Shown: piece by piece, positions 1-64,000 of the stretch
Position numbering within the stretch: position 1 is the stretch's first letter
Layout of the letters: every line of letters begins with the position of its first letter
Assembly: GCA_000827205.1 (NCBI GenBank)
Contig: KN832554.1
Location: 923,263-987,262 of the forward strand
Reading direction: 5' to 3'
From: Plicaturopsis crispa FD-325 SS-3
Lineage: Eukaryota; Basidiomycota; Agaricomycetes; Amylocorticiales; Amylocorticiaceae
DNA: 64,000 nt
The notes under the pieces: generated by a model
Told to the model about the DNA's origin: nothing
The model's database searches: none
What the model saw: only the letters and a program-made list of their open reading frames with translations
Position numbers and translations under genes: made by a program

Positions 1-1328
1 AACCCTGCCGCTCTTCTCTCCGTTCCCAGGCCGCTTAACAAGCATCAACTTGTCGTCAAACAAGAAAAGCGTGCAGTGCAGCGAGCCCGTAGACGAAGGC
101 GGGCCCGACGACGCAGAAGGCGCCACGTCCGGCGACACATCCTCAACATCGATGCAGTCGATAAATCGCCGGGAGTTCGAAATCAGCCCGGGAGGGAACC
201 CATCGACGGTCGCGCTCAGGCAGTACATGATCGTCGCGCGCTTCGTCTGCTCGTCCGTCTCCGCGAGCGCGATCTTGCTCGCGATCTCGTCCGCCTCCAC
301 GAGCTTCGCGCGCTGCGGGTCGCCGGGCGCCATGCGCTTGATCATCGTGCGGAATAAGAGGGTGTACCGCGGGATGCGCTGGACGGGGTCCATCAGCAGC
401 TCGCGCAGGCCCACCCGATTGCGCGTATCCGCGTTGGAGTATTTGATACGCTGGGTCAAAGATGTTAACACGATGCGAGGGAAGGTAGACGGGACCCACG
501 TCAATGAAGGCTGCGAATCCGGACGACCGTTTGGCCATCTCTCGCTCGAATATTGTCTGTGCCTCTTCGCGCTTGATGTAATACTGTTTATAATGCTCGA
601 ACCCGCGTATATCCTTGAAATGCTTCAGCACGACGTCGCCGATGCCGCCCACAGTGTTCGGTCCATCAGGCAAAACCATTCGCTCGAGGTCTGCTAAGAA
701 AGCCTCGTTGACAGGAAGCAGGTTGTCGACATTTCCGAAAAGTGTCTTCGCCTCGTAGGCCGGGAGGATCAAAGTATCCTTGTTCCGCGAGAATCGCCGC
801 AGTGGATCGGCGTAGTCGTGCTTGAGGGTGTGTAGGCGCTTAACGTAGGACCGCTCTGTGGTGACAAGTTCGTTGATGATATCGGCTAATGCGGATGCGT
901 CTGTCATCGCGCGCTTTCGCTGCGTTGCTCGGTCCTACATGGGTGTTTAACGCCTGCGGAGTATTTCAAGGTCGCAAGACCTTGCTGAGAGCGTGATCAT
1001 CCTAGTAATGTACTCACCGTTTCGGCTTCTAAGTTCTGCTCGGAGCTGGACGCAAGAATGGTGCTTCGTGCGGTGGCGCCTAATGGTTCACCAAAGGACA
1101 CAACCAAGTCTTGCACATCTGTTGCCGGTATTATGCTACACATCGCGCACGATAGACGTAGCTCGCACCTTGCGGTAATCTTCTGTTTCCATCTGGGCTC
1201 TCTACAACAAGTCCGCAGAAGAAAACGCGTTTCGTGACGTTGTGTCCGGAGGAGTTGGACCTTGACGGTTGCCAGTCGTCGCCGCTAGCTAACGGTACGA
1301 CCTTTCTCGGAGAAGCGCTCAAGGCCAT
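1..1328 (-). CDS. RhoGEF (DH-PH domain protein), 3' end missing
   Basis: A guanine nucleotide exchange factor for Rho/Cdc42-type GTPases, acting on actin and polarity at the membrane. The gene runs off the left edge. Four exons fit with phases kept: 1328-1169, 1118-1018, 934-500 and 450-1; introns are 49, 83 and 49 nt. The DH domain starts near residue 95 (ADIINELVTTERSYVKRL) and carries the family's helix motif LLMDPVQRIPRYTLLFR. After it come SLHCTLFLFDDKLMLVK residues, which look like the start of a PH domain. An ATG at 907 (MTDASALAD) could also start the protein, but the two short exons upstream read in frame into it, so I prefer 1328. The rest of the protein, and so its exact subfamily (Cdc24-like, Rom2-like, other), lies outside the window. 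Confidence 0.82.
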
Positions 1329-1809
1329 ATAAAGTAGCGTCCAGAGTCGCCGTAAAGCAGAAAGATATAAGTAAGATTGAAAGCGAGGTTAGCTAGAGAG
1401 CCCAGCAGATGTTTGTGTGCGGCTGGGATGGTTGTGGTTTCGCACCAAGGGATTAGCAGATCACATGGTCGCGTTTGTTTCCTTGTTTTCGCTGTCTGCA
1501 ATTAAATTGCGCTCAATTTCTCCGCCGCTATACATGGTCTGTTGTTTTTCTCTCAAGAAAACCTTGCTGGAAGACATGAGAACTAGTGCTCGTCTCTGCT
1601 GCGACCGCTATCCTTGACTGGAAATAAGGAGTCGCTTTCAACAAGAAGTAAGTACGCAATGCGCCGTCGATGTGTATGACGCTAATCGTTCTTCACAATT
1701 TTTCCACTTAGGCAGGTCCTACAGAATGCTACTCACAGGTCCAGGATACTGTGTCCAGTGATCCACACAACGGGCGTGTGCAAGCGGCAGTGCCATACGG
1801 AAGACTTTC
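1329..1809. other. Intergenic, 481 bp
   Basis: Lies between the RhoGEF start and the stop of the RING gene, both on the minus strand, so it should hold the RhoGEF promoter. I see no further coding exon that joins either gene and no repeat. Confidence 0.5.
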
Positions 1810-3175
1810 TCATCTTTTTTTGGCCTTCCGTTTTTCTCGTTCCTCCGCCAGGAGCTCCAAGCGCCTCTGTTTCTCCTTGTGGGGTGAATGGGCATAAGAA
1901 GTGCCATCAGGTCCCGGGCTCGAAGGAGGGGTGTGGGTCGAAGATTTGACCGACGCGTCTGCGGCGGACGACTCTGGTTCAGCACTGGGATATCACTCCG
2001 TTAATCCGTATCCCAATTTCCAGTGCAAGTCAAAGGCGACTCACTGGCCTTCGTTGTTTTCGTTCGCCTCATTGGATTCGCTCGCGATGAACTTCTCTTC
2101 GTCTTCTTCCTCACTTGTATCCTCCCCTGCGGCCTTGTCCATAGTAGCCCAAGCGCTAGCCAATTCCAGCAGCCCGTCCCACTGCTCGGTCACAGTGTGC
2201 TGCACACGCTCTACTTCTTCGCGAACCGTTTTCCTTCGACACGACGGGCACTGCACATTTTCGGGCCCCTGCAGTCTCGGGAAGCACTCACTGCATACCA
2301 TATGCCGGCAATCGAAGCTACGGCATGCCACAGCAAGTCATACAATGGGGCCACCCAGGTCGAGGAAGATACGACGAACCTGACGCATGAGCCAGGTTCC
2401 ATCTTCTCCTTGCAAACAGGGCATATTTCGTCTTCTTCCAGAACTGTGAGGTCCATCCATTCCGTGAATTTTCGTAGGAGCTGACAGGCGGTCGGTCACT
2501 ATCACTATGGACAAGCACTGACACGACTTACCTTTCGCATTCCATGGGCACTGTCTCCTATGGCCTCCACTTCGGAGTCTTGGATTAGATCCTTGGCCTC
2601 TTTCTCAGCCTCTTTACTACGAAGCTGTGGAAAGGTATATCAGCCCCTCTCTCATCGCCGCCTCGATATGAATCATGCTGACCTTGTCGATCTTGTCTCT
2701 GTCCTTTTTATGAACCTATGTGTCACCAGCGTATGCGTATAAATGAAATCTAGGTCGATTGATTGGGGGCGCCGTCTACCTTCTTCAGCCGCTCAACCTC
2801 GTTTCTCAAAGCCTTGATGCGCGCCGCATCACTGGCATGTCTCCCTCGTTGAGCGCGAGTTGACGAGCCTGTCTCGTGCTTACTAGCCGCCTCCAGTTGC
2901 TCTCTTAGCTCCGCGTTCTCTCTGGCTGCACCAGCAAGTTTAGCCTGCAAGCTCCGGAAGCGTTGCTTGATACTGGCGAACGGCGCCTACACAAGTGCGA
3001 TTAGGGCTTGACGCCGAGCGGTGTAATGGCACGCCTTGCGCACCTCGAGAGTTTCGGTATCTGAATCCAAGGCGCCATGACGGTCACGGCTGGGCGAACG
3101 TGAAGGGCCCGCATGGGATTCACTTGCGGTGACTGAGTCGGCGCGTTTGCGTTTCGCTGCTCGTGTTATAGGCAT
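1810..3175 (-). CDS. RING finger protein with coiled coil (probable E3 ubiquitin ligase)
   Basis: Starts MPITRAAKRKRADS, a basic, possibly nuclear-targeting N-terminus. A coiled coil follows (AKLAGAARENAELREQLEAA, then IKALRNEVERLKK), then a C3HC4 RING: CPVC, CRHMVC, SEC, CPSC. The tail is acidic (EDTSEEEDEEKF) and ends with a charged helix LELLAEEREKRKAKKR. Six exons read in frame; the intron at 2379-2318 splits the RING between its second and third cysteines. The last intron begins at a GTGAGT near 2045 and gives a stop at 1810-1812; without it the frame would stop at 2041. RING domains of this type usually recruit an E2 enzyme; no substrate can be named. I do not recognise an orthologue in yeast. 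Confidence 0.8.
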
Positions 3176-3291
3176 CAGCTATATGTGCACTGTACAGTAC
3201 AAGAGTATGTTTCGGCTGAAGAAATACATGCCTGCGAAAGCGCTCAAGCCTGAGAAGACTGACAGAGCGCCGGGCCCAGTATACAAGTCTG

Positions 3292-3636
3292 ATGCCTTCC
3301 ACCACCGGGTCGACCACCTCCTCGACGATAACCGCTCGCGTTCCTGCTTCGTCTCAGCCACCACAGCCGCCTGCGGATCCCAGTCGCATACCTGTCACAC
3401 CAGCCGTACTTCGCAGTATATTCGCCTCTTCGCGTTCGCCATTCGAGGAACGATCCATCTCGCGCGTCGCGTTCTTCAGGTGCGCTTGCTCCATTCCTGC
3501 TTAGTGTGTACTCTAACATGATCGCTGTAGGTTCACTGGGTTTCTTTTGAGTTGCTTGGGAATCAGTTTGGTCGCTTGGAGAGGTAGAGGGATCAAGAGT
3601 GGTGCAGCGCTCCTCGGCGTCGTCTCAGGACCGTAA
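3292..3636 (+). CDS. Small single-pass membrane protein, 97 aa, unknown
   Basis: Two exons, 3292-3479 and 3531-3636, joined by a 51-nt intron with a CTAAC branch point and a GTAG end. The joined frame gives 97 residues. The first 37 are Ser/Thr/Pro-rich; the middle has a basic stretch (LRSIFASSRSPFEERSISRV) resembling a mitochondrial or ER-proximal segment. One membrane helix follows (FTGFLLSCLGISLVAWRGRG), then a short tail GVVSGP. The intron lies just before the helix and both exons look coding only when joined, which is the main evidence. It sits between two conserved genes with 116 and 73 bp of spacing. I do not recognise the family and assign no function. Confidence 0.55.
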
Positions 3637-3709
3637 TAGGCATCTCAAGCGCGCCCACTCAGCGAATCTTCGCATATTTCTTCTGTTCATTGCCCCCAGT
3701 ATTGCGGTC

Positions 3710-4483
3710 ATGTCAGCACTACCATTCAACAAGGATCCCATTCTGTCGTATCTTGGTCTTCCGCGCGAATACGAGCCATCTCCCGAAACATCTCCGGTCG
3801 ATTTCCTCCTCGCCCACCTGCGCGAACTCCCGCCCCACCTCGTATCTACCTTCACCCTCATCACCAGCCCAAAACAGCGCACCATCATACCAACGATCCG
3901 CAATCGCCGCCTAAAATACACTAGTAGCGACCCGCCCGAGTTGAGCTTCACCTCCGCGCGGCGGACATGGCCCACGCTCTGGAGTGGCCGGGAGCGTAGA
4001 GGCCAGGAGGAGGGCAGTGAAGAGAAGGCGTGGGCGAATTCGGTCTTTCTGGGGGGCCTGAAGACGCATGTGGGGAAGCTCGGGGGACTGCTCGGCGACT
4101 ACGAGGAGGAGCGCGAGGCGGAGCGCATCCGGACGATACGCCGTGAGCGCGCTGCGGAGGAGGCGTTTGTGCCCGAAGAGGACAGCGACAGCGAAGACTC
4201 TGATGACGATCCTCCCGGTGCGCAGGCTGGGTCTGCGGCGATCGAGCAAGAGCAGGAGACGGAAGAAGAGGCGAAATCAGCGTTCGAGCGACTCGTACGC
4301 GAACGATTTATTTACGGTCTTTTAGAGGTGCGTGGAATGAATCATGCTACCCCCAAGACAAAAGTTGATTAAAGTGCATGACAGTCCGTAGATTATGATG
4401 CCGTAGACTGGGACGAACGGCTCGACAGCGAGGATGATAGGGACGCAGAAGAGCGGTGGTTTGACGAGGAAGACGAGGGTTGA
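3710..4483 (+). CDS. CCDC97-like protein (CCD97/DUF2052 C-terminal domain)
   Basis: Two exons, 3710-4327 and 4385-4483 (57-nt intron), 238 residues. The end matches the conserved CCDC97 C-terminal domain: FERLVRERFIYGLLE, then VDYDAVDWDERLDSEDDRD, then EERWFDEEDEG at the stop. The middle is rich in acidic residues (EEDSDSEDSDDD). Human CCDC97 is known as a partner of the SF3B complex of the spliceosome, so a nuclear splicing role is the likely one here, by family. The start at 3710 (MSALPFNKDP) is the first ATG in frame and follows the stop of the small membrane protein gene by 73 bp. Confidence 0.8.
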
Positions 4484-4499
4484 CACTGACTGTTGTGTA

Positions 4500-5480
4500 T
4501 TGACATAGCGTATCTCCTGATTCACATCATTGAACGCACCACTGCTATCGACTATGCCTTTGTTCCGTGGTCGACGCTTCGACTGCCCTCAGGTGAGTCC
4601 GGTGAACATGTCTATGTCCTGTATTCAATTGTCCATCGCTAGGAAGCACTCGCCACCAAGTGCTGAGCGCTGTGTTTCGTTCTCTGTTAGGCTTTAGTTT
4701 GGTATTGCGATCAAGGCGGCGTTTCCTTCCTTGCCCCTTGCGGTTTTGACTCTTCGACTTCAATTCTACGTCTAGATTCTGGGGATAATGTCTCCTGCAG
4801 CTTACGAGCATCACCTCTACCCGTGATATCTCGCCAAGCCCCCTTGCATTCTAAGTAGCCGACTCCATTCGACGTCCTGTCTCTCCGGGGCTTGTGACCG
4901 CGACTCTCCTTCGAGGGAACGCGCCTAAGCCAACGTTGGACGACCTGCACGAGCATATGACTCGGGTACTTGAAACAGGGCTCGCATGACATGCCTTCGT
5001 GGAAAGAAAGGCGTAGGCTTGGGTCAAAGAGGGATCCCCATCTACCACAGCGCCCTAACAGACGTCTCCGATGGACATCTTCCAAGGGCCTCGGCGCGCG
5101 TCTCAGCAGTATCATACTATGGTACGGACTTTTCTTTGGACGCAAATGTACACCTACACTCATGTTTGAATCCCTGGCTAGCGAGTTATATCTCCCTCAT
5201 TCTGGTCTAGGATATGGCATTGATTGCAGATGCCTATGCGATAGCAGTCGTTGAAAATGGTACGCCTGTCAATCGCCTGTAAGTAGATTTTGCCCTCTTC
5301 CAGCTAACTCTAATAGGGCATCTCTGCTGTCCGACGTCCGTACGGCAACTACAATATCATCGCTCAAGACAACGGTGACGATCAGTTCGCCTCTCCGAGC
5401 CAGCCTTGCGGGGTTGGCCTGTGTTGGGCGCTGTCTATGCCTCCAGTCATGCCGTTAATGCATTCCGCTATCTCAAAACC
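4500..5480 (+). pseudogene. Unrecognised gene X, copy 1 (possibly decayed), upstream of the first nuclease
   Basis: No complete gene model fits, but several stretches look like coding exons. Near 4500-4640 the frame reads AIDYAFVPWSTLRLPSGE; near 4700-4850 it reads LRLDSGDNVSCSLRASP; at about 5210-5420 two exons around a 47-nt intron read VVENGTPVNR and then NYNIIAQDNGDDQFASP. Each has a weaker counterpart about 3.0 kb downstream, in the second tandem unit (7560-8390), so the stretches belong to the duplicated segment. The second copy has stops in the matching places; this copy has at least one unexplained break between the second and third stretches. I do not know the family. It may be a real multi-exon gene that I failed to join, or a pseudogene. 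Confidence 0.35.
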
Positions 5481-5573
5481 GGAGTGAAACAAGGAGGCCC
5501 GCATTGTAGGTCCTCCTTAGGTCACAATGGAATGCGGAAGAGGCGTATTTATAATGGCCGACTACGAGGAAGA

Positions 5574-5580
5574 TATAAGG
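5574..5580 (+). promoter_or_regulatory. TATA-like box of nuclease copy 1
   Basis: TATAAGG inside GGAAGATATAAGGCG, about 50 bp before the ATG at 5631. The same context, GGAAGATAAAAGGCG, precedes copy 2, so the element survived the duplication. Confidence 0.5.
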
Positions 5581-5630
5581 CGCAGACCGTCTCTTGGACT
5601 AGCAGCAATTCCCACTGCCCTCATTTCATC

Positions 5631-6964
5631 ATGATCAATATCCTCCAAGTTAGCGTCGCTATCCTGCTCTTTGCGGTGCACGAGACTAGCGCCGCTAAAG
5701 TGTTCGGATTGCAAACCGGGTCGTACCCGGATGTTGCTGACCACCACTGCATTGCAGTACGCAATCCCGTTATATCTCATCTTATGCTGCGCGCGCTGAT
5801 GTTTTCTCTTCTCCTCCTAGTGGGCGTGTGATGGTGTAAGATATGCCGAAACGGATCCCAACCCGAGAGGTTTCCACCGCGCAACTTCTCTCAACTTTGT
5901 CAGGAACAGACGCCACGCAATTGGCTGCGATGGCGTTACCCAGTGTGGTAGCGGAAGACAATGCGATGAAGTGCGCCGCCTTTGATTCATTCACGAGACG
6001 TCGTGGAGCTGATCTGGACTGGGATATAGATACCTTATGCCAGTACCTTCGACGGTGGTTTGGGATGCTATGCTAGTGAATGGACGAACTCCGGCCGTCC
6101 TTTGAGCGACTTGTACAACTTCGGTACTCATCGATGCGTTTCTTCCCATGACAACGGCGGTAGCTATCGTTCTCTTCACCTGCATGAGCATATTTAACAA
6201 TCTCTTTCTAGCCCACGGAAGCGCAGTGAGCACATTCTACAGGTGAGCCACACCTTGAACCCCCTGCCGTCGCGTCAAAAATTGACAAACTGCTTTAGCC
6301 AACAAAACGTGGGCAACTTCGGGCTATTGTAAGTCTACGTGCACAACATGACTCATGACCGCTAATGTGTAGTCATCTTTAGTTTCATCGCCTGGATTAC
6401 AAACAACAACGGTTGCACGTCCGCTCCGTACTGCAACCGATTCCTCAATGCATTCAAAACTGGACAACCCTACGCGCCCATTTGTGCTGCGGCGCGCGCT
6501 GACGGACGTCAGTATGCGTGAGTGACTACAGATTATAGTGACCAAAATTTGATGTAGCTGACCTCACAAACAGCAAGGTCACCAGCTCAGCTTACACACG
6601 GGTGAGTATAAACTATTCCTCTGTGGACTCGTCGTAGTCATTGAACAATGTGTGGCTTTGCTCTTAGGCTCCTCGCTGCCCGTCGCGCAACTATCGCCGC
6701 GACACGGGTGAATTCGAGGATGACTTGGAGGATGAGGTCGTACCCAGTGACCCCCCTACGCTTGACGCTAACGCAACATTGTCACCTCGCGTCGGCCTCC
6801 TCGACAACGGGATGAAGGTCATGGAGACTTGGGGGCAGCTCAGCATTGGCGACGAAGTCTGGATCCACGACGAGACTCTTCTGAACGGCACGTTCAGCAA
6901 GATCGTCAACTTCACAACTCCGGCAGAGGCTTTCGGGCATCTGGAGGGTCGTCAGCAATGCTGA
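5631..6964 (+). CDS. Secreted NucA/NucB-type deoxyribonuclease, tandem copy 1
   Basis: Eight exons: 5631-5756, 5821-5970, 6030-6159, 6212-6242, 6299-6328, 6383-6517, 6574-6601, 6668-6964. All phases agree and give 308 residues. A signal peptide (ILQVSVAILLFAVHETSAA) starts the protein. The core has the NucA/NucB hallmark across an intron: GSGRQCDE then IPYASTFDGG, comparable to the family's CDEYPFAST motif. Next come CVSSHDNGAHGSAVSTFY, resembling the family's DN..G...FY segment, and paired cysteines (GCTSAPYC, ICAAARADGRQY). The last 100 residues, with an acidic run (FEDDLEDEV) and a terminal Cys, lie beyond the bacterial core and have no function I can name. The likely role is extracellular DNA hydrolysis. 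Family assignment rests on motif memory, not a search. Confidence 0.75.
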
Positions 6965-7559
6965 TTCGATGGACCAAATCGTGGCACTTATCTGCCGCGA
7001 GCTTGCGTACCACACTGCATGCGCCCGTCCCGTCTTTCTATCGGAGCAGCCCCTCTGCCCAACTTTCAATTTCGTCATTTTAAGGCTTCCCGACCTATCT
7101 TCGTCCCGAGATTCGTGCCGGATGGGGGATAAAGTGGCGCAAAACCTATGTACTCCTTCACTTTCCGATTCGTTCTTTCCTGTTCACGCTCTGATTGTTT
7201 TGCCTGTTCTTTACTACCTGTGTATTCTGCTCTTTCTAGGCTTACGGTGCTGCTGCTGGATGTACTTAACGTATAGTACATATTTGGAATTTCAAGTCGT
7301 TCGAGTTAGCGCGGTTCAACTGAGTCGTACAACGTTCCAACGTTCATGATCTATGCGAAGTGCAAGACCTCGGACTTCCGAAAGTTGTCCGAAAGCCTCT
7401 TACAAGTTACAACCTTTCATCAACATAATATTATCCTCCTGCTCTCTCCTGCTATGCCTGGTTTCTCTGATTCCTCTACATCTAGCGCAGTGTTCATGCA
7501 AATGTCCGTACTACTCTGCACTCAGTTCTGCAATATCTACCGATGCATTGAGCAAGCAC
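6965..7559. other. 3' flank of nuclease copy 1
   Basis: Pyrimidine-rich and AT-rich trailer of copy 1. Parts, such as the run near 7180-7240, resemble the trailer of copy 2 near 10060-10200. I see no gene in it. Confidence 0.4.
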
Positions 7560-8390
7560 TAATACATGCAATGGGCGGGTGCCTCAGGCTCGCGATCGGG
7601 AGGATGTCCAGCTGGTCGTCACTCAAGGCGGCATCATCTCCACGACCAGACCTGTAACCGGTATCTCTTTAGAAAGGCAAGCATGTGGTGGGTATCGACG
7701 CTTGCCCATCATCCAGAGTGGCCACCAGGATGCCTACTCCCTGGCATCTCCTTTCGCGACTTTGACCCGTCACGGTCAGCAGCGGTCAGCTTCAGGCTGA
7801 ACCCAAAGGATCAACACAGGATTATATCTCCTGCTGCCAGCTGCAGCTAACGAATCCTCCCATCTTGGCCGACGATCTCCGTGGCACATTATGAAGCCCG
7901 CTTGAATTCTAAGTAACCGACCTCACCAGTGATAGCCAACTCTCGCGGGACTCATCGGGGTTTGTGAGAACGATGGACGGGCCCAGTACGATGCTACGAT
8001 TCTGGTGCCCTGAACAAGCGCCCGCTAGTATGAGTGGGGAGATGTTCGGCGAGCAAAAATGCTAGTGCGTCAAGAAATATTTGATACTTCCTCTGCCGGC
8101 CTACGTTCACTACATTTTGCATCGACAATGACTCTGAATGAAGATATACGACTGATACAAGAGAAGGCGCTATTCACTGGCAGTCCATTCGCAGCAGCTG
8201 CAGGATACAGGTGCGCCTGACAATAGCTTGTTAGTATGTAAACACGCGACGGCGTTGTGCTTCTGACACAGGCTATCGCGCCTTGTAGCGCTTAGACATA
8301 GCTCCGCGCGGCAATTGCAATAAAGCTGCGAAACATGATCAATTCTCCTCTTCGACCAACTCCTTGCAGACCTAGTATTTGTAAGGGGGT
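7560..8390 (+). pseudogene. Unrecognised gene X, copy 2, decayed
   Basis: This stretch aligns by eye with 4550-5450, at an offset of about 2.97-3.04 kb. Matching landmarks are GATTATATCTCCTGC (copy 1: GATAATGTCTCCTGC), CTTGAATTCTAAGTAACCGA (copy 1: CTTGCATTCTAAGTAGCCGA), GGTGCGCCTGACAAT (copy 1: GGTACGCCTGTCAAT) and GGCAATTGCAATA (copy 1: GGCAACTACAATA). One open run at 7579-7800 reads PIIQSGHQDAYSLASPF, comparable to the SGDNVSCSLRASP run of copy 1. The part matching copy 1's NYNIIAQDNGDDQ exon has stops here, so this copy is probably dead. The family is unknown. Confidence 0.3.
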
Positions 8391-8545
8391 TGCACCTGCC
8401 TCCCACTACGGCGTCAATATTTGCTTCGCATCTCAACAGCATTAGCGCCCGATCGGGTGAAACATGGAGGCCAGTACTCAAGGTCGTCCTAGGCAAGTCA
8501 CGACTGTGGAAATGGCATCTTGATATTGACCGACTTTGTAGGAAG

Positions 8546-8553
8546 ATAAAAGG
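8546..8553 (+). promoter_or_regulatory. TATA-like box of nuclease copy 2
   Basis: ATAAAAGG in GGAAGATAAAAGGCG, about 50 bp before the ATG at 8602, with context matching the box of copy 1. Confidence 0.5.
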
Positions 8554-8601
8554 CGAGGAAAGGTGCATTGTGCAAACAGCAATTTGCAGCGCCCTTTCGT
8601 C

Positions 8602-9984
8602 ATGAAAAACATCCTCCTCCAAGTTGGTCTTGCCATCCTGCTCTTCACGTTGCGTGGGGCTAGTGCTCAACAAACATTTGGTTTGGTACCCGACGATTAC
8701 CCAGATGTTGGGGACCATCACTGCCTTGCAGTACGTTGTCCCATCCTACTCCATTCTTCTTGCTACACGCCCAAGTCGCTGATGTTTTTGTTTTTTTCTC
8801 CCCAGTGGGCGTGTGCCAATATTAAGTACAAACAGACAGATGTTCCTCGGGGAGGTTTCCACCGCGCTACATCCAGTCGATATGTCAGGAACAGACGTCA
8901 TGCAATTGGCTGCGACGGTGTCACCCACTGCGGCAGCGGAAGGCAATGCGACGAAGTACGTCTCTCTGATCATTCGCGCACTTCGAGATGTCGTGGAATT
9001 CATTCTATCTCGGTCCATGTGTAGATTCCTTATGCCAGCACCTTTGATGGTGGACTGAGTTGCTTTTCTAGCGAATGGACAAACTCCGGTCGAGCTCTGG
9101 CTAATTTATACTCGTGGGGCACTCATCGCTGCGTGTCGAGTCATGACAATGCTGGTGGGTATATGTTATCATCCGCTCAGCATCCGAATCTTATGAACTA
9201 CATGTGCTATATAGCTCATGGGAATGCCGTCGGAGCCTTCTATCGGTACGTTCGTCCTGGACATATACTGACAGCCTTTTATCTTACGTGGCCGTCATCT
9301 GTTACAGTCAAAGCAACGTAGCCAACTTTGAAGAATAGTACGTTTGTGTACTGCACATTTGTCTTTCACTTTACTAATATATTTTATCCAGCTACATCGC
9401 CTGGATTCTAAACAGCGCAGGCTGCACCAATGCTAGGTGGTGCAACTCTGTCATCAATGCACAAAGCGCTGGCGGAGACTTCAGGGCCGTTTGTGCCGCC
9501 GCTCGCAACGATGGGAGACAGTTTGCGTAAGTCGTTCGAATTGTTGCTCCTTCCCGTACCCCAGCTGATACATTTCTTTGCTAGCCTGGTGACACAATCG
9601 CAATACACCCAGGTGCGCAGGGAATTACCCTTCACCGGCATATTATTCATTACTAACCTGAATATATTATATCAGGCTCCGCGTTGTCCCTCGCACCATT
9701 ACCGTCGCGACACAGACGAAATCGAAGACGATCTAGAGGATGAAGTAGAAGCTCTGCCCAGTAACGCGACTGCGCTTGACGTGAATACGACAAGGGTAGC
9801 GTCACCTCGCATCGGCCATCTCGAGAATGGGATGAAGGTGATGGAGGTCTGGGGGAAACTCAGCATTGGTGACCGCATTTGGATTCACGACAAGACTTTC
9901 TTGAACGGGACGCACAGTGAGATCGTCAACATGACGACCTTCGAGGAAGCTTTCGGCCACCTGCAGAGTCGTCAGCAGTGCTAA
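8602..9984 (+). CDS. Secreted NucA/NucB-type deoxyribonuclease, tandem copy 2
   Basis: Eight exons: 8602-8730, 8806-8955, 9025-9154, 9215-9245, 9308-9337, 9392-9526, 9585-9612, 9676-9984; 313 residues. Exons 2-7 have exactly the same lengths as in copy 1 (150, 130, 31, 30, 135, 28 nt). The signal peptide is ILLQVGLAILLFTLRGASA. Motifs parallel copy 1: GSGRQCDE/IPYASTFDGG, CVSSHDNAAHGNAVGAFY, GCTNARWC, VCAAARNDGRQF. The C-terminal extension keeps the acidic run (IEDDLEDEVE), GMKVMEVWGKLSIGD and the terminal QSRQQC. Both copies are open and have good splice sites, so both may be active. The high conservation of cysteines and of the putative catalytic region suggests selection. Substrate preference cannot be read from the sequence. 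Confidence 0.75.
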
Positions 9985-10314
9985 ATGGTGCAGCAGTCAC
10001 CAACGCCCTCCCGCCGGCTTGCAGACCTGAACCGTCTATGTTTTATCTCCCCTCCAGAATGCGATCTCTTTGTTTTTCCTGTCTACATAGTACATCCCAA
10101 TCGCGTCAATGATACTCTGCACTCTTTCACCTTCGTCACCTCGATGAATACTTACGACCTGCATATTCTGTTTGTTCCCGATACTGGTGAGCACAACTTG
10201 TGTACAATATTCGCAATCTGCCTGGGTACGTTCGCACCGAGACCTGAACGAAGTGATATTAGTGACCTCGAGACCATCAGATTATTTGATACACAGCAGC
10301 CAGCCATTTAGCGT
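9985..10314. other. Convergent intergenic region, 330 bp
   Basis: Lies between the stop of nuclease copy 2 (plus) and the stop of the Reb1-like gene (minus). It holds the shared 3' ends; no gene is seen. Confidence 0.5.
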
Positions 10315-12686
10315 TCAACTCTCTTCCTCTGTGGAGCCCTCGGCGTCCAGACTGTTGACGGTCCCGGTACCATTCCCGCTCCCACTTCGCCCTTGCGCGC
10401 GCGTCCCAGGACCGGTGCTTGAACCCGCCTCCCCACCGTCCTCCTCTATCGTATCAGCACTTGTAATCTTCCTCTTCTGCCCGCGGTTGCCCTCGGCGGG
10501 CAGATGGGATTTCTTTACTACCAAGATATCCATGATTTCTACAAGAAGAGACAGTGCCCAATAAGTTACAGTTACAGTGGTTAAGACGAAGGCGCGCGCA
10601 CCTTGATGCGTCATGTCCTCGTAGCCCTTGATGCTCCGCTTCATGGTAAGCCATCTACGCTGTAGCGAGTGCGCGCTCCAAAGATTCCAGTGTGGATCGG
10701 AAAGAATTTTCCAGTCGATCTCTGTGTCGTCACGCACATTGAGAGAGTTCACCTTGTGAACGAGGATGAACGCGTCCTGCTGGCTCCACCGCGGCTTCTG
10801 CCCTTCATTTTTCACGGTTTTGCTCAACGAATCCGTCCTGCATGTTATCGTAAATATACAGCGCCAACGCAGACAAACTCGAGCTTACCACTTGATTCGG
10901 CACTGCTGTCTACCGCGCTTGTTGCCCATGCGCTCGCTGACAACTCCCCAGAACACATCGTTGTCAACGTCCCGTCCTTGGTTGACGGTGATCTCCGTGA
11001 CAATCTGTGTAAGCATGTCTTCCTCCTCTTTTGTCCAATGGCCTGCGATCAAAACATAAGCACACGGCCGTGTGTAAAAGTATCGATAGACTGACCAGTA
11101 ACGCGAACTTCACGGTTCGCTATATGGTTACGGTAACGATCTCTGCAGTCCGACGACATGCGCCCGACCCTCTCGCTGACCTTCTCCCATTGTTGTCCGA
11201 GATCCATCACGGCCCTACATCGAGTAGTGAGAGGCAGGAAAACCCTCAATGATGAGAAGACTGACTGTTTAAGGATGTCATCCTCAGCCTTCATCCACTT
11301 GCCCTGCTGCTTCATGGGATGGTAGCTTCTACGGACGTGGTGGTAAACCGCAATAATCGGCCGCTGAGGTACGGCAGAAGCTATTTGTTCCACGAGTAAG
11401 GATTCCACCCACAAGCATGGATATAGAAGACGCACTAATTTCCGACCAAAACGTATTTTCCTTGCCCTTTTCGTTCTTAGCGAATATGAGATCGTGCATT
11501 TGCTCTGGAGACAGCGAGTTTTTCTGAATGAGGAGTTGAGAGGCAACCATACACGATAGTCAATGCCACTCACAAAGCGGTAGTCCTCAATTGCGGTTCG
11601 CAATTGGTGCTCCTCGATCGCAGAGAACTTGCCCTTTTTGTAGACTAGGCCCTCTGTCCGGACAAGCTCGGAAAGCTTACTTGCGTTCATCCACTTTGTC
11701 GCAAGTATGTGCGCGTGCTCCGGGTTACCGTAGATTTCCGGCCCAGGAAGGCTCATATCGAGGGTACGTTTATGCTGTGGCTGCCCTTCTGGTGGCTGTT
11801 TGTTTGAACGCGCGGGTGGCTTGGACGGTTGCCCAAGGATTGACTCGGACGATTGTGGGATCTGACCAAGCTGTGCGGGGGTTGGTCCTCGCTCGTCGGG
11901 AGGGGGTGCGATAAACTGAGGCATGCCGCTCATTGGTGGCCCCGGGTGCGTCCCAGCAGCATCGCCGAGCGCTTTGAGGGCCTGCGCAATCTTGGACACG
12001 TCGAGGTCTTGTAGTGCGCGTAGTATGTCCTCGTTGGATGCTCCAGCTAGCATGGAGTCCGGGAAGGGAATATCCATGTTCTGTTGGGGGAACATGGGAG
12101 AAGGCTGCGCATATTGATTGTATGCATATGGATATGGCGCGTAATTTGGCGGTGGCTGGGAAGGAAGATGGTACGGATGCTGCGGGAGCTCTTGCTGAGG
12201 CTGCTGCTGCTGATCCTGGGTGGCCGACGCCGCCGCCACCACGGCAGATAAGAACGCGGCTGCAGAAGTAGACGCAGCGTTTGGTGGGGATACCAGTTGT
12301 GGATCGATATACGCCTCGGTGCTGGCATTGGCATTGGCGTGAACCTGGGCACTCTCGAAGTCGACAATGCCTACTTGCTCGTTCTGCTGCGCCGTCCTCT
12401 TCCCCTTACCCTTTTTCGACTTTTTCCTGGTTCCCTCCTCCACCTGAGCTGCCTCCGCTCCTGCCATCGGGATCGCATCCGTGATGTCCGCCTTCTTTCG
12501 TTTCTTTTTCTTCTCCTTCACCGTCGAGCCATTATCGTCCGCGACATCCTCTTCCCTGACGCATTTCTTCTTCTTCTTCCCGGCGTCGTTGTTCGGTGTG
12601 GTGTATGCGCCATTGGCTTCGCCGACTGCATGCTGTAGAGCGCGTTCGATGTCAGAGGTAAGAGACGACGATGCTAGCGATTCCAT
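10315..12686 (-). CDS. Myb/SANT DNA-binding protein of the Reb1/TTF-I type
   Basis: Starts MESLASSSLTSDIERALQ at 12686; an in-frame ATG at 12833 is possible but the extra sequence looks non-coding. The N-terminal half is low-complexity: lysine clusters (KKKKKC, KEKKKKRKKAD) that can serve as nuclear localisation signals, then Gln/Pro/Tyr-rich stretches. The C-terminal half holds a row of Myb-like repeats spread over several exons: FSAIEEHQLRTAIEDYRF, GKWMKAEDDILKQ, GQQWEKVSERVGRMSSDCRD, then HWTKEEEDMLTQIVTEI with FWGVVSERMGNKRG and QQCRIKW, and last PRWSQQDAFILVHKVN with the SLQRRWLTMKRSI end. This order fits fungal Reb1 and animal TTF-I, which bind rDNA terminators and some promoters. It is hydrophilic and acid-rich at the tail. 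The subfamily is by pattern only. Confidence 0.78.
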
Positions 12687-12913
12687 TTGTGATTTAGGGC
12701 GGGCCAACAATCGAGTGAGGGCAAGCGCGGTCGGCGCTGCTCCCGCCCAATCGGAATCGGGTATCGGAGTTAGCAGCCGCCACCTATGACGGATAATTTC
12801 ATGTTTACCGTCGCTGACTTCACTGTGCGACAAGCGCCGCTATGAAGCGCTCACCGTTCTCGTTCAGAATCTTGTCGAAAGTGATATCTGATCTGGCTGC
12901 ATAAATACGACAA

Positions 12914-13568
12914 ATGGCCGATGCATCAGTCTACTACACACACCCCGTCGCCGCCGCTACCCAACAGCACGTCGCCGCACTGCTCTCCTCCGTAGACGAG
13001 GGCGGTGGGCCATACGTACATGTCCCGTACAATCCTGCGCACGGCGGCCTTTCCCCACTTCAGCTCTTCCAGGCCCTCCAGTACAGCTTCACAGACACGG
13101 GGTTCGTCATAATCGCCGATCAGCGTACCGAGCAGGAGATAGATACCGCCCATCCCTCCGTCACCGTTGCGGCTGCGTGGGAGATCACGCTCGGGTACGA
13201 GTGGGATCTGTATCGCGGCGATAGGGACCTTGACGCGCTTCCGGAGGCTGAACGGCTCGCGTTCTTGCGCGAGCTAGCAGAGGCGCGTGCACAAGCGGAC
13301 GGTGACCCGTGGGTGTGGGAGCCTGACGCTGAACAAAATGGGCTGGATGGGAGGATATGGCAAGTGAAGAGCGTCAGGGCTGATATAGCAGGCGCAGAAA
13401 ACATTTGCGCGGTGTACAGAGTGAAGGATATCAACGACATGCATGGCTATGTACGTCGACGCTTTTCTCATACTAATGCGAGCAATCTGACTGATCATGC
13501 TCCGATCACTGTAGTACAAATCTCTTGCCGATCAGAATGGCGGAGTGGTTCATGGGTCGCAGCTCTGA
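12914..13568 (+). CDS. Hypothetical protein, 196 aa
   Basis: Two exons, 12914-13450 and 13515-13568; the intron has GTACGT and GTAG ends and the second exon adds only YKSLADQNGGVVHGSQL. The protein is soluble, acidic, without a signal peptide or membrane segment. Notable runs are LQALQYSFTDTGFVIIADQR near residue 55 and GDPWVWEPDAEQNGLDGRIW near residue 130. The start is the first ATG and lies 227 bp from the Reb1-like start in divergent arrangement. I do not recognise the family. Confidence 0.65.
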
Positions 13569-14132
13569 GCGGCCAGGGTTTGCAACGAACTGCGAGTACG
13601 GCGAACAACCTTTTGTGCCTTTGGTCAAGCCGTGGGCTATATATTGCAATGACAATGTATCAGATTCCCGTTTAAGTTCGTTTCTTGTTGAATAAAACAG
13701 AGAAATAGTTGAACGCCAACCTGCTGCTCTCGTTGGACCAAATCATTAGTAGCGTTGCTGTTAAGGTTGAAAAATTAATGGTGCTCTGTTGCAACGACCG
13801 CATTAAATTACGAAGAAGTTCGACATCGCCAAATTGTCTCCATTGAGAAATCCTCGAGGACCTCTCGTCGAAATTATTTTGATGCATTATTCATCGTCTT
13901 ATTCTCGGAGGTTATGGGTGTAAGTCAGTTAGTATAGTACTGTCGACGTCCTTCAAGACTCTCTCGGAACCAAGAAGATTTAATGAAGATCGGGGGGCGT
14001 CAGCTTGCGTACCAAACATGGGCAAATACGTCCGTTTCCCGAATTAGTAAATTCGACCTTTTCGTGTCCTTCGTTCTCTCGTTCTCTTGTTGTCGAACTT
14101 TGTTTTTTTTCCTTCTCACAACGCAAGCAGTT
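13569..14132. other. Intergenic, 564 bp, AT-rich
   Basis: AT-rich and pyrimidine-rich before the C2H2 gene (TTCTCTCGTTCTCTTG near 14070), as in many fungal promoters. An open frame reading into the next gene from 13983 is probably 5' leader. Nothing else is seen. Confidence 0.45.
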
Positions 14133-15503
14133 ATGGAGGGTTCTGTTTTCTCATCGCCGTCGCTTGAGCAATCTCATCGACTACCCGCAGAACGATTGCA
14201 CAGTTGTCGCTGGGCTTGGTGTCGTCTCAGCTTTGCCACTCTCAAAGAACTCGCGCATCACGTCGTCCAAGATCATGCAGCTAAAGCGCAGCCCGTGCGG
14301 AGAAAAGATCTGGAGCTGATTAGGCGCGTCGAGGAGGGCGTTGGCCAGAGTTTGAGCTTGAACATGAGCCAAGGCGGTGGTATTTGGGGGAGCCAAAGTC
14401 AAGGTAGGTGCGACGACTACCTCGGGTTTCACATCTTGACACAATACTTTCACACCTAGATGTAAATCACGATATAAGCGGTCCATCTCAGCAACCGAAT
14501 TCTGCTGCCCCGACGAGTGTCCCATCTCCGCGCCACGCATCCCCAAGCACTGCAAATCAGGACACTCGTGCTCATTCCGCGAAAACGCCCCCATTCACCT
14601 CCTTTCAGGCCTTGGCTTCACCGCCCAGGAGTCCCGAAATACCGATGTCATCTCCCCCTGCATCACCAGCATTCGAGTCGCTGGTCATTGACGCCGTTCG
14701 GCAAGACGATGAGCCCTCGCCACCCGCGCATATCGTTGATTTTGCGCCTGATAGCGGCAACTCCTCTCAACCCCTCAAAAATGCCTTGGCCAATGGCGAA
14801 GCTGTGAATAAGCGCGTCGTTGAAATCGCATTGCAGGACGCAGATGTCTCCATGACCTCGTCCTGCGGTGTCGTAGAGTCACTCACGCAGGTAAAATCGG
14901 ACTGGAACGGCGAGGCTTCTGGTAGCTCTCACTATTCCAGCCAATCACACGATCAATCACACCCCGAGTTTTACGACGAGATCCCAGGATTAACGTTGAG
15001 CTCGGCACTACGGCAAGTTGCTGAAATTGTGCCGAATTCCCCACCTATGGGCGGCGAGGATCCTGAGGAAGATCTTGAGCTGCAGTGGCCGTCGCCAAAT
15101 GTCGGAAACTCGGAATTAGACTCCGACGAGGAGCCTAGGACACAGTCGCAGTCTATCTCACAAGATTCGAAAACCATGCCGCATTCTCCTCGCCCCAGTC
15201 AACCGAATATCAATGGTTCTGAGAATGACAGTCAGGCACGTCTACCCTCTGAATCCACTATATGGACGGCCAGTACGTTCTCGTCGGGAAAGCTGACAGT
15301 GCGGCCATTAGGGTGCCTCAGTGCAGGAGGGTAGATCCGAGGAGAGGCGAGTGTCGGGGAGTCCATTGCTTTCCCAGACACGATCGCAGTCGCAGTCGCA
15401 GTCGCAGCAGTCATACAATCCCTATCCGCGTTACGATCAACTACAGACGCAGGCCCCATACCGCAGTCAGAGCCAGAGCCAAAGTATCGAGTACAGCCAA
15501 TGA
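14133..15503 (+). CDS. C2H2 zinc finger protein with Ser/Gln-rich tail, 421 aa
   Basis: Three exons, 14133-14403, 14460-15272 and 15322-15503. One C2H2 finger lies near the N-terminus: CRWAWC, then FATLKELAHHVVQDH, spacing C-x4-C-x12-H-x4-H. The remainder is disordered and rich in Ser, Pro and Asp/Glu (SPPRSPEIPMSSPPASPAF), ending in a QSQSQSQQSYNPYPRYD run and a second QSQSQSQS run. The third exon is needed to reach this tail; the second exon on its own would stop at 15332. Such one-finger proteins may bind DNA weakly or act as adaptors. No orthologue is recognised. The second intron (48 nt) uses a GTACGT donor. Confidence 0.7.
15384..15407 (+). repeat. CAGTCG hexamer microsatellite
   Basis: About four units of CAGTCG inside the last exon of the C2H2 gene, coding for QSQSQSQ. 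Length changes by whole units would keep the frame. Confidence 0.6.
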
Positions 15504-15853
15504 TTCATCGCGCTTGGCAAGTCTTGGATAGGCGCAGTCCATTGCGAAGCTGGTCTTGGTAAGCTTCCTTATTACTGTCTTCGTCTGCTAAAATCTAACA
15601 AGCTGTCCCTTGCAAGGCTTTGTCGCCCTGCTGTAGGACTTGCCCAGTCGCGGTCGTATGCAGAAGTCAGAATGCACTATCCTATTGGTCCACTATTACT
15701 CATTACAAGCTCGCACTACACAACGGCTCTTGGTATCGATACACACACACTTCCTATGAGTCACCCGCACTCCTCCACACTCGTGCTCGCGTGGTCCATT
15801 GCCTCCTTTCCAGCTCGATGTCGAACTCGCATATTCTTCTCGGCCGTTCACTC
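15504..15853. other. Convergent intergenic region, 350 bp
   Basis: 3' ends of the C2H2 gene (plus) and the AAA ATPase gene (minus). No gene is seen. Confidence 0.45.
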
Positions 15854-18272
15854 TCAGAGGGCGCGGCCAGGCCCGCCTTCAAGCGATCCGGGCATAGAAG
15901 GCGCAGGCTCCTGCACGTAGATCCTTTCCCGGCGAGGTTCTCCGCTCACAAATGATGTGGAGAGATCGTTGAACAAGTGCCGGAATCGGGCGTATCCATC
16001 TGGGGCGGCGTGTTGTGCTGGGTTTGTGGGGGCATTGTCTGCCAAGGCAAACGTACGGTCCGCACGCGCTCTGTCCCGGCCGGGAAGTATTGTGGGGCTA
16101 ATAGGCTGCGGAGAAGCACTCTTATGGGACATGAGGTCGCCCGGAATGCGGAAGGGGTGGCTGCGACGCCATGTAGCGGGGGATTCTGTGGCAATGTCGC
16201 CGCCAGAAAGGGCTGCGGAGTTGTTCGCAAGCTGTTTACGGAGGGTCTTGATTGTAGACTTGATGACCGTCTCGAACTCGGGCTTGTCTTCCTCTTCGTA
16301 CCCGGCGAGTAACACCAAGGAGGACACGCTATTCAAATAGATGTGAGTTCGTCGAAAGCTGCAGGCAGATCTGTGCAGAACGTACAATGCCTCCTTGAGG
16401 TAAGCGAAACTGAATTTGTCAGTCGAGTCCGCTATATCTTCGACAAGTGGGTCGGGGTAGGTGACCTCGGTGTTGTTTTTGAGCTTGCCCTGCCAGTATT
16501 TGGCGTATAGAGCTCTCTCGACACGGTCGGGATCGTCGAACAAACTAGTGGTACCACCAATGTTAGCCCAATGCTGCATCCAAGTAAGCGCAGTGCAACA
16601 CCCACTACTTGCGGTCGAAGCGGCTGGGGCGCGTCGAGAGGCCTGGGTCCAAACGATCGAAATGATTCGTAGTCCCGATGACAAGCAGGCCGTCGTTTCC
16701 CTCAAGTCCGTCAAGCTGGTTAAGGAAGAACGAGCGGTTACGGTCGTTGATAAGGCTGTCGAGATCTTCCAGTACGATCACGCATGGCGACAGTTCACGC
16801 GCTTTGCTGAACACCGCGGCCATCGATCCTTCCTCACCCATGTAGCCTGCCCCCTGTGTTATTGTGTACTGCTATAACGGAATGCAGATTGACACGCACT
16901 CTGGAACGATTTCACGTAAAGAGGCTTGAACCCTTTCTCGTCACAAGTCTTCATGATAGCTTTAATGCTGATCGTTTTTCCATTTCCTAGAGACTATCGC
17001 ATAAGAGGGAAGCATGTTGCCTGTTTGATGAATCGGCCATACCTGGAGGTCCGTGCATGATGATACCACGCTGTTTCGAAGTCGATCAGGGCAGTTTGCA
17101 ACCGCAGTAGATATGACTTTGGTATACCTTCCACGGGATAGCGAGTTCCTTGTACACCTTCTCAGATTCAAAGAAGCCATATATGTCCTTCTGAAGAGCC
17201 TTTTTGAACTCGTCCTTGAGGACGACATCAGACCAGCTGGCCTTCTGCACTTCAACCCAAAGGCTGTGGCTCTTCGACCAGAATCCTTGGTTGAATATCC
17301 ATATCTCTTCGTGTAGATCATTTTGGTACGAGCCTGCGGCGAGCAACAGACTTCGCGCTGGAGCTTCGGGCCCTTCGTGGAGGATGAAAGTCTGCGACCT
17401 TGTGGAGAAGCCAACTGACCACTGTAGTCGACGGCTGGTCAAGGCATGCTTCACTGAGAGCGGAAAGTGATTTAGCTACCTGGGCGATATACACGATGAA
17501 CTCGTATTTCTAGGACTGCGCGTCAATTTTTGGTGTTGAGATTCACGGTGCTAATGCTTACATCCCATCCCAAGTGGAAGCCCCCAAGCTGAACATTGTC
17601 CACTAGTACACCGGGAGCGGTCCCAGAACGACGAGCAAGAGGCTGAAACATGACATTCGTCACGAGATCAACATCTTGGATCGGGACTGCGTAGGCCCCA
17701 GCAAAGTTGAGCACGTTCAACCGATAATCTTGCGTCATAACCAGGGAATGTTTGGGGTAGAGTTTGCGGAGGGCCGTGGCGCTATTCAGATGGGTGTCAG
17801 TCTTTCTCTAAGTGCACTGGGACCATATTAAGTTGGACAAACCCAGTGACTTCGACGCCGATATGCTTTCCAGACGCTAGGTTTCCGTGCTAATAAGGTA
17901 CTGGGGATTACGATATATAGACTGTCTCGCACCTTGCTCCGTGAATATCTTGTGGAAGGTGTCGCCTCCACTGCGAGCGCTCCCATCTGTGTCATCGTCG
18001 AAGGATACGTTTACAAAGGCATCGTCCTGACTGAATCGCTTTGAACCTCCGGACATTGTCGTTGCTCGAGTCGGTGGGTGCTGTTCTTTCTCGAGAGTAG
18101 ATAGGCTGGGTAGATATACCTGACCAGGTCCTGTGTAATACGTGGTATAGGAGCAGAACACGAACGCAGGCTGCGCAGCTGTAGACTTGCTGTGGACAAA
18201 GACCGATCCCACAACCGCCGTGACCGCGCCAACAGCCACAATGACGCATCCGGAAGTAATCTCGCGTGGCAT
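15854..18272 (-). CDS. BCS1-like AAA+ ATPase
   Basis: AAA+ ATPase of the fungal BCS1-like kind. The catalytic part reads [30 protein letters not shown], a Walker A (HGPPGNGKT) split by an intron, Walker B with the sensor region ([12 protein letters not shown]), then [17 protein letters not shown]. After it comes a family-specific helical part and a Ser/Pro-rich tail ending [14 protein letters not shown]. Two starts are possible. From 18272 the protein begins with a hydrophobic helix ([19 protein letters not shown]), which would fit a membrane-anchored protein such as mitochondrial BCS1. From 18056 it begins [12 protein letters not shown] without an anchor. Several introns; the precise edges of the middle exons are approximate. 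The substrate is not inferable; true BCS1 translocates the Rieske protein, but many fungal relatives have other, unknown roles. Confidence 0.72.
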
Positions 18273-18472
18273 TCGCGTGGTCTAATTTCGTTCCTTACAC
18301 CTCTTTCACCGAAACCACCATCTCGATTTCCTTGTTTTACGCGTCGTCTCCGTCTGTTGCCTCGTTATCTTGCGCGAAGCGTTTCTATATAGGACATCCA
18401 ACTAGCGAAACACAGTATACTTGAAGAGAAACTACCGGTACAGGAGGCGACAGCGGTATCCGCGTTCTCACA

Positions 18473-20372
18473 ATGGCTTCAGCCGCAGACGTACGCAGCA
18501 TCCTTGCACTACCCAGCACCCCCTCCGCTGCAGGGCCTTCGCAACCACGAAAGCAATCGACAACTTCTACGCGAAAACCTGAGGGAATATCGCGAGAGCT
18601 CTATTCTCTGATTGGGCCCTCAGCGCCGTCGCTCGCCGCCCACCTCGCGAAACCGCGTTTAAAGCAGAAACCCAATCTAGGCGGCGGCGGGAAAGTCAAA
18701 TGGTATGGCGGCGGACGCTCTGCGTCACGTATATACTTATGTCGTCGCGTCTTAGGGAGTGGCGACCGTTTCGAAACTCCGGGAGAACGGACTCGCTGCA
18801 GCTTCACCACTGGGTGCAAGCCACTACAGAACCAGATGCGGGCACGTCTCCTCCCTTGTAGTCTTTTGGCGTAACAATCACACCGTTTCCGACCAGAGTA
18901 TCCGTTCGCCAAATACAATATACAGCCTACGACGTATACATACTCCCAAGACGAATATACGCGTCTACTGGAAGGTGCGTGTCGCGTATCTACGCTGTTG
19001 ACAACTCGTCTGATAAAGCTTGAAAGATGAGAATAAAATCTGGACCAAAGAGGAGACGGACTATCTGTTCAAGCTTGTGCAAGAATACGATTCCCGATGG
19101 TTCGTTATACACGACCGATACGATTATCCAGACGGCGAGGAGCATTCGTTAGAGGTAAGCGTCTGTAGTCTAGCTTGCACGATGGTTCAAGTATAACGGT
19201 ATACCAGGACCTCAAAGATCGATACTATGGTGTTTGCCGGAAACTATTGCGGAGCCGACCTTGGGCAGGCGATGAAGCTAGTAGGAACCAACTCTACGCC
19301 AAATTTGAGTTCGACAAAGGTAGCCTTTTTACTACCGTTAAATCAATCGCTTCTTACACCTCCCAGGGCGCGAGGAGACGCGCAAGAAATACATTGCGAG
19401 CCTGGAGAACCGCACGCCAGAGCAAATTGCCGAGGAGGATGCACTCTTCATCGAAATCAAGCGGCTCGAACAGAACGAACGGCGGTTCAAGAAAGAGCGG
19501 GACGAGCTCTTGCGGACCCTCGCGGGCGTAGATTCCGGTCTTCCGGACGTCATTGGCGAGGAGGACGGGTTTGGCGATGCACTTGTGGCAGACCCGAAGA
19601 AAAAGCGACGACCTGGAGTGGACACAAATAGTCCGTCGACGCCGTCGAATATAATATCACTTGGACCGCCGCCGCCCCGTAAAGCTCAAACGGCCAAATC
19701 GGCTGCATATGGTACGCTTCACTGTACCACCCTAGCCAATCTGCAGCACTAACTTTTTTATACCATGGGACAATAGACGCTACGCACTGCATCATCCGTA
19801 CAGATACCCCCGCGACGACATCATCAGCGACGAAAGCCGCCCACCAAGCCGCCCACCTCCGGTCGTTCAAGCTCCCCCAGCCCAAAACGGCGATGGCCCC
19901 CAAGATCGCGCAAGTGCTCTCCGAGCTCGGCGTCACGCACACCCGCCTCGTCATGCCCACGCGCGAAAACTCCGCGCAGCTCGAGTCACTATTGGAAGCG
20001 ACCAGTGCGCTCGTCGAGACGAAGAAGGTCGTGGACAAGGTGGAGCAGGATATCAGGGTGCTGAAACTGCGCCTTGGGAACCGGGAAAGCGAGGGCGCGG
20101 ACACGACGGGGCCCGGGACAGGGGGGACGGGGACGAGTGCGGCGACGCCTATGGATATGGACGAAACCGAGGTCAAGAGCGAGGAGGGGCGGGAACAGAG
20201 CGTTTTGAGTACGAGAAGTGTGCGGAGCAGAAAACAGGTTAGCAGTATCCCTTTTGCGTCCATTTTGCGTGGAACTGATGTCCGCGTTCTATAGACACGG
20301 CGGTCCATTTCTGTATCCTCGGTGGATACCACGGTATCTGCGCGGGTTAACAAGAGGCAAAAGCGTGGATGA
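18473..20372 (+). CDS. SWC4: SWC4/DMAP1, subunit of SWR1 and NuA4 chromatin complexes
   Basis: Starts MASAADVRSILALP, followed by the family's EGISRELYSLIG and KVKWEWRPFRNSGRTD. A later exon has YPFAKYN and YTYSQDEYTRLLE, then the SANT-like domain TKEETDYLFKLVQEYDSRW with FVIHDRYDY, DLKDRYYGVCRKLL and YIASLENRTPEQIAEEDAL. A helical region rich in Arg/Lys/Glu and a C-terminal DMAP1 part (VLSELGVTHTRLVMPTREN) follow. About eight exons; the last, from about 20295, ends RVNKRQKRG. SWC4 is shared by the H2A.Z-depositing SWR1 complex and the NuA4 acetyltransferase in fungi, in the nucleus. One intron, before YPFAKYN, seems to use a GC donor. It is head-to-head with the AAA ATPase gene. Confidence 0.88.
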
Positions 20373-20598
20373 AGGCGTGCATACTCGCGTTAGTCATTTC
20401 GTGTATACTAGATCGATGTAGCTTGAGTTGGCATGTATGCAGTGAGATAATACAGACGCAGTGACAGTATTAATCCAGAAAGGAGGGGCAGCAGACATAG
20501 GATGGTAGTCGTTAAGTCCATAGCATAATTCCACCCATGCGCATGCCCTCTCTGGACCATCGGAAGATGGGATAAGGCGAAGACGGCGCGACGACGTT

Positions 20599-21148
20599 TC
20601 ATGCCGTGAAACGCAACACAAAATTGACGATGATGGCGACTGCAGAAAATAAGTGTCTTGACTTGAACGATAAGCATAGCAGTGTACATACCTAGTAATG
20701 CAATGCACAATACTGTCTAGAAAAGCGGCGCGTTACATTAGCAGCTGCAGAGCATCTATGAACCGGGAAACGCGCGTACTGGTCCGAATCTATCGTCGTA
20801 AGGTCCCCGACCCCCTCTCCGTATCGACGCTGCGCGCCAATGATACGTGTATAGCGCATATATCATCACACCCATGGCAACTACGCTGAACATCGCAGCG
20901 CTGATTTTCCCGACCTAAACACCGAGAGTAGTTCAGATCCACTGCGCACGGAAAACAGTCGCATCGTTTGAGCGCACCTTGTCCCCGAAGTTCAGGAGAC
21001 CGACTGCAAGTCCGCCGAGGACGATTGTGAAGTGCAGCCATGAGAGAAACGTCCGCTCATTGGCAAAAGAGACTTTCGGCTCGACGCGTACGGGAAGCGC
21101 GATACGGCGGGATGCCTGAGTGCGCTGGAGCAGTGGCTGGGTCGACAT
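20599..21148 (-). CDS. VTC1: VTC1, vacuolar transporter chaperone subunit
   Basis: Four exons, 21148-20978, 20914-20780, 20716-20692 and 20639-20599, 123 residues. Starts [15 protein letters not shown]; then [20 protein letters not shown] and three membrane helices: [34 protein letters not shown] and [19 protein letters not shown]. The loop [13 protein letters not shown] is characteristic of VTC1 (DUF202). In yeast VTC1 is the small membrane subunit of the polyphosphate polymerase complex on the vacuole and ER. The last helix is assembled from two tiny exons of 25 and 41 nt and is complete only when both introns are removed; without that the frame ends early after [16 protein letters not shown]. 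Confidence 0.9.
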
Positions 21149-21500
21149 TTGACGGCGTAAGGACTGGATAGAGAGCCTGCGAATACCGGCGCGATGCACC
21201 AGAGATTGACAGTGCAAATGGTAGTGAGAACAGCCGTGAGGAGAGAAAAACGGGAAGGGCGTCGAGACTCGATAAAGTTATGTCGCGGCGAACTTGGACA
21301 GGAGACGCACGTGTACGATCTCCGTGTCTTTTCACGCCAAGTTTTCGACATCGCACGCACGTTCGTGCACATATCGTCGTTTGTTGGTTCGTGTGGGCAC
21401 ATATTTTATCTGAATGCAGCAAAAGGTGCAGCGAAGAACATAAACAGAAGCACAACGATGGTCACACGCCCTAAAACTATCGAACAACCCAATGCCCACC
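21149..21500. other. Intergenic, 352 bp
   Basis: Between the VTC1 start and the U1-C stop, both minus; should contain the VTC1 promoter. No gene is seen. Confidence 0.5.
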
Positions 21501-22395
21501 TCACCGTCCTCCCATCATTCTCAGTCGATCAGGGTGGATAGCAGGCCCACCAGCAGGCGGAGGACCTCCTGCGCCCGGTGGCGGGGAGTTACTCGGAGGC
21601 CCGTTGAAGTTGCCGGGAGGTCCACCAGGAGGGAAGTTGCCATTGGGTGGGAAAGGCGGGGCACCACCGTTTGGAGAAAAGGGTGGCGGACCGCCGCCGG
21701 GAATGCCATTTGGAGGGAATGGAGGTGCGCCTGGCACAATAATATTAGCATTTGAATTTGATAATATCGACAATGGACATACCACTGCCAAAACCAGGGG
21801 GAGGACCCATTCCGGGAGGGGGCATACCTCCGTTTGGTGGGAACGGAGGCGGACCACCCATCATGCCTCCGGGCGGGAAAGGTGGTCGTGGCGGCACTGC
21901 AAAAAGGAAGAATGCGTTAGCAACCAAGAGCCTGTGAAACCGTCGTAGGACGCTCACTTCCACCGAACGCTCCTGGCGGAGGCATTCCAAACCCGGGAGG
22001 TGGCCCACCAAAGCCAGGCGGGGGTACACCGTATCCAGGAGGAGGCCCACCGAGATGCTGCGGCCCAAACCCAAACCCGCCTGGCGGAGGCCCACCCGAC
22101 TCGTATGCAGACGTGATCTGGTCAATTATGTTTTGTGCCTTGTCGTGTCCGAGGGACGCGTAGTAGTCGCGAACATTGGAGAGGTGGTTACGACCACTAT
22201 TATGCGCTTTTCGTACTGTGGAAAGGGTCAGCGTTGTACATGGTGTGTATGAAAACCGAAGGGGCGTACCGGAAGTAGAGTCGTGGGTCAAGTACACATC
22301 ACAATAGTCGCAATAATGTTTCTGCAAACGTCGTGCGGATTGTCAGTTTTTGCCGCAGCACACCCATATAGCAAGGCTTTGATACTCACCGGCAT
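21501..22395 (-). CDS. U1 small nuclear ribonucleoprotein C
   Basis: U1-C, the zinc finger protein that helps the U1 snRNP recognise 5' splice sites. The start codon lies in a 6-nt first exon (ATGCCG at 22395-22390); after a 66-nt intron the second exon gives [15 protein letters not shown]. The third exon begins [19 protein letters not shown], so the matrin-type zinc finger (C-x2-C-x12-H-x5-H) is complete only after splicing. The rest is a Pro/Gly-rich tail with repeats such as [16 protein letters not shown] and PPFPPNG, spread over three exons, ending [13 protein letters not shown]. The tail is unusually long and repetitive. The gene shares a 203-bp promoter with LSM3. Confidence 0.92.
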
Positions 22396-22598
22396 TTCGA
22401 GCGTTAAAAGTGGACCAAGAGCACACCGACTGCAAAAACGAAGCAAGACCGTGAAGGCAGGAGGAGAAAGCGATGTGATCGGAGTTTCAAAACCTCAGCC
22501 ATGAAATGTGCAGAGGGCACGCCTGCTGCTCAGCTCGTCGACTGTCTTGGAATACTCTGGTCTCAAAATCCCTAAGCCGGTAGGAGGCATACGCAAAA

Positions 22599-23059
22599 AT
22601 GGATCCGGCATCGACAGGGATCCAAGAACCATTCGACCTGATTCGCCTGTCCCTGAGCGAACGCGTTTTCGTGAAGCTGCGCGGCGATCGCGAGCTCACT
22701 GGTGTTCTGCACGTACGTCCCGTTGGACTATATCTTTGTTAGCTTCTTATTTAAAGCTGGCCTGATGACGACAGGCCTATGATGGGCACATGAACCTCAT
22801 CTTGAGTGATGTAGAAGAGACTATCATGCTCGTCGACGTCGCGGAAGGCGCGCCCCAGGCTCCTGCAAACATCAACGTGAGTAGCCCTGCTCAATATATG
22901 CGGGACGATCTAGCTGACTGTCAATGCTCAGGTCGCCAAGCGGAAGATGGAAATGCTGTTTGTCCGAGGAGATGGTGTTATTCTAGTTCGTGCTCAACGT
23001 CTTCCTACTGTACATTATGCTGATGGGAAGGACAGGTATCTCCTCCTTCGCGCACATAA
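22599..23059 (+). CDS. LSM3: LSM3, U6 snRNA-associated Sm-like protein
   Basis: Four exons, 22599-22712, 22775-22876, 22932-22985, 23036-23059, 97 residues. Sm1 motif: [44 protein letters not shown]; Sm2 motif: [19 protein letters not shown] at the end. The split Sm motifs and the length match LSM3. It belongs to the LSM1-7 ring (mRNA decay in the cytoplasm) and the LSM2-8 ring (U6 snRNP in the nucleus). It is head-to-head with the U1-C gene. Confidence 0.93.
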
Positions 23060-23380
23060 GCCTGAACACCAGCTGTGGATGCTGCTGCTTTGGGTTGCCC
23101 TGCCTATATATTTTTGGCACCTTCCATTGTCAAATGGAACCGCTATCCGCGTTCCCCACATCGACCCACGTCGAGTCGCTGTTCCAGCTATGCTGAAGAT
23201 CGAAGAGTATACTACACCGCTGTTGTAGAAAAGTACTCAAACTCTGGCACCTTGACGATACAGGTTCACATATGGACGCGGAAAGATACACGAAAGTAGA
23301 GACGGATTTAGGCGAGTATAACATAATGACCGTTTCGAAAGCACAGTGACAAAAGCGGCGAGAATCCCCAGATGCTGCTG
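23060..23380. other. Convergent intergenic region, 321 bp
   Basis: 3' ends of LSM3 and of the DUF4050-type gene; no gene seen. Confidence 0.5.
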
Positions 23381-24010
23381 TTATCTACGCGATGATGCGA
23401 GCTGCTGATCGATGTTCATGGTCCTGCTGGGTGCGCTCCAGGCAGATGTGAGTCCCGACGAGCGCTTTGATGAGCGCTCGATTATACTCTCGTCAAGCTC
23501 CTCGTCCGAATCGGGCGCGACCATGCCCGCGGGCCATATTTCAGGGTCGCGCTGCCAACCTGAATGTATGATTTTCATCTGTACATATATCATGTCTTCA
23601 GCGCTTTGTGCACGGAAAGTCAATGCTCGAATACGCACTACGAGGTTCATGGGTAAACGCTTCTTGAGCCGACCTCCAGCCATGAGTCCCTTCCACACAC
23701 GCTGAACACCATCTCGCCACGCCTCGTCGTCAGGAGTACCTGCACGGAATATGCATTCGAGGCGATCGCGTGAGGAAGACGACTCTGAGGCACGCCGCTG
23801 CGGAGTGTTAGCCTTGGCCGGTGTGAGCCAGAGGGCACGGCGGGCGGCATAGTAATCTGGGCCAGGAGGAGGAAGCGAGCCCGCTTTAGCTGCTGCTGCG
23901 AGCGACTGCTCGAATGTTACGGGTGCGTCCTTGGGACCGTTTGCGACGACGACAAGACGGTCATGATCGACAGCTTTGGCGTTGCCATCGACCGTCGTAG
24001 CACTGATCAT
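23381..24010 (-). CDS. DUF4050-type (Gag1-like clamp domain) protein
   Basis: The readable part starts MISATTVDGNAKAVDHDRLV at 24010; an in-frame ATG at 24166 exists, so the N-terminus is uncertain. Motifs recalled from the DUF4050 family are GPDYYAARRALWL, then, after a Ser-rich spacer, GGRLKKRLPMNLV followed across an intron by GWQRDPEIWPAG. The intron (about 75 nt, GTGCGT donor) lies within the conserved C-terminal block. The tail is Ser-rich (ERSSKRSSGLTS). The domain occurs in fungal proteins linked to growth signalling, but no molecular role is clear. The gene is divergent from GRR1 with about 140 bp between the starts. Confidence 0.6.
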   Translation of the reverse strand: MISATTVDGNAKAVDHDRLVVVANGPKDAPVTFEQSLAAAAKAGSLPPPGPDYYAARRALWLTPAKANTPQRRASESSSSRDRLECIFRAGTPDDEAWRDGVQRVWKGLMAGGRLKKRLPMNLVVRIRALTFRAQSAEDMIYVQMKIIHSGWQRDPEIWPAGMVAPDSDEELDESIIERSSKRSSGLTSAWSAPSRTMNIDQQLASSRR

Positions 24011-24150
24011 GAGAGGGGGCAGAGAACAAGGAATGCCGTATGTTTTATTCAAGTGTTTTGGGCAGATATCCCTCTTTCCCACGCCACATTTATGAACACC
24101 GTCTCCTGGCAGGTGTGCGTTTCTCACCGCAACGCTCCTTGTCCTGAACC

Positions 24151-26873
24151 ATGTACATGCGCGCATCCCCCGCGCAATCCACGACGTCGCTGTCCGACGC
24201 AGACGACCTTATAGACGATCCGACACAGTCCGCCTTCAATTCGGATCCTCAAATCGTAGTGTCGCCTGCTCAGTGGTCACACAAACGATTGCCGTCGATC
24301 CTAGCAGTCGATCCTACAACACCTTTACCGCCGCACTCGCCCATCGGACAACTGCCGCCCGAGATACTGATTCACATTCTCAGGCATCTCCACTCCCCGC
24401 GCGACCTCTATCGCGCTTTGATCGTTTCCAGAAGTTGGTGCGAGTGCTCCGTTGAACTGCTATGGCACAAACCATCCTTCTCCAAGCTGCCGACGCTCGT
24501 CAAGATGATGCGCGTCATCAGCCGCTCAGATCAGACATTCACCTACGCCCGCTTCATCCGTCGCCTCAATTTCCTCTTTCTTGGCCCAGAGCTCACCGAT
24601 GCGTTATTCTCCCGACTCGCACAGTGCGACCGACTCGAACGCCTTACCCTGGCACTGTGCACGTCGGTTTCCGATGAAGCGCTTACGCGTGTGCTATCCT
24701 CCTGCCCAGCCCTCGTCGCCATCGATCTCACCAACGTCAGCAACACTACCGACTCCGCTATCGTCGCGTTAGCTTCTACTGCTAAGCGCCTGCAAGGTAT
24801 CAACCTTGCCGGCTGCAAAAAGGTCACGAACAAGGGCGTCTTCGCACTGGCACAGAACTGCGAGCTGCTCCGTCGCGTGAAGCTCAGCGGCCTAGATAGC
24901 CTCACTGACGAGCCAATCCAAGCCCTCGCGCGGTTGTGCCCCCTGCTCCTCGAAATTGACCTTAATCACTGCAAGCGCATCACAGACCTTGCTGTTCGCG
25001 ACCTATGGGTTTACTCGCATCATATGCGCGAGATGCGCTTGAGCCATTGCGCAGAACTCACCGATTTGGCATTCCCCGCTCCTCCAACGCCCTCTTCTGC
25101 ATCTGACTTACCGCCCCCCGCACCCAATCCTTTCCCGGCATCCACCAATCGACTCCTCATCAACGAACTTCCACCGCTTGTGATTAACCGGTCATGCGAA
25201 CACCTCCGAATGCTCGATGTCACCGCGTGTTCCAAACTTACGGACGACGCAGTGGATGGCATCGTAGCCCACGCTCCCAAGATCCGTAATCTTGTATTCT
25301 CCAAGTGTACACAACTTTCCGATCGTACAGTAGAGACCATATGCAGTCTTGGCAAGCACCTGCACTACCTCCACCTCGGCCACGCGTCGACTATCACGGA
25401 CCGTTCGGTCCGCGTCCTCGCCCGATGCTGCACTCGGTTACGCTACGTCGATTTCGCGAGTGAGTTCTGCGTCTTCTATCCGTGGCGAACAAGGCTAACC
25501 GCGACCTAGATTGCGTATTGCTGACGGATATGTCTGTATTCGAGCTCTCGAGCCTACCCAAACTGCGCCGCATTGGCCTGGTTCGCGTAAATAACTTGAC
25601 CGATGAAGCTATCTATGCGCTCGCAGAACGACATGCGACATTGGAGCGTATCCATCTGTCGTATTGCGACCAGATATCCGTTATGGCTATACATTTTCTC
25701 GTACAAAAGTTGCACAAATTGACACATCTATCCCTAACTGGGATACCCAGTTTCAGACAGACGGAGTTGCAGAAGTTTTGCAGACCCCCGCCATCAGTAT
25801 GTTGTCATGCCCTGCCTCCAGCCCATTTTCAGCACTAAAGCATCTTCTCGTCCCAGGAATTTAACTCGAGTCAACGGCTTGCGTTCTGTGTCTATTCTGG
25901 TTCAGGCGTCATTGAACTGCGGAAATATCTTGCAGACCTTTTCACCACCATTACCGACGCTGGTATGGCTGATGAAACAGATGACGACGGACATGAGAGA
26001 TTCGACGGTCCCTCGCCCAATCCCCTAGACGATGATGACATGGGTGATGAAGGTGACGAGGAGGATGAGGACGAGGAGACATTCCGGGACGACGACCACT
26101 ACGCAGACCACAGGGAGGATGAATTTCACCGGATAGCGGCCCCGCCCCCACAACTCGCCATGTACCGGGGACATCACCCGCCGCCTTCAGCTGTGGCTGG
26201 CCCCAGCCGTCAGCAAGCTCAAGCACCTCGCATCGTGCGTCCTCCACACCCCTCACCGTCCGTGGTTGTCTCTCGGTCCCTCGGCACGCCTAGTAATATA
26301 CAGCGCCCGTCACCTCAGCGGCCTGTTGCAGGACCGTCGTCGGGCGCACCCATGATGCGCACCTTTGGGAGTGCGCCTGTCGTCGAGTCTGTGTCTCCCA
26401 CCCCGAGCGAACATTCCGGCAACTCTGCTGGGTTTTTTAGATCATACCACCAACACCACCATGAGCCTCGAAGCGGTGTCTTAACGCCTGACCTCAATTA
26501 CGCGGAGATCGGCCACGGACGGGTCGGGACTCAACCCCAGGTGCTCGCGGACGCGTCGAACTCGTGGCACAGCGCGCCATGGCCACACCCAGAGACGAGG
26601 CCCGCGGGCCCTGCGTCTCCCTCGCGTAGGGATCTCCACGACAGCGTGCACCATGCCCTTGGTGCGGGCGCCAACGGGAATATCAGTGCGGAGCACGCCC
26701 CAGAGGGCAGGGGGCGGAGTGTCAAGCGGAGCCTGAGGAACACGATGAACGTCGCGGAGCACTATGCGAGCTCGCTCTTCGGGCGCGGCCCAAATCATTC
26801 GGGGCACCCACCAGAGGGTGGTGCTGGCCCGAGCAGCGGTCCGAGCACAGGCGGCGATATCGGGAGGTACTGA
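24151..26873 (+). CDS. GRR1: GRR1, F-box and leucine-rich repeat protein of SCF ubiquitin ligase
   Basis: Three exons, 24151-25459, 25510-25796, 25857-26873, 870 residues. After a Ser/Pro-rich start comes the F-box (LPPEILIHILRHLHSPRD, then ALIVSRSWCE) near residues 73-110, and then about a dozen cysteine-type leucine-rich repeats, e.g. LQGINLAGCKKVTNKGVFAL, LLEIDLNHCKRITDLAVRDL and LERIHLSYCDQISVMAIHFL. Between repeats is a Pro-rich insertion (PPPAPNPFPASTN). The C-terminus is acidic (DDDDMGDEGDEEDEDEE) and then disordered. In yeast GRR1 targets G1 cyclins and nutrient-signalling proteins for SCF ubiquitination. All junctions are in phase; the repeat order and insertion match fungal GRR1. 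Confidence 0.9.
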
Positions 26874-27310
26874 GGGGTGGATGTTGGTTCTGGCAGGGGT
26901 GTAGGCGGGTTTTGTAACTGTAATTTGGCAGTCTTGGACTGTGTTCCGTCTTGCGATTAACAGGACTGGTTTTGTTGTCTTCGCTGCATGCTTGCTCGAT
27001 AATGTCTATAGTATATATCACACGGCACATACCAGAATCACGGATAATCATACAATTCACATATGCGTACAAACAGGATGCCTGGAGGCTGTCTACATTT
27101 TCTGTCGGCGAGTCGTTGACGCCTTCAAGTTTACGCCATTTGACGTTGATTTGACGAGAACATCATCGGATCCGGAGGTCGTGTGGCTGACGCACGGCGC
27201 TACTCACCGAACACCTACGGGTTCAAATTCACATCCAGTCCCTCACCTTGGCCGTCCAACAAACAAGTCAACAGTAACTTGAGGTGATTTCAAAGACCAA
27301 AAGAAAAAAA
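26874..27310. other. Intergenic, 437 bp
   Basis: 3' flank of GRR1 and promoter of NAA10. AT-rich; no gene or repeat is seen. Confidence 0.5.
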
Positions 27311-28108
27311 ATGAATATTCGACCGGCAAAGGTACGTCACGGTGTGGTTTTGTGTCTTGAATCTGGGCCTCGTCGTGTGTTCATCTTCATTGGTCACAAC
27401 AGATCGACGACATGACTGGCATGCAAGCATGCAACCTCCAAAATCTGCCGGAGAACTATACAATGAAATATTGTCGGTGGTATTCATTGAAAACAAGAAA
27501 TTAATCGAGCTAACCACGCCGAACGCTGTATGTAGATCTATACCATGCGCTGACATGGCCACAGCTCTCCTACGTCGCGGAGGACAGCAAAGGCCGGATC
27601 GTTGGCTACATTCTGGCCAAAATGTACCTCTTCCTATATATCTTAATGTGTCCAAAAGATCTTGAAACCAAATTTGCAGGGACACGGACGAGCCGGAGGA
27701 TGGCCGTGACCACGACCCTCACGGCCATGTTACGTCCATCTCCGTCTTGCGTTCATACCGAAGGCTAGGAGTAGCAAAAAAGCTCATGGTACAGTCGCGT
27801 GCGTATCAGAATTTTTGACCGTTCGAAAGCGAGCAAATTCATTGACGTCGGATCTCAAATAGAGCAAGCGATGGCTACCGTCTACGGTGCTTCGTCCGTC
27901 TCGTTGCATGTTCGCAAATCGAACCGAGCGGCATTGGGACTGTACAAAGACACGCTTGGGTTCAATGTCGAGGGCATCGAAAACAAATATTGTGAGATTC
28001 CCCTGTGTAGGCCTACGTTCCAGCATCCTGACAATACATGTACTGGTGACAGATGCGGACGGAGAGGATGCCTACTCAATGCGATTGCCACTGAATTCCC
28101 ATAGATAG
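27311..28108 (+). CDS. NAA10: NAA10/ARD1, catalytic subunit of the NatA N-terminal acetyltransferase
   Basis: A GNAT-fold enzyme that acetylates N-termini on the ribosome with NAA15. Seven short exons. The first (27311-27331) encodes MNIRPAK; then [88 protein letters not shown] and [20 protein letters not shown]. The acetyl-CoA loop RRLGVA and the [11 protein letters not shown] block are diagnostic. The fungal protein ends soon after (MRLPLNSHR), without the long tail of animal ARD1. All introns keep frame and resemble known NAA10 structure. Cytosolic, ribosome-associated by family. Confidence 0.93.
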
Positions 28109-28193
28109 GTGCATATGGCTCATACATACAACATAGTAATAATGTAAGTGAGTGGTACAAATGCTAGTTTACACTCGCCGGCATGGATGCACT

Positions 28194-29943
28194 TTACAGA
28201 TTGATCAGGTCCTCCGACTCCTCCGCCTTGGCCTTCTCGTCGGCGGTATGGGCGTGAGGGTTAGTGTCTGGTTCCTCTGCCCAGGGATTTATCTCTAATC
28301 CATCCTTCGGACCCTCTTCCTCCTCCTTCAACAGGTCTCCGCCCAATGTGTCATCCATTGCGTCCTCAGCTGCCGAGTCTTGAGTAGCCTTTGTTTCCTT
28401 ATCCTCAACCACTCCACGCCCAGCCATCACGGCCTCCCGGATGATCCCTGCAGTTTGTAGTCCGAGGGAATAATATCCGTCATTTGTGCTTGCGCCGAAC
28501 ATTCCCGTGTGGGCTTGAAGCTCGTCCGATGCGAGACTGTTGCGCGCGGGTAAAAAGTGCGCGGATGCAGTAGACGACTTTGGTGGTAACACGATGAACG
28601 TGCGGTCAGACATCTGTGCAGGAGGGATTGCGGGGAGGTATGTGTAAAACCTATGCGCATATTCCCCCGAAAAGGCACGGTTTGTGAGATGCTAGCTTGC
28701 CAAACAGACGAGATGACGTACGTGCGAAAGGTGACTCCCATATCTTTCTCGATTTCTAGTAGATTTTCTACACGCCGCTTGAGCGCACCCTCGTCCCACA
28801 GATTCCGGACATATTTCATGTGGTCCGTGGCCCAACCGGTCGCAGAAGAATACCCGGTGCCTATATCTTCCCGCTTGTAATACGCGGTCCCCGCTGCTGC
28901 ACCCGCCACTAAGGCGCCGCCTACCGCGTATGCCGCAGGAGCCCATTTTCCCCATGCTGAAGGAGATGCCTCGGCCGCGGTTGTTGCTGCAACCGGAGCC
29001 TTGCTAGATACGGCTGATGCTCCCTTGTTCCCGAAGGCGCTGAACACGGCGGACCCTATGTTCTTTGCCGCACTAGCGTATTCGGCGGCCTTCGTGGCAC
29101 TGTTCTTGAACACAAAAGGGTGCAAACCAAGATACTGGTGCATAGATTGTAAATTTCATGGGCGTCTGATTTGCCAGTATGATAAATCTCACCGGTGTGT
29201 CAAAAGCAATGCAGGCGATGATCTTCGGCCACAAGGGCGCTTGTGGATCAGGTCTGGAGTTGACCATTTCCAATAATGTGTCGGCTGCTAGTAAGCCACC
29301 CATACTGAGGAGTAATATTAGCACTGAATATGTTGAATTTCCTGCGTTGAATTACCTATGCCCGCAAAGCACAATCTTCGCTTTCCCGGCGCCACCACCG
29401 GTCCCACTAGCAACCTCTCTTTCAACCGTTAGGGTAGTTAACCAGTCCGCGAACCGTTCGACGGCTTCTTTCTGCGTGAAGAGCAAGTAAGCCTGCATTT
29501 ACTGGCGAGGAATGTCGGCTCTCACTAATTCTCCCTTGGTCTATGACCGCAGCAGAGCATGGAATATGTAAGCGATGCAACGGTCTAAGCCGGAAGACAT
29601 AGATGCATACCTCGTAGGCCGGGAACACGACACATTCGACAACAATATTGTCAATAGTTTCGGAGAGCACATGTTGCAGTCGCTCAGGAAACTTGACAAA
29701 TGTCGAATCCGTCCCTTTGAACCTGGAAGATAATATGTCAGGGACAGACCTTTGTCAGCGAAATTGCTCCGTGAGTTTGTTTAAGAAAGCACACCCGTGG
29801 ATGAACACGACTAGAAGTAAGTCTGGAGGCAGACGTTTTGTGAGAGCCAACGAATTACCGTCCGGGTGAGTTGCCAGACCGCCCCCAATGCTTTCCGAGG
29901 TCTTGTCTCCACTCTGGGCTGCGTCGATGTCCGGAGACGCCAT
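28194..29943 (-). CDS. Alpha/beta hydrolase with a membrane segment
   Basis: Start MASPDIDAAQSGDKTSE at 29943 (a TTG-led frame upstream is not used). Motifs of a lipase-type fold come in order: LPPDLLLVVFIHGFKGTDST (oxyanion HG), VKFPERLQHVL, ECVVFPAYET, then CGHSMGGLLAADTLLE (nucleophile Ser), IACIAFDTPYLGLHPFVFKN, and after a spacer WAPAAYAVGGALVAGAAAGT, which could be a membrane helix. Downstream are RVENLLEIEKDMGVTFR and RTFIVLPPKSS; the tail is acidic and ends SEDLINL. Fungal members with FIHGFKG and AFDTPYLGLHP are widely annotated as hypothetical serine esterases or lipases. Substrate and location are unknown. Exon edges in the middle are approximate. Confidence 0.7.
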
Positions 29944-30335
29944 GGTAGCCAACGACTGACAATGTCAAAGATTACCCGAAAAATCCAGACTGAGACGTTT
30001 TACCAGATGAAATTGTAACGGGAGTTCTACCGGAGTTGGTCTTGCAGTGAGAATGCGGGGGCGTCCAGTCGGAGGCGTCGCGCAGGCGGTCGCGGTCACG
30101 GTGTGTCTCTTACGGTCACTACGAAGTCGCACTTTTCGCAAACTTTTGCTCCGTCTCTGCTCTTTATAGCGGTAACACGACTCGGTTCAGTGCATTTTAT
30201 CGTCGACGGTGAAACGACTAGAGGAAAAGACTTGAATTAAATCTGCCGGGTGCGCTGTCGCTTTGGTCGCGTCGGCGCGTATCCACTACTGATAACCTGT
30301 CTAATCTCGTCTAGCAATAGCTGATTTGGCCCAAG
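29944..30335. other. Divergent promoter region, 392 bp
   Basis: Lies between the hydrolase (minus) and the F-box protein (plus). GC-rich near 30050-30130, AT-rich near 30160-30240; no gene seen. Confidence 0.5.
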
Positions 30336-32261
30336 ATGCGCCGGGCTGGTGTATCAGACATAGGCCCTGCCATACCGAAACGCTATTTGGAGCTTTTGCC
30401 CCTCGAGATGTGGGACGAATGCCTGAAACACCTCGACAGCCCCTACAGCACTGTGGATCTCCGTAAGGCGGGAACAGTCTGCCAATTATTCCATCGCCTC
30501 TCTCGCAAATTCATCTTCCGCAGCCTCGTCTTTCATGGTCCATTCCGTGAGGACATCGGACGTCGTAACATACGCAAGACTATACGGAGGTTGGAACTCT
30601 CCGCCGAGCGTTTCAGGGCTTTGGCCCAGGATGATGCCGCCCATGTGCGACCTTTAGTCCACGAATGGGAGTTCAATGGATCAGACATAGACTGCTCTCA
30701 CCTTTTTGATGGACCAGACCTGGTCTTGAACGCATACAACTCGGCATTGAACGCATTCCTCGCTGCTCTGCCATTGTACTCCAATCTGCGTCACTTAGTT
30801 CTCGCCGAAGTGGTCGTTACCAAGTCTATTAGGGACACATTATCCAACCTACCCTCCTTCTCCTCGCTCGCTCTCAGAGACTCCCCTGTGCGCAGGAAAG
30901 GCGCACCTCTCACACTGGACAAACTATATTACGAAGTTACCGCGATGGATACACGGTGCGAGCGCTCCCAGCCCTTGGATCTCGTCTCTCCATCGAAATT
31001 ACGAGAGCTCAAATGTGATTCCCGCCATCCTGAGGCGTTGTTGCCTTCGTTGGTGAAAGCTGGGACGCTCGAAGATCTCACTCGTCTTTCGCTTTTCGTG
31101 CCCTCAGCATACAGTAGCCTATTTTTCGCCTTCCTCGATCAGTGTCCTCGGCTTCAGCACCTTACCATACTCGACGGCTCATCGATAAACGAATATCCTG
31201 ATCACATCGCCACGCACGTCCTGCCGACCCTGACATCGTACAAAGGTCCTTTGCACCTTGCGGCACTCTTCGTCCAACGTCGTCCGGTACGCACCGTCCG
31301 AATCGTGGAGACATGGGGCGATGGCCTTATGGATAGATCCACTTATGACCTCGATGCCGTCACAAGTGTCATGACAAAGCTGTCGGAATCAACTGGACCA
31401 GTCTGCCAACTCGGTCTTCCACGAATGCACCCATGTCTCGAGATATTCAACGTCATCACCACGCAATTTCCTATGCTTGAGGGATTGCAAATGGCCATAT
31501 CCGATCGCGGCTGCGTCTCTTCCAGATTCTTCGACAGTGACGATGCATTGTCAGCTTCGGATTCAAATGATTCGTTGATGTACGACTCCGTCGATAGCAG
31601 CGAAGGGTCGGCCGCCTCGGACACCGAAGACGTAGATATTGAGGCTGGTGTAGACCACAATGATGGGGGTCTGGCTGCAGAGGTAGACGAAAACACCGAT
31701 CAAGTTATACTCGAGGGCGACTTCCCTCATGGTGGTCCAGGTGACGATGGACTGTCTACAGTACCTGACTCCCCCATTCCCGCATCGGGCTCACCTCAAG
31801 AAGATCGAGGAGACGCCGAAATTAATGGAGACGTTGGTGGTGCCATCATAGAGCGTGATGAGAAAGGGCTCCCAAACAGATCACCCGATACCTTTGCTGT
31901 ACGTCTGTCTTACGCGCTAATGATACTCCTCGAGTCCATGTTCTGGCGCTGACGTTGCTCTTATCAGGGTATGATGGACTGGCTCGCTCTAGGGCATGCC
32001 CCTTTGCCCCCTCGCCTCGAGTTTTTGCAAATCCGGAACCACAGTGACTGCAAAAATGGCATGGATATACGCCCATACCCTTCAACGGAGGAACGAGCCG
32101 TTGTATACAGCTTAACGGACGCATATCCTGGATTGCGAAGAATCGTGCTGGGCGAGGAGGACGACGAATGGATGCGCATTGGCACCAGTAATATTTGGCA
32201 AGAGCCGAAATGGCCTTGGCAGAAAATTCCTCGACCTGCGTGTCATCGCGCCGTTTCTTAG
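30336..32261 (+). CDS. F-box-like domain protein
   Basis: Two exons, 30336 to about 31899, and about 31968-32261. An F-box-like motif lies near residues 18-60 (LELLPLEMWDECLKHLDSPY with CQLFHRLSRKFIFRSL). The middle looks like degenerate leucine-rich repeats (SNLRHLVLAEVV, LRELKCDS, LEDLTRLSLFV). A strongly acidic low-complexity stretch (DSNDSLMYDSVDSSEGSAAS and more) interrupts before the last exon, which begins GMMDWLALGHAPLPPRLEF. Such proteins are expanded in basidiomycetes and recruit substrates to SCF ligases; none can be named here. Without the second exon the first would end ALMILLESMFWR. Confidence 0.68.
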
Positions 32262-33485
32262 ATTTAGCTTCATTCACGGTGAGTAAGACTCATTTTTCGG
32301 CAACTCATATTTACCATCAATAATGAATGAGCTGACCATCTTGATGTCGCACTCAGGTTGACTTATTATCACTCAAGGCAAGCTTCATATACTGTGTACT
32401 GTATACCGACACTATAATGGATGCGTTATCCGCGCCACTCCGGGATTATCTCAAGCGACGGCATTCAACTCGGGTTATCATCCAAGACTTCAAGCCTAAG
32501 GTAGTAGCTATCTAAGCTAACCATTGTATCCCTCGGAGCCTGCCAGAAGTGCTTCCCACCGATCCCCGCCTTACCGGAGCAGGTTTGTACACGTGGGGAG
32601 CTGTGGGGAATCACCGGGAACCATCCACTTTCTTCCGGATAAGGTATACCGAACGGTTAAACCACATCAATAACGTTCCTACTCCGTGTACGTTTTCTCG
32701 AGCTTGGGCCACTTATACCTTTGTGCAGCTCGAACCTTCAAGTTTGGATGCCGAGATTGGAGTTTAGCCTCGGAACAAAAACCTTGCACCGGTTGCTTCA
32801 TAACTAATGCCAAGTGAACTTATCTAACGATTTTCTGTGCGTAGGTTACACAGGCTCAGCCCTAATCTATGGAGTAAAATCCCATGCCCTGCATCCATTC
32901 AGTACCCGGCCGCCTGATAAAACCCTCGTTCGGCGAAGCAACCTAATGTAGGCAGGCCAAAGCAGTCCGGTCGAGGCGCGTTTCCGTTGTGTGGCCGGTG
33001 AGAGCCGGTCAGCGCACGGATGATAAGCGGCGACCGTAAATCGACAGTTCGTGGAAGGCGAGAAATAATGTAAGCCTTACACTTGTCTCTTCGTCACGAG
33101 GGATTGGTTGCTCAAATGCTCACGCATGCATTGGTTATCTCGATCGGAACTCAGGCAAAAATGTAATCCCTTCAAGGGTCAACATTGTATATTACCCCCT
33201 TGTAGATCGAAGGCCCATCTCCATTATTCGGGACGCGCATTTGTCTGACCGGCAAAGGTGACTATCTCAAATGGATGCTCTGCTTCTTGAGCAGCTCGAG
33301 GACACAGTCTCTCCGTAGGCAAACCCCATTGTTAATCTAGAACGCACACGGCTATCTTACAGTGTCGTACCGCGGCTGCAAAATTCACAGGGCCTCAGCA
33401 GTTAAAAGGGGGAGGTTATTGGCCCTCCTATTCCCCACTGCTCTCAGTCCAATCGCCTGCCGAATCACCATCATAAACATCACCA
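32262..33485. other. Intergenic, 1.2 kb
   Basis: No convincing gene. The first part could be the F-box 3' end. Nearer the next gene are an AAAAGGGGG run at about 33403 and a CCAAT-like TCCAATCG near 33447, so the second half may be a regulated promoter of the aldolase-type gene. Short open frames such as 32549-32767 lack splice partners or family motifs. Confidence 0.45.
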
Positions 33486-34771
33486 ATGGCTCCCGTCGCA
33501 ACTCTCACTATGCACGAAACCTCTGAGGCGCCCAAGACTTTGGAAAAGACTGCGCACGACGTAGCACCTAACGGAAAATCCGGTGGCTTTGGCGAAGACC
33601 TGAACTACGTCGCCGAAAAGACGCGCAGCGTTTTCCCCCAGCCACCCAAATTTACTTCCAAGACACAGGAGCGGGAATGGACCAAGTTCCGCCTCGCCCA
33701 AGCTTTCCGGATTTTCGGTCAGTGCCTCTCCTTCCACTCAGTTCTCCTAGCCGTTGTTCAATTATCTGGGAACAGGCAAACTCGGCTTTAATGAGGGCGT
33801 CGCCGGTCACATCACCGTTCGCGACCCTATCAAGAGAGATTGCTTTTGGGTCAACCCATTTGTAGGCACTCCGATCTTCGCGGTGGAGTCAGACGCTGTT
33901 CGCTTATTACTCGCAACAGGGCGTACACTTCAAGCTCATCCAACCGGAGGATTTGCTGCTCGTCGACCACCGAGGCAATGTGTTGGACGAGTCGGGACCC
34001 AACCGACTCATCAACCTGGCCGCGTTCATGATACACTCGGAGATCCACGCCGCTCGTCCTGACGTTCACTGTGCCGCTCACACTCATTCAACTTACGGGA
34101 GAGCCTTCTCTACCTTCGGAAAGCCGCTAGACATGCTCACTCAAGATGATTGCCACTTTTATAATGTATTTTATCTATTCATCTGGTCACCCAGATACTG
34201 ACGCCAGACCAAAGGACCACGCGGTCTACGAAAACTACAACGGCGTTGTCTTGGAGGCCGACGAGGGCAAAAACATTGCCGCCGCGCTGGGCAACAAGAA
34301 GGTACATATCCTGCTGCGTATATACGAACATCTCTGATTCTTATATGTATTATAGGCTGCTATACTCCAGGTCTGCACCACAAGAATGATATCTAGCTGA
34401 CGTCAACTCACAGCCACTCTTAGAACCATGGTCTTCTCACTGTAAGCCCGACTATCGAGGCAACGGTGTTCTTTTTCGCCACTCTCGAGCAGTGCTGCAA
34501 AGTCCAGCTGCTCGCCCACACCGCGGCTGCGGGTAAACAACAACGCCCTAACGTAATCGGGCGCGAAGAAGGTACGTAGTCCCAGGATGTAATGGGTTCA
34601 ACTGTCTGATAGCGAACGCCTCGTCTAGCCGAGTTCACCTCGAAGACTATCGGCACCCTTCGCGGTGGATGGTTTAGTGGCCTCCCCGAATTTGCGCTGC
34701 TCGAGCATGAGGAGAAGGTATCTTTTGATTTCAAGAAGGGTCACGCCTGGCCTACTGGGGCGGGCCGTTGA
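33486..34771 (+). CDS. Class II aldolase/adducin N-terminal domain protein
   Basis: About six exons. After a 60-residue leader (FPQPPKFTSKTQEREWTKFR) the domain reads YLGTGKLGFNEGVAGHITVR, DPIKRDCFWVNPFG, FKLIQPEDLLLVDHRG, NVLDESGPNRLINLAAFMIH, ARPDVHCAAHTHSTYGRAFS, DMLTQDDCHFYN, then after an intron DHAVYENYNGVVL, AAALGNKKAAILQNHGLLTV. HTH with the H of NHGLLTV gives the His ligands of the metal site. The end is EKVSFDFKKGHAWPTGAGR. In bacteria these are sugar-phosphate aldolases/epimerases; many fungal members are annotated as adducin-like, and the substrate is unknown. No actin-binding tail is present. Confidence 0.82.
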
Positions 34772-35087
34772 ATGCTTATGAACTTGAACAGCAGCACCTA
34801 TGTAACCCTCCATTTCCCATATGAATTAGATATGCGTACTACTACTATGATTCTTACATATGCCCTCTTGTACACCTAGACGACGTTGAGCTCGACGCTC
34901 AAATACATTGGATACTCTTCAACCGCATGGTCAATCGATAGAGTATGATTGGTTTCCAGCTACTTACTAACGAGCGGAGTAATCCCAACCCAGGCAACAG
35001 ATGAGTTCTACATATGTAGTGCACATGAATTACACGACGAACGATCCCCCGGACGAGTTACATACACTTACGAGACCCCTCTTCACA
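34772..35087. other. Convergent intergenic region, 316 bp
   Basis: 3' ends of the aldolase-type gene and of GlnRS. AT-rich; no gene seen. Confidence 0.5.
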
Positions 35088-37914
35088 TCAAGTAGACTTT
35101 CCAGAATCCTCCTTCAAGCTGACAATGCGATTGATAACGAGATAGTCTCCCTGTTTGCGCCGTGGCTGCACATCTTCCGGCTCCACCAGACTGCCCAACC
35201 TCGCATCCTTGTCGAGCGCGAAATATGCTACACGCAAGCCCTGGAACCGGACGCACTCTTTGCCCACGAGCTGGTCGCTGGTCGCCTGCGGAGTGTCATC
35301 GTGTGAGCCTACTGTGGGAGACTTCGGCACGGAGGCCGCGCTATTTTGAAGAGCTTTCGCCGTTCTCGTCTCAGCCTCGCGCTTTGCCTCGAGCAGAGAA
35401 CGCTTCGCAAGGGACCAGAAACCGTTCTCCAGCATAGCCCCCTTGATAACCTCCAAGCTATCAGGGTTTATATCCGCCGTGAAGTCCGGCTCCACCGCTA
35501 ATGGATTGTCACTCTTGAATAGCCGGTGGAAAATACGGGTCTCGTCGATGCGTACAGGGCTTCCTGACGCGGCGTGCTCTGCGACCCATTGGATGAACGC
35601 TTTCGGCTTCTTCGGAGGACCCTCGTTTTCCAGGCGACATGTCAACTCCGTGACAGCGCCAGTATCCGGATCGGTCTTGTAGGAAGTACACGTGATGGGA
35701 TACGGCGCCTGGAACAGACCGACAGTCTTCCCTGGCGCCAGCCGGAAATAGTCCTTAGAGTCCTCGAGCCTGAAATCGTCAGCGTCGATATAGAGCGTGC
35801 GTGTGAATGGGATTGTGGTGCTCCCGAGCTCTGGGACCTTGGGATGGAGGGGCTTCTCTACCATTTGCACGAAGTCCTCTGGCACGTTTTCGAGAGTGAC
35901 TTTGAGCGGGCGTAGAACCATGAGCAGCCGCGGTGCCGTCCCCTCGAGGTACTGCCTAACAGTCTGGTCGAATCGTGCTACTTCGATGTTCGATGTCGCA
36001 GTGGAGACACCGAGAGTGCTGACGAACGAGGTGATAGCGCCTGGGGGTACCCCACGCCTCCGGAGGGCAATGAGCGTGTAAAGCCGTGGGTCGTCCCAGT
36101 CATTCACATGCTTGTCCTCGACAAGCGTGTGGAGTTTCCGTTTGGACATAACAGTGCCCTGAATTGCGAGACGCCCGTATTCTGACTGCCTTGGTTTGTA
36201 GACCTCTAGGGCGTCGCAGAGCCACTCGTACGACTGACGCGACGTGATGAATTCAGTTGTGCAAAGCGAATGCCTAGGAGAATGCGGTCAGAGGATATAA
36301 GGTAGAAGATAGTGATTGAGCATACGATATATTTTCGAAGCTATCCACCAAGCAATGCGTGAAATCGTACGTGGGGTAAATCTTCCATTGGTCGCCTGTG
36401 CGGTGATGCGAGGCCTTGAGGACCCGGTATGCGGTAAGATCCCACATCTGGGGGTTTCCGTCGGTGAAATCCTGCTTCATGCGTAGATTGGCCTGCTCAG
36501 GCTCATAACCTCCATCCTTCATCTTCTGAAATTCTGCGAGGGACTCTTCGATAGGCCTCGAACGGTGCTCGCATTCCTTGCGTGGGCCGCCTTTCTCTCC
36601 CCGGTTGACCTGTATTGTGGCACCTGAACTCGAGGTCGTTAGCTACCCCCGCACGGTAGTGCTGATACGACGAGAACGCACGAGAGCAGTGACAAACATA
36701 GGCCTTATCTCTCTTGATGAGTTCTACCGCAAGGTCGTACAGCTCTTGGAAGTAGTCGCTTGAATAAGTTATCTTCCACGGCTCGTAGCCCAGCCACCGA
36801 ACCATCTCTAGGATGCTCTCGAAATAGCGGCCTTCCTCCTTGGTAGGGTTCGTATCGTCATACCGCAATATGCATTTGCCACCATGGTGCGCCGCATAAC
36901 CGAAGTTGACGAAGATTGCCTTCGAGTGCCCGATATGCAGGAAACCATTGGGCTCGGGTGGGAACCGGGTGCGCACCTCACCACCGGTAGCGGCAAGGTG
37001 AGCCTCACGGAGATGGGGATGGAGTTGTGGATTTTCACCCGGTTTGTGCAGAGCGCCGAGGAACCCCTCCTCAAACACAGGCTTGCGAGACGTGGACGCG
37101 GAGGCTGAAGCGGACTCCGCCTTTTCTCCAGGAGACTTTCCCTTGCCAACATCTTTCTTCGGTTCCTTCAAGAGGCAAGAATCAGACGAGGTTGCAGGAT
37201 GAGACATTAGTGGTGTACCTTGCCCTTGGGCTTTGCAGCCTCCTTAGCGCCGAATGTGTCAGTGAAGGCTTTCTCGATCGCGTTTTTCAGCTCGAGCGGG
37301 CTTGCCCATCGTAAATCAGGCGTTTTCTTCAGTCCCGTAATTGCAGCGCTCAGGTTTGCCCACCCAGTCACAGCGTTCTCCTTGATGTATCCCAGAGCAC
37401 GTTTATGGAGCTCATCGGGCGTTATTGTGAAACCTGTTACAGCCCATTAACACTATGGCAACCAGTTTCGTTTAGAGACGCACCGACACCGCATGCATTA
37501 TCGAAATCCGCATCATCGATTGGAAGTGAGTGCTGCTCAATATAACTGGTGGCGGCTTGAAACCAAAGGCTCAATATCAACACATTTAACGGTCAAAAAA
37601 TCGCGAAACTCACCAGAAACCTGGTCTACACTCTTGAGCTTCCCTTTCAGTATCGCGTCGACCACGTAACCCTTCTCGCCATCGCCCGCTGTTGCAATCT
37701 TTGCGACCTGGGATGCGAACGCCGCGGTGAGGACAGCTTGCTTTTCATCAAGCCCCTGTGCAGCAAGGTCGTGCGATTTTATAATCTCCTGCAAGACAGC
37801 CGCCGATTTCGGAGACTTGGCCGCCTCTGCAGCCTTTGCCTGGGTCAGATTTATGGACTTGAAGAGCGAGATCAGGTCAGACTCGGGTGGCGGGGCTTTC
37901 GACTGCGACGCCAT
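35088..37914 (-). CDS. GLN4: Cytosolic glutaminyl-tRNA synthetase
   Basis: Class I aminoacyl-tRNA synthetase joining glutamine to tRNA-Gln. Starts [19 protein letters not shown] at 37914, followed by the fungal N-terminal non-specific RNA-binding part ([20 protein letters not shown] and [19 protein letters not shown]). A low-complexity linker ([13 protein letters not shown]) leads to the core: [20 protein letters not shown] with the HIGH motif, [37 protein letters not shown], and the KMSKS-like [16 protein letters not shown]. The C-terminal anticodon-binding barrels end [17 protein letters not shown]. At least five exons; some edges are approximate. Motif order and the extra N-domain are those of eukaryotic GlnRS. 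It is head-to-head with CFT2. Confidence 0.93.
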
Positions 37915-38308
37915 GGAAAAGTCTAGTAGTATACCCTCAGCCTTCGACAGTTGGATCACTAGGATTGTGGTGGTTTGGTTGTAGAACGCAAAGCTGTCAA
38001 TATTTCCAAAACCAAGTCTCCAGTACAATCGATGTGACAGTGTGCGAGACGCGCAGAGCAAAGTGCCGAAACCCGATCCTTATTCCGATGCTCGACGTCG
38101 CGTTCCACAAACGACTCGGACCGTGACACTGGATACTTTGCCGACAATTCGAGCTCATTCGTTTGGACAAATACTAGCATTACTACAGGTCAATGACTCG
38201 GAGACGATTCAGATGACGGGTCTCTTGCTAATGCTATTATATAGGTGCTACGACGAGGTTGCTCCGGATTGGTTTTGTTAGCGCAGGCATCCACTACAAG
38301 TTTTGGAA
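37915..38308. other. Divergent promoter region, 394 bp
   Basis: Between the GlnRS and CFT2 starts. No gene is seen; it should hold both promoters. Confidence 0.5.
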
Positions 38309-41300
38309 ATGATCACATTTACCCCGTTGTCGGGCGATGCACGCTCAACGCGTACCATACCACTCGCATACCTTCTCCAGGTTGACGACGTTCGCATCTT
38401 GCTCGATTGCGGCTCTCCAGACTGGGCTCCCGAGGCGTCATCTTCCGCCGTTACCTCTGAGGATTTGCAGGAGGAGTCTTACCATTGGGAGAAATACTGT
38501 CAAGCGTTGCGCGAGTGAGTGTCGAAGTTTCGGGGCAGTCTTATTTAGGTTGACCACAACTACAACGCAGCTGCGCGGCAACCGTTGACTTAGTTCTGCT
38601 TTCGCATGGGGACCTCGCACACTCAGGCCTATACCCATACGCGTACTCAAGATGGGGCCTCAAGGCTCCTGCATACACGACGTTGCCTGTTCAGGCCATG
38701 GGCCGCATTGCCGCGGCCGAAGATATTGAAGCTCTTCGAGACGAGGAGGATGTCGGAGATGACCAGGATCAGCAGAACGCTCGTGACGGAAGCCAGTCAC
38801 CAGAGAGGGAGGGCTCATCACCAGGCTCTGAGCGGAACCCCGGCAAGGGAAAGGGCAAATATGTGGCGACATTACAGGAAGTTCAAGATGCTTTCGACTC
38901 AGTGAACACTCTCCGATATTCGCAGCCGACGCATCTCCAAGGTCAGCCTTTCATCGTTGTCCTGTTTTCGACAGCACTAACCTTGTCGAATTTTAGGGAA
39001 ATGCCAGGGCCTGACAGTGACGCCGTTCAACGCAGGGCACACGCTTGGTGGCACCATCTGGAAAATTCGTTCCCCCTCTGCTGGCACGATCCTCTACGCT
39101 GTTGACATGAACCACATGCGGGAACGCCATTTGGACGGCACTGTTCTTATGCGTCAAGCTGCCGGCGGAGTATTCGAGCCCTTAGCGCGGCCTGATTTAC
39201 TTATCACAGATGCTGAGAGGGCGAACGTCACGACAAGTAGAAGGAAGGACCGCGATGCCGCTTTAATTGGTACCCAACATTATTTACATTACTTCTTGTA
39301 CAAGATTTCTGACGAGCAGAATGGATCCAGACACCATCACTGCAACGCTCATGTCGCGTTCCTCCCTGCTCCTTCCTTGCGATTCCAGCACGCGTCTGCT
39401 CGAGCTACTCGTTCTCCTCGACCAACACTGGAGTTACTCCCGCCTCAAATTCCCGATTTGCCTCATGTCGCGCACCGGGCGGGAGATGCTGACGTTCGTT
39501 CGGAGTATGATGGAATGGCTAGGGGGCACGGTCAGTAAAGAGGACGTAGGCGAGGAGGCAACGGGCAATTCGCGTGCTCAGAAACGGAGACGAGATGACG
39601 ATGGTGACGAAGATGCATTGGGGGCCTTCGCTCTGCGATTCAAGTGAGCTCTTTTAACTAAATGGCATTGCACGAGCTTACCGTTTTTGTTCTAGGCACC
39701 TAGAGTTCTTCCCAAGCCCTCAAGCACTGCTGCAAACATACTCGTCGAAAGACCCGAAATTGATTCTAGCAGTTCCCGCCTCGCTGTCACACGGCCCCTC
39801 GCGAAGCCTGTTTTCCGATTTCGCGGCGGTCCCCGACAACGTAGTGCTTTTGACCAGCCGCAGCGAGGAAGGGACATTGGGCCGCATCTTGTTTGACAAG
39901 TGGAACGACTCCCAAAGACCCGACGATAAATGGGATAAGGGGAAGATTGGCAGCAACGTCATGATGGACGGGATGCTGCGTCTGAGGGTATGTTTGCTCC
40001 CCTTGCGTATCGGTATCATTTTTTTCTGACACGTTCACCTAGATGAACTCAAAAGTGCCTCTGCAAGGTGCTGAACTAGAGGCCTACCAACAAAAGGAGC
40101 GGGCGGCGAAGGAGAAGGAGGCCGCCCACCAAACGGCGCTCGCGCGGAACCAGCGGATGCTTGAGGCCGATGAGGACGAGAGCGACTCGGACTCAGACTC
40201 GGATGACGCTGACGAGGTCGAGCGCGCCCTCGACAACGACATGATGGACGACGATACCGCGGCCCAGCCGCGGCGGCGCAAAGGCGACAAAAACGGGGAC
40301 AATGCGGACTGGGCGATGGACGGCGACGAAGGCCTCACGAAGCAGCTGCTCTCGTACGATATCTACTTGAAGGGAAACGTCTCCAAGGCGACCTCGTTCT
40401 TCAAGACCGCTGGTGGTCAGACGCAGCGTTTCAGGATGTTCCCGTACGTGGAGAAGAAGCGGCGCGTGGACGAGTATGGCGAGACGGTCGATGTCGGGAT
40501 GTGGCTACGGAAGGGTAAAGTGTTGGAAGAGGACGCGGAGAGCGAGGAAGTTAAGGAGATGAAGCGGACCCAGCAGGCGGACGAGGAGGCAAGAGTGTGT
40601 CTTTTTCCATTATTTCGCTAAAGGATTTGGGTTGACCGTTGACCTCTATTGCAGAAAGCTATCCGTGAACCCCCTTCAAAATATGTCTCTTCCGAGATAG
40701 AAGTGCAGTTAGCGTGCCGCCTGTTATTTGTGGACATGGAGGGTCTTAACGATGGTCGTGCTGTGAAAACAATCGTCCCTCAAGTCAATCCCCGAAAAAT
40801 GGTATGTTTTTGTCTGTACACTTCGTAATACACATCTCACGCTCTCAATGTAGATCATCGTCCACGCTCCCTCCAGTGCCACAGATGTGCTCGTCGAAAG
40901 CTGCGCGAACATTCGTGCAATGACGAAGGACATCTACGCGCCAATAGTAGGCGAGAGCGTCCAAATTGGACAGCACACAAGCAGCTTCTCAATTTCATTG
41001 AGTGACGAACTTCTCGCGTCCGTCAAGATGTCCAGGGTGCGCATCGCTGGGTCCATTGATTTCTCGCATTTGCTTACAGTTTCTGCACACAGTTTGAAGA
41101 CAACGAGGTCGGCTACGTTACGGGGCGCATCACCGCCCACGCAAGCTCCACCATCCCTACCCTCGATCCTATCGCAGCATCCGCCGCCTCCGACGTGCCC
41201 TCGCCCAAGTCCGTGGCCCCCAGAGCGCGCACACTCGGCGCACGCCCCACGGTCACGCTCCCGCACTCGACGATGATCGGCGAGCTGAAGCTGACGGCGC

Positions 41301-41533
41301 TGAAGTCTCGCCTCGCGGCGATCGGGATGCACGCGGAGCTCATCGGCGAGGGTGTGCTGATCTGCGGCGCCGGCGCGAAACGCAACGCGGCGTCTTCGTC
41401 GGATACGCTGGAGGAATCGGTCGCCGTACGGAAGACGGCGCGGGGGAGGGTGGAGCTTGAAGGCGCCGCGTGTCCGACGTTCTATATAGTGCGGAAAGAG
41501 ATATATGGCTTACATGCCCTTGTAGCTGCGTAA
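38309..41533 (+). CDS. CFT2: CFT2/CPSF-100, cleavage and polyadenylation factor subunit
   Basis: About ten exons. Starts MITFTPLSGDARSTRTIPL with YLLQVDDVRILLDCGSPDW, then LLSHGDLAHSGLYPYAYSRW, VTPFNAGHTLGGTIWKI, ILYAVDMNHMRERHLDG, SRTGREMLTFVRSMMEWL, VLLTSRSEEGTLGRILF, QLLSYDIYLKGNVSKATSFF and FRMFPYVEKKRRVDEYG. The metallo-beta-lactamase/beta-CASP fold is recognisable, but the canonical HxHxDH is replaced by SHGDLAH, as expected for the inactive CPSF-100 subunit that partners CPSF-73. A highly acidic insertion (SDSDSDSDDADEVERALDND) sits in the beta-CASP part. The C-terminus has IIVHAPSSATDVLVESC and ends IYGLHALVAA. It acts in mRNA 3'-end processing in the nucleus. Confidence 0.92.
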
Positions 41534-41671
41534 TTATTCAAGTATAATCATTTGCCATCCCTCCATGTTCAGAGTCATTACAGCATGTAAACTTTTTGCG
41601 CGCGACGACGCGTGACGGACAGCGCGGCCTATATGTGAGCGTGCAGGCCGGTCAGTAGGTAGGTGTTGTAA

Positions 41672-41693
41672 TATATATAATATATATAATATC
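41672..41693. repeat. TATAATA-type AT microsatellite
   Basis: An ATATATAATATATATAATAT run between the convergent stops of CFT2 and the DUF1772 gene; likely a 3' processing or spacer region. Confidence 0.5.
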
Positions 41694-41750
41694 ATAGCCA
41701 TCCCGTTCACTCGAACTCGATTCCCTGGGTATCCCGTCCATATCTGCGCT

Positions 41751-42347
41751 CTAGTTATCGAGCACAAGGGCACCCGTAGCAGCCAGCCACGCGCCAACCC
41801 CGAGGACCACTCGGACGAAATGGTTCCTCTTCCATTGATTGATCAAGTCAGACGCCTCCTTTTCCTTGACGCTCCCGGCGGGTGCATCGTCAAGCTCCTT
41901 CTGGTCAAGCATCTTCTCCAATTTGTTGTTTGTGGGCAACAGGACCGCGATGGTGAAGGGGAAGATAGAGAACGAGAGGGCAGAGGCGGCGAGGGTCAAC
42001 GTCCGCACTGCGGGGACGGGCGTGTTCGCTGCGACATAGAGAAGGAACGCGGGCCCGATGATGGCGCACGGGGCGAAGTGGAACTGCGAAGGCATTCAGT
42101 GGTTAGTACACAATGTATTGGACTACCGGGACGGTTACGGGCATACCTTAGCTCTGTTGTAGAAAAAGCGCCAGGCGCTAACTTTCTGCTTCATGGAGAG
42201 ACTCTTGGAGTCGGAATGCTGGATGAAGGGCACGATCCCCCAGGACGTAGCCCCGCTGTTGCCCCACAGGAAGTAGGAGGTCACTGATGCACCCGCTACG
42301 AGCGACAGGCGCAAGGGACTGGGCTGGGTGAATTCGAAAGACGACAT
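41751..42347 (-). CDS. DUF1772 (anthrone oxygenase-like) membrane protein
   Basis: Two exons. The first, ending at NRAK, encodes MSSFEFTQPSPLRLSLVAGA, SVTSYFLWGNSG, IVPFIQH and the segment MKQKVSAWRFFYNRAK. The second begins FHFAPCAIIGPAFLLYVAAN and contains LTLAASALSFSIFPFTIAVL, LLPTNNKLEKMLDQ and FVRVVLGVGAWLAATGALVL. Four membrane helices and the LLPTNNKL motif fit DUF1772, a family that includes anthrone oxygenases of polyketide pathways as well as many uncharacterised fungal proteins. No polyketide synthase is nearby, so a role in secondary metabolism is not supported here. About 180 residues. The intron joins RAK to FHFAPC in frame. Confidence 0.75.
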
Positions 42348-42818
42348 GGTGGTGGCAGGCGTTGAATTGTACGTGGGGAAAGAAAGTGCAGCTCTCGTTA
42401 CGCCTCGCCTCTGGTTTATATGGATAGTACGTGCATATACGTGCCGCCGCACGCGTGTACAGCGCGGCCAATACAAAACTAATGTGATGCGCCGCGTTCA
42501 GACCCCCAATCTATCGTCGTCTATAGTATTAGCATGCTCCAACATCATCCCTGCATTGCACAGCCTTGACATATTCAGCCATATTCAATCTCAAAGTGCC
42601 CATTTCCAAAATGCTAGCGATGCGTGGCTCGCATGAGTTGGTCGAGATGGAAACTCTATGAGCCTGTTCGGGGAGGGGGACTGGGCTTTCCGTACCGGCC
42701 TACGAAAGAGGAGCAGCTATTAATTAGTATCTACAGTCGCATCTGGTCAAAAGATGAAAACCTAGATGGAACGTGCGCAAAAGACTCACGAGAGTACATA
42801 CAACACCCATCCTCCCAG
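42348..42818. other. Intergenic, 471 bp
   Basis: Between the DUF1772 start and the PAF-acetylhydrolase stop, both minus. No gene seen. Confidence 0.5.
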
Positions 42819-44608
42819 CTAGTCCGTATGATGCACGACCACATCCCCAGGATCCCCTACTATCTTCTTCCCCCAATATGTCTTCCCCTCCTTCCCCTCC
42901 GCTACGACTTCCATGGCATCCAGGACGGTGACACCATCTAGCAAGCCGGCATCCTCGGTCCTCCCGTCCAGGAAATTGTTGCCAAGGCGCGCAAAGACGT
43001 CCATGATCTTATACGCGGCAGGTTTTCGCATGAATGGGATGGGGAGGAGGGGGAAGTCGGAGAACGCTGCGTGTCGGGCGTGCACTACGTCACGTCCGAT
43101 GTCAGCCATTGCAAGTCGACATGAAAAAACAGAAAAGAAAGGAGTGAGTGAGCACGCACCGACTGTGACAAGCCGCGCAGCAGGTCCCCATCCATTAACG
43201 ACGCCTTTGAGCCGTTCGAAATGGTCCTTCCATAAAGTGAAGCCCTCGGAGTTAATCACGAGCATCCGCGGCATGTTTTGCAGTTGCGTTTCCCCTGCGC
43301 TCGATGAGGCTGCATATGGGGATGGTCCGGGAGATGCTATGGGCTCAAGCCACGGGTCGAGGACGAGGGCTTTTGTGACAGGGATGTGTATGTGGTCGTG
43401 TGCAGGCGGATTGGATAGAATTGAAAGCTAAGTTGTCGGAACGTCTTCGATTAGCACGAGAAGGCGCTGGTGCAACAAAGTAACTTACGACAGTCGCGCC
43501 TCCGAACGAATGTCCGGAAAGAGCTACGTCCTCGTCACATTGTACGCGCGAAGCCCCCCAGCTCCCCCAGTCGACTGGTGCGTCCCCCCATGTACGTAGA
43601 TCCGACGGCGCCTTTCCGTCGACAGACTTTGGATCGTGTTTCGAGAGGGCCAGAAACGCCGAATACGCGAGAGATATCTCGTGTCTGCGCAACGTAAGCT
43701 GGTCGGTGCGAAGCGGGAGCGTATTCGAGTCCGAGTCCGAGCTTGTATCTTTCCCCCAGCTGGAAACCAACGTTATCAAGATGAGTAGGGAAAGGGGATA
43801 AAAGTGCGCACACGATATCGGTGTCTTGAAGGTAAAGTCGCGTTTCGCCGTTGCTGTTCATGAACATCGGTCCCGTGCCGTCGTGGTGCTCAAAAGCGAG
43901 GACAACACGTCCGGATGCTGCTAAGCGGGAGCATATCTGGCTGAGACGGGTACGGACAATTAATGGTGGCTTTTGGATATTAATGTTCGGGATACAGTAC
44001 CTATACGAGGTTCGTGCTCCGCCCAGGCCATGAGAAAATAGTACAAGGGGCCATCTTTTGGCATCATTCTCATCTGCACTCGTGTGGGCCTTTGAGGGGT
44101 CAAGCAAAGGAGCGGTACTGACAGCGGGGATCTAAGACGAGTCAATACATGGGAGTGGTAAATATTCGAGCATAGGTCACTGACCGTCAGAAACGTCCCG
44201 AGAACGTATAGTAGCGGCCAAAATAACGCGAATAGCGGTTTTGATATTTCTGGGAAACGTTGAATGATTCCGGTCCTTCTTTAGCATTACACACAAGACG
44301 CACTGGCAAAATGTATATAACCACGCAACGACGCGTTTATGGGTCTGCGTAGTAGTCGACGTTCAGTATGTTTCGCTCGATCTAAACGCGATTAGAGCAC
44401 ACCTTTCAAGCCAATGGATACCCTTCTTTCCCTTCGCGTCGACATCGGCGGGGTAGTAGGCCGTGAACACGACCGTGTCTGTGTTCAACGCCGGCTGCCC
44501 GCTGCCTTTAAATGTCGCACGACCAATCGTGAGCGCCTCGCGCAGAGGCAGCACGAACGTTGTAACGCCCACAGAATAGGCACCTGTTATGTTAGGGAGA
44601 GAAAACAT
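42819..44608 (-). CDS. Platelet-activating factor acetylhydrolase-like esterase
   Basis: A serine esterase of the plasma PAF-AH family, hydrolysing short acyl chains of phospholipids. Starts MFSLPNITGAYSVGVTTFVL; then TDTVVFTAYYPADVDAKG. A hydrophobic stretch (FALFWPLLYVLGTFLT) precedes IPAVSTAPLLDPSK, like the membrane-associated region of other fungal members. WPLVLFSHGLGGARTSY gives the oxyanion region; AFEHHDGTGPMFMN follows. The nucleophile is in ALSGHSFGGATV; LVLDPWLEP offers the Asp and RHAAFSDFPLL the His. The end is DPGDVVVHHTD. About six exons; the exact 5' end is open to doubt because a short upstream exon could be spliced to GAYSVG. Not clustered with lipid genes. Confidence 0.82.
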
Positions 44609-44866
44609 GAAGGACTTGACGAAAAGACATATATATGCATGTTTTACTACGACCTTGCAAGCGTTGCCGGGTTTCGCGATCGGCACCGCACCAGTCCCGG
44701 GATGTTTTACCGGTCGCGTGACATTCTGACTTTCATCGTCGACGCGATTCGGAACGCGCCTGTTGCTCTTGGTTTCTTACCACCACCACCACGTCCTCAA
44801 AGTACAAAACAGAACTCGCCCATATCATTATACCAATATTAATCCTCATCTCTTCTATCGTGAATC

Positions 44867-46585
44867 ATGGGTATCCACGGCTTCTGGTCATACTGCCACA
44901 AGGGGCTTTACTGGAGGCACTGGCTACCATATGGCGGTGTCGAAGTACTCGACAAAGTGCCTAAAGACCGCGATGCATTCGAAAAATGGATCAAGGAGAC
45001 AAGGAAGAAACTGGACCTCGCACGACACGACTCCGACTCCACCACTGATGAGGACAGAGATGCTAGATGTGTCATTACCAGGGAACAGCCGTGGCCGTGC
45101 TATGACACGTTCATCACCTACACATACGAACTGGATCTAGACAGGCTTGTCTTCCTCGTCAATGCGCAGCCTGTATTCCGCCTAGACAACCTCCCCTCTC
45201 GTAACGACTTCATTCGTTATATCGCATATGACCACTACGGGAACCGTGCTTTCCGGGACGACACTCCCCTCAAGTACCGATACAATTGGACCCGGACTCC
45301 CATCAAAGTCCACGACGCGCAGTTGGCTAGCTTCACGGCCCACCGCAAGCACGGATCCCCCATATCTATTGCGCAATTGTTGTCGGTATTCGAGACGCTT
45401 TCAAATTGCGAGCGCGCTCGCGAGCAGCTGGTTGAGCTCTTCGTCGGGCTATTTCTGAGGCAGTCGGAAGTAGCTGCCAGAATTCGATCACACGAGTACT
45501 TGGACTCGTCTCTTGACATGCCCGGAAACTCAACCGACCTCGCATGGATGATTGCAAAAAACATCTTTTTGCCGATGGTCTCATTGGAGTACAGCATCGC
45601 AGTGACAATGCCAACTCCGGAGTTCTATGATGCTTATTGGGTTCGCGAAGATGTCGTTTTCAACATCACGACCCACCTCGAGGATGAGCGTACTATGCAG
45701 GCTGCCATCGGAGAGCTCGTCGAAGTCGTCCTGAAGGATGCCAGCAAGACAGGTGTCATATACGGCGTCGCGTTCTCAATCTTCGACTGTGTGGTGGTGA
45801 AGATCGACAAGGACGCTGGTGGGTGCTTCGACTACACACCAGTACTACGGTTCTTGCCTTCGTTCTACGCCGACACATCCTCCACCCCCGGGATCACCGC
45901 TCTCGCTCGCCTGTCATATCTGCCAGACCCAGAGATCATTGGAAGGGTCCTCGAACACAAATTCTGGCTCCGCAGCCCTCGACAATGGGACCCTATGGAC
46001 CGGTTTGGTGGCGCCTTCGCGCGCCTTCCGCCAGAGACGCTGGAGCATATCGCGGGAAAGCTGTTCGAATCGGAGGACCTCGTCAACTTCGCCAGCCTCT
46101 CCGGAGCATGCCACACCGCTGCCTCTCGCGTCCTCCGATGGCCCTGCTTTTCGCTGAGCCGGCGCGGTGCGATTCTCAGGGTATTGGACGCCTTCCCGCG
46201 CAATTCTGATCGCCCGAGGGTGCCCATCAGGTTCACCAAGCGTAACCAGGAATTGTGGCAGCACGATCCCGAAAGATACCGTCAGTGTTATCATGGTGCG
46301 CTGACCTGGATGACCTTCGAGGCGATAGCGGAGACCGGCGACCGTTTCGTCATGGATGCTGGCGTGCCCCCGCATGTCAAGGCGGCTATGAAGAGGACAG
46401 CGCGGGATGACATCTACTTCGGGGTGACGACGATTCAGCTTGGACCATTCCGCTTTGACTTGGACTGTGCAATCTACTCGGACGCTTCACCGATCGCCCC
46501 GGCTCTCGTCGATGGATGTGGAATTGCTGAAGACGAAGGTGAAGAGGATGACGAAAATGACAAATATGACGAAGGGTGGGACTGA
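44867..46585 (+). CDS. F-box protein, single exon, 572 aa
   Basis: One uninterrupted reading frame, unlike the intron-rich neighbours. It starts MGIHGFWSYCHKGLYWRHWL. The F-box lies in the C-terminal half, near residues 387-425 (ARLPPETLEHIAGKLFESED, VNFASLSGACHTAASRVL). N-terminal to it is a region of unknown fold containing FVNAQPVFRLD-like and YLPDPEIIGRVLEHKFWLRS segments. The end is acidic (EDEGEEDDENDKYDEGWD). The start is the first ATG after a clear leader. Likely an SCF substrate receptor of a lineage-specific family. It is divergent from the PAF-acetylhydrolase gene. Confidence 0.75.
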   Translation: MGIHGFWSYCHKGLYWRHWLPYGGVEVLDKVPKDRDAFEKWIKETRKKLDLARHDSDSTTDEDRDARCVITREQPWPCYDTFITYTYELDLDRLVFLVNAQPVFRLDNLPSRNDFIRYIAYDHYGNRAFRDDTPLKYRYNWTRTPIKVHDAQLASFTAHRKHGSPISIAQLLSVFETLSNCERAREQLVELFVGLFLRQSEVAARIRSHEYLDSSLDMPGNSTDLAWMIAKNIFLPMVSLEYSIAVTMPTPEFYDAYWVREDVVFNITTHLEDERTMQAAIGELVEVVLKDASKTGVIYGVAFSIFDCVVVKIDKDAGGCFDYTPVLRFLPSFYADTSSTPGITALARLSYLPDPEIIGRVLEHKFWLRSPRQWDPMDRFGGAFARLPPETLEHIAGKLFESEDLVNFASLSGACHTAASRVLRWPCFSLSRRGAILRVLDAFPRNSDRPRVPIRFTKRNQELWQHDPERYRQCYHGALTWMTFEAIAETGDRFVMDAGVPPHVKAAMKRTARDDIYFGVTTIQLGPFRFDLDCAIYSDASPIAPALVDGCGIAEDEGEEDDENDKYDEGWD

Positions 46586-47622
46586 GACGATGAGTAGGAA
46601 TAATGCTGTCATGTACACTCGTTTGCTCACGAATTGCACCAGTGCTGTGTGCTGTTTTGCTCTTGTTCGAAGTGCATGTCCTCTTACCGTTGTAGGTGCC
46701 AAGGTCGCGAAGTCGCGAAACGCGTCGAGCGCGTTGGCGATGCTTGTTCGCTCTCGGCACCTGGCAGCTCCAGTCCTCGGGTTTAGGTTTCAGGAAATTC
46801 ATCAACTTGCACAAGTTATCGACGTTTCGATAGTCATGGTATCCCTTCTATTCACACCGCGTGGCAGCTATCTGATACCCACTTTGAAGTGCGCAGATGT
46901 GGCTCTCGAAATCCTCGTCGTCGTCGGAGCACGTTAGCCCCGGTGGTGTCGCATTCTACTGTCCATGGCACTGGTCCGCGTTCCGCAACGGACAAGGCAC
47001 ACCCTTGCTAGGCAAGAATGAAGCATGATGCAAAGGCTAATGTAGGAAGCACGTTCTTGAGAGCTCTAAAGCTTGAAAGCTATTGCTGTGAGCCGCTTCC
47101 GATTCCCTATCCAATCCACCACTAAAATATGCCTCCTTTATAGTTGACACTCGTCCATATCGCGATCTGACGTCTTTAAATCTTGCTCGACAGTGTCACC
47201 ACGCTACACTCTATGCAGTAGTCGACCACCCGCTCCCGTTGTGCGTCGCAGTGTGCGTCGGCAGTACCCTCGACCGATACGTGCCTGCGGAACAAAGTGC
47301 ACCGTATTCTGTGCCTGCCAGGCTATCCGCACAGACTGGAGCGACCGATTTCCTCGCGTGGCGATGCAAAAGCGCTGGCCAGATTCCCCGACAAAGGGCC
47401 CATCACGCGCACGTGACCTACCGACGGCCTATTGGCGCGATTCTCCCCGCGACGTCGAGCACCGGGTCCAAGTCTAGGGCCCCTGTCGACACTCGGAACT
47501 TGCTTAGCGGAATAATCTGGCCGTCCTCGATCCGCTATAAAACGTGGGTGTGCACTCTGCTCTAAATCCCCCCATCGAAACAAAGCCCGCTCGGTTTTAC
47601 ACTCGCATACACCTTTACGACC
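46586..47622. other. Intergenic, 1.04 kb
   Basis: 3' flank of the F-box gene, then a promoter for the secreted protein gene. No gene found; open frames such as 46440-46937 overlap the F-box frame and lack family motifs. Confidence 0.45.
47536..47542 (+). promoter_or_regulatory. TATA box of the KRE9-like gene
   Basis: TATAAAA, 87 bp before the ATG at 47623, in a GC-rich setting. The leader is pyrimidine-rich (CCCCCCAT, CCTTTACGACC), as in strongly expressed fungal genes. Confidence 0.55.
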
Positions 47623-48246
47623 ATGCAATTCACGACACATTTTATGACTCTCCTCCTCGCCGCCGTTGGCTTGCTCTCCGTGTTCTCCTCCGTGGTGAAC
47701 GCAATCCCGATTAACATCGAGCTACGCGACGTCTTCGTGCCCCCCATCACCTACCCCCATGCGGGAACGCACTGGTACTCTGGTCAGGTGTGTACACTCA
47801 TTTGAGACCGCATTTATAACTTGTTCAACCTGAAATTTTACAGACTCACAACGTCACCTGGTTTGTTGATCTCCTTGATCGTCGCCCATCGGTACAGCTC
47901 TTAACATGATAATTCCAGGGACACGTCCAACGCACCCAAACAAATCACCAATAAAGTCGGCAAGATTATCCTGCGTTTCGACGACATATCGTCACCTCGT
48001 GAGTCTCATTATCTCGCGCCAAATATGGTCCTCGCTCATCCTTTGTGCGTATAGTAATCCTTGCCGAGAACTTCGATATCCTGCTCGGAAGAATTGAGGT
48101 AGCAGTGCCGCTGCTCGAATCTCGCAGTGATTACCAGCTCGTTCGTGAGTAAACCCGTTTCACTGTTCTCTTCCGGGTGCTGAACGGCTCGTGTTTTAGT
48201 CTTTGGAGACTCGGGCAACTTCAGTCCCGATTTCTCTATCAACTAA
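47623..48246 (+). CDS. Secreted KRE9/KNH-like protein (Ser-Thr-rich GPI-anchor family fold), no anchor
   Basis: Small secreted protein of about 125 residues in five exons. A signal peptide (MTLLLAAVGLLSVFSSVVNA) is followed by RDVFVPPITYPHAGTHWYSG, QTHNVTWDTSNAPKQITN, KVGKIILRFDD, PLILAENFDILLGRIEVAVP and SDYQLVLFGDSGNFSPDFSI, all typical of the PF10342-type beta-sandwich seen in KRE9/KNH and many basidiomycete secreted proteins. It stops right after the domain, with no Ser/Thr-rich stalk or GPI signal, so it should be freely secreted. Its role may be in cell wall glucan or extracellular matrix; that is only inference. Introns are 50-65 nt and all phases agree. Confidence 0.83.
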
Positions 48247-48658
48247 TAATCCACATGCCCGGATACGACTTCGATGACCGACACGGACTCTTGGGTGCCA
48301 TTCACGACGGACACTTGATTTTATGACTGCGGGCCTGATGCAGGCCTCGACAAAGGACTTATGCCTTCAACATATTGACGGACATTCACACCTACCCAGA
48401 CGGACTTTCTTGTTGTGCATTAGTTTCTGTATCGCTTTCCGTCCATTATTCTACCTCACATAATCTGCACGTCCCACCTACGGTACTTCCAGTAGTACCA
48501 CAATGAACAAGCCCTTCTAACAAATTACAAACCCTGCTTAGGACGTTCCGATTCCGCCGTATCCTGACAATTGCGAACACGAGATCAAGGTGCTCACGAG
48601 CCATATATTGAGATAATCATGTCAAACAGCACGCGGTAAACAGGCCTTCAATCCAACC
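48247..48658. other. Intergenic, 412 bp
   Basis: 3' flank of the secreted protein gene and promoter of the GFA gene; no gene seen. Confidence 0.5.
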
Positions 48659-49302
48659 ATGGGTGCCGCAGAGAAATCAAAACCCTACATCCCATTATCG
48701 GGCAGTGCCAGCGACGGCTGGTCAAACGACGATGAAGCCACGGCTACATGCTTTTGTGGTGCCGTGCAATTAGCATTCGTGAGTCTTTCCATACATGTAT
48801 ACCGCTCTTGCCTGAGTACCCGCCGACTCCCCCACACCCGTCTCATCGCTCCTGCACTGGTACTGATGCTGTCTACAAACCCCAGCCTACCCAAGGCCCG
48901 GGCCTGGTCTCCACATTCATCTGCCACTGCACGGACTGCCGCAAAATCACCGCATCCATGTTCGCGTCGAACTTCAGCGTGCGGGACACGCACCTGCGGC
49001 ATCTGCGCGGACGCGAGAACCTCAAGACCTTCAGCCAGTCGCGCACCATCGCCTCGGGCAGCTCTATGACAGACCATTTCTGCTCGACGTGCGGCACGCT
49101 GATGTACCGCGTCAGCTCGGGCTTCCCCGGGTTGAGCGTCCTGCGTATCGGCACGGTGGACGATTTCCACCTGCATGAGACGAAGTTGAGGCCTAAGGTG
49201 GAGCAGTTTACGAAGGACCGGGTGGGTTGGTTGCATGGCGTGGAGGGGATCAGGCAGGTCGAGGGCAGCGCGTTCACCTCTAAGATAGTCCCCAAGTTGT
49301 AG
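48659..49302 (+). CDS. GFA/CENP-V family zinc protein
   Basis: Two exons, 48659-48779 and 48888-49302. Zinc ligands: CFCGAVQLAF, then CHCTDCRKITASMFASNFSV, and CSTCGTLMYRVSSGFPG. This Cys pattern belongs to the glutathione-dependent formaldehyde-activating (GFA)/CENP-V superfamily. The middle has GRENLKTFSQSRTIASGSSM. The end is SAFTSKIVPKL. The fungal members are mostly of unknown substrate; glutathione-dependent aldehyde chemistry is possible by family but not shown. About 178 residues, cytosolic. Confidence 0.85.
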
Positions 49303-49597
49303 TTTGTAGTCATTTACGGCGAGTCCATAGGCTTTGAGAGATACTTGTGAAACTCGTTATCGTCGATGAGAGCAAGATGCAGTCGTTGGCCGACGCCGGG
49401 TCGAGTCAAGTCAACGGCATCCTGTTCCAGACATATGGCGATAAATCCCCGCAGCCTCGCGCAATTGTCTATCTAGACGCTGTTTCTGCTGTTGGATTTG
49501 TGTACTCGACGACGACAGTGTTCTGTGCAGATATCAAGTCGTCGAAAGGAACTACAATTTACAAAGTTCGCGGTTCTACATCTTGCTAGTTCGCCTC

Positions 49598-52084
49598 ATG
49601 TCCGACCACATTCGCGGCATCTCTTCTCCTTTGTCTTCCTCGCCCGGTCGACCGTCTGTTCTGTCACGACCACACTGGCCTTGGACGACCTATCCGACAC
49701 ACCGCTCCTCTCAGTCGTCTCTGCATTCCCTCAGCAATCAGTCCAACCCACAGTCGCCGTACGACGCGAGGACCGTCGGTTCATCGAATAGTCCAAGATT
49801 ACACGCTTCATCTATGCCTTGGAGTTCGAGCAGGCCGGGCACGAGCGCTGCGGTGGCAGGCTTTCCGTCGCAAGAGGAATCCACTAGGCAGTGGTCATTC
49901 ACGGTACGTCTGAACCGCTGCAGCTCGCGACGCGACGCGTCATTTGATCATAACACTTGTACATACAGGCATTTGAGTGGATCGTACGCGACGTCCACAA
50001 GCTCAGGAATTTTGTAGAGGGCTGTGAGGTAGAACAGTCTGACGAGACCACCGCCCCCGAGCCCGATGATTTTGAGATCCTCAAAGAGTCGCCTATGATT
50101 GGGGAGGGAAAGTTCAAGCTCGAGATAGGTCTGTAGTGAGCGCATGTCTACTTTCAATACTTTGGATGTGCTGACGTCTATGATAATGCAGCGCGTACAC
50201 CCCAGCCAGACAGCGGTACCGCGACAGAGACTGAGACCACCCCTACACTTTCAGTATACATTACCTCGCTCATGCTGGATTTTCCGCACTCGGATTTTGC
50301 CATGTCTGCATCTATGATGACTGCTATCAAGTGCCAGGATGATAGAGTAGGTGAGAGGGGCGCCCGCGCTGAATGGGTCTGGGAACACTGGCAAAGCGAC
50401 TGGACTTTCAGACATGAAAGCGAAGTTTGGGGTGAGCATTCGACGCGTCCGTAGTGTTCGACGTGTATTGATAGCACACGCATACAGAGTGTCCATTGCC
50501 ACCATTGTCGACGTTGCTCAATAATCCGAGGATCCGCGACACGGATTCATTCGTCGTATGCGTGCAAATACACTGTCCGGTTGGTCCGTTTTACCCCCAA
50601 CAACCATCCGCATACTTCGTGCCTCGGGACCTTCTTGACGGTCTCGAGGCATCATTGGATAACTCAAGTAAGCTTACGACACTCCATTCATTCTCTCATA
50701 TCCTCACCACTGACACTCCGTTTCTATTAGACACTGGCGATGTCCGATTTGTATGCCTTGAAAGGCTCAGTCAACAACAGCCCTATTCTTCACCAACTCT
50801 CAGCCCTCCTAGTACCGCAAGATCGAAGAGTCGGTCTTCAACGTCGTCGTCGTACTCACCTTTCTCATCCCAAACCACTGCACGCAAGCGGATAATCTAC
50901 GCCCACTCAGACATCCTGACTCGACGGTCCGAATACTTCTCGACAATGCTTGCATCTGCCTTCTCCGAGAACGCGGCAGCGCTGGCTCCTGGGGAACGCA
51001 AACTCTACACCGTGGTTGTCGAAGAGGCCGATTTCGATACTATCTATTGGCTGCTCAAATGGGTCTATGCGAATTGGCTTCTGTTCAGGGAACATGATGA
51101 TCCCCGTGAAGCTGTCGATGGCGTCGGCGCTGGCTGGAGCGCTAGCTGGCTCAACGCGCGCGGTCCCGAATGGGATTGGAAGACGTTTCGGAAGACCGGT
51201 GTAGGCGAGGAAAGTCAAGTCCTATCTAGAGATGATGCCAGGAGCACAGCGAGCCCAGAAAGTGCAACAACCTCTGCGGGAAAGGGTAAACAGCCTGGTG
51301 CCTCTACGCCATCTACGCGATCTACCCCTGCCACAGCTAGGCAGACCCCATCCAAGACACCAACGAATTCAGCAAGTACATCTCGTCAGACTTCTTCTAC
51401 GACGCCACGGCGACCAGCACCACCATCGACGTCCTCCCCAAGCGGTGCCTCCCCGAACATGCCCGTACCGATTTCCGAGCCAGTCAGTGGCCTGTCGAGG
51501 ACGAAGCCCATCCCAATAACACTGTCTGTCTCGACCTCGGCCTTCGCGACGTCGCAACACTACCCGATAACGCAGCATGCGCAGCGGCAGCACCCACGGC
51601 CGCCGTCCGCGATATCCTCTCCGGACCCGCACCCCCATCCGACTCCGCCCCCGCAGCCCGCTTCGGCGCTTTCGATGTACCAGGTCGCGCACCGGTATGC
51701 GATGCCGGGACTTGCGGCTCTCGCTCTGGAGCATCTGATGTCCACTATCACGCCTCAGTCGAGCTTTGCGCTCTTGCTTGCTACCTCTGTTTGGGATGAG
51801 TTGAGCTCGATGGTCGAGGTACGCCCCGCTGTCTCTGTCTCTGTTATTGTGCTGATGTACTCGACCTACAATAGGACTACGTCGTAGAGAAATGGGACCA
51901 GGTCTCTGTCTCTGAAGAGTTCGAGCAATGCTGTCAAGAGGTTGCAGCGGGGGAGTAAGTTGACCACACGCTTGTGCAATAGGAAGACACTGACACCTCA
52001 ACGTTTCTCAGATGGGGTACCCAGGGTGGGAAGACTTTGATGGCATTGTTTAGACGTCTCCGTTCGCCATCCTATGCACCCTGA
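49598..52084 (+). CDS. MATH-like and BTB/POZ domain protein
   Basis: Start MSDHIRGISSPLSSSPGRPS, a Ser-rich leader, then a MATH-like region (WSFT/AFEWIVRDVHKLRNFVEG, MIGEGKFKLEI, TPTLSVYITSLMLDFPHSD, WVWEHWQSDWTFRHESE, FVVCVQIHCPVGPFYPQ). A BTB/POZ domain follows: RKRIIYAHSDILTRRSEYFS, MLASAFSE, KLYTVVVEEADFDTIYWLLK, WVYANWLLF. A long Ser/Thr/Pro-rich insertion (SKTPTNSASTSRQTSSTTPR) separates it from a C-terminal helical part: YQVAHRYAMPGLAALALEHL, WDELSSMVE, DYVVEKWDQVSVSEEFEQC, ending RLRSPSYAP. About seven exons. MATH-BTB proteins are substrate adaptors of CUL3 ligases. The target is unknown. Confidence 0.78.
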
Positions 52085-52329
52085 ATGACGGCGCTAACAG
52101 ACGGAGCGGGACATTTGTATATCAGGACTGGAGCTCACATACTTGTATTCATATTTTTCATGTCATCGTGGATTTGGGACTGGGTACTGATACATACAAT
52201 GGACACAACGAGGCGATAGCTAGACACGGGATGCAATGCGAAAAACGACAGCAAGAAAACAAGAAAACAAGAAAACACGACATAGACCCACACCCCCTCG
52301 AGCTTCAAGCCTGCATTGGCAAGGCGCTA

Positions 52330-53996
52330 TCAGCAGCCGGGGTCCTCCACCTCCCATATCCCGTACATACCCCAAATTCCCTGTTAACACGCAACCCGAG
52401 AGAATTGTTAGTGAAAAACATCGCCGAAACAATTGCTTGCACTAACCCTATTATCACACGCGGTCGGTTTATCGTAGTGGAAGCCGTGGATGGTCGCCGG
52501 CGTCGTTGCACACATATTCTCCCAACCGCCGCTGTGTACATTCCACAGACGCGACTCGACCCGCTAACAAGAAGTTAAGGATTAATTACTAGTGCGAAGC
52601 CAATGACATAGCGGATGGGGCTGGTACTTACATGCCGTCCGGAGCCCTCGGCAGTGCAGTCCTATATACTTATTTCAGCAACAGGAATCCGGGGCGCGAA
52701 AAGCCAACACCGCACCTTATCGACGAAATCGCCCCAGAACGGGATACAATCAGGTTCGTTGAAGTCGACTAGCCAATGCCCGTGCATCCCCGACCACATT
52801 CCCTGCGGTGAAGACCCAGTAAGTCAAGTGGAAAGTGGAAACACGACAAATTAGACTGTGTATACCCGGTTTTCACACCAAGTAGGCGATTCAATGGTGA
52901 CGTTATGAATGTGGATGGGTGTCTCATTACACGCCTTGGTCCAGTCATATCCAAATGCTGGGATGTTCCACAGGCGGGCGGTGTATTCGCGGGCTTGATG
53001 CCATAGGTGAGTATCATAGAGTGTGTGAATAGAACGGTCAAGCCTACTAGCATAGGAATGGCACGACTGCGACGCAAGTACCGGAGTGTCCCAGTACAAG
53101 TTCATGCGCTGGCGCCGTTCCTCTTCCTCCCGTTGCCTTTCTTGTTCGCGTTGTTTCCGCTCCTTTTCGATGCGTTTTCGTTCATGCTCCTTTTCGCGCG
53201 TCTCGCGTTCCCGCTCCCATCCCTCGTGCTCACGCGCATGATCATTCCGCTCGCGTTCCCAGCGTTCCCTCTCTGCAGGGTCCACCGAGTCGTCTTTGAT
53301 CGCTTGCATCTCCCGAAAAATGGCCAAGGCGAGCCAGAGGACGATCAGGAGGGCGACGATGCGGAGTAACACCTTCCAGAAGCGGTCTTCTCTTCCACTC
53401 TCTCTTGGTTTGAGAAGAAGCGCTGCTGTCTCCTCAGAGCTGTGGGCAAATATTGTCAATGTTTTTTTGCAAATGGGCGGGTAAATGGAGGATGCATACC
53501 GTTTGGAAGGCTCATGTGCATAGTACTGATTGTAAATCAGAGTTTGGCTTCCCACTGGCTGGCTGTGCAAAGGAAAATCGAGCACAGATTAACGATAAGA
53601 TGACCGAGTGTGCTCGAGCAAATTAAAATATCCACCGTTGTTGCGATATATTTGCATTGGGAGACGCCGGGTAAGAGCGAGCCTGTTGACTGGCCCATTC
53701 ACTGTCCGTGGTAGCGTCAATACCCAGGCTCAGTATAGAAGTGAAGATATATACGCAGGTCTATGCGTCGACGCCTTGTAGCGAACATCCCCGGCCTCGG
53801 ATGCATAGGACGGCGGTGGCGACCGGACTCTGGACGTCAGGGTCAATATCAGCATGCGGCAAACATCGTAACTCGAGTCGTTCACATACGAGTCTCCAAT
53901 GCTTCTAGCGCTACGCTTTGGAGCGTTGGAACGGGTATTCTTGTCCACAGGTGTATAGCTCGGCGGAGAGTCATAGTGGCTACCACCAGCACCCAT
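52330..53996 (-). CDS. Coiled-coil membrane protein with PPxY motifs
   Basis: Start MGAGGSHYDSPPSYTPVDKN at 53996; the second exon has VRSPPPSYASEAGDVRYKAS. PPSY occurs twice, matching PPxY. A long intron (about 185 nt) leads to AQPVGSQTLIYNQYYAHEP, then a membrane helix (VLLRIVALLIVLWLALAIF) and a charged Arg/Glu/Lys-rich coiled coil of about 60 residues (EKEHERKRIEKERKQREQER). Beyond it is a Cys- and Trp-containing domain: VTIESPTWCENR, GMWSGMHGHWLVDFNEPDC, FWGDFVDKDCTAEGSGRHR, SRLWNVHSGGWENMCATTPA, GFHYDKPTACDNR and GIWGMYGIWEVEDPGC at the stop. Phases agree through eight or so exons. I recognise this layout from basidiomycete hypothetical proteins; its role is unknown. Probable single-pass protein of the endomembrane system. 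Confidence 0.68.
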
Positions 53997-54355
53997 CGGA
54001 GTAAATATGGGTAATCTGAATGAGCTAGGACTTGGCTAACCTTTTCCTAGTGCCCGACATATCGATCGATTGCTCTCAGATTTCGCAAAGAAATTGCTTC
54101 ACGAACGTTGAGAGCAAAGACGGCTCGGGCGTCTAAACTTGGTGAACGAGGTAACCTCGCCGCAGGTGTCGCGGGCTTTGAATCTTTCGTACCGCGTCCC
54201 TTCAAAATCAAATCGCGTGTGCAGCACTGGCGAGCCCTTCATGACAAGCACTTGCTGTAAACTCGCTCCTCGATACGCGTTTCTCCTTGTCTAGCTCGAC
54301 TCTGCTCGAGGCTGAGTGCATCTCTGGGGTATCGATAATACTTGGGGCTCGCACA
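53997..54355. other. Divergent promoter region, 359 bp
   Basis: Between the coiled-coil membrane protein and the 2OG oxygenase. No gene seen. Confidence 0.5.
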
Positions 54356-55801
54356 ATGCGCTTACTGCAGATACACGCCGCGGCGGTCTACCGTCACGGT
54401 ATCCGGACGAAAACCGCACGGCGGACACTTGCGTCCCTAGCCCAAGATACCCGGTCAGACTCAACCTTCCGCATCCCAATCATCGACTTTGCCCAGTTTC
54501 GCGCAGCGAAGTCGGTATCGGAAAAGCGGCGCACGGCGGACGAGATAGTGAACGGGTTCAAAGAGGTCGGCTTCGTGTACCTCGCCGGGCACGGGATACC
54601 CCAGGACACAGTCGCACGGGCGTTCGAGCGAGTAAGAGTACCGTTCCCTCCCTGTCCTAGCATTCCCCAGTGACGAAGGGATCCGTGTCTATCAGAGTGC
54701 ACAGTTCTTCAGCTTGCCTGCGGACGTGAAGGTCTGCACCCCCTCGCAATCTCCCAGCAACGCCACGATGCTGAATGTGAACAGTCGAAACTTGCATGGG
54801 AAGACCCGCGCTCAAATCGCGGGTATGTGCAGATAGGGCGGGAGCGCGTCACACAGTCCGCCGACGCCGACGAGATTGCAGCGCTCCGCGCGAAGGCGCC
54901 CGACTTCAAGGAGTCTATGGAGATCGGCCGAGACTGGGACGCGACGTGGAAGAACCGATGGCCGCACGAGACAGATGCCCCCGCGTTTAAACGCACGATG
55001 CTCGATTTTTACCAGGTGCGTATCCCGTTTCCCGGTATTTTGCTGGTGTTGATTAACATGGAGACGGGTAGACGTGCCATGAGCTGCACGTCGTCGTCAT
55101 GCGCTCGATCGCGATTGGGCTCGAGCTGGACGAATTTTTCTTCGAGGACAAGATCAACGAGCAGTGCCATAATCTCCGGCTCCTCTCGTACCCTCCCATT
55201 CGTTCGTCCCTGCTTAAGGGCGACGACCAGGCGCGTGCTGGTGCCCACTCAGGTGCGCACATACGTATTCACTTCATCGTGCATATATCTAATAATGTTA
55301 CCCTCAGACTACGGCACATTGACACTATTGTTCCAAGATTCGGTGAGCGCCCAGTCTACGAGGTCTCTATTCAGACATGCCAACAACACATCTCCTTAGG
55401 TTGGTGGACTGGAGGTGCAGAACCCCCACACGAAACATTTTCAGCCCGCACACCCCGTGGTCCGTAATACACACATCTGCTATCAAACGTGTCCGAGACT
55501 GACCACCGCCCCACCACAGCCCGGAACGATCGTCGTCAACGCCGGGGACCTCCTCGCGCGCTGGAGCAACGACGTCCTACGCTCCACTCTACACCGCGTC
55601 GTCGCGCCGCCCGCGCAAAAGGTCAGCGCCACGGAAAGCATCACCCCCGCCCGCCAGTCCATCGCGTTCTTCTGCAATCCGAACTTCAGCACCGAGATCT
55701 CGTGTCTGCCGAACTGCTATGGCCCTGGCGTCGCGAAGAAGTACGAGCCCGTGACCACGGAAGAGTATATCGTCGGGCGGCTCAGTGCGACGTACACATA
55801 A
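54356..55801 (+). CDS. 2-oxoglutarate/Fe(II) dioxygenase of the isopenicillin N synthase type
   Basis: Start MRLLQIHAAAVYRHGIRTKT, possibly a mitochondrial leader, then DSTFRIPIIDFAQFRAAK and VNGFKEVGFVYLAGHGIP, the DIOX_N region. Later exons read SAQFFSLPADVK, RSNRGYVQIGRERV, RPWPHETDAPAFK-type residues, LELDEFFFEDKINEQ and YPPIRSSLLKGDDQARAGAH. The iron ligands are HSD in AHSDYGTLTLLFQDS and the His of STLHRVVAPP; the 2OG-binding Arg is in ARQSIAFFCNPNFS. PGTIVVNAGDLLARWSNDV is typical. The protein ends VGRLSATYT. Fungal members act on diverse small molecules; no cluster is present, so the substrate is unknown. About six exons. Confidence 0.82.
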
Positions 55802-57219
55802 GGGAGGGAGGGGCGGGAGAGATTGGGATGCTATTTATTGTACAATTATATGAGGGCTCGTTGGTAGGCATACACTATATGTACTATGTGCTGTAAGTGC
55901 TATGATCGTATGTCGAAACAAAGGAAACCCAATCTACACCGCAAAGCCGAATATGTGTGGAAAAGACGCGGAAAGCTCTGGTGTGATTTCAACTCAAATC
56001 CCGCGCGAGTACCGTAAGAAGTGCGGGCGCGTGAATTCCACATCTCAACCTGTGGAATTCACCCGTAGCCCATGTGGAATCCATTGAGTAAGATCGGGCC
56101 AGGATCTACTGCAACGTAGCACCAGGATGCAGCGGGCAGCAGCGCTAGCGCAGTGGCCGGGCTCACAAATTTTGACAGATAGAATTGGGGCGGCGTTGAT
56201 TGTAATGAAAGTGTATTGTTGGATACGGTAGTCGTATATAGCTAGTGCGTAGTGACAGTATGTAGTGAATGGCTGCGGCCCTAGGCTCGAGGGTGATTGC
56301 GCCGTCCAGCTGCGACACAACGACAAAAGTGCTCTAGACTAACCTTTGGGTGGGCATTGCTGACTCCCCCATAGTTGTTTGACAGGGTCGGTGCTCACAT
56401 CGGCCAAGGAGGAGAAGGCAGGACTAGAGCCAGGCTGAGTTGCGATGAGGAAAAAGCTGAGCGGCGCTGAGCGCTGAGGCCTGACAGTCACGGTGGCAAG
56501 TGCCAGGCTCTAGAAAATCTAAGTCCCACTTCTTGTTTGCATGAAGCTCGCGTAGCGGTTCGGACCGGGTCCCCTGGCTTCGTTTACCTGCTGCTTAACC
56601 CGCCGCCGACCTGCCGAAACGCAAAATGTGGTGTCCGCACGGCGGGGCCATGGAAATCGCACGTACGCGTTTCTTACGGTCTTCACACTGTTTCACTTGC
56701 GGATTCCGTCCTTTATCGAGTGGAAAACGGATGATCAATAATTCGTGAGGCATCCATCCTCATTCGGCTTTGCGGTGTAAGTAATTGGATCCTTTCGGGA
56801 CATTTTTTAAATGGCGCGTGTATTTCCAGGTTGGGCACATTATCAATGCTATCAGGCTGGAACGAGTTGTCCCAGTACGAGAATAATTGTAATGGCTCCA
56901 GTCTGCTACAGACGGCAACATCCTTCTTCCCTTTATACTGGAACCAGATTGGAACAGCCGGGAAAATTGTGGTTACATTAATATTATACTGGTATCTTGC
57001 TGTGGAACATGCCAAAACAGGCTAAAAATGATTTTACTGGTATTACGATGTTTTTAGGCTGGAACGGACCGTCGAAGGATGTCTTTCCTCCAGTGAAGAC
57101 GAGGTCGACGCTTGTACTCTTACCACCACCATCTCTCTTCACGCCACTCCTTTCCCAGCGCCGCAGACGCACAAGGCGCATACGAACGCTACGAGAACTG
57201 AAAAAAATAACAGGCAAAC
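55802..57219. other. Largest gene-free stretch, 1.4 kb
   Basis: No gene was supported. It contains a perfect 12-bp inverted repeat (56031-56062), a GC-rich middle (56350-56520) and an AT-rich end (56700-57060). A reverse frame at 56713-57015 is open but has no family motif or splice partner. A run TAGCGCAGTGG near 56151 resembles a tRNA A-box, but no B-box follows. The end should hold the RCC1 promoter. Confidence 0.45.
56031..56062. repeat. Perfect inverted repeat, 12-bp arms, 8-bp loop
   Basis: GTGAATTCCACA, loop TCTCAACC, TGTGGAATTCAC. The arms are exactly complementary, so it can form a hairpin. A near-copy of the core (ATGTGGAATCCAT) follows at about 56070. Confidence 0.7.
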
Positions 57220-59061
57220 ATGCCTCCTCGTCGCTCATCAAGAGCCGCATCTGCAAAACCACCCTCGGGTCCCGTCACAGTCACCACCCAGCCCAAAAAC
57301 ACTGCCAAAACTGTCCCTGCACCGCGCAGCCGTGCTAAACGCGCCGCATCGCCCGAGGACGCAGCTCCCCCACCACCCAAACGCACCAGAAACGCAGCAC
57401 CCAAGCCCGACAATAATGGCAGCCTCAAGCCGTCCAACGGCCGTGCACGCTCCGTACCCGCAGCCGTCAAGAAACCTACGGCCGCGCGTAAGCACCGTGC
57501 CCTCACGCCACTGCCCGAGGTCCTCCCACAGATGAAGCCCTACTTTAACCCGCTACCGACGCCGCCCGAGCCCCACTTGCGGCCCGCGCCGCAGCTCTTC
57601 GTCTGGGGCGCGGGTAATTTCGGCCAGTTCGGTATGGGCCCCGATGTCCTGGGCGAGTTTGGCAAGCCGCGGAAGAACGCGTGGGTAGAGGAGCAGATGC
57701 AGAAGGGGTCGTTTGGTGAGGCCGGCGCGGGAATAGAAGCGATCGCGGCGGGTGGGCTGCACACCATGTTTATTGACGAGAAGGGAACAGTGAGTAACAT
57801 ACGCTCGCTAGATCGTGCTACTAACTATAACGAGCGGCAGATATGGTCCTGCGGTGTGAACGACGACGCGGCATTGGGCCGCATTACCAAGGACGTGCCC
57901 GATCCCAAAAAACCAGGGTCGTACTTGGACATCGACGACCTCACGGCCGTGCCACATCCCCTCGAAACTCTCGTCGCCGAGGGATTCCGCGCCGTCAAGG
58001 TGACAGCGGGCGACAGCATATCCGCTGCGATAAGCGCCGAGGGCGAGCTCAGAGTGTGGGGGTCCTTCCGAGTCAGTTATCTCTGCACCATGTCCTCAAA
58101 ATGGCAACTGATGAATAATGCAGGCGAACGAAGGCGCGCTCGGCTTCAGGAGCGGGCTGAAGCACCAGTTCCTACCCACGTCGATTCTTGAGCTCCAGCA
58201 CAAGCCCGGTGACTACGAAAAGGCCGTAGACTTTGCCTCGGGCAACAACCACCTCCTCGTCCTCACCAGTAAGCTGCTCGTCTTTGTATTACATAACACT
58301 TGCTGATTTCTGCGGTCTTTACAGCTCACGGAAACGTCTTTTGCTGGGGCTCAGGCGAGCAGGGCCAGCTCGGCCATAAAATCATGGAGCGACGCAAAAT
58401 CGGCGGCACCGTGCCGTACAAAGTGACGCTCGGCTCGCGGTCGCGCAAAGCCGTCGTCGTGGGTGCAGGGAACTACCACTCCTTCGCCGTCGACGACCAG
58501 GGTGACGTCTGGGCATGGGGCCTTAACAGCCAAGGCCAGCTCGGCACAGGATTGTCCAGCACAACGACCATGGACGCCGAGGTGCAGACGCCGAAAAAGG
58601 TCAAGGGGCTAAGCCAGCTCGAGCTCGACGGCGACAAGATCGTGCAGATCTCCGGCGGGGAGCACCACACCGTCTTCCTCTCCGCGGCCGGCAAGGTCTA
58701 CGCGTGCGGGCGATGCGACGGCGGGCAGCTCGGGCTGCCGGAGGACCACGCGGCGCTAGAGCACGAGGACGGAGAGGAGGAGGTGAAGTACGTGACGAAG
58801 CCGACGCTCGTGGCGTTCCCGGACGACGACGATGACCCGGTGGTGCACGTCTCGGCGGGGACGCACACGAACATGGCGGTGACGAAGGGCGGCGCGCTGT
58901 ACGCGTGGGGCGAGGCGACGCAGGGCGAGCTCGGGATCGGGGAGGACGGGGAGGCGCGGACGCCTACGACGATCGTGCGCAAGTCCGGCGGCTCGTGGGC
59001 GGCGATAGGTGTCGCGTGTGGCGGGCAGCATACGCTGGGGCTGTTCCGGAAGAAGAATTAG
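57220..59061 (+). CDS. RCC1: RCC1, guanine nucleotide exchange factor for Ran
   Basis: Starts MPPRRSSRAASAKPPSGPV; a basic, Pro-rich tail (RSRAKRAASPEDAAPPPPKR) can serve as nuclear localisation and chromatin-binding signal. Then the seven-bladed propeller: LFVWGAGNFGQFGMG, GIEAIAAGGLHTMFIDEKG, IWSCGVNDDAALGRI, VTAGDSISAAISAEGELRVW, NVFCWGSGEQGQLGH, VVGAGNYHSFAVDDQGDVWA, GLNSQGQLGTG, ISGGEHHTVFLSAAGKVYAC, VSAGTHTNMAVTKGGALYAW and IGVACGGQHTLGLFRKKN at the stop. Four exons; the first ends near 57789. RCC1 (Srm1/Prp20 in yeast) generates Ran-GTP on chromatin for nuclear transport. Blade motifs and N-tail are fully typical. Confidence 0.93.
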
Positions 59062-59593
59062 CGGCGAGGGAGTGTGTATGAAATGTGCCGTCGTCGTCGT
59101 CCGTTTTCTTTTCTCTGTTCTAATGTTTCTGCCCTCGCTCACGTACCTACGCATAGTACTACACTAGATCATTTCACAATCCGCCATCTGAACCTCATCT
59201 CATGGACCCCATCCATCCCATTCCATTCATACCAATGCTTTCATCCATATTGTTCTTTTATTTTATGATCTAGGCCGCCTCAATTCTAACGAGACTTTGC
59301 ACCGTCGTGTCTGTCAACGTTCGCTCAGCATCCTCCGCTCTGGCCACCAGCTCGCCCCACTATAGCTTGCCGACCCGTATAAAAGCCCACGTCTTATTAA
59401 TATTGCTACTCGTTTCTGTTGTGCTTACGGGCTGGACGTCGACCTCTCGTTTCAAACAAATATTTAAAGTCAGCGAGCGATACCCAATCCCAACACGTGG
59501 ACGGATTCTGGTGAACCCAGTCTTGTCCTTAAGCTTACCAGCTTCATATCTGCAAGTACGAGAAAAGGATCGTGAGCGCAGTGAGTTGAAGCT
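59062..59593. other. Intergenic, 532 bp
   Basis: 3' flank of RCC1 and promoter of the aldehyde dehydrogenase. AT-rich; open frames on both strands overlap the ALDH 5' exons and lack motifs. Confidence 0.5.
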
Positions 59594-62022
59594 ATGCGTA
59601 AGGCATTTTCTACGCAGGTGGTAAGTATCAGTCTGTTCGTTATAATTGTCCCATTTTTTCTCGTATTTATTTATATATTTTCCAGCGATCTCTCCACGCG
59701 CAGAGGTACTCGCTCCCTGTACGACCAGGAGCGCTATCTGCTCGTGAAGAGTATGTTTATCCTCAAAAAAGAGACACCATGGCTGTGCTAAACATACCCC
59801 AGGTTCCCTGTAATAAACCCAGCAACTGGGGACCACCTCTGCACGTACGTCGCACCTCGAATACACAATCTAAACACTATTGCAATGTACACCCCAGCGT
59901 CGAATGTGCATCTACGGATGATGTCCGTGAGACCATAGATTTCGCGTCCAAAAACAAGGCTTGGGCTGCCACTCCTGCACATGCTCGCTCCAAGGTCCTT
60001 ACGCGCCTGGCAAGGGCGCTGGAAGCGCGCATCCCCGACATGGCGCGCATCGAGACCTTGCAGACCGGCCGGACCATACGCGAAATGTCTGCTCAACTCG
60101 GACGGCTGCCAGAATGGCTGTACGTGTCTCCGTTCAACCCTGTCATGTACATCCGCTTATGCGCGACGGCGACGGCGACAGCGACTACTACGCGGCCCTC
60201 CTGCGCACAACTGAAGGCTTCGTCGCGCCGACGCAGGGGACGCTGCTCAACTACGTACAGCGCGTCCCGCTTGGTGCTGTCGCGCAAATCACTGTCTGTG
60301 CACTTTGGCCCTCGTGAATTGCATTGCATCTCATATCACTTTGACTCTGCCAGCCGTTCAACCATCCACTGCTTATCGCCGTGAAGAAGATCGCGCCCGC
60401 GTTGGCTGCGGGAAACAATATCATTGTGAAGCCCTCTGAGGTGCGTGTGTTTTCCAATCTACCCAATTGACTTAGGCGTATCTCACTGAACTCTGATTTG
60501 TATTGCACTCCCTCGCATATTCCTCCAGCTCGCGCCAATCTCCGTGCTCGAATTCTCGAAATTGGCCGACGAAGCAGGATGTACGTGCATGCATCTCAGT
60601 TCGTCTGCTTTGTTGAAGGCTTAGTACGTGCTCGCTATGCACAAGTGCCCCCGAGCACGCTTTCGGTCCTCCCTGGGTACGGGCACACAACGGGGAAGGC
60701 GATCGTCTCTCACCCAAGCATCCGCAAAGTCGACATCACCGTACGTCACGATACACCTCAAAACTCACCTCTCTTGCTCACAAACTCATATTACGCAGGC
60801 GGGCACAGAAACAGGGCGCGCCATCGGGAGCATCGTCGGCGCGAACCTCGCCGCATACACAGCCGAGCTCGGCGGGAAGGTACGTCCCCCCCTCCCCTCT
60901 CCTCTCCCCCTCCCTCATCCTCTCAACAGGCGCCCATCCTCGTATTCGCCGACGCGGACATCCCATCCGCCGTGAACGGCACGGCCTTTGCCGCATTCGT
61001 TGCGTCGGGCCAGACGTGCGTGTCCGGCACGCGCGTGCTCGTGCAGAGTGAGGTGTACGATGAGTTCATGGAAAGGTTTTTGGAGAAGGTGGAGGGGGTA
61101 AGGAAGGGGATGGGTGATCGTGCGTTGTTTGCTGCTCCTTCAATCCGCTTCCTAATGCACACTAACTGAAATGCATACTAACTCCTCCCATCGATGCAAA
61201 CACGTACTCAAAAACGCACACTGACGCTACTGACTGCTGGCGCCGACAGCGATGAACCCGCGCTCCACCATGGGCACCGTTATCTCCGCTTCCCACCTCG
61301 CGCGCATCTCGGGCATGGTCCAGCGGCGCCCCGCACACAGCACGCTCCTCGCCGGCGGCGCGCGCCTCACCGGCACCTCCGCGCTCGACGCCTTCCCCTT
61401 CGCGCGCGGCAGCTTCTTCGCGCCGACCGTCGTTGCGGGCGTCGAGCCCACTGACGAGCTATGGCGCGAGGAGGTGTTTGGGCCGGTTGTGGTTGTAAAG
61501 GCGTTTGAGGTGAGTTGGCTGTGATTGATATTGTGTGTGGGAAGGTGATGGGAAGGGGCTGATGTACGGTGTGCATGTAGGATGAGGCGGAGGGTGTGCG
61601 ATTGGCGAATGATTCGCGGTATGCGCTTGGGGCGGGGGTGTGGACGTCTGACTTGTCGAGGGCACATCGCGTTGCGGGAGCAATCGAGGCGGGACTCGTA
61701 TGGGTGAACACGCATCATAGGAACGATCCGAGCTCGCCGTGGTTAGTTGTTTCCTATTCCTCTTCTCTAGAGTATCATGCTGATCTGTTTACGCAGGGGC
61801 GGGATGAAGGAAAGCGGCATCGGGCGCGAGAACGGGGTTGAGGCGCTCATGGCATGTGCGTACATTGTCATTGTTCGACGAACTAAGACAGATACTTACA
61901 TGAGTACACACCATACAGACTCGCAGAGCAAGTCGACGATCGTGAACATCGCGAGTGCGGAGGACACGCGCGTGCACGATGACTGGTTCGCGGAGGATGC
62001 AGGCGTTAAGCGGTATGGCTGA
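59594..62022 (+). CDS. Aldehyde dehydrogenase, probably mitochondrial
   Basis: NAD(P)-dependent aldehyde dehydrogenase. About eleven exons. The first (59594-59620) encodes MRKAFSTQV; the next reads [19 protein letters not shown]. Together they form an Arg-rich, acid-free leader that resembles a mitochondrial presequence. The enzyme starts [14 protein letters not shown]. Further: [122 protein letters not shown] (catalytic Glu), [15 protein letters not shown] (catalytic Cys), [31 protein letters not shown] and [20 protein letters not shown]. It ends [11 protein letters not shown]. The pattern is of the betaine aldehyde or related class; the substrate cannot be named. Confidence 0.88.
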
Positions 62023-62219
62023 TGGGTGAAATGTATTAAATATGTGCTGTTCGAGACGATGATTACAATACCTAGGAAGGCGGAATAGGGACGTCGCGTA
62101 AGGTAAGTACACAAGAACGGGGGTAGGTGATACAATATGGTATTTGTCCTCGGCATGCGCATACGGGAGACCATAAAATACAGCAGTGCATATTCTTCTT
62201 TACATACACCGCGGATACG

Positions 62220-63151
62220 TTAGCCAGTGGTCTTGACGGCTTCTGGTCTTGCGGGCGTTTGCTAGATAGCGAGTCGAATGAGTATCACTGAAGAGTATAT
62301 TCGGGGATTACGCACCTCTCCGAGCTCGAAGGGTGGCTCATCGATAAAGTCGGGCACTTTGTTGATGTCGGCGAGATACGACGCGCCTTCTTCCTCTTCT
62401 TCTAACTGGAGTGCGTCGAGCTCTGTAAAGGATATTTGTTAGCAGATGTCTTGGGATGCCATGGACTACGTGCCTGCTTCAAGATCAGCCTCGTCGATTT
62501 CGTCCGGTACGGCGTAGGATCGTCCCAACGTCTCCTGAATCTCGTTCGCCTGCTCTAGCATATCCTCCATATCGTAATGTATACTCTGCGATCGAAAGGC
62601 ACATCAACGAAGTGTTGTATTTCCTGACAGTCAACGCCCGCACCTCGATCTTGTCAACGTCAATTTTGCCGTACTGTTTCCTCATCTCCTTGTTCGCGAG
62701 CTTCATCGCGTCGACGGTCGCCATTGTATTCCGCAGGTTGTCCGTGGCCAGCGAGGCAGACTCCATGTTAAACGTCTGTTGCGTAAGCTGCGCCATCTGC
62801 GCCTCGTACATGCGCTTCTGCTTCAGTGTGCGCAGCGCGCGCTGCTGTATTGCGTCCTGCGCTAGTGCCTCAGCCTCATGTCTAAGGATACCGAGTCGGA
62901 CATGTGCAGTACCTTGCCGGGTCCGTTCCGGAGCTTGCTCATCTGCTCCTTGTACCGTCCAAGCTCCCCATCGAGTTTCTTGACCTTGACCTCGATGGAC
63001 GCCATCCGCGCGTCTGTCTGTGGCGCAGATGTTTCGTGAATATACGCTCCGGTGTCCGTCAGCCGCAGCACGGGGCACTGACCGACGCGATAGCATCCTG
63101 GAGATTTGGTTTCGGTTTCTTACTGGACGAGCTGCCAAAGATACGGTTCAT
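62220..63151 (-). CDS. VPS60: VPS60/CHMP5, ESCRT-III-associated protein
   Basis: SNF7-family protein that acts in late ESCRT-III function at endosomes and in regulating VPS4. Start [20 protein letters not shown] at 63151, then [129 protein letters not shown] and [14 protein letters not shown]. The last exon adds [13 protein letters not shown]. Two short introns interrupt the N-terminal basic half; all phases agree. The long helical core and acidic C-terminal part are diagnostic of CHMP5/VPS60 (not VPS24 or SNF7). The gene is convergent with the aldehyde dehydrogenase, 197 bp apart. Confidence 0.92.
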
Positions 63152-64000
63152 GTCGAGCTACCGAGAGGATACGCAAGCTAGAGACGCTATAAAAGTCCGA
63201 CCAAGACGCCGAAAGCAAATCAGTGCAAGTGGCAGTAGTGCAGTGGATACGATGGACGCCACAACGCCTCGAGGAAGAGGCGTTTCATACGTAAACACGT
63301 GGCATTATTACCATATCCGTCGTTGTGGGGGTTGTTCGCCCTCCGCTGGCTTTTTCTTCCGTTCACATCCAGTGCCAGGGAAAACAACGAGAACAGGCGT
63401 TTGTACCCAGCGTATCTCAGCGGACAAGACACCGCACAAGACGCCGTTTTCTTGCGATTTCTCCGACTTTATTGGCTGGCACAACAACCATAGAAGGCAC
63501 AATTTGGTTCCGTTCTAGCCCAACATCTCCTTATCCAGCCAGTGCTGCATCGCTATACGCCGTGGAACCGTCCCGTCATAAATCGTGAAATATCTGAAAT
63601 CTAGATCCGACAGAAGGTGTCGACGGCTTTGATGAACTGTGGGCGCCGAGAAGTGCAATTTTGACTCGTCTCTTGCTGTGCGTGGATCTCAGTTTCTCCC
63701 TCGACCGGTTTGATCTCCTGCAGCCGTTGCCAAAAGCAGTTTGGGAAAAACACAGGAACAGGCTTGAACTCAAAATTTTATGCCCCTTGTCTTCACGGCC
63801 CACGGCTGTGCTTGCAACGAGGACTATCGATTGACGCACGAGATGCCTGCCTTGTGTCGCCGGTCATGTTCTCGAGGCTCCATTAAATTTTATACAGGTT
63901 CTCTGGAGGTATAAGATGCCGAGAAACCGCATTGGAGCGGCTGGAACTCGCGTAATCATGTCCGCTTTTTTCCCTAACGTCAACCTGGTTGCATTGAAAA
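63152..64000. other. Right-end region, 849 bp
   Basis: VPS60 promoter and beyond. Open frames near 63299-63588 and 63576-63839 show no family motifs or splice partners. A gene could begin beyond the right edge. Confidence 0.45.

Follow-up and report, generated by a model that had tools for sequence, protein, structure and literature searches.

Two neighboring genes in a 64,000-nucleotide window of the basidiomycete Plicaturopsis crispa FD-325 SS-3, here called A and B, are probably two old, intact tandem copies that encode a secreted DNase, metal dependent and of the NucA/NucB (beta-beta-alpha metal) type, judging from their sequences. The genes lie head to tail, 2971 nt from start to start (Table 1). 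A splice model, in which exon borders were placed by eye and the proteins were assembled by script, gave exons 2 through 7 of identical length in both genes (150, 130, 31, 30, 135, and 28 nt) and introns of 52 to 75 nt that all run from GT to AG (7/7 in A and 7/7 in B). The predicted proteins are 67% identical and carry 12 mature cysteines each, all of which align, and signal peptides were called on hydrophobicity alone. The model and the alignment reproduced the gene pair of the initial annotation, including its protein lengths of 308 and 313 residues, its eight exons, the equal lengths of exons 2 through 7, and the common cysteine positions.

TABLE 1. Positions of genes A and B and their upstream segments in the window, and related genes elsewhere in the genome
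Feature	Location	Strand	Description	Basis
28-nt upstream block of A	4836..4863	+	25/28 identical to B block	
Start-proximal upstream region of A	5484..5582	+	72% over 103 columns vs B counterpart	
Gene A	5631..6964	+	8 exons, 308 aa, predicted secreted NucA/NucB-type nuclease	Splice model; PF14040 match
Gene A exon 1	5631..5756	+	Signal-like hydrophobic N terminus; YPDVADHHC	
Gene A exon 2	5821..5970	+	Motif 1 at its end: GRQCDE, Asp91-Glu92	
Gene A exon 3	6030..6159	+	IPYASTFDGG; motif 2 SHDN, Asn134	
Gene A exons 4, 5	6212..6242, 6299..6328	+		Splice model
Gene A exons 6, 7	6383..6517, 6574..6601	+		Splice model
Gene A exon 8	6668..6964	+	Last core Cys, dibasic YRR, acidic linker, conserved C-terminal segment with terminal Cys	
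28-nt upstream block of B	7894..7921	+	25/28 identical to A block	
Start-proximal upstream region of B	8457..8555	+	72% over 103 columns vs A counterpart	
Gene B	8602..9984	+	8 exons, 313 aa, predicted secreted NucA/NucB-type nuclease	Splice model; PF14040 match
Gene B exon 1	8602..8730	+	Signal-like hydrophobic N terminus; YPDVGDHHC	
Gene B exon 2	8806..8955	+	Motif 1 at its end: GRQCDE, Asp92-Glu93	
Gene B exon 3	9025..9154	+	IPYASTFDGG; motif 2 SHDN, Asn135	
Gene B exons 4, 5	9215..9245, 9308..9337	+		Splice model
Gene B exons 6, 7	9392..9526, 9585..9612	+		Splice model
Gene B exon 8	9676..9984	+	Last core Cys, dibasic YRR, acidic linker, conserved C-terminal segment with terminal Cys	
Gene C	Contig C2		Eight-exon plan as in A, B; 327 residues	
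Genes D, E	Contig C12, ~17 kb apart		Four exons, 220 residues each	

Membership of A and B in the NucA/NucB family is supported by the Pfam profile PF14040 (DNase_NucA_NucB), the check that the initial annotation had proposed for the spliced proteins. Both exceeded the curated cutoff of 23.8 bits, A with 30.8 bits over residues 56 to 151 (E of 4.5e-7) and B with 37.1 bits over residues 61 to 159 (E of 4.8e-9), and no other Pfam family was found in either protein at E values up to 10. An NCBIfam search gave no match at E values up to 1, and PHROGs gave two weak matches for B (0.017 and 0.33) and none for A. Moreover, the family has at least five genes in this genome, at least three of them beyond A and B; the size of the genome (33.2 Mb, 49 contigs) and its short introns are in keeping with a fungus. 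These three, C, D, and E, scored 41.5, 47.2, and 47.1 bits against the same profile; C is 50% identical to B in protein, and a profile built from A, B, and C matched D and E at 6.9e-5. In a tree of 20 rows, A, B, and C grouped together with support of 96/100, D and E with 100/100, and A with B against C with 90/96. Nine of the 17 inner branches of the tree were drawn open and five were starred. The 15 bacterial rows of that tree all come from plasmids, and a topology that unites the five proteins of this genome in one clade was not rejected (AU test, P = 0.374). The horizontal origin that the initial annotation had raised as possible gains no support from the tree and loses none.

A tandem duplication, as initially annotated, is supported by the shared gene structure, by the upstream flank, and by the grouping of A with B against C; the genes are sister copies on the same strand with the same intron positions. 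The flanks had been said to align by eye up to about 1 kb upstream, and upstream they do so in the shuffle test: over roughly 1 kb, the A-B alignment score beat 100 of 100 dinucleotide shuffles under each of two scorings, and the signal again exceeded 100 of 100 when the proximal 180 nt were removed. The homology is patchy and spread over about 0.8 to 1 kb, and its significant ungapped-type pieces are the 103-column start-proximal stretch and a 28-nt block that begins 795 nt (A) or 708 nt (B) ahead of the start codon. The core of the block, TTCTAAGTANCCGAC, occurs twice in the 33.2-Mb genome, once upstream of each gene, and its reversed control gave no match in the same 33.2 Mb. The block may be a retained control element, as it survives while synonymous sites between A and B are near saturation. 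Downstream, the flanks of A and B showed no excess similarity (6 and 10 of 100 shuffles scored equally high). No such similarity linked the region upstream of C to that of A, for which 19 and 57 of 100 shuffles reached the score, or to that of B (35 and 31 of 100).

How old the duplication is can be read from the coding sequence. Between A and B, dN is 0.24 and dS is 1.43 (NG86) or 2.08 (YN00), and the dN/dS of approximately 0.12 to 0.17 is only rough because dS is near saturation. These values support A and B as old and constrained copies. The claim that both copies are intact also holds, in that both frames are open and both are under constraint; a decayed copy was considered and is disfavored on the same two grounds. 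It is highly improbable that the copies are recent, or that gene conversion has kept them alike, with dosage as the main point. Exon 2 is the exon most alike between A and B (119/140 aligned positions, followed by exon 8 with 230/293), as conversion might leave it, but a dS of 1.4 to 2.1, a protein identity of only 67%, and downstream flanks that do not align all speak against that reading.

How closely the fungal proteins match bacterial ones depends on the bacterial set. When residues 1 to 211 of B were compared by tblastn with 72,556 plasmid records, 18 matched, 17 of Streptomyces and 1 of Kitasatospora, and 15 of the 18 matches were annotated as NucA/NucB, at weak E values of 6e-3 to 0.6. 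The profile built on residues 23 to 215 of A, B, and C matched a profile of ten long NucA/NucB proteins from bacteria, each cut to 200 residues, at 5e-10 with a score of 67.0, although the ten are a nonindependent sample because some were fetched after B had matched them. Controls gave 16.1 (0.13) for the reversed profile and 24.3 for the best of 40 column shuffles. Against five short NucB proteins of Bacillaceae and Paenibacillus, the same profile was nonsignificant (0.24); such scores do not rank kinship because profile depth differs among the sets. We conclude that A, B, and C, by sequence comparison, match NucA/NucB proteins of the actinobacterial type. Nine actinobacterial rows (L020 to L022, L024, and L029 to L033), which went into the best-matching profile, have in common with A and B a core of the NR...C...CDE[YF]PF type and, behind it, an N..G...[FY] pattern, and an HR before the core is found in six of the nine as well as in A, B, and C. 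Scans for relatives in genome_contigs yielded 48 and 81 pattern stretches in two scans, and viral_contigs yielded 38, none of which tblastn confirmed; these misses carry little weight because the scans were run with two short peptide patterns apiece.

Whether the active site has been kept is best judged against Bacillus NucB (5OMT; PMC5758888). According to the accessible text of PMC5758888, BsNucB requires His47, Asp87, Glu88 (given as D88 in one place), and Asn111, and changes of the Asp, the Glu, and the Asn abolish activity; the Asp and the Asn hold the metal, and the Glu stands where a His is usual. Its residue numbers agreed with a count along the NucB sequence of locus L025. The metal-site Asp-Glu and Asn align with those of A and B. 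The Asp-Glu of motif 1 stands in all 20 aligned rows, the five from this genome as well as the 15 from bacteria, and each row contains the DExP motif around which it was trimmed before alignment. The metal-ligand Asn of motif 2 stands in 19 of the 20; every row from this genome has it, and the one row without it is that of Streptomyces flavofungini. In B, the equivalent residues in the 20-row alignment are Asp92, Glu93, and Asn135. The initial annotation had named a lack of NucA/NucB similarity and unaligned key acidic residues as points on which the assignment could fail; the similarity is there, and the residues are aligned in both A and B. The supporting His of NucB falls opposite the YP[DE]xxxH stretch, with His39 of B facing His47 of BsNucB, in nonsignificant alignments only. 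Searches of PDB that started from B, from E, or from the A/B/C profile returned no nuclease and did not reach the NucB chain 5OMT at E values up to 10, and a bridging alignment from a Priestia NucA/NucB protein to that chain had an E value of 0.63.

A and B also differ from Bacillus NucB. Mature Bacillus NucB is a chain of about 110 residues with a single disulfide. In A and B, the mature protein contains 12 cysteines, the two motifs lie farther apart (19 residues more from Glu to Asn than in BsNucB), and the chain is extended by a Cys-rich part and an acidic tail. The position of BlNucB Cys100, behind motif 1, is Thr in B and is not Cys in any of the nine actinobacterial rows; the Cys66-Cys100 disulfide of BlNucB is not essential, as 10 mM dithiothreitol had no significant effect on activity (PMC5758888, accessible text). 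The longer spacing, together with a Cys-rich extension that is absent from 14 of 15 bacterial rows, might suggest that A and B keep the fold but have lost general DNase activity and act on RNA or merely bind. We consider such a loss very unlikely, as the Asp-Glu and the Asn are retained in all five members of this genome and the core is constrained, with a dN of 0.19 between A and B. If A and B are instead active secreted DNases, as we prefer, the hydrophobic N terminus would take the protein into the secretory path, the chain would fold with five or six disulfides, and DNA would be cut outside the cell. In line with the mechanism proposed for NucB, Asn135 and Asp92 of B would bind Mg or Mn, and Glu93 would serve as the general base. 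Most probably, the enzyme would be used to break down environmental DNA, either as food or as the DNA of competitors.

Fungal proteins of this kind have been noted before. In Lignosus tigris, 230NA, which is abundant in the sclerotium, is reported to have the same Pfam domain and to share 47% identity with a protein of Trametes versicolor (PMC7413093). Virus-like elements of Debaryomyces hansenii encode proteins with NucA/NucB fragments (PMC8472843); two of three also have chitinase-like parts. For both the L. tigris and the D. hansenii proteins, likeness to A and B is taken from the authors' domain descriptions. A table of Diaporthe proteins includes one NucA/NucB entry (PMC11433127). The fungal DNases studied in PMC6401486 are of the TatD-type and DNase I-like kinds, and the accessible text of a Ganoderma secretome report notes nucleases without mentioning NucA (PMC9409662). 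The accessible parts of the open-license literature turned up no biochemical work on fungal NucA/NucB proteins. The family had been put forward as mainly bacterial and two fungal copies as notable for that reason, a contrast weakened by the at least three further members in this genome and by the published fungal proteins (PMC7413093 and PMC8472843, as far as their accessible text goes). A and B add to an already published kind of fungal protein. A plain gene family of this sort is routine. What A and B document is a small family of putative fungal secreted nucleases in which the catalytic residues are kept and an extra tail, missing in nearly all compared bacterial rows, has been conserved, and the tail is the part worth testing.

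What the tail does is harder to say. Behind the nuclease, the chain continues with a Cys-rich segment, a dibasic YRR, and an acidic linker, and it closes with some 60 residues, the last of which is the twelfth cysteine. Bacterial rows mostly lack such a continuation: the nine actinobacterial and all five short NucB rows stop right behind the nuclease, whereas A and B run on for about 150 residues, and the long Priestia protein continues. With the presumed signal removed, the net charge before the dibasic site is +7, +4, and +12 in A, B, and C, and behind it is -14, -11, and -17. Eleven cysteines stand before the site and one behind, an odd count that hints at a bond between the last cysteine and the core. 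Moreover, the last 59 residues are about as alike between A and B (43/59) as is the core (93/128).

Each of these features, the charge split, the shared dibasic site, the 11-plus-1 cysteines, and the equal likeness of tail and core, fits a secreted zymogen in which the acidic tail would keep the basic nuclease shut off until a Kex2-type protease cleaves it. Even so, a zymogen is unlikely, as acidic linkers are commonplace, a second RR (in RRHA) sits inside the core, the tail matched no Pfam family, and an AlphaFold model of exon 8, built from the two sequences of A and B, was unusable at a pLDDT of 40. The tail as a tethered inhibitor is a guess, and its fuller form, in which the acidic tail of A, B, and C is a DNA-like plug tied by disulfide through the final cysteine and loosened by Kex2-type cleavage, strikes us from sequence as quite unlikely. 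For the secreted DNase that we favor, a Kex2-type protease may nonetheless cut at the dibasic site before the acidic C-terminal part, and the final cysteine may hold the cut part to the core. Were a plug-type tail real, it would be a self-guarding design, of which we found no description for NucA/NucB nucleases in the accessible literature, and a tail that controls activity would show how a nonspecific DNase is exported safely. A Hint-like tail had no support in the Pfam search, and a likeness of the tail region to 19 PDB sequences of PAK kinases (E of 0.52 to 1.9) was judged to be chance. When the genome was searched with exon 8 of B, no gene other than A, B, and C was hit at E values up to 10.

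The gene that follows the NucA/NucB gene was hypothetical in all nine actinobacterial plasmid loci (L020-L022, L024, L029-L033). The gap between the two was within 60 nt in seven of the nine, and the hypothetical gene lay on either strand. Possibly, it is an immunity partner of the nuclease in some actinobacterial loci.

Directly upstream of A, the first gene of the fungal tandem pair, is a gene for a CCD97-like protein, modeled with a single intron whose position was set by eye. Downstream of B, the second gene, the Myb-like match of an open frame fell marginally below the cut-off, and the frame is probably a piece of a longer spliced gene. A 28-nt block lies 700 to 800 nt 5' of both A and B and is kept despite near-saturated synonymous sites; its core had no further copy in the genome.

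Features near A and B and on contig C12
Feature	Position	Strand	Match or remark
Frame with RhoGEF domain	window 143-907	-	7e-19
CCD97-like protein gene	window 3710-4483	+	PF09747, 1.1e-6
28-nt non-coding block, A	window 4836-4863		upstream
28-nt non-coding block, B	window 7894-7921		upstream
Open frame, Myb-like DNA-binding match	window 11049-12833	-	24.3 bits (cut-off 24.4)
NucA/NucB gene D	L018 2079-2929		contig C12
NucA/NucB gene E	L019 2288-3134		contig C12

Another NucA/NucB pair in the genome, D and E, is separated by about 17 kb. The two are 74% identical and have the same four exon lengths (289, 216, 51 and 107 nt).
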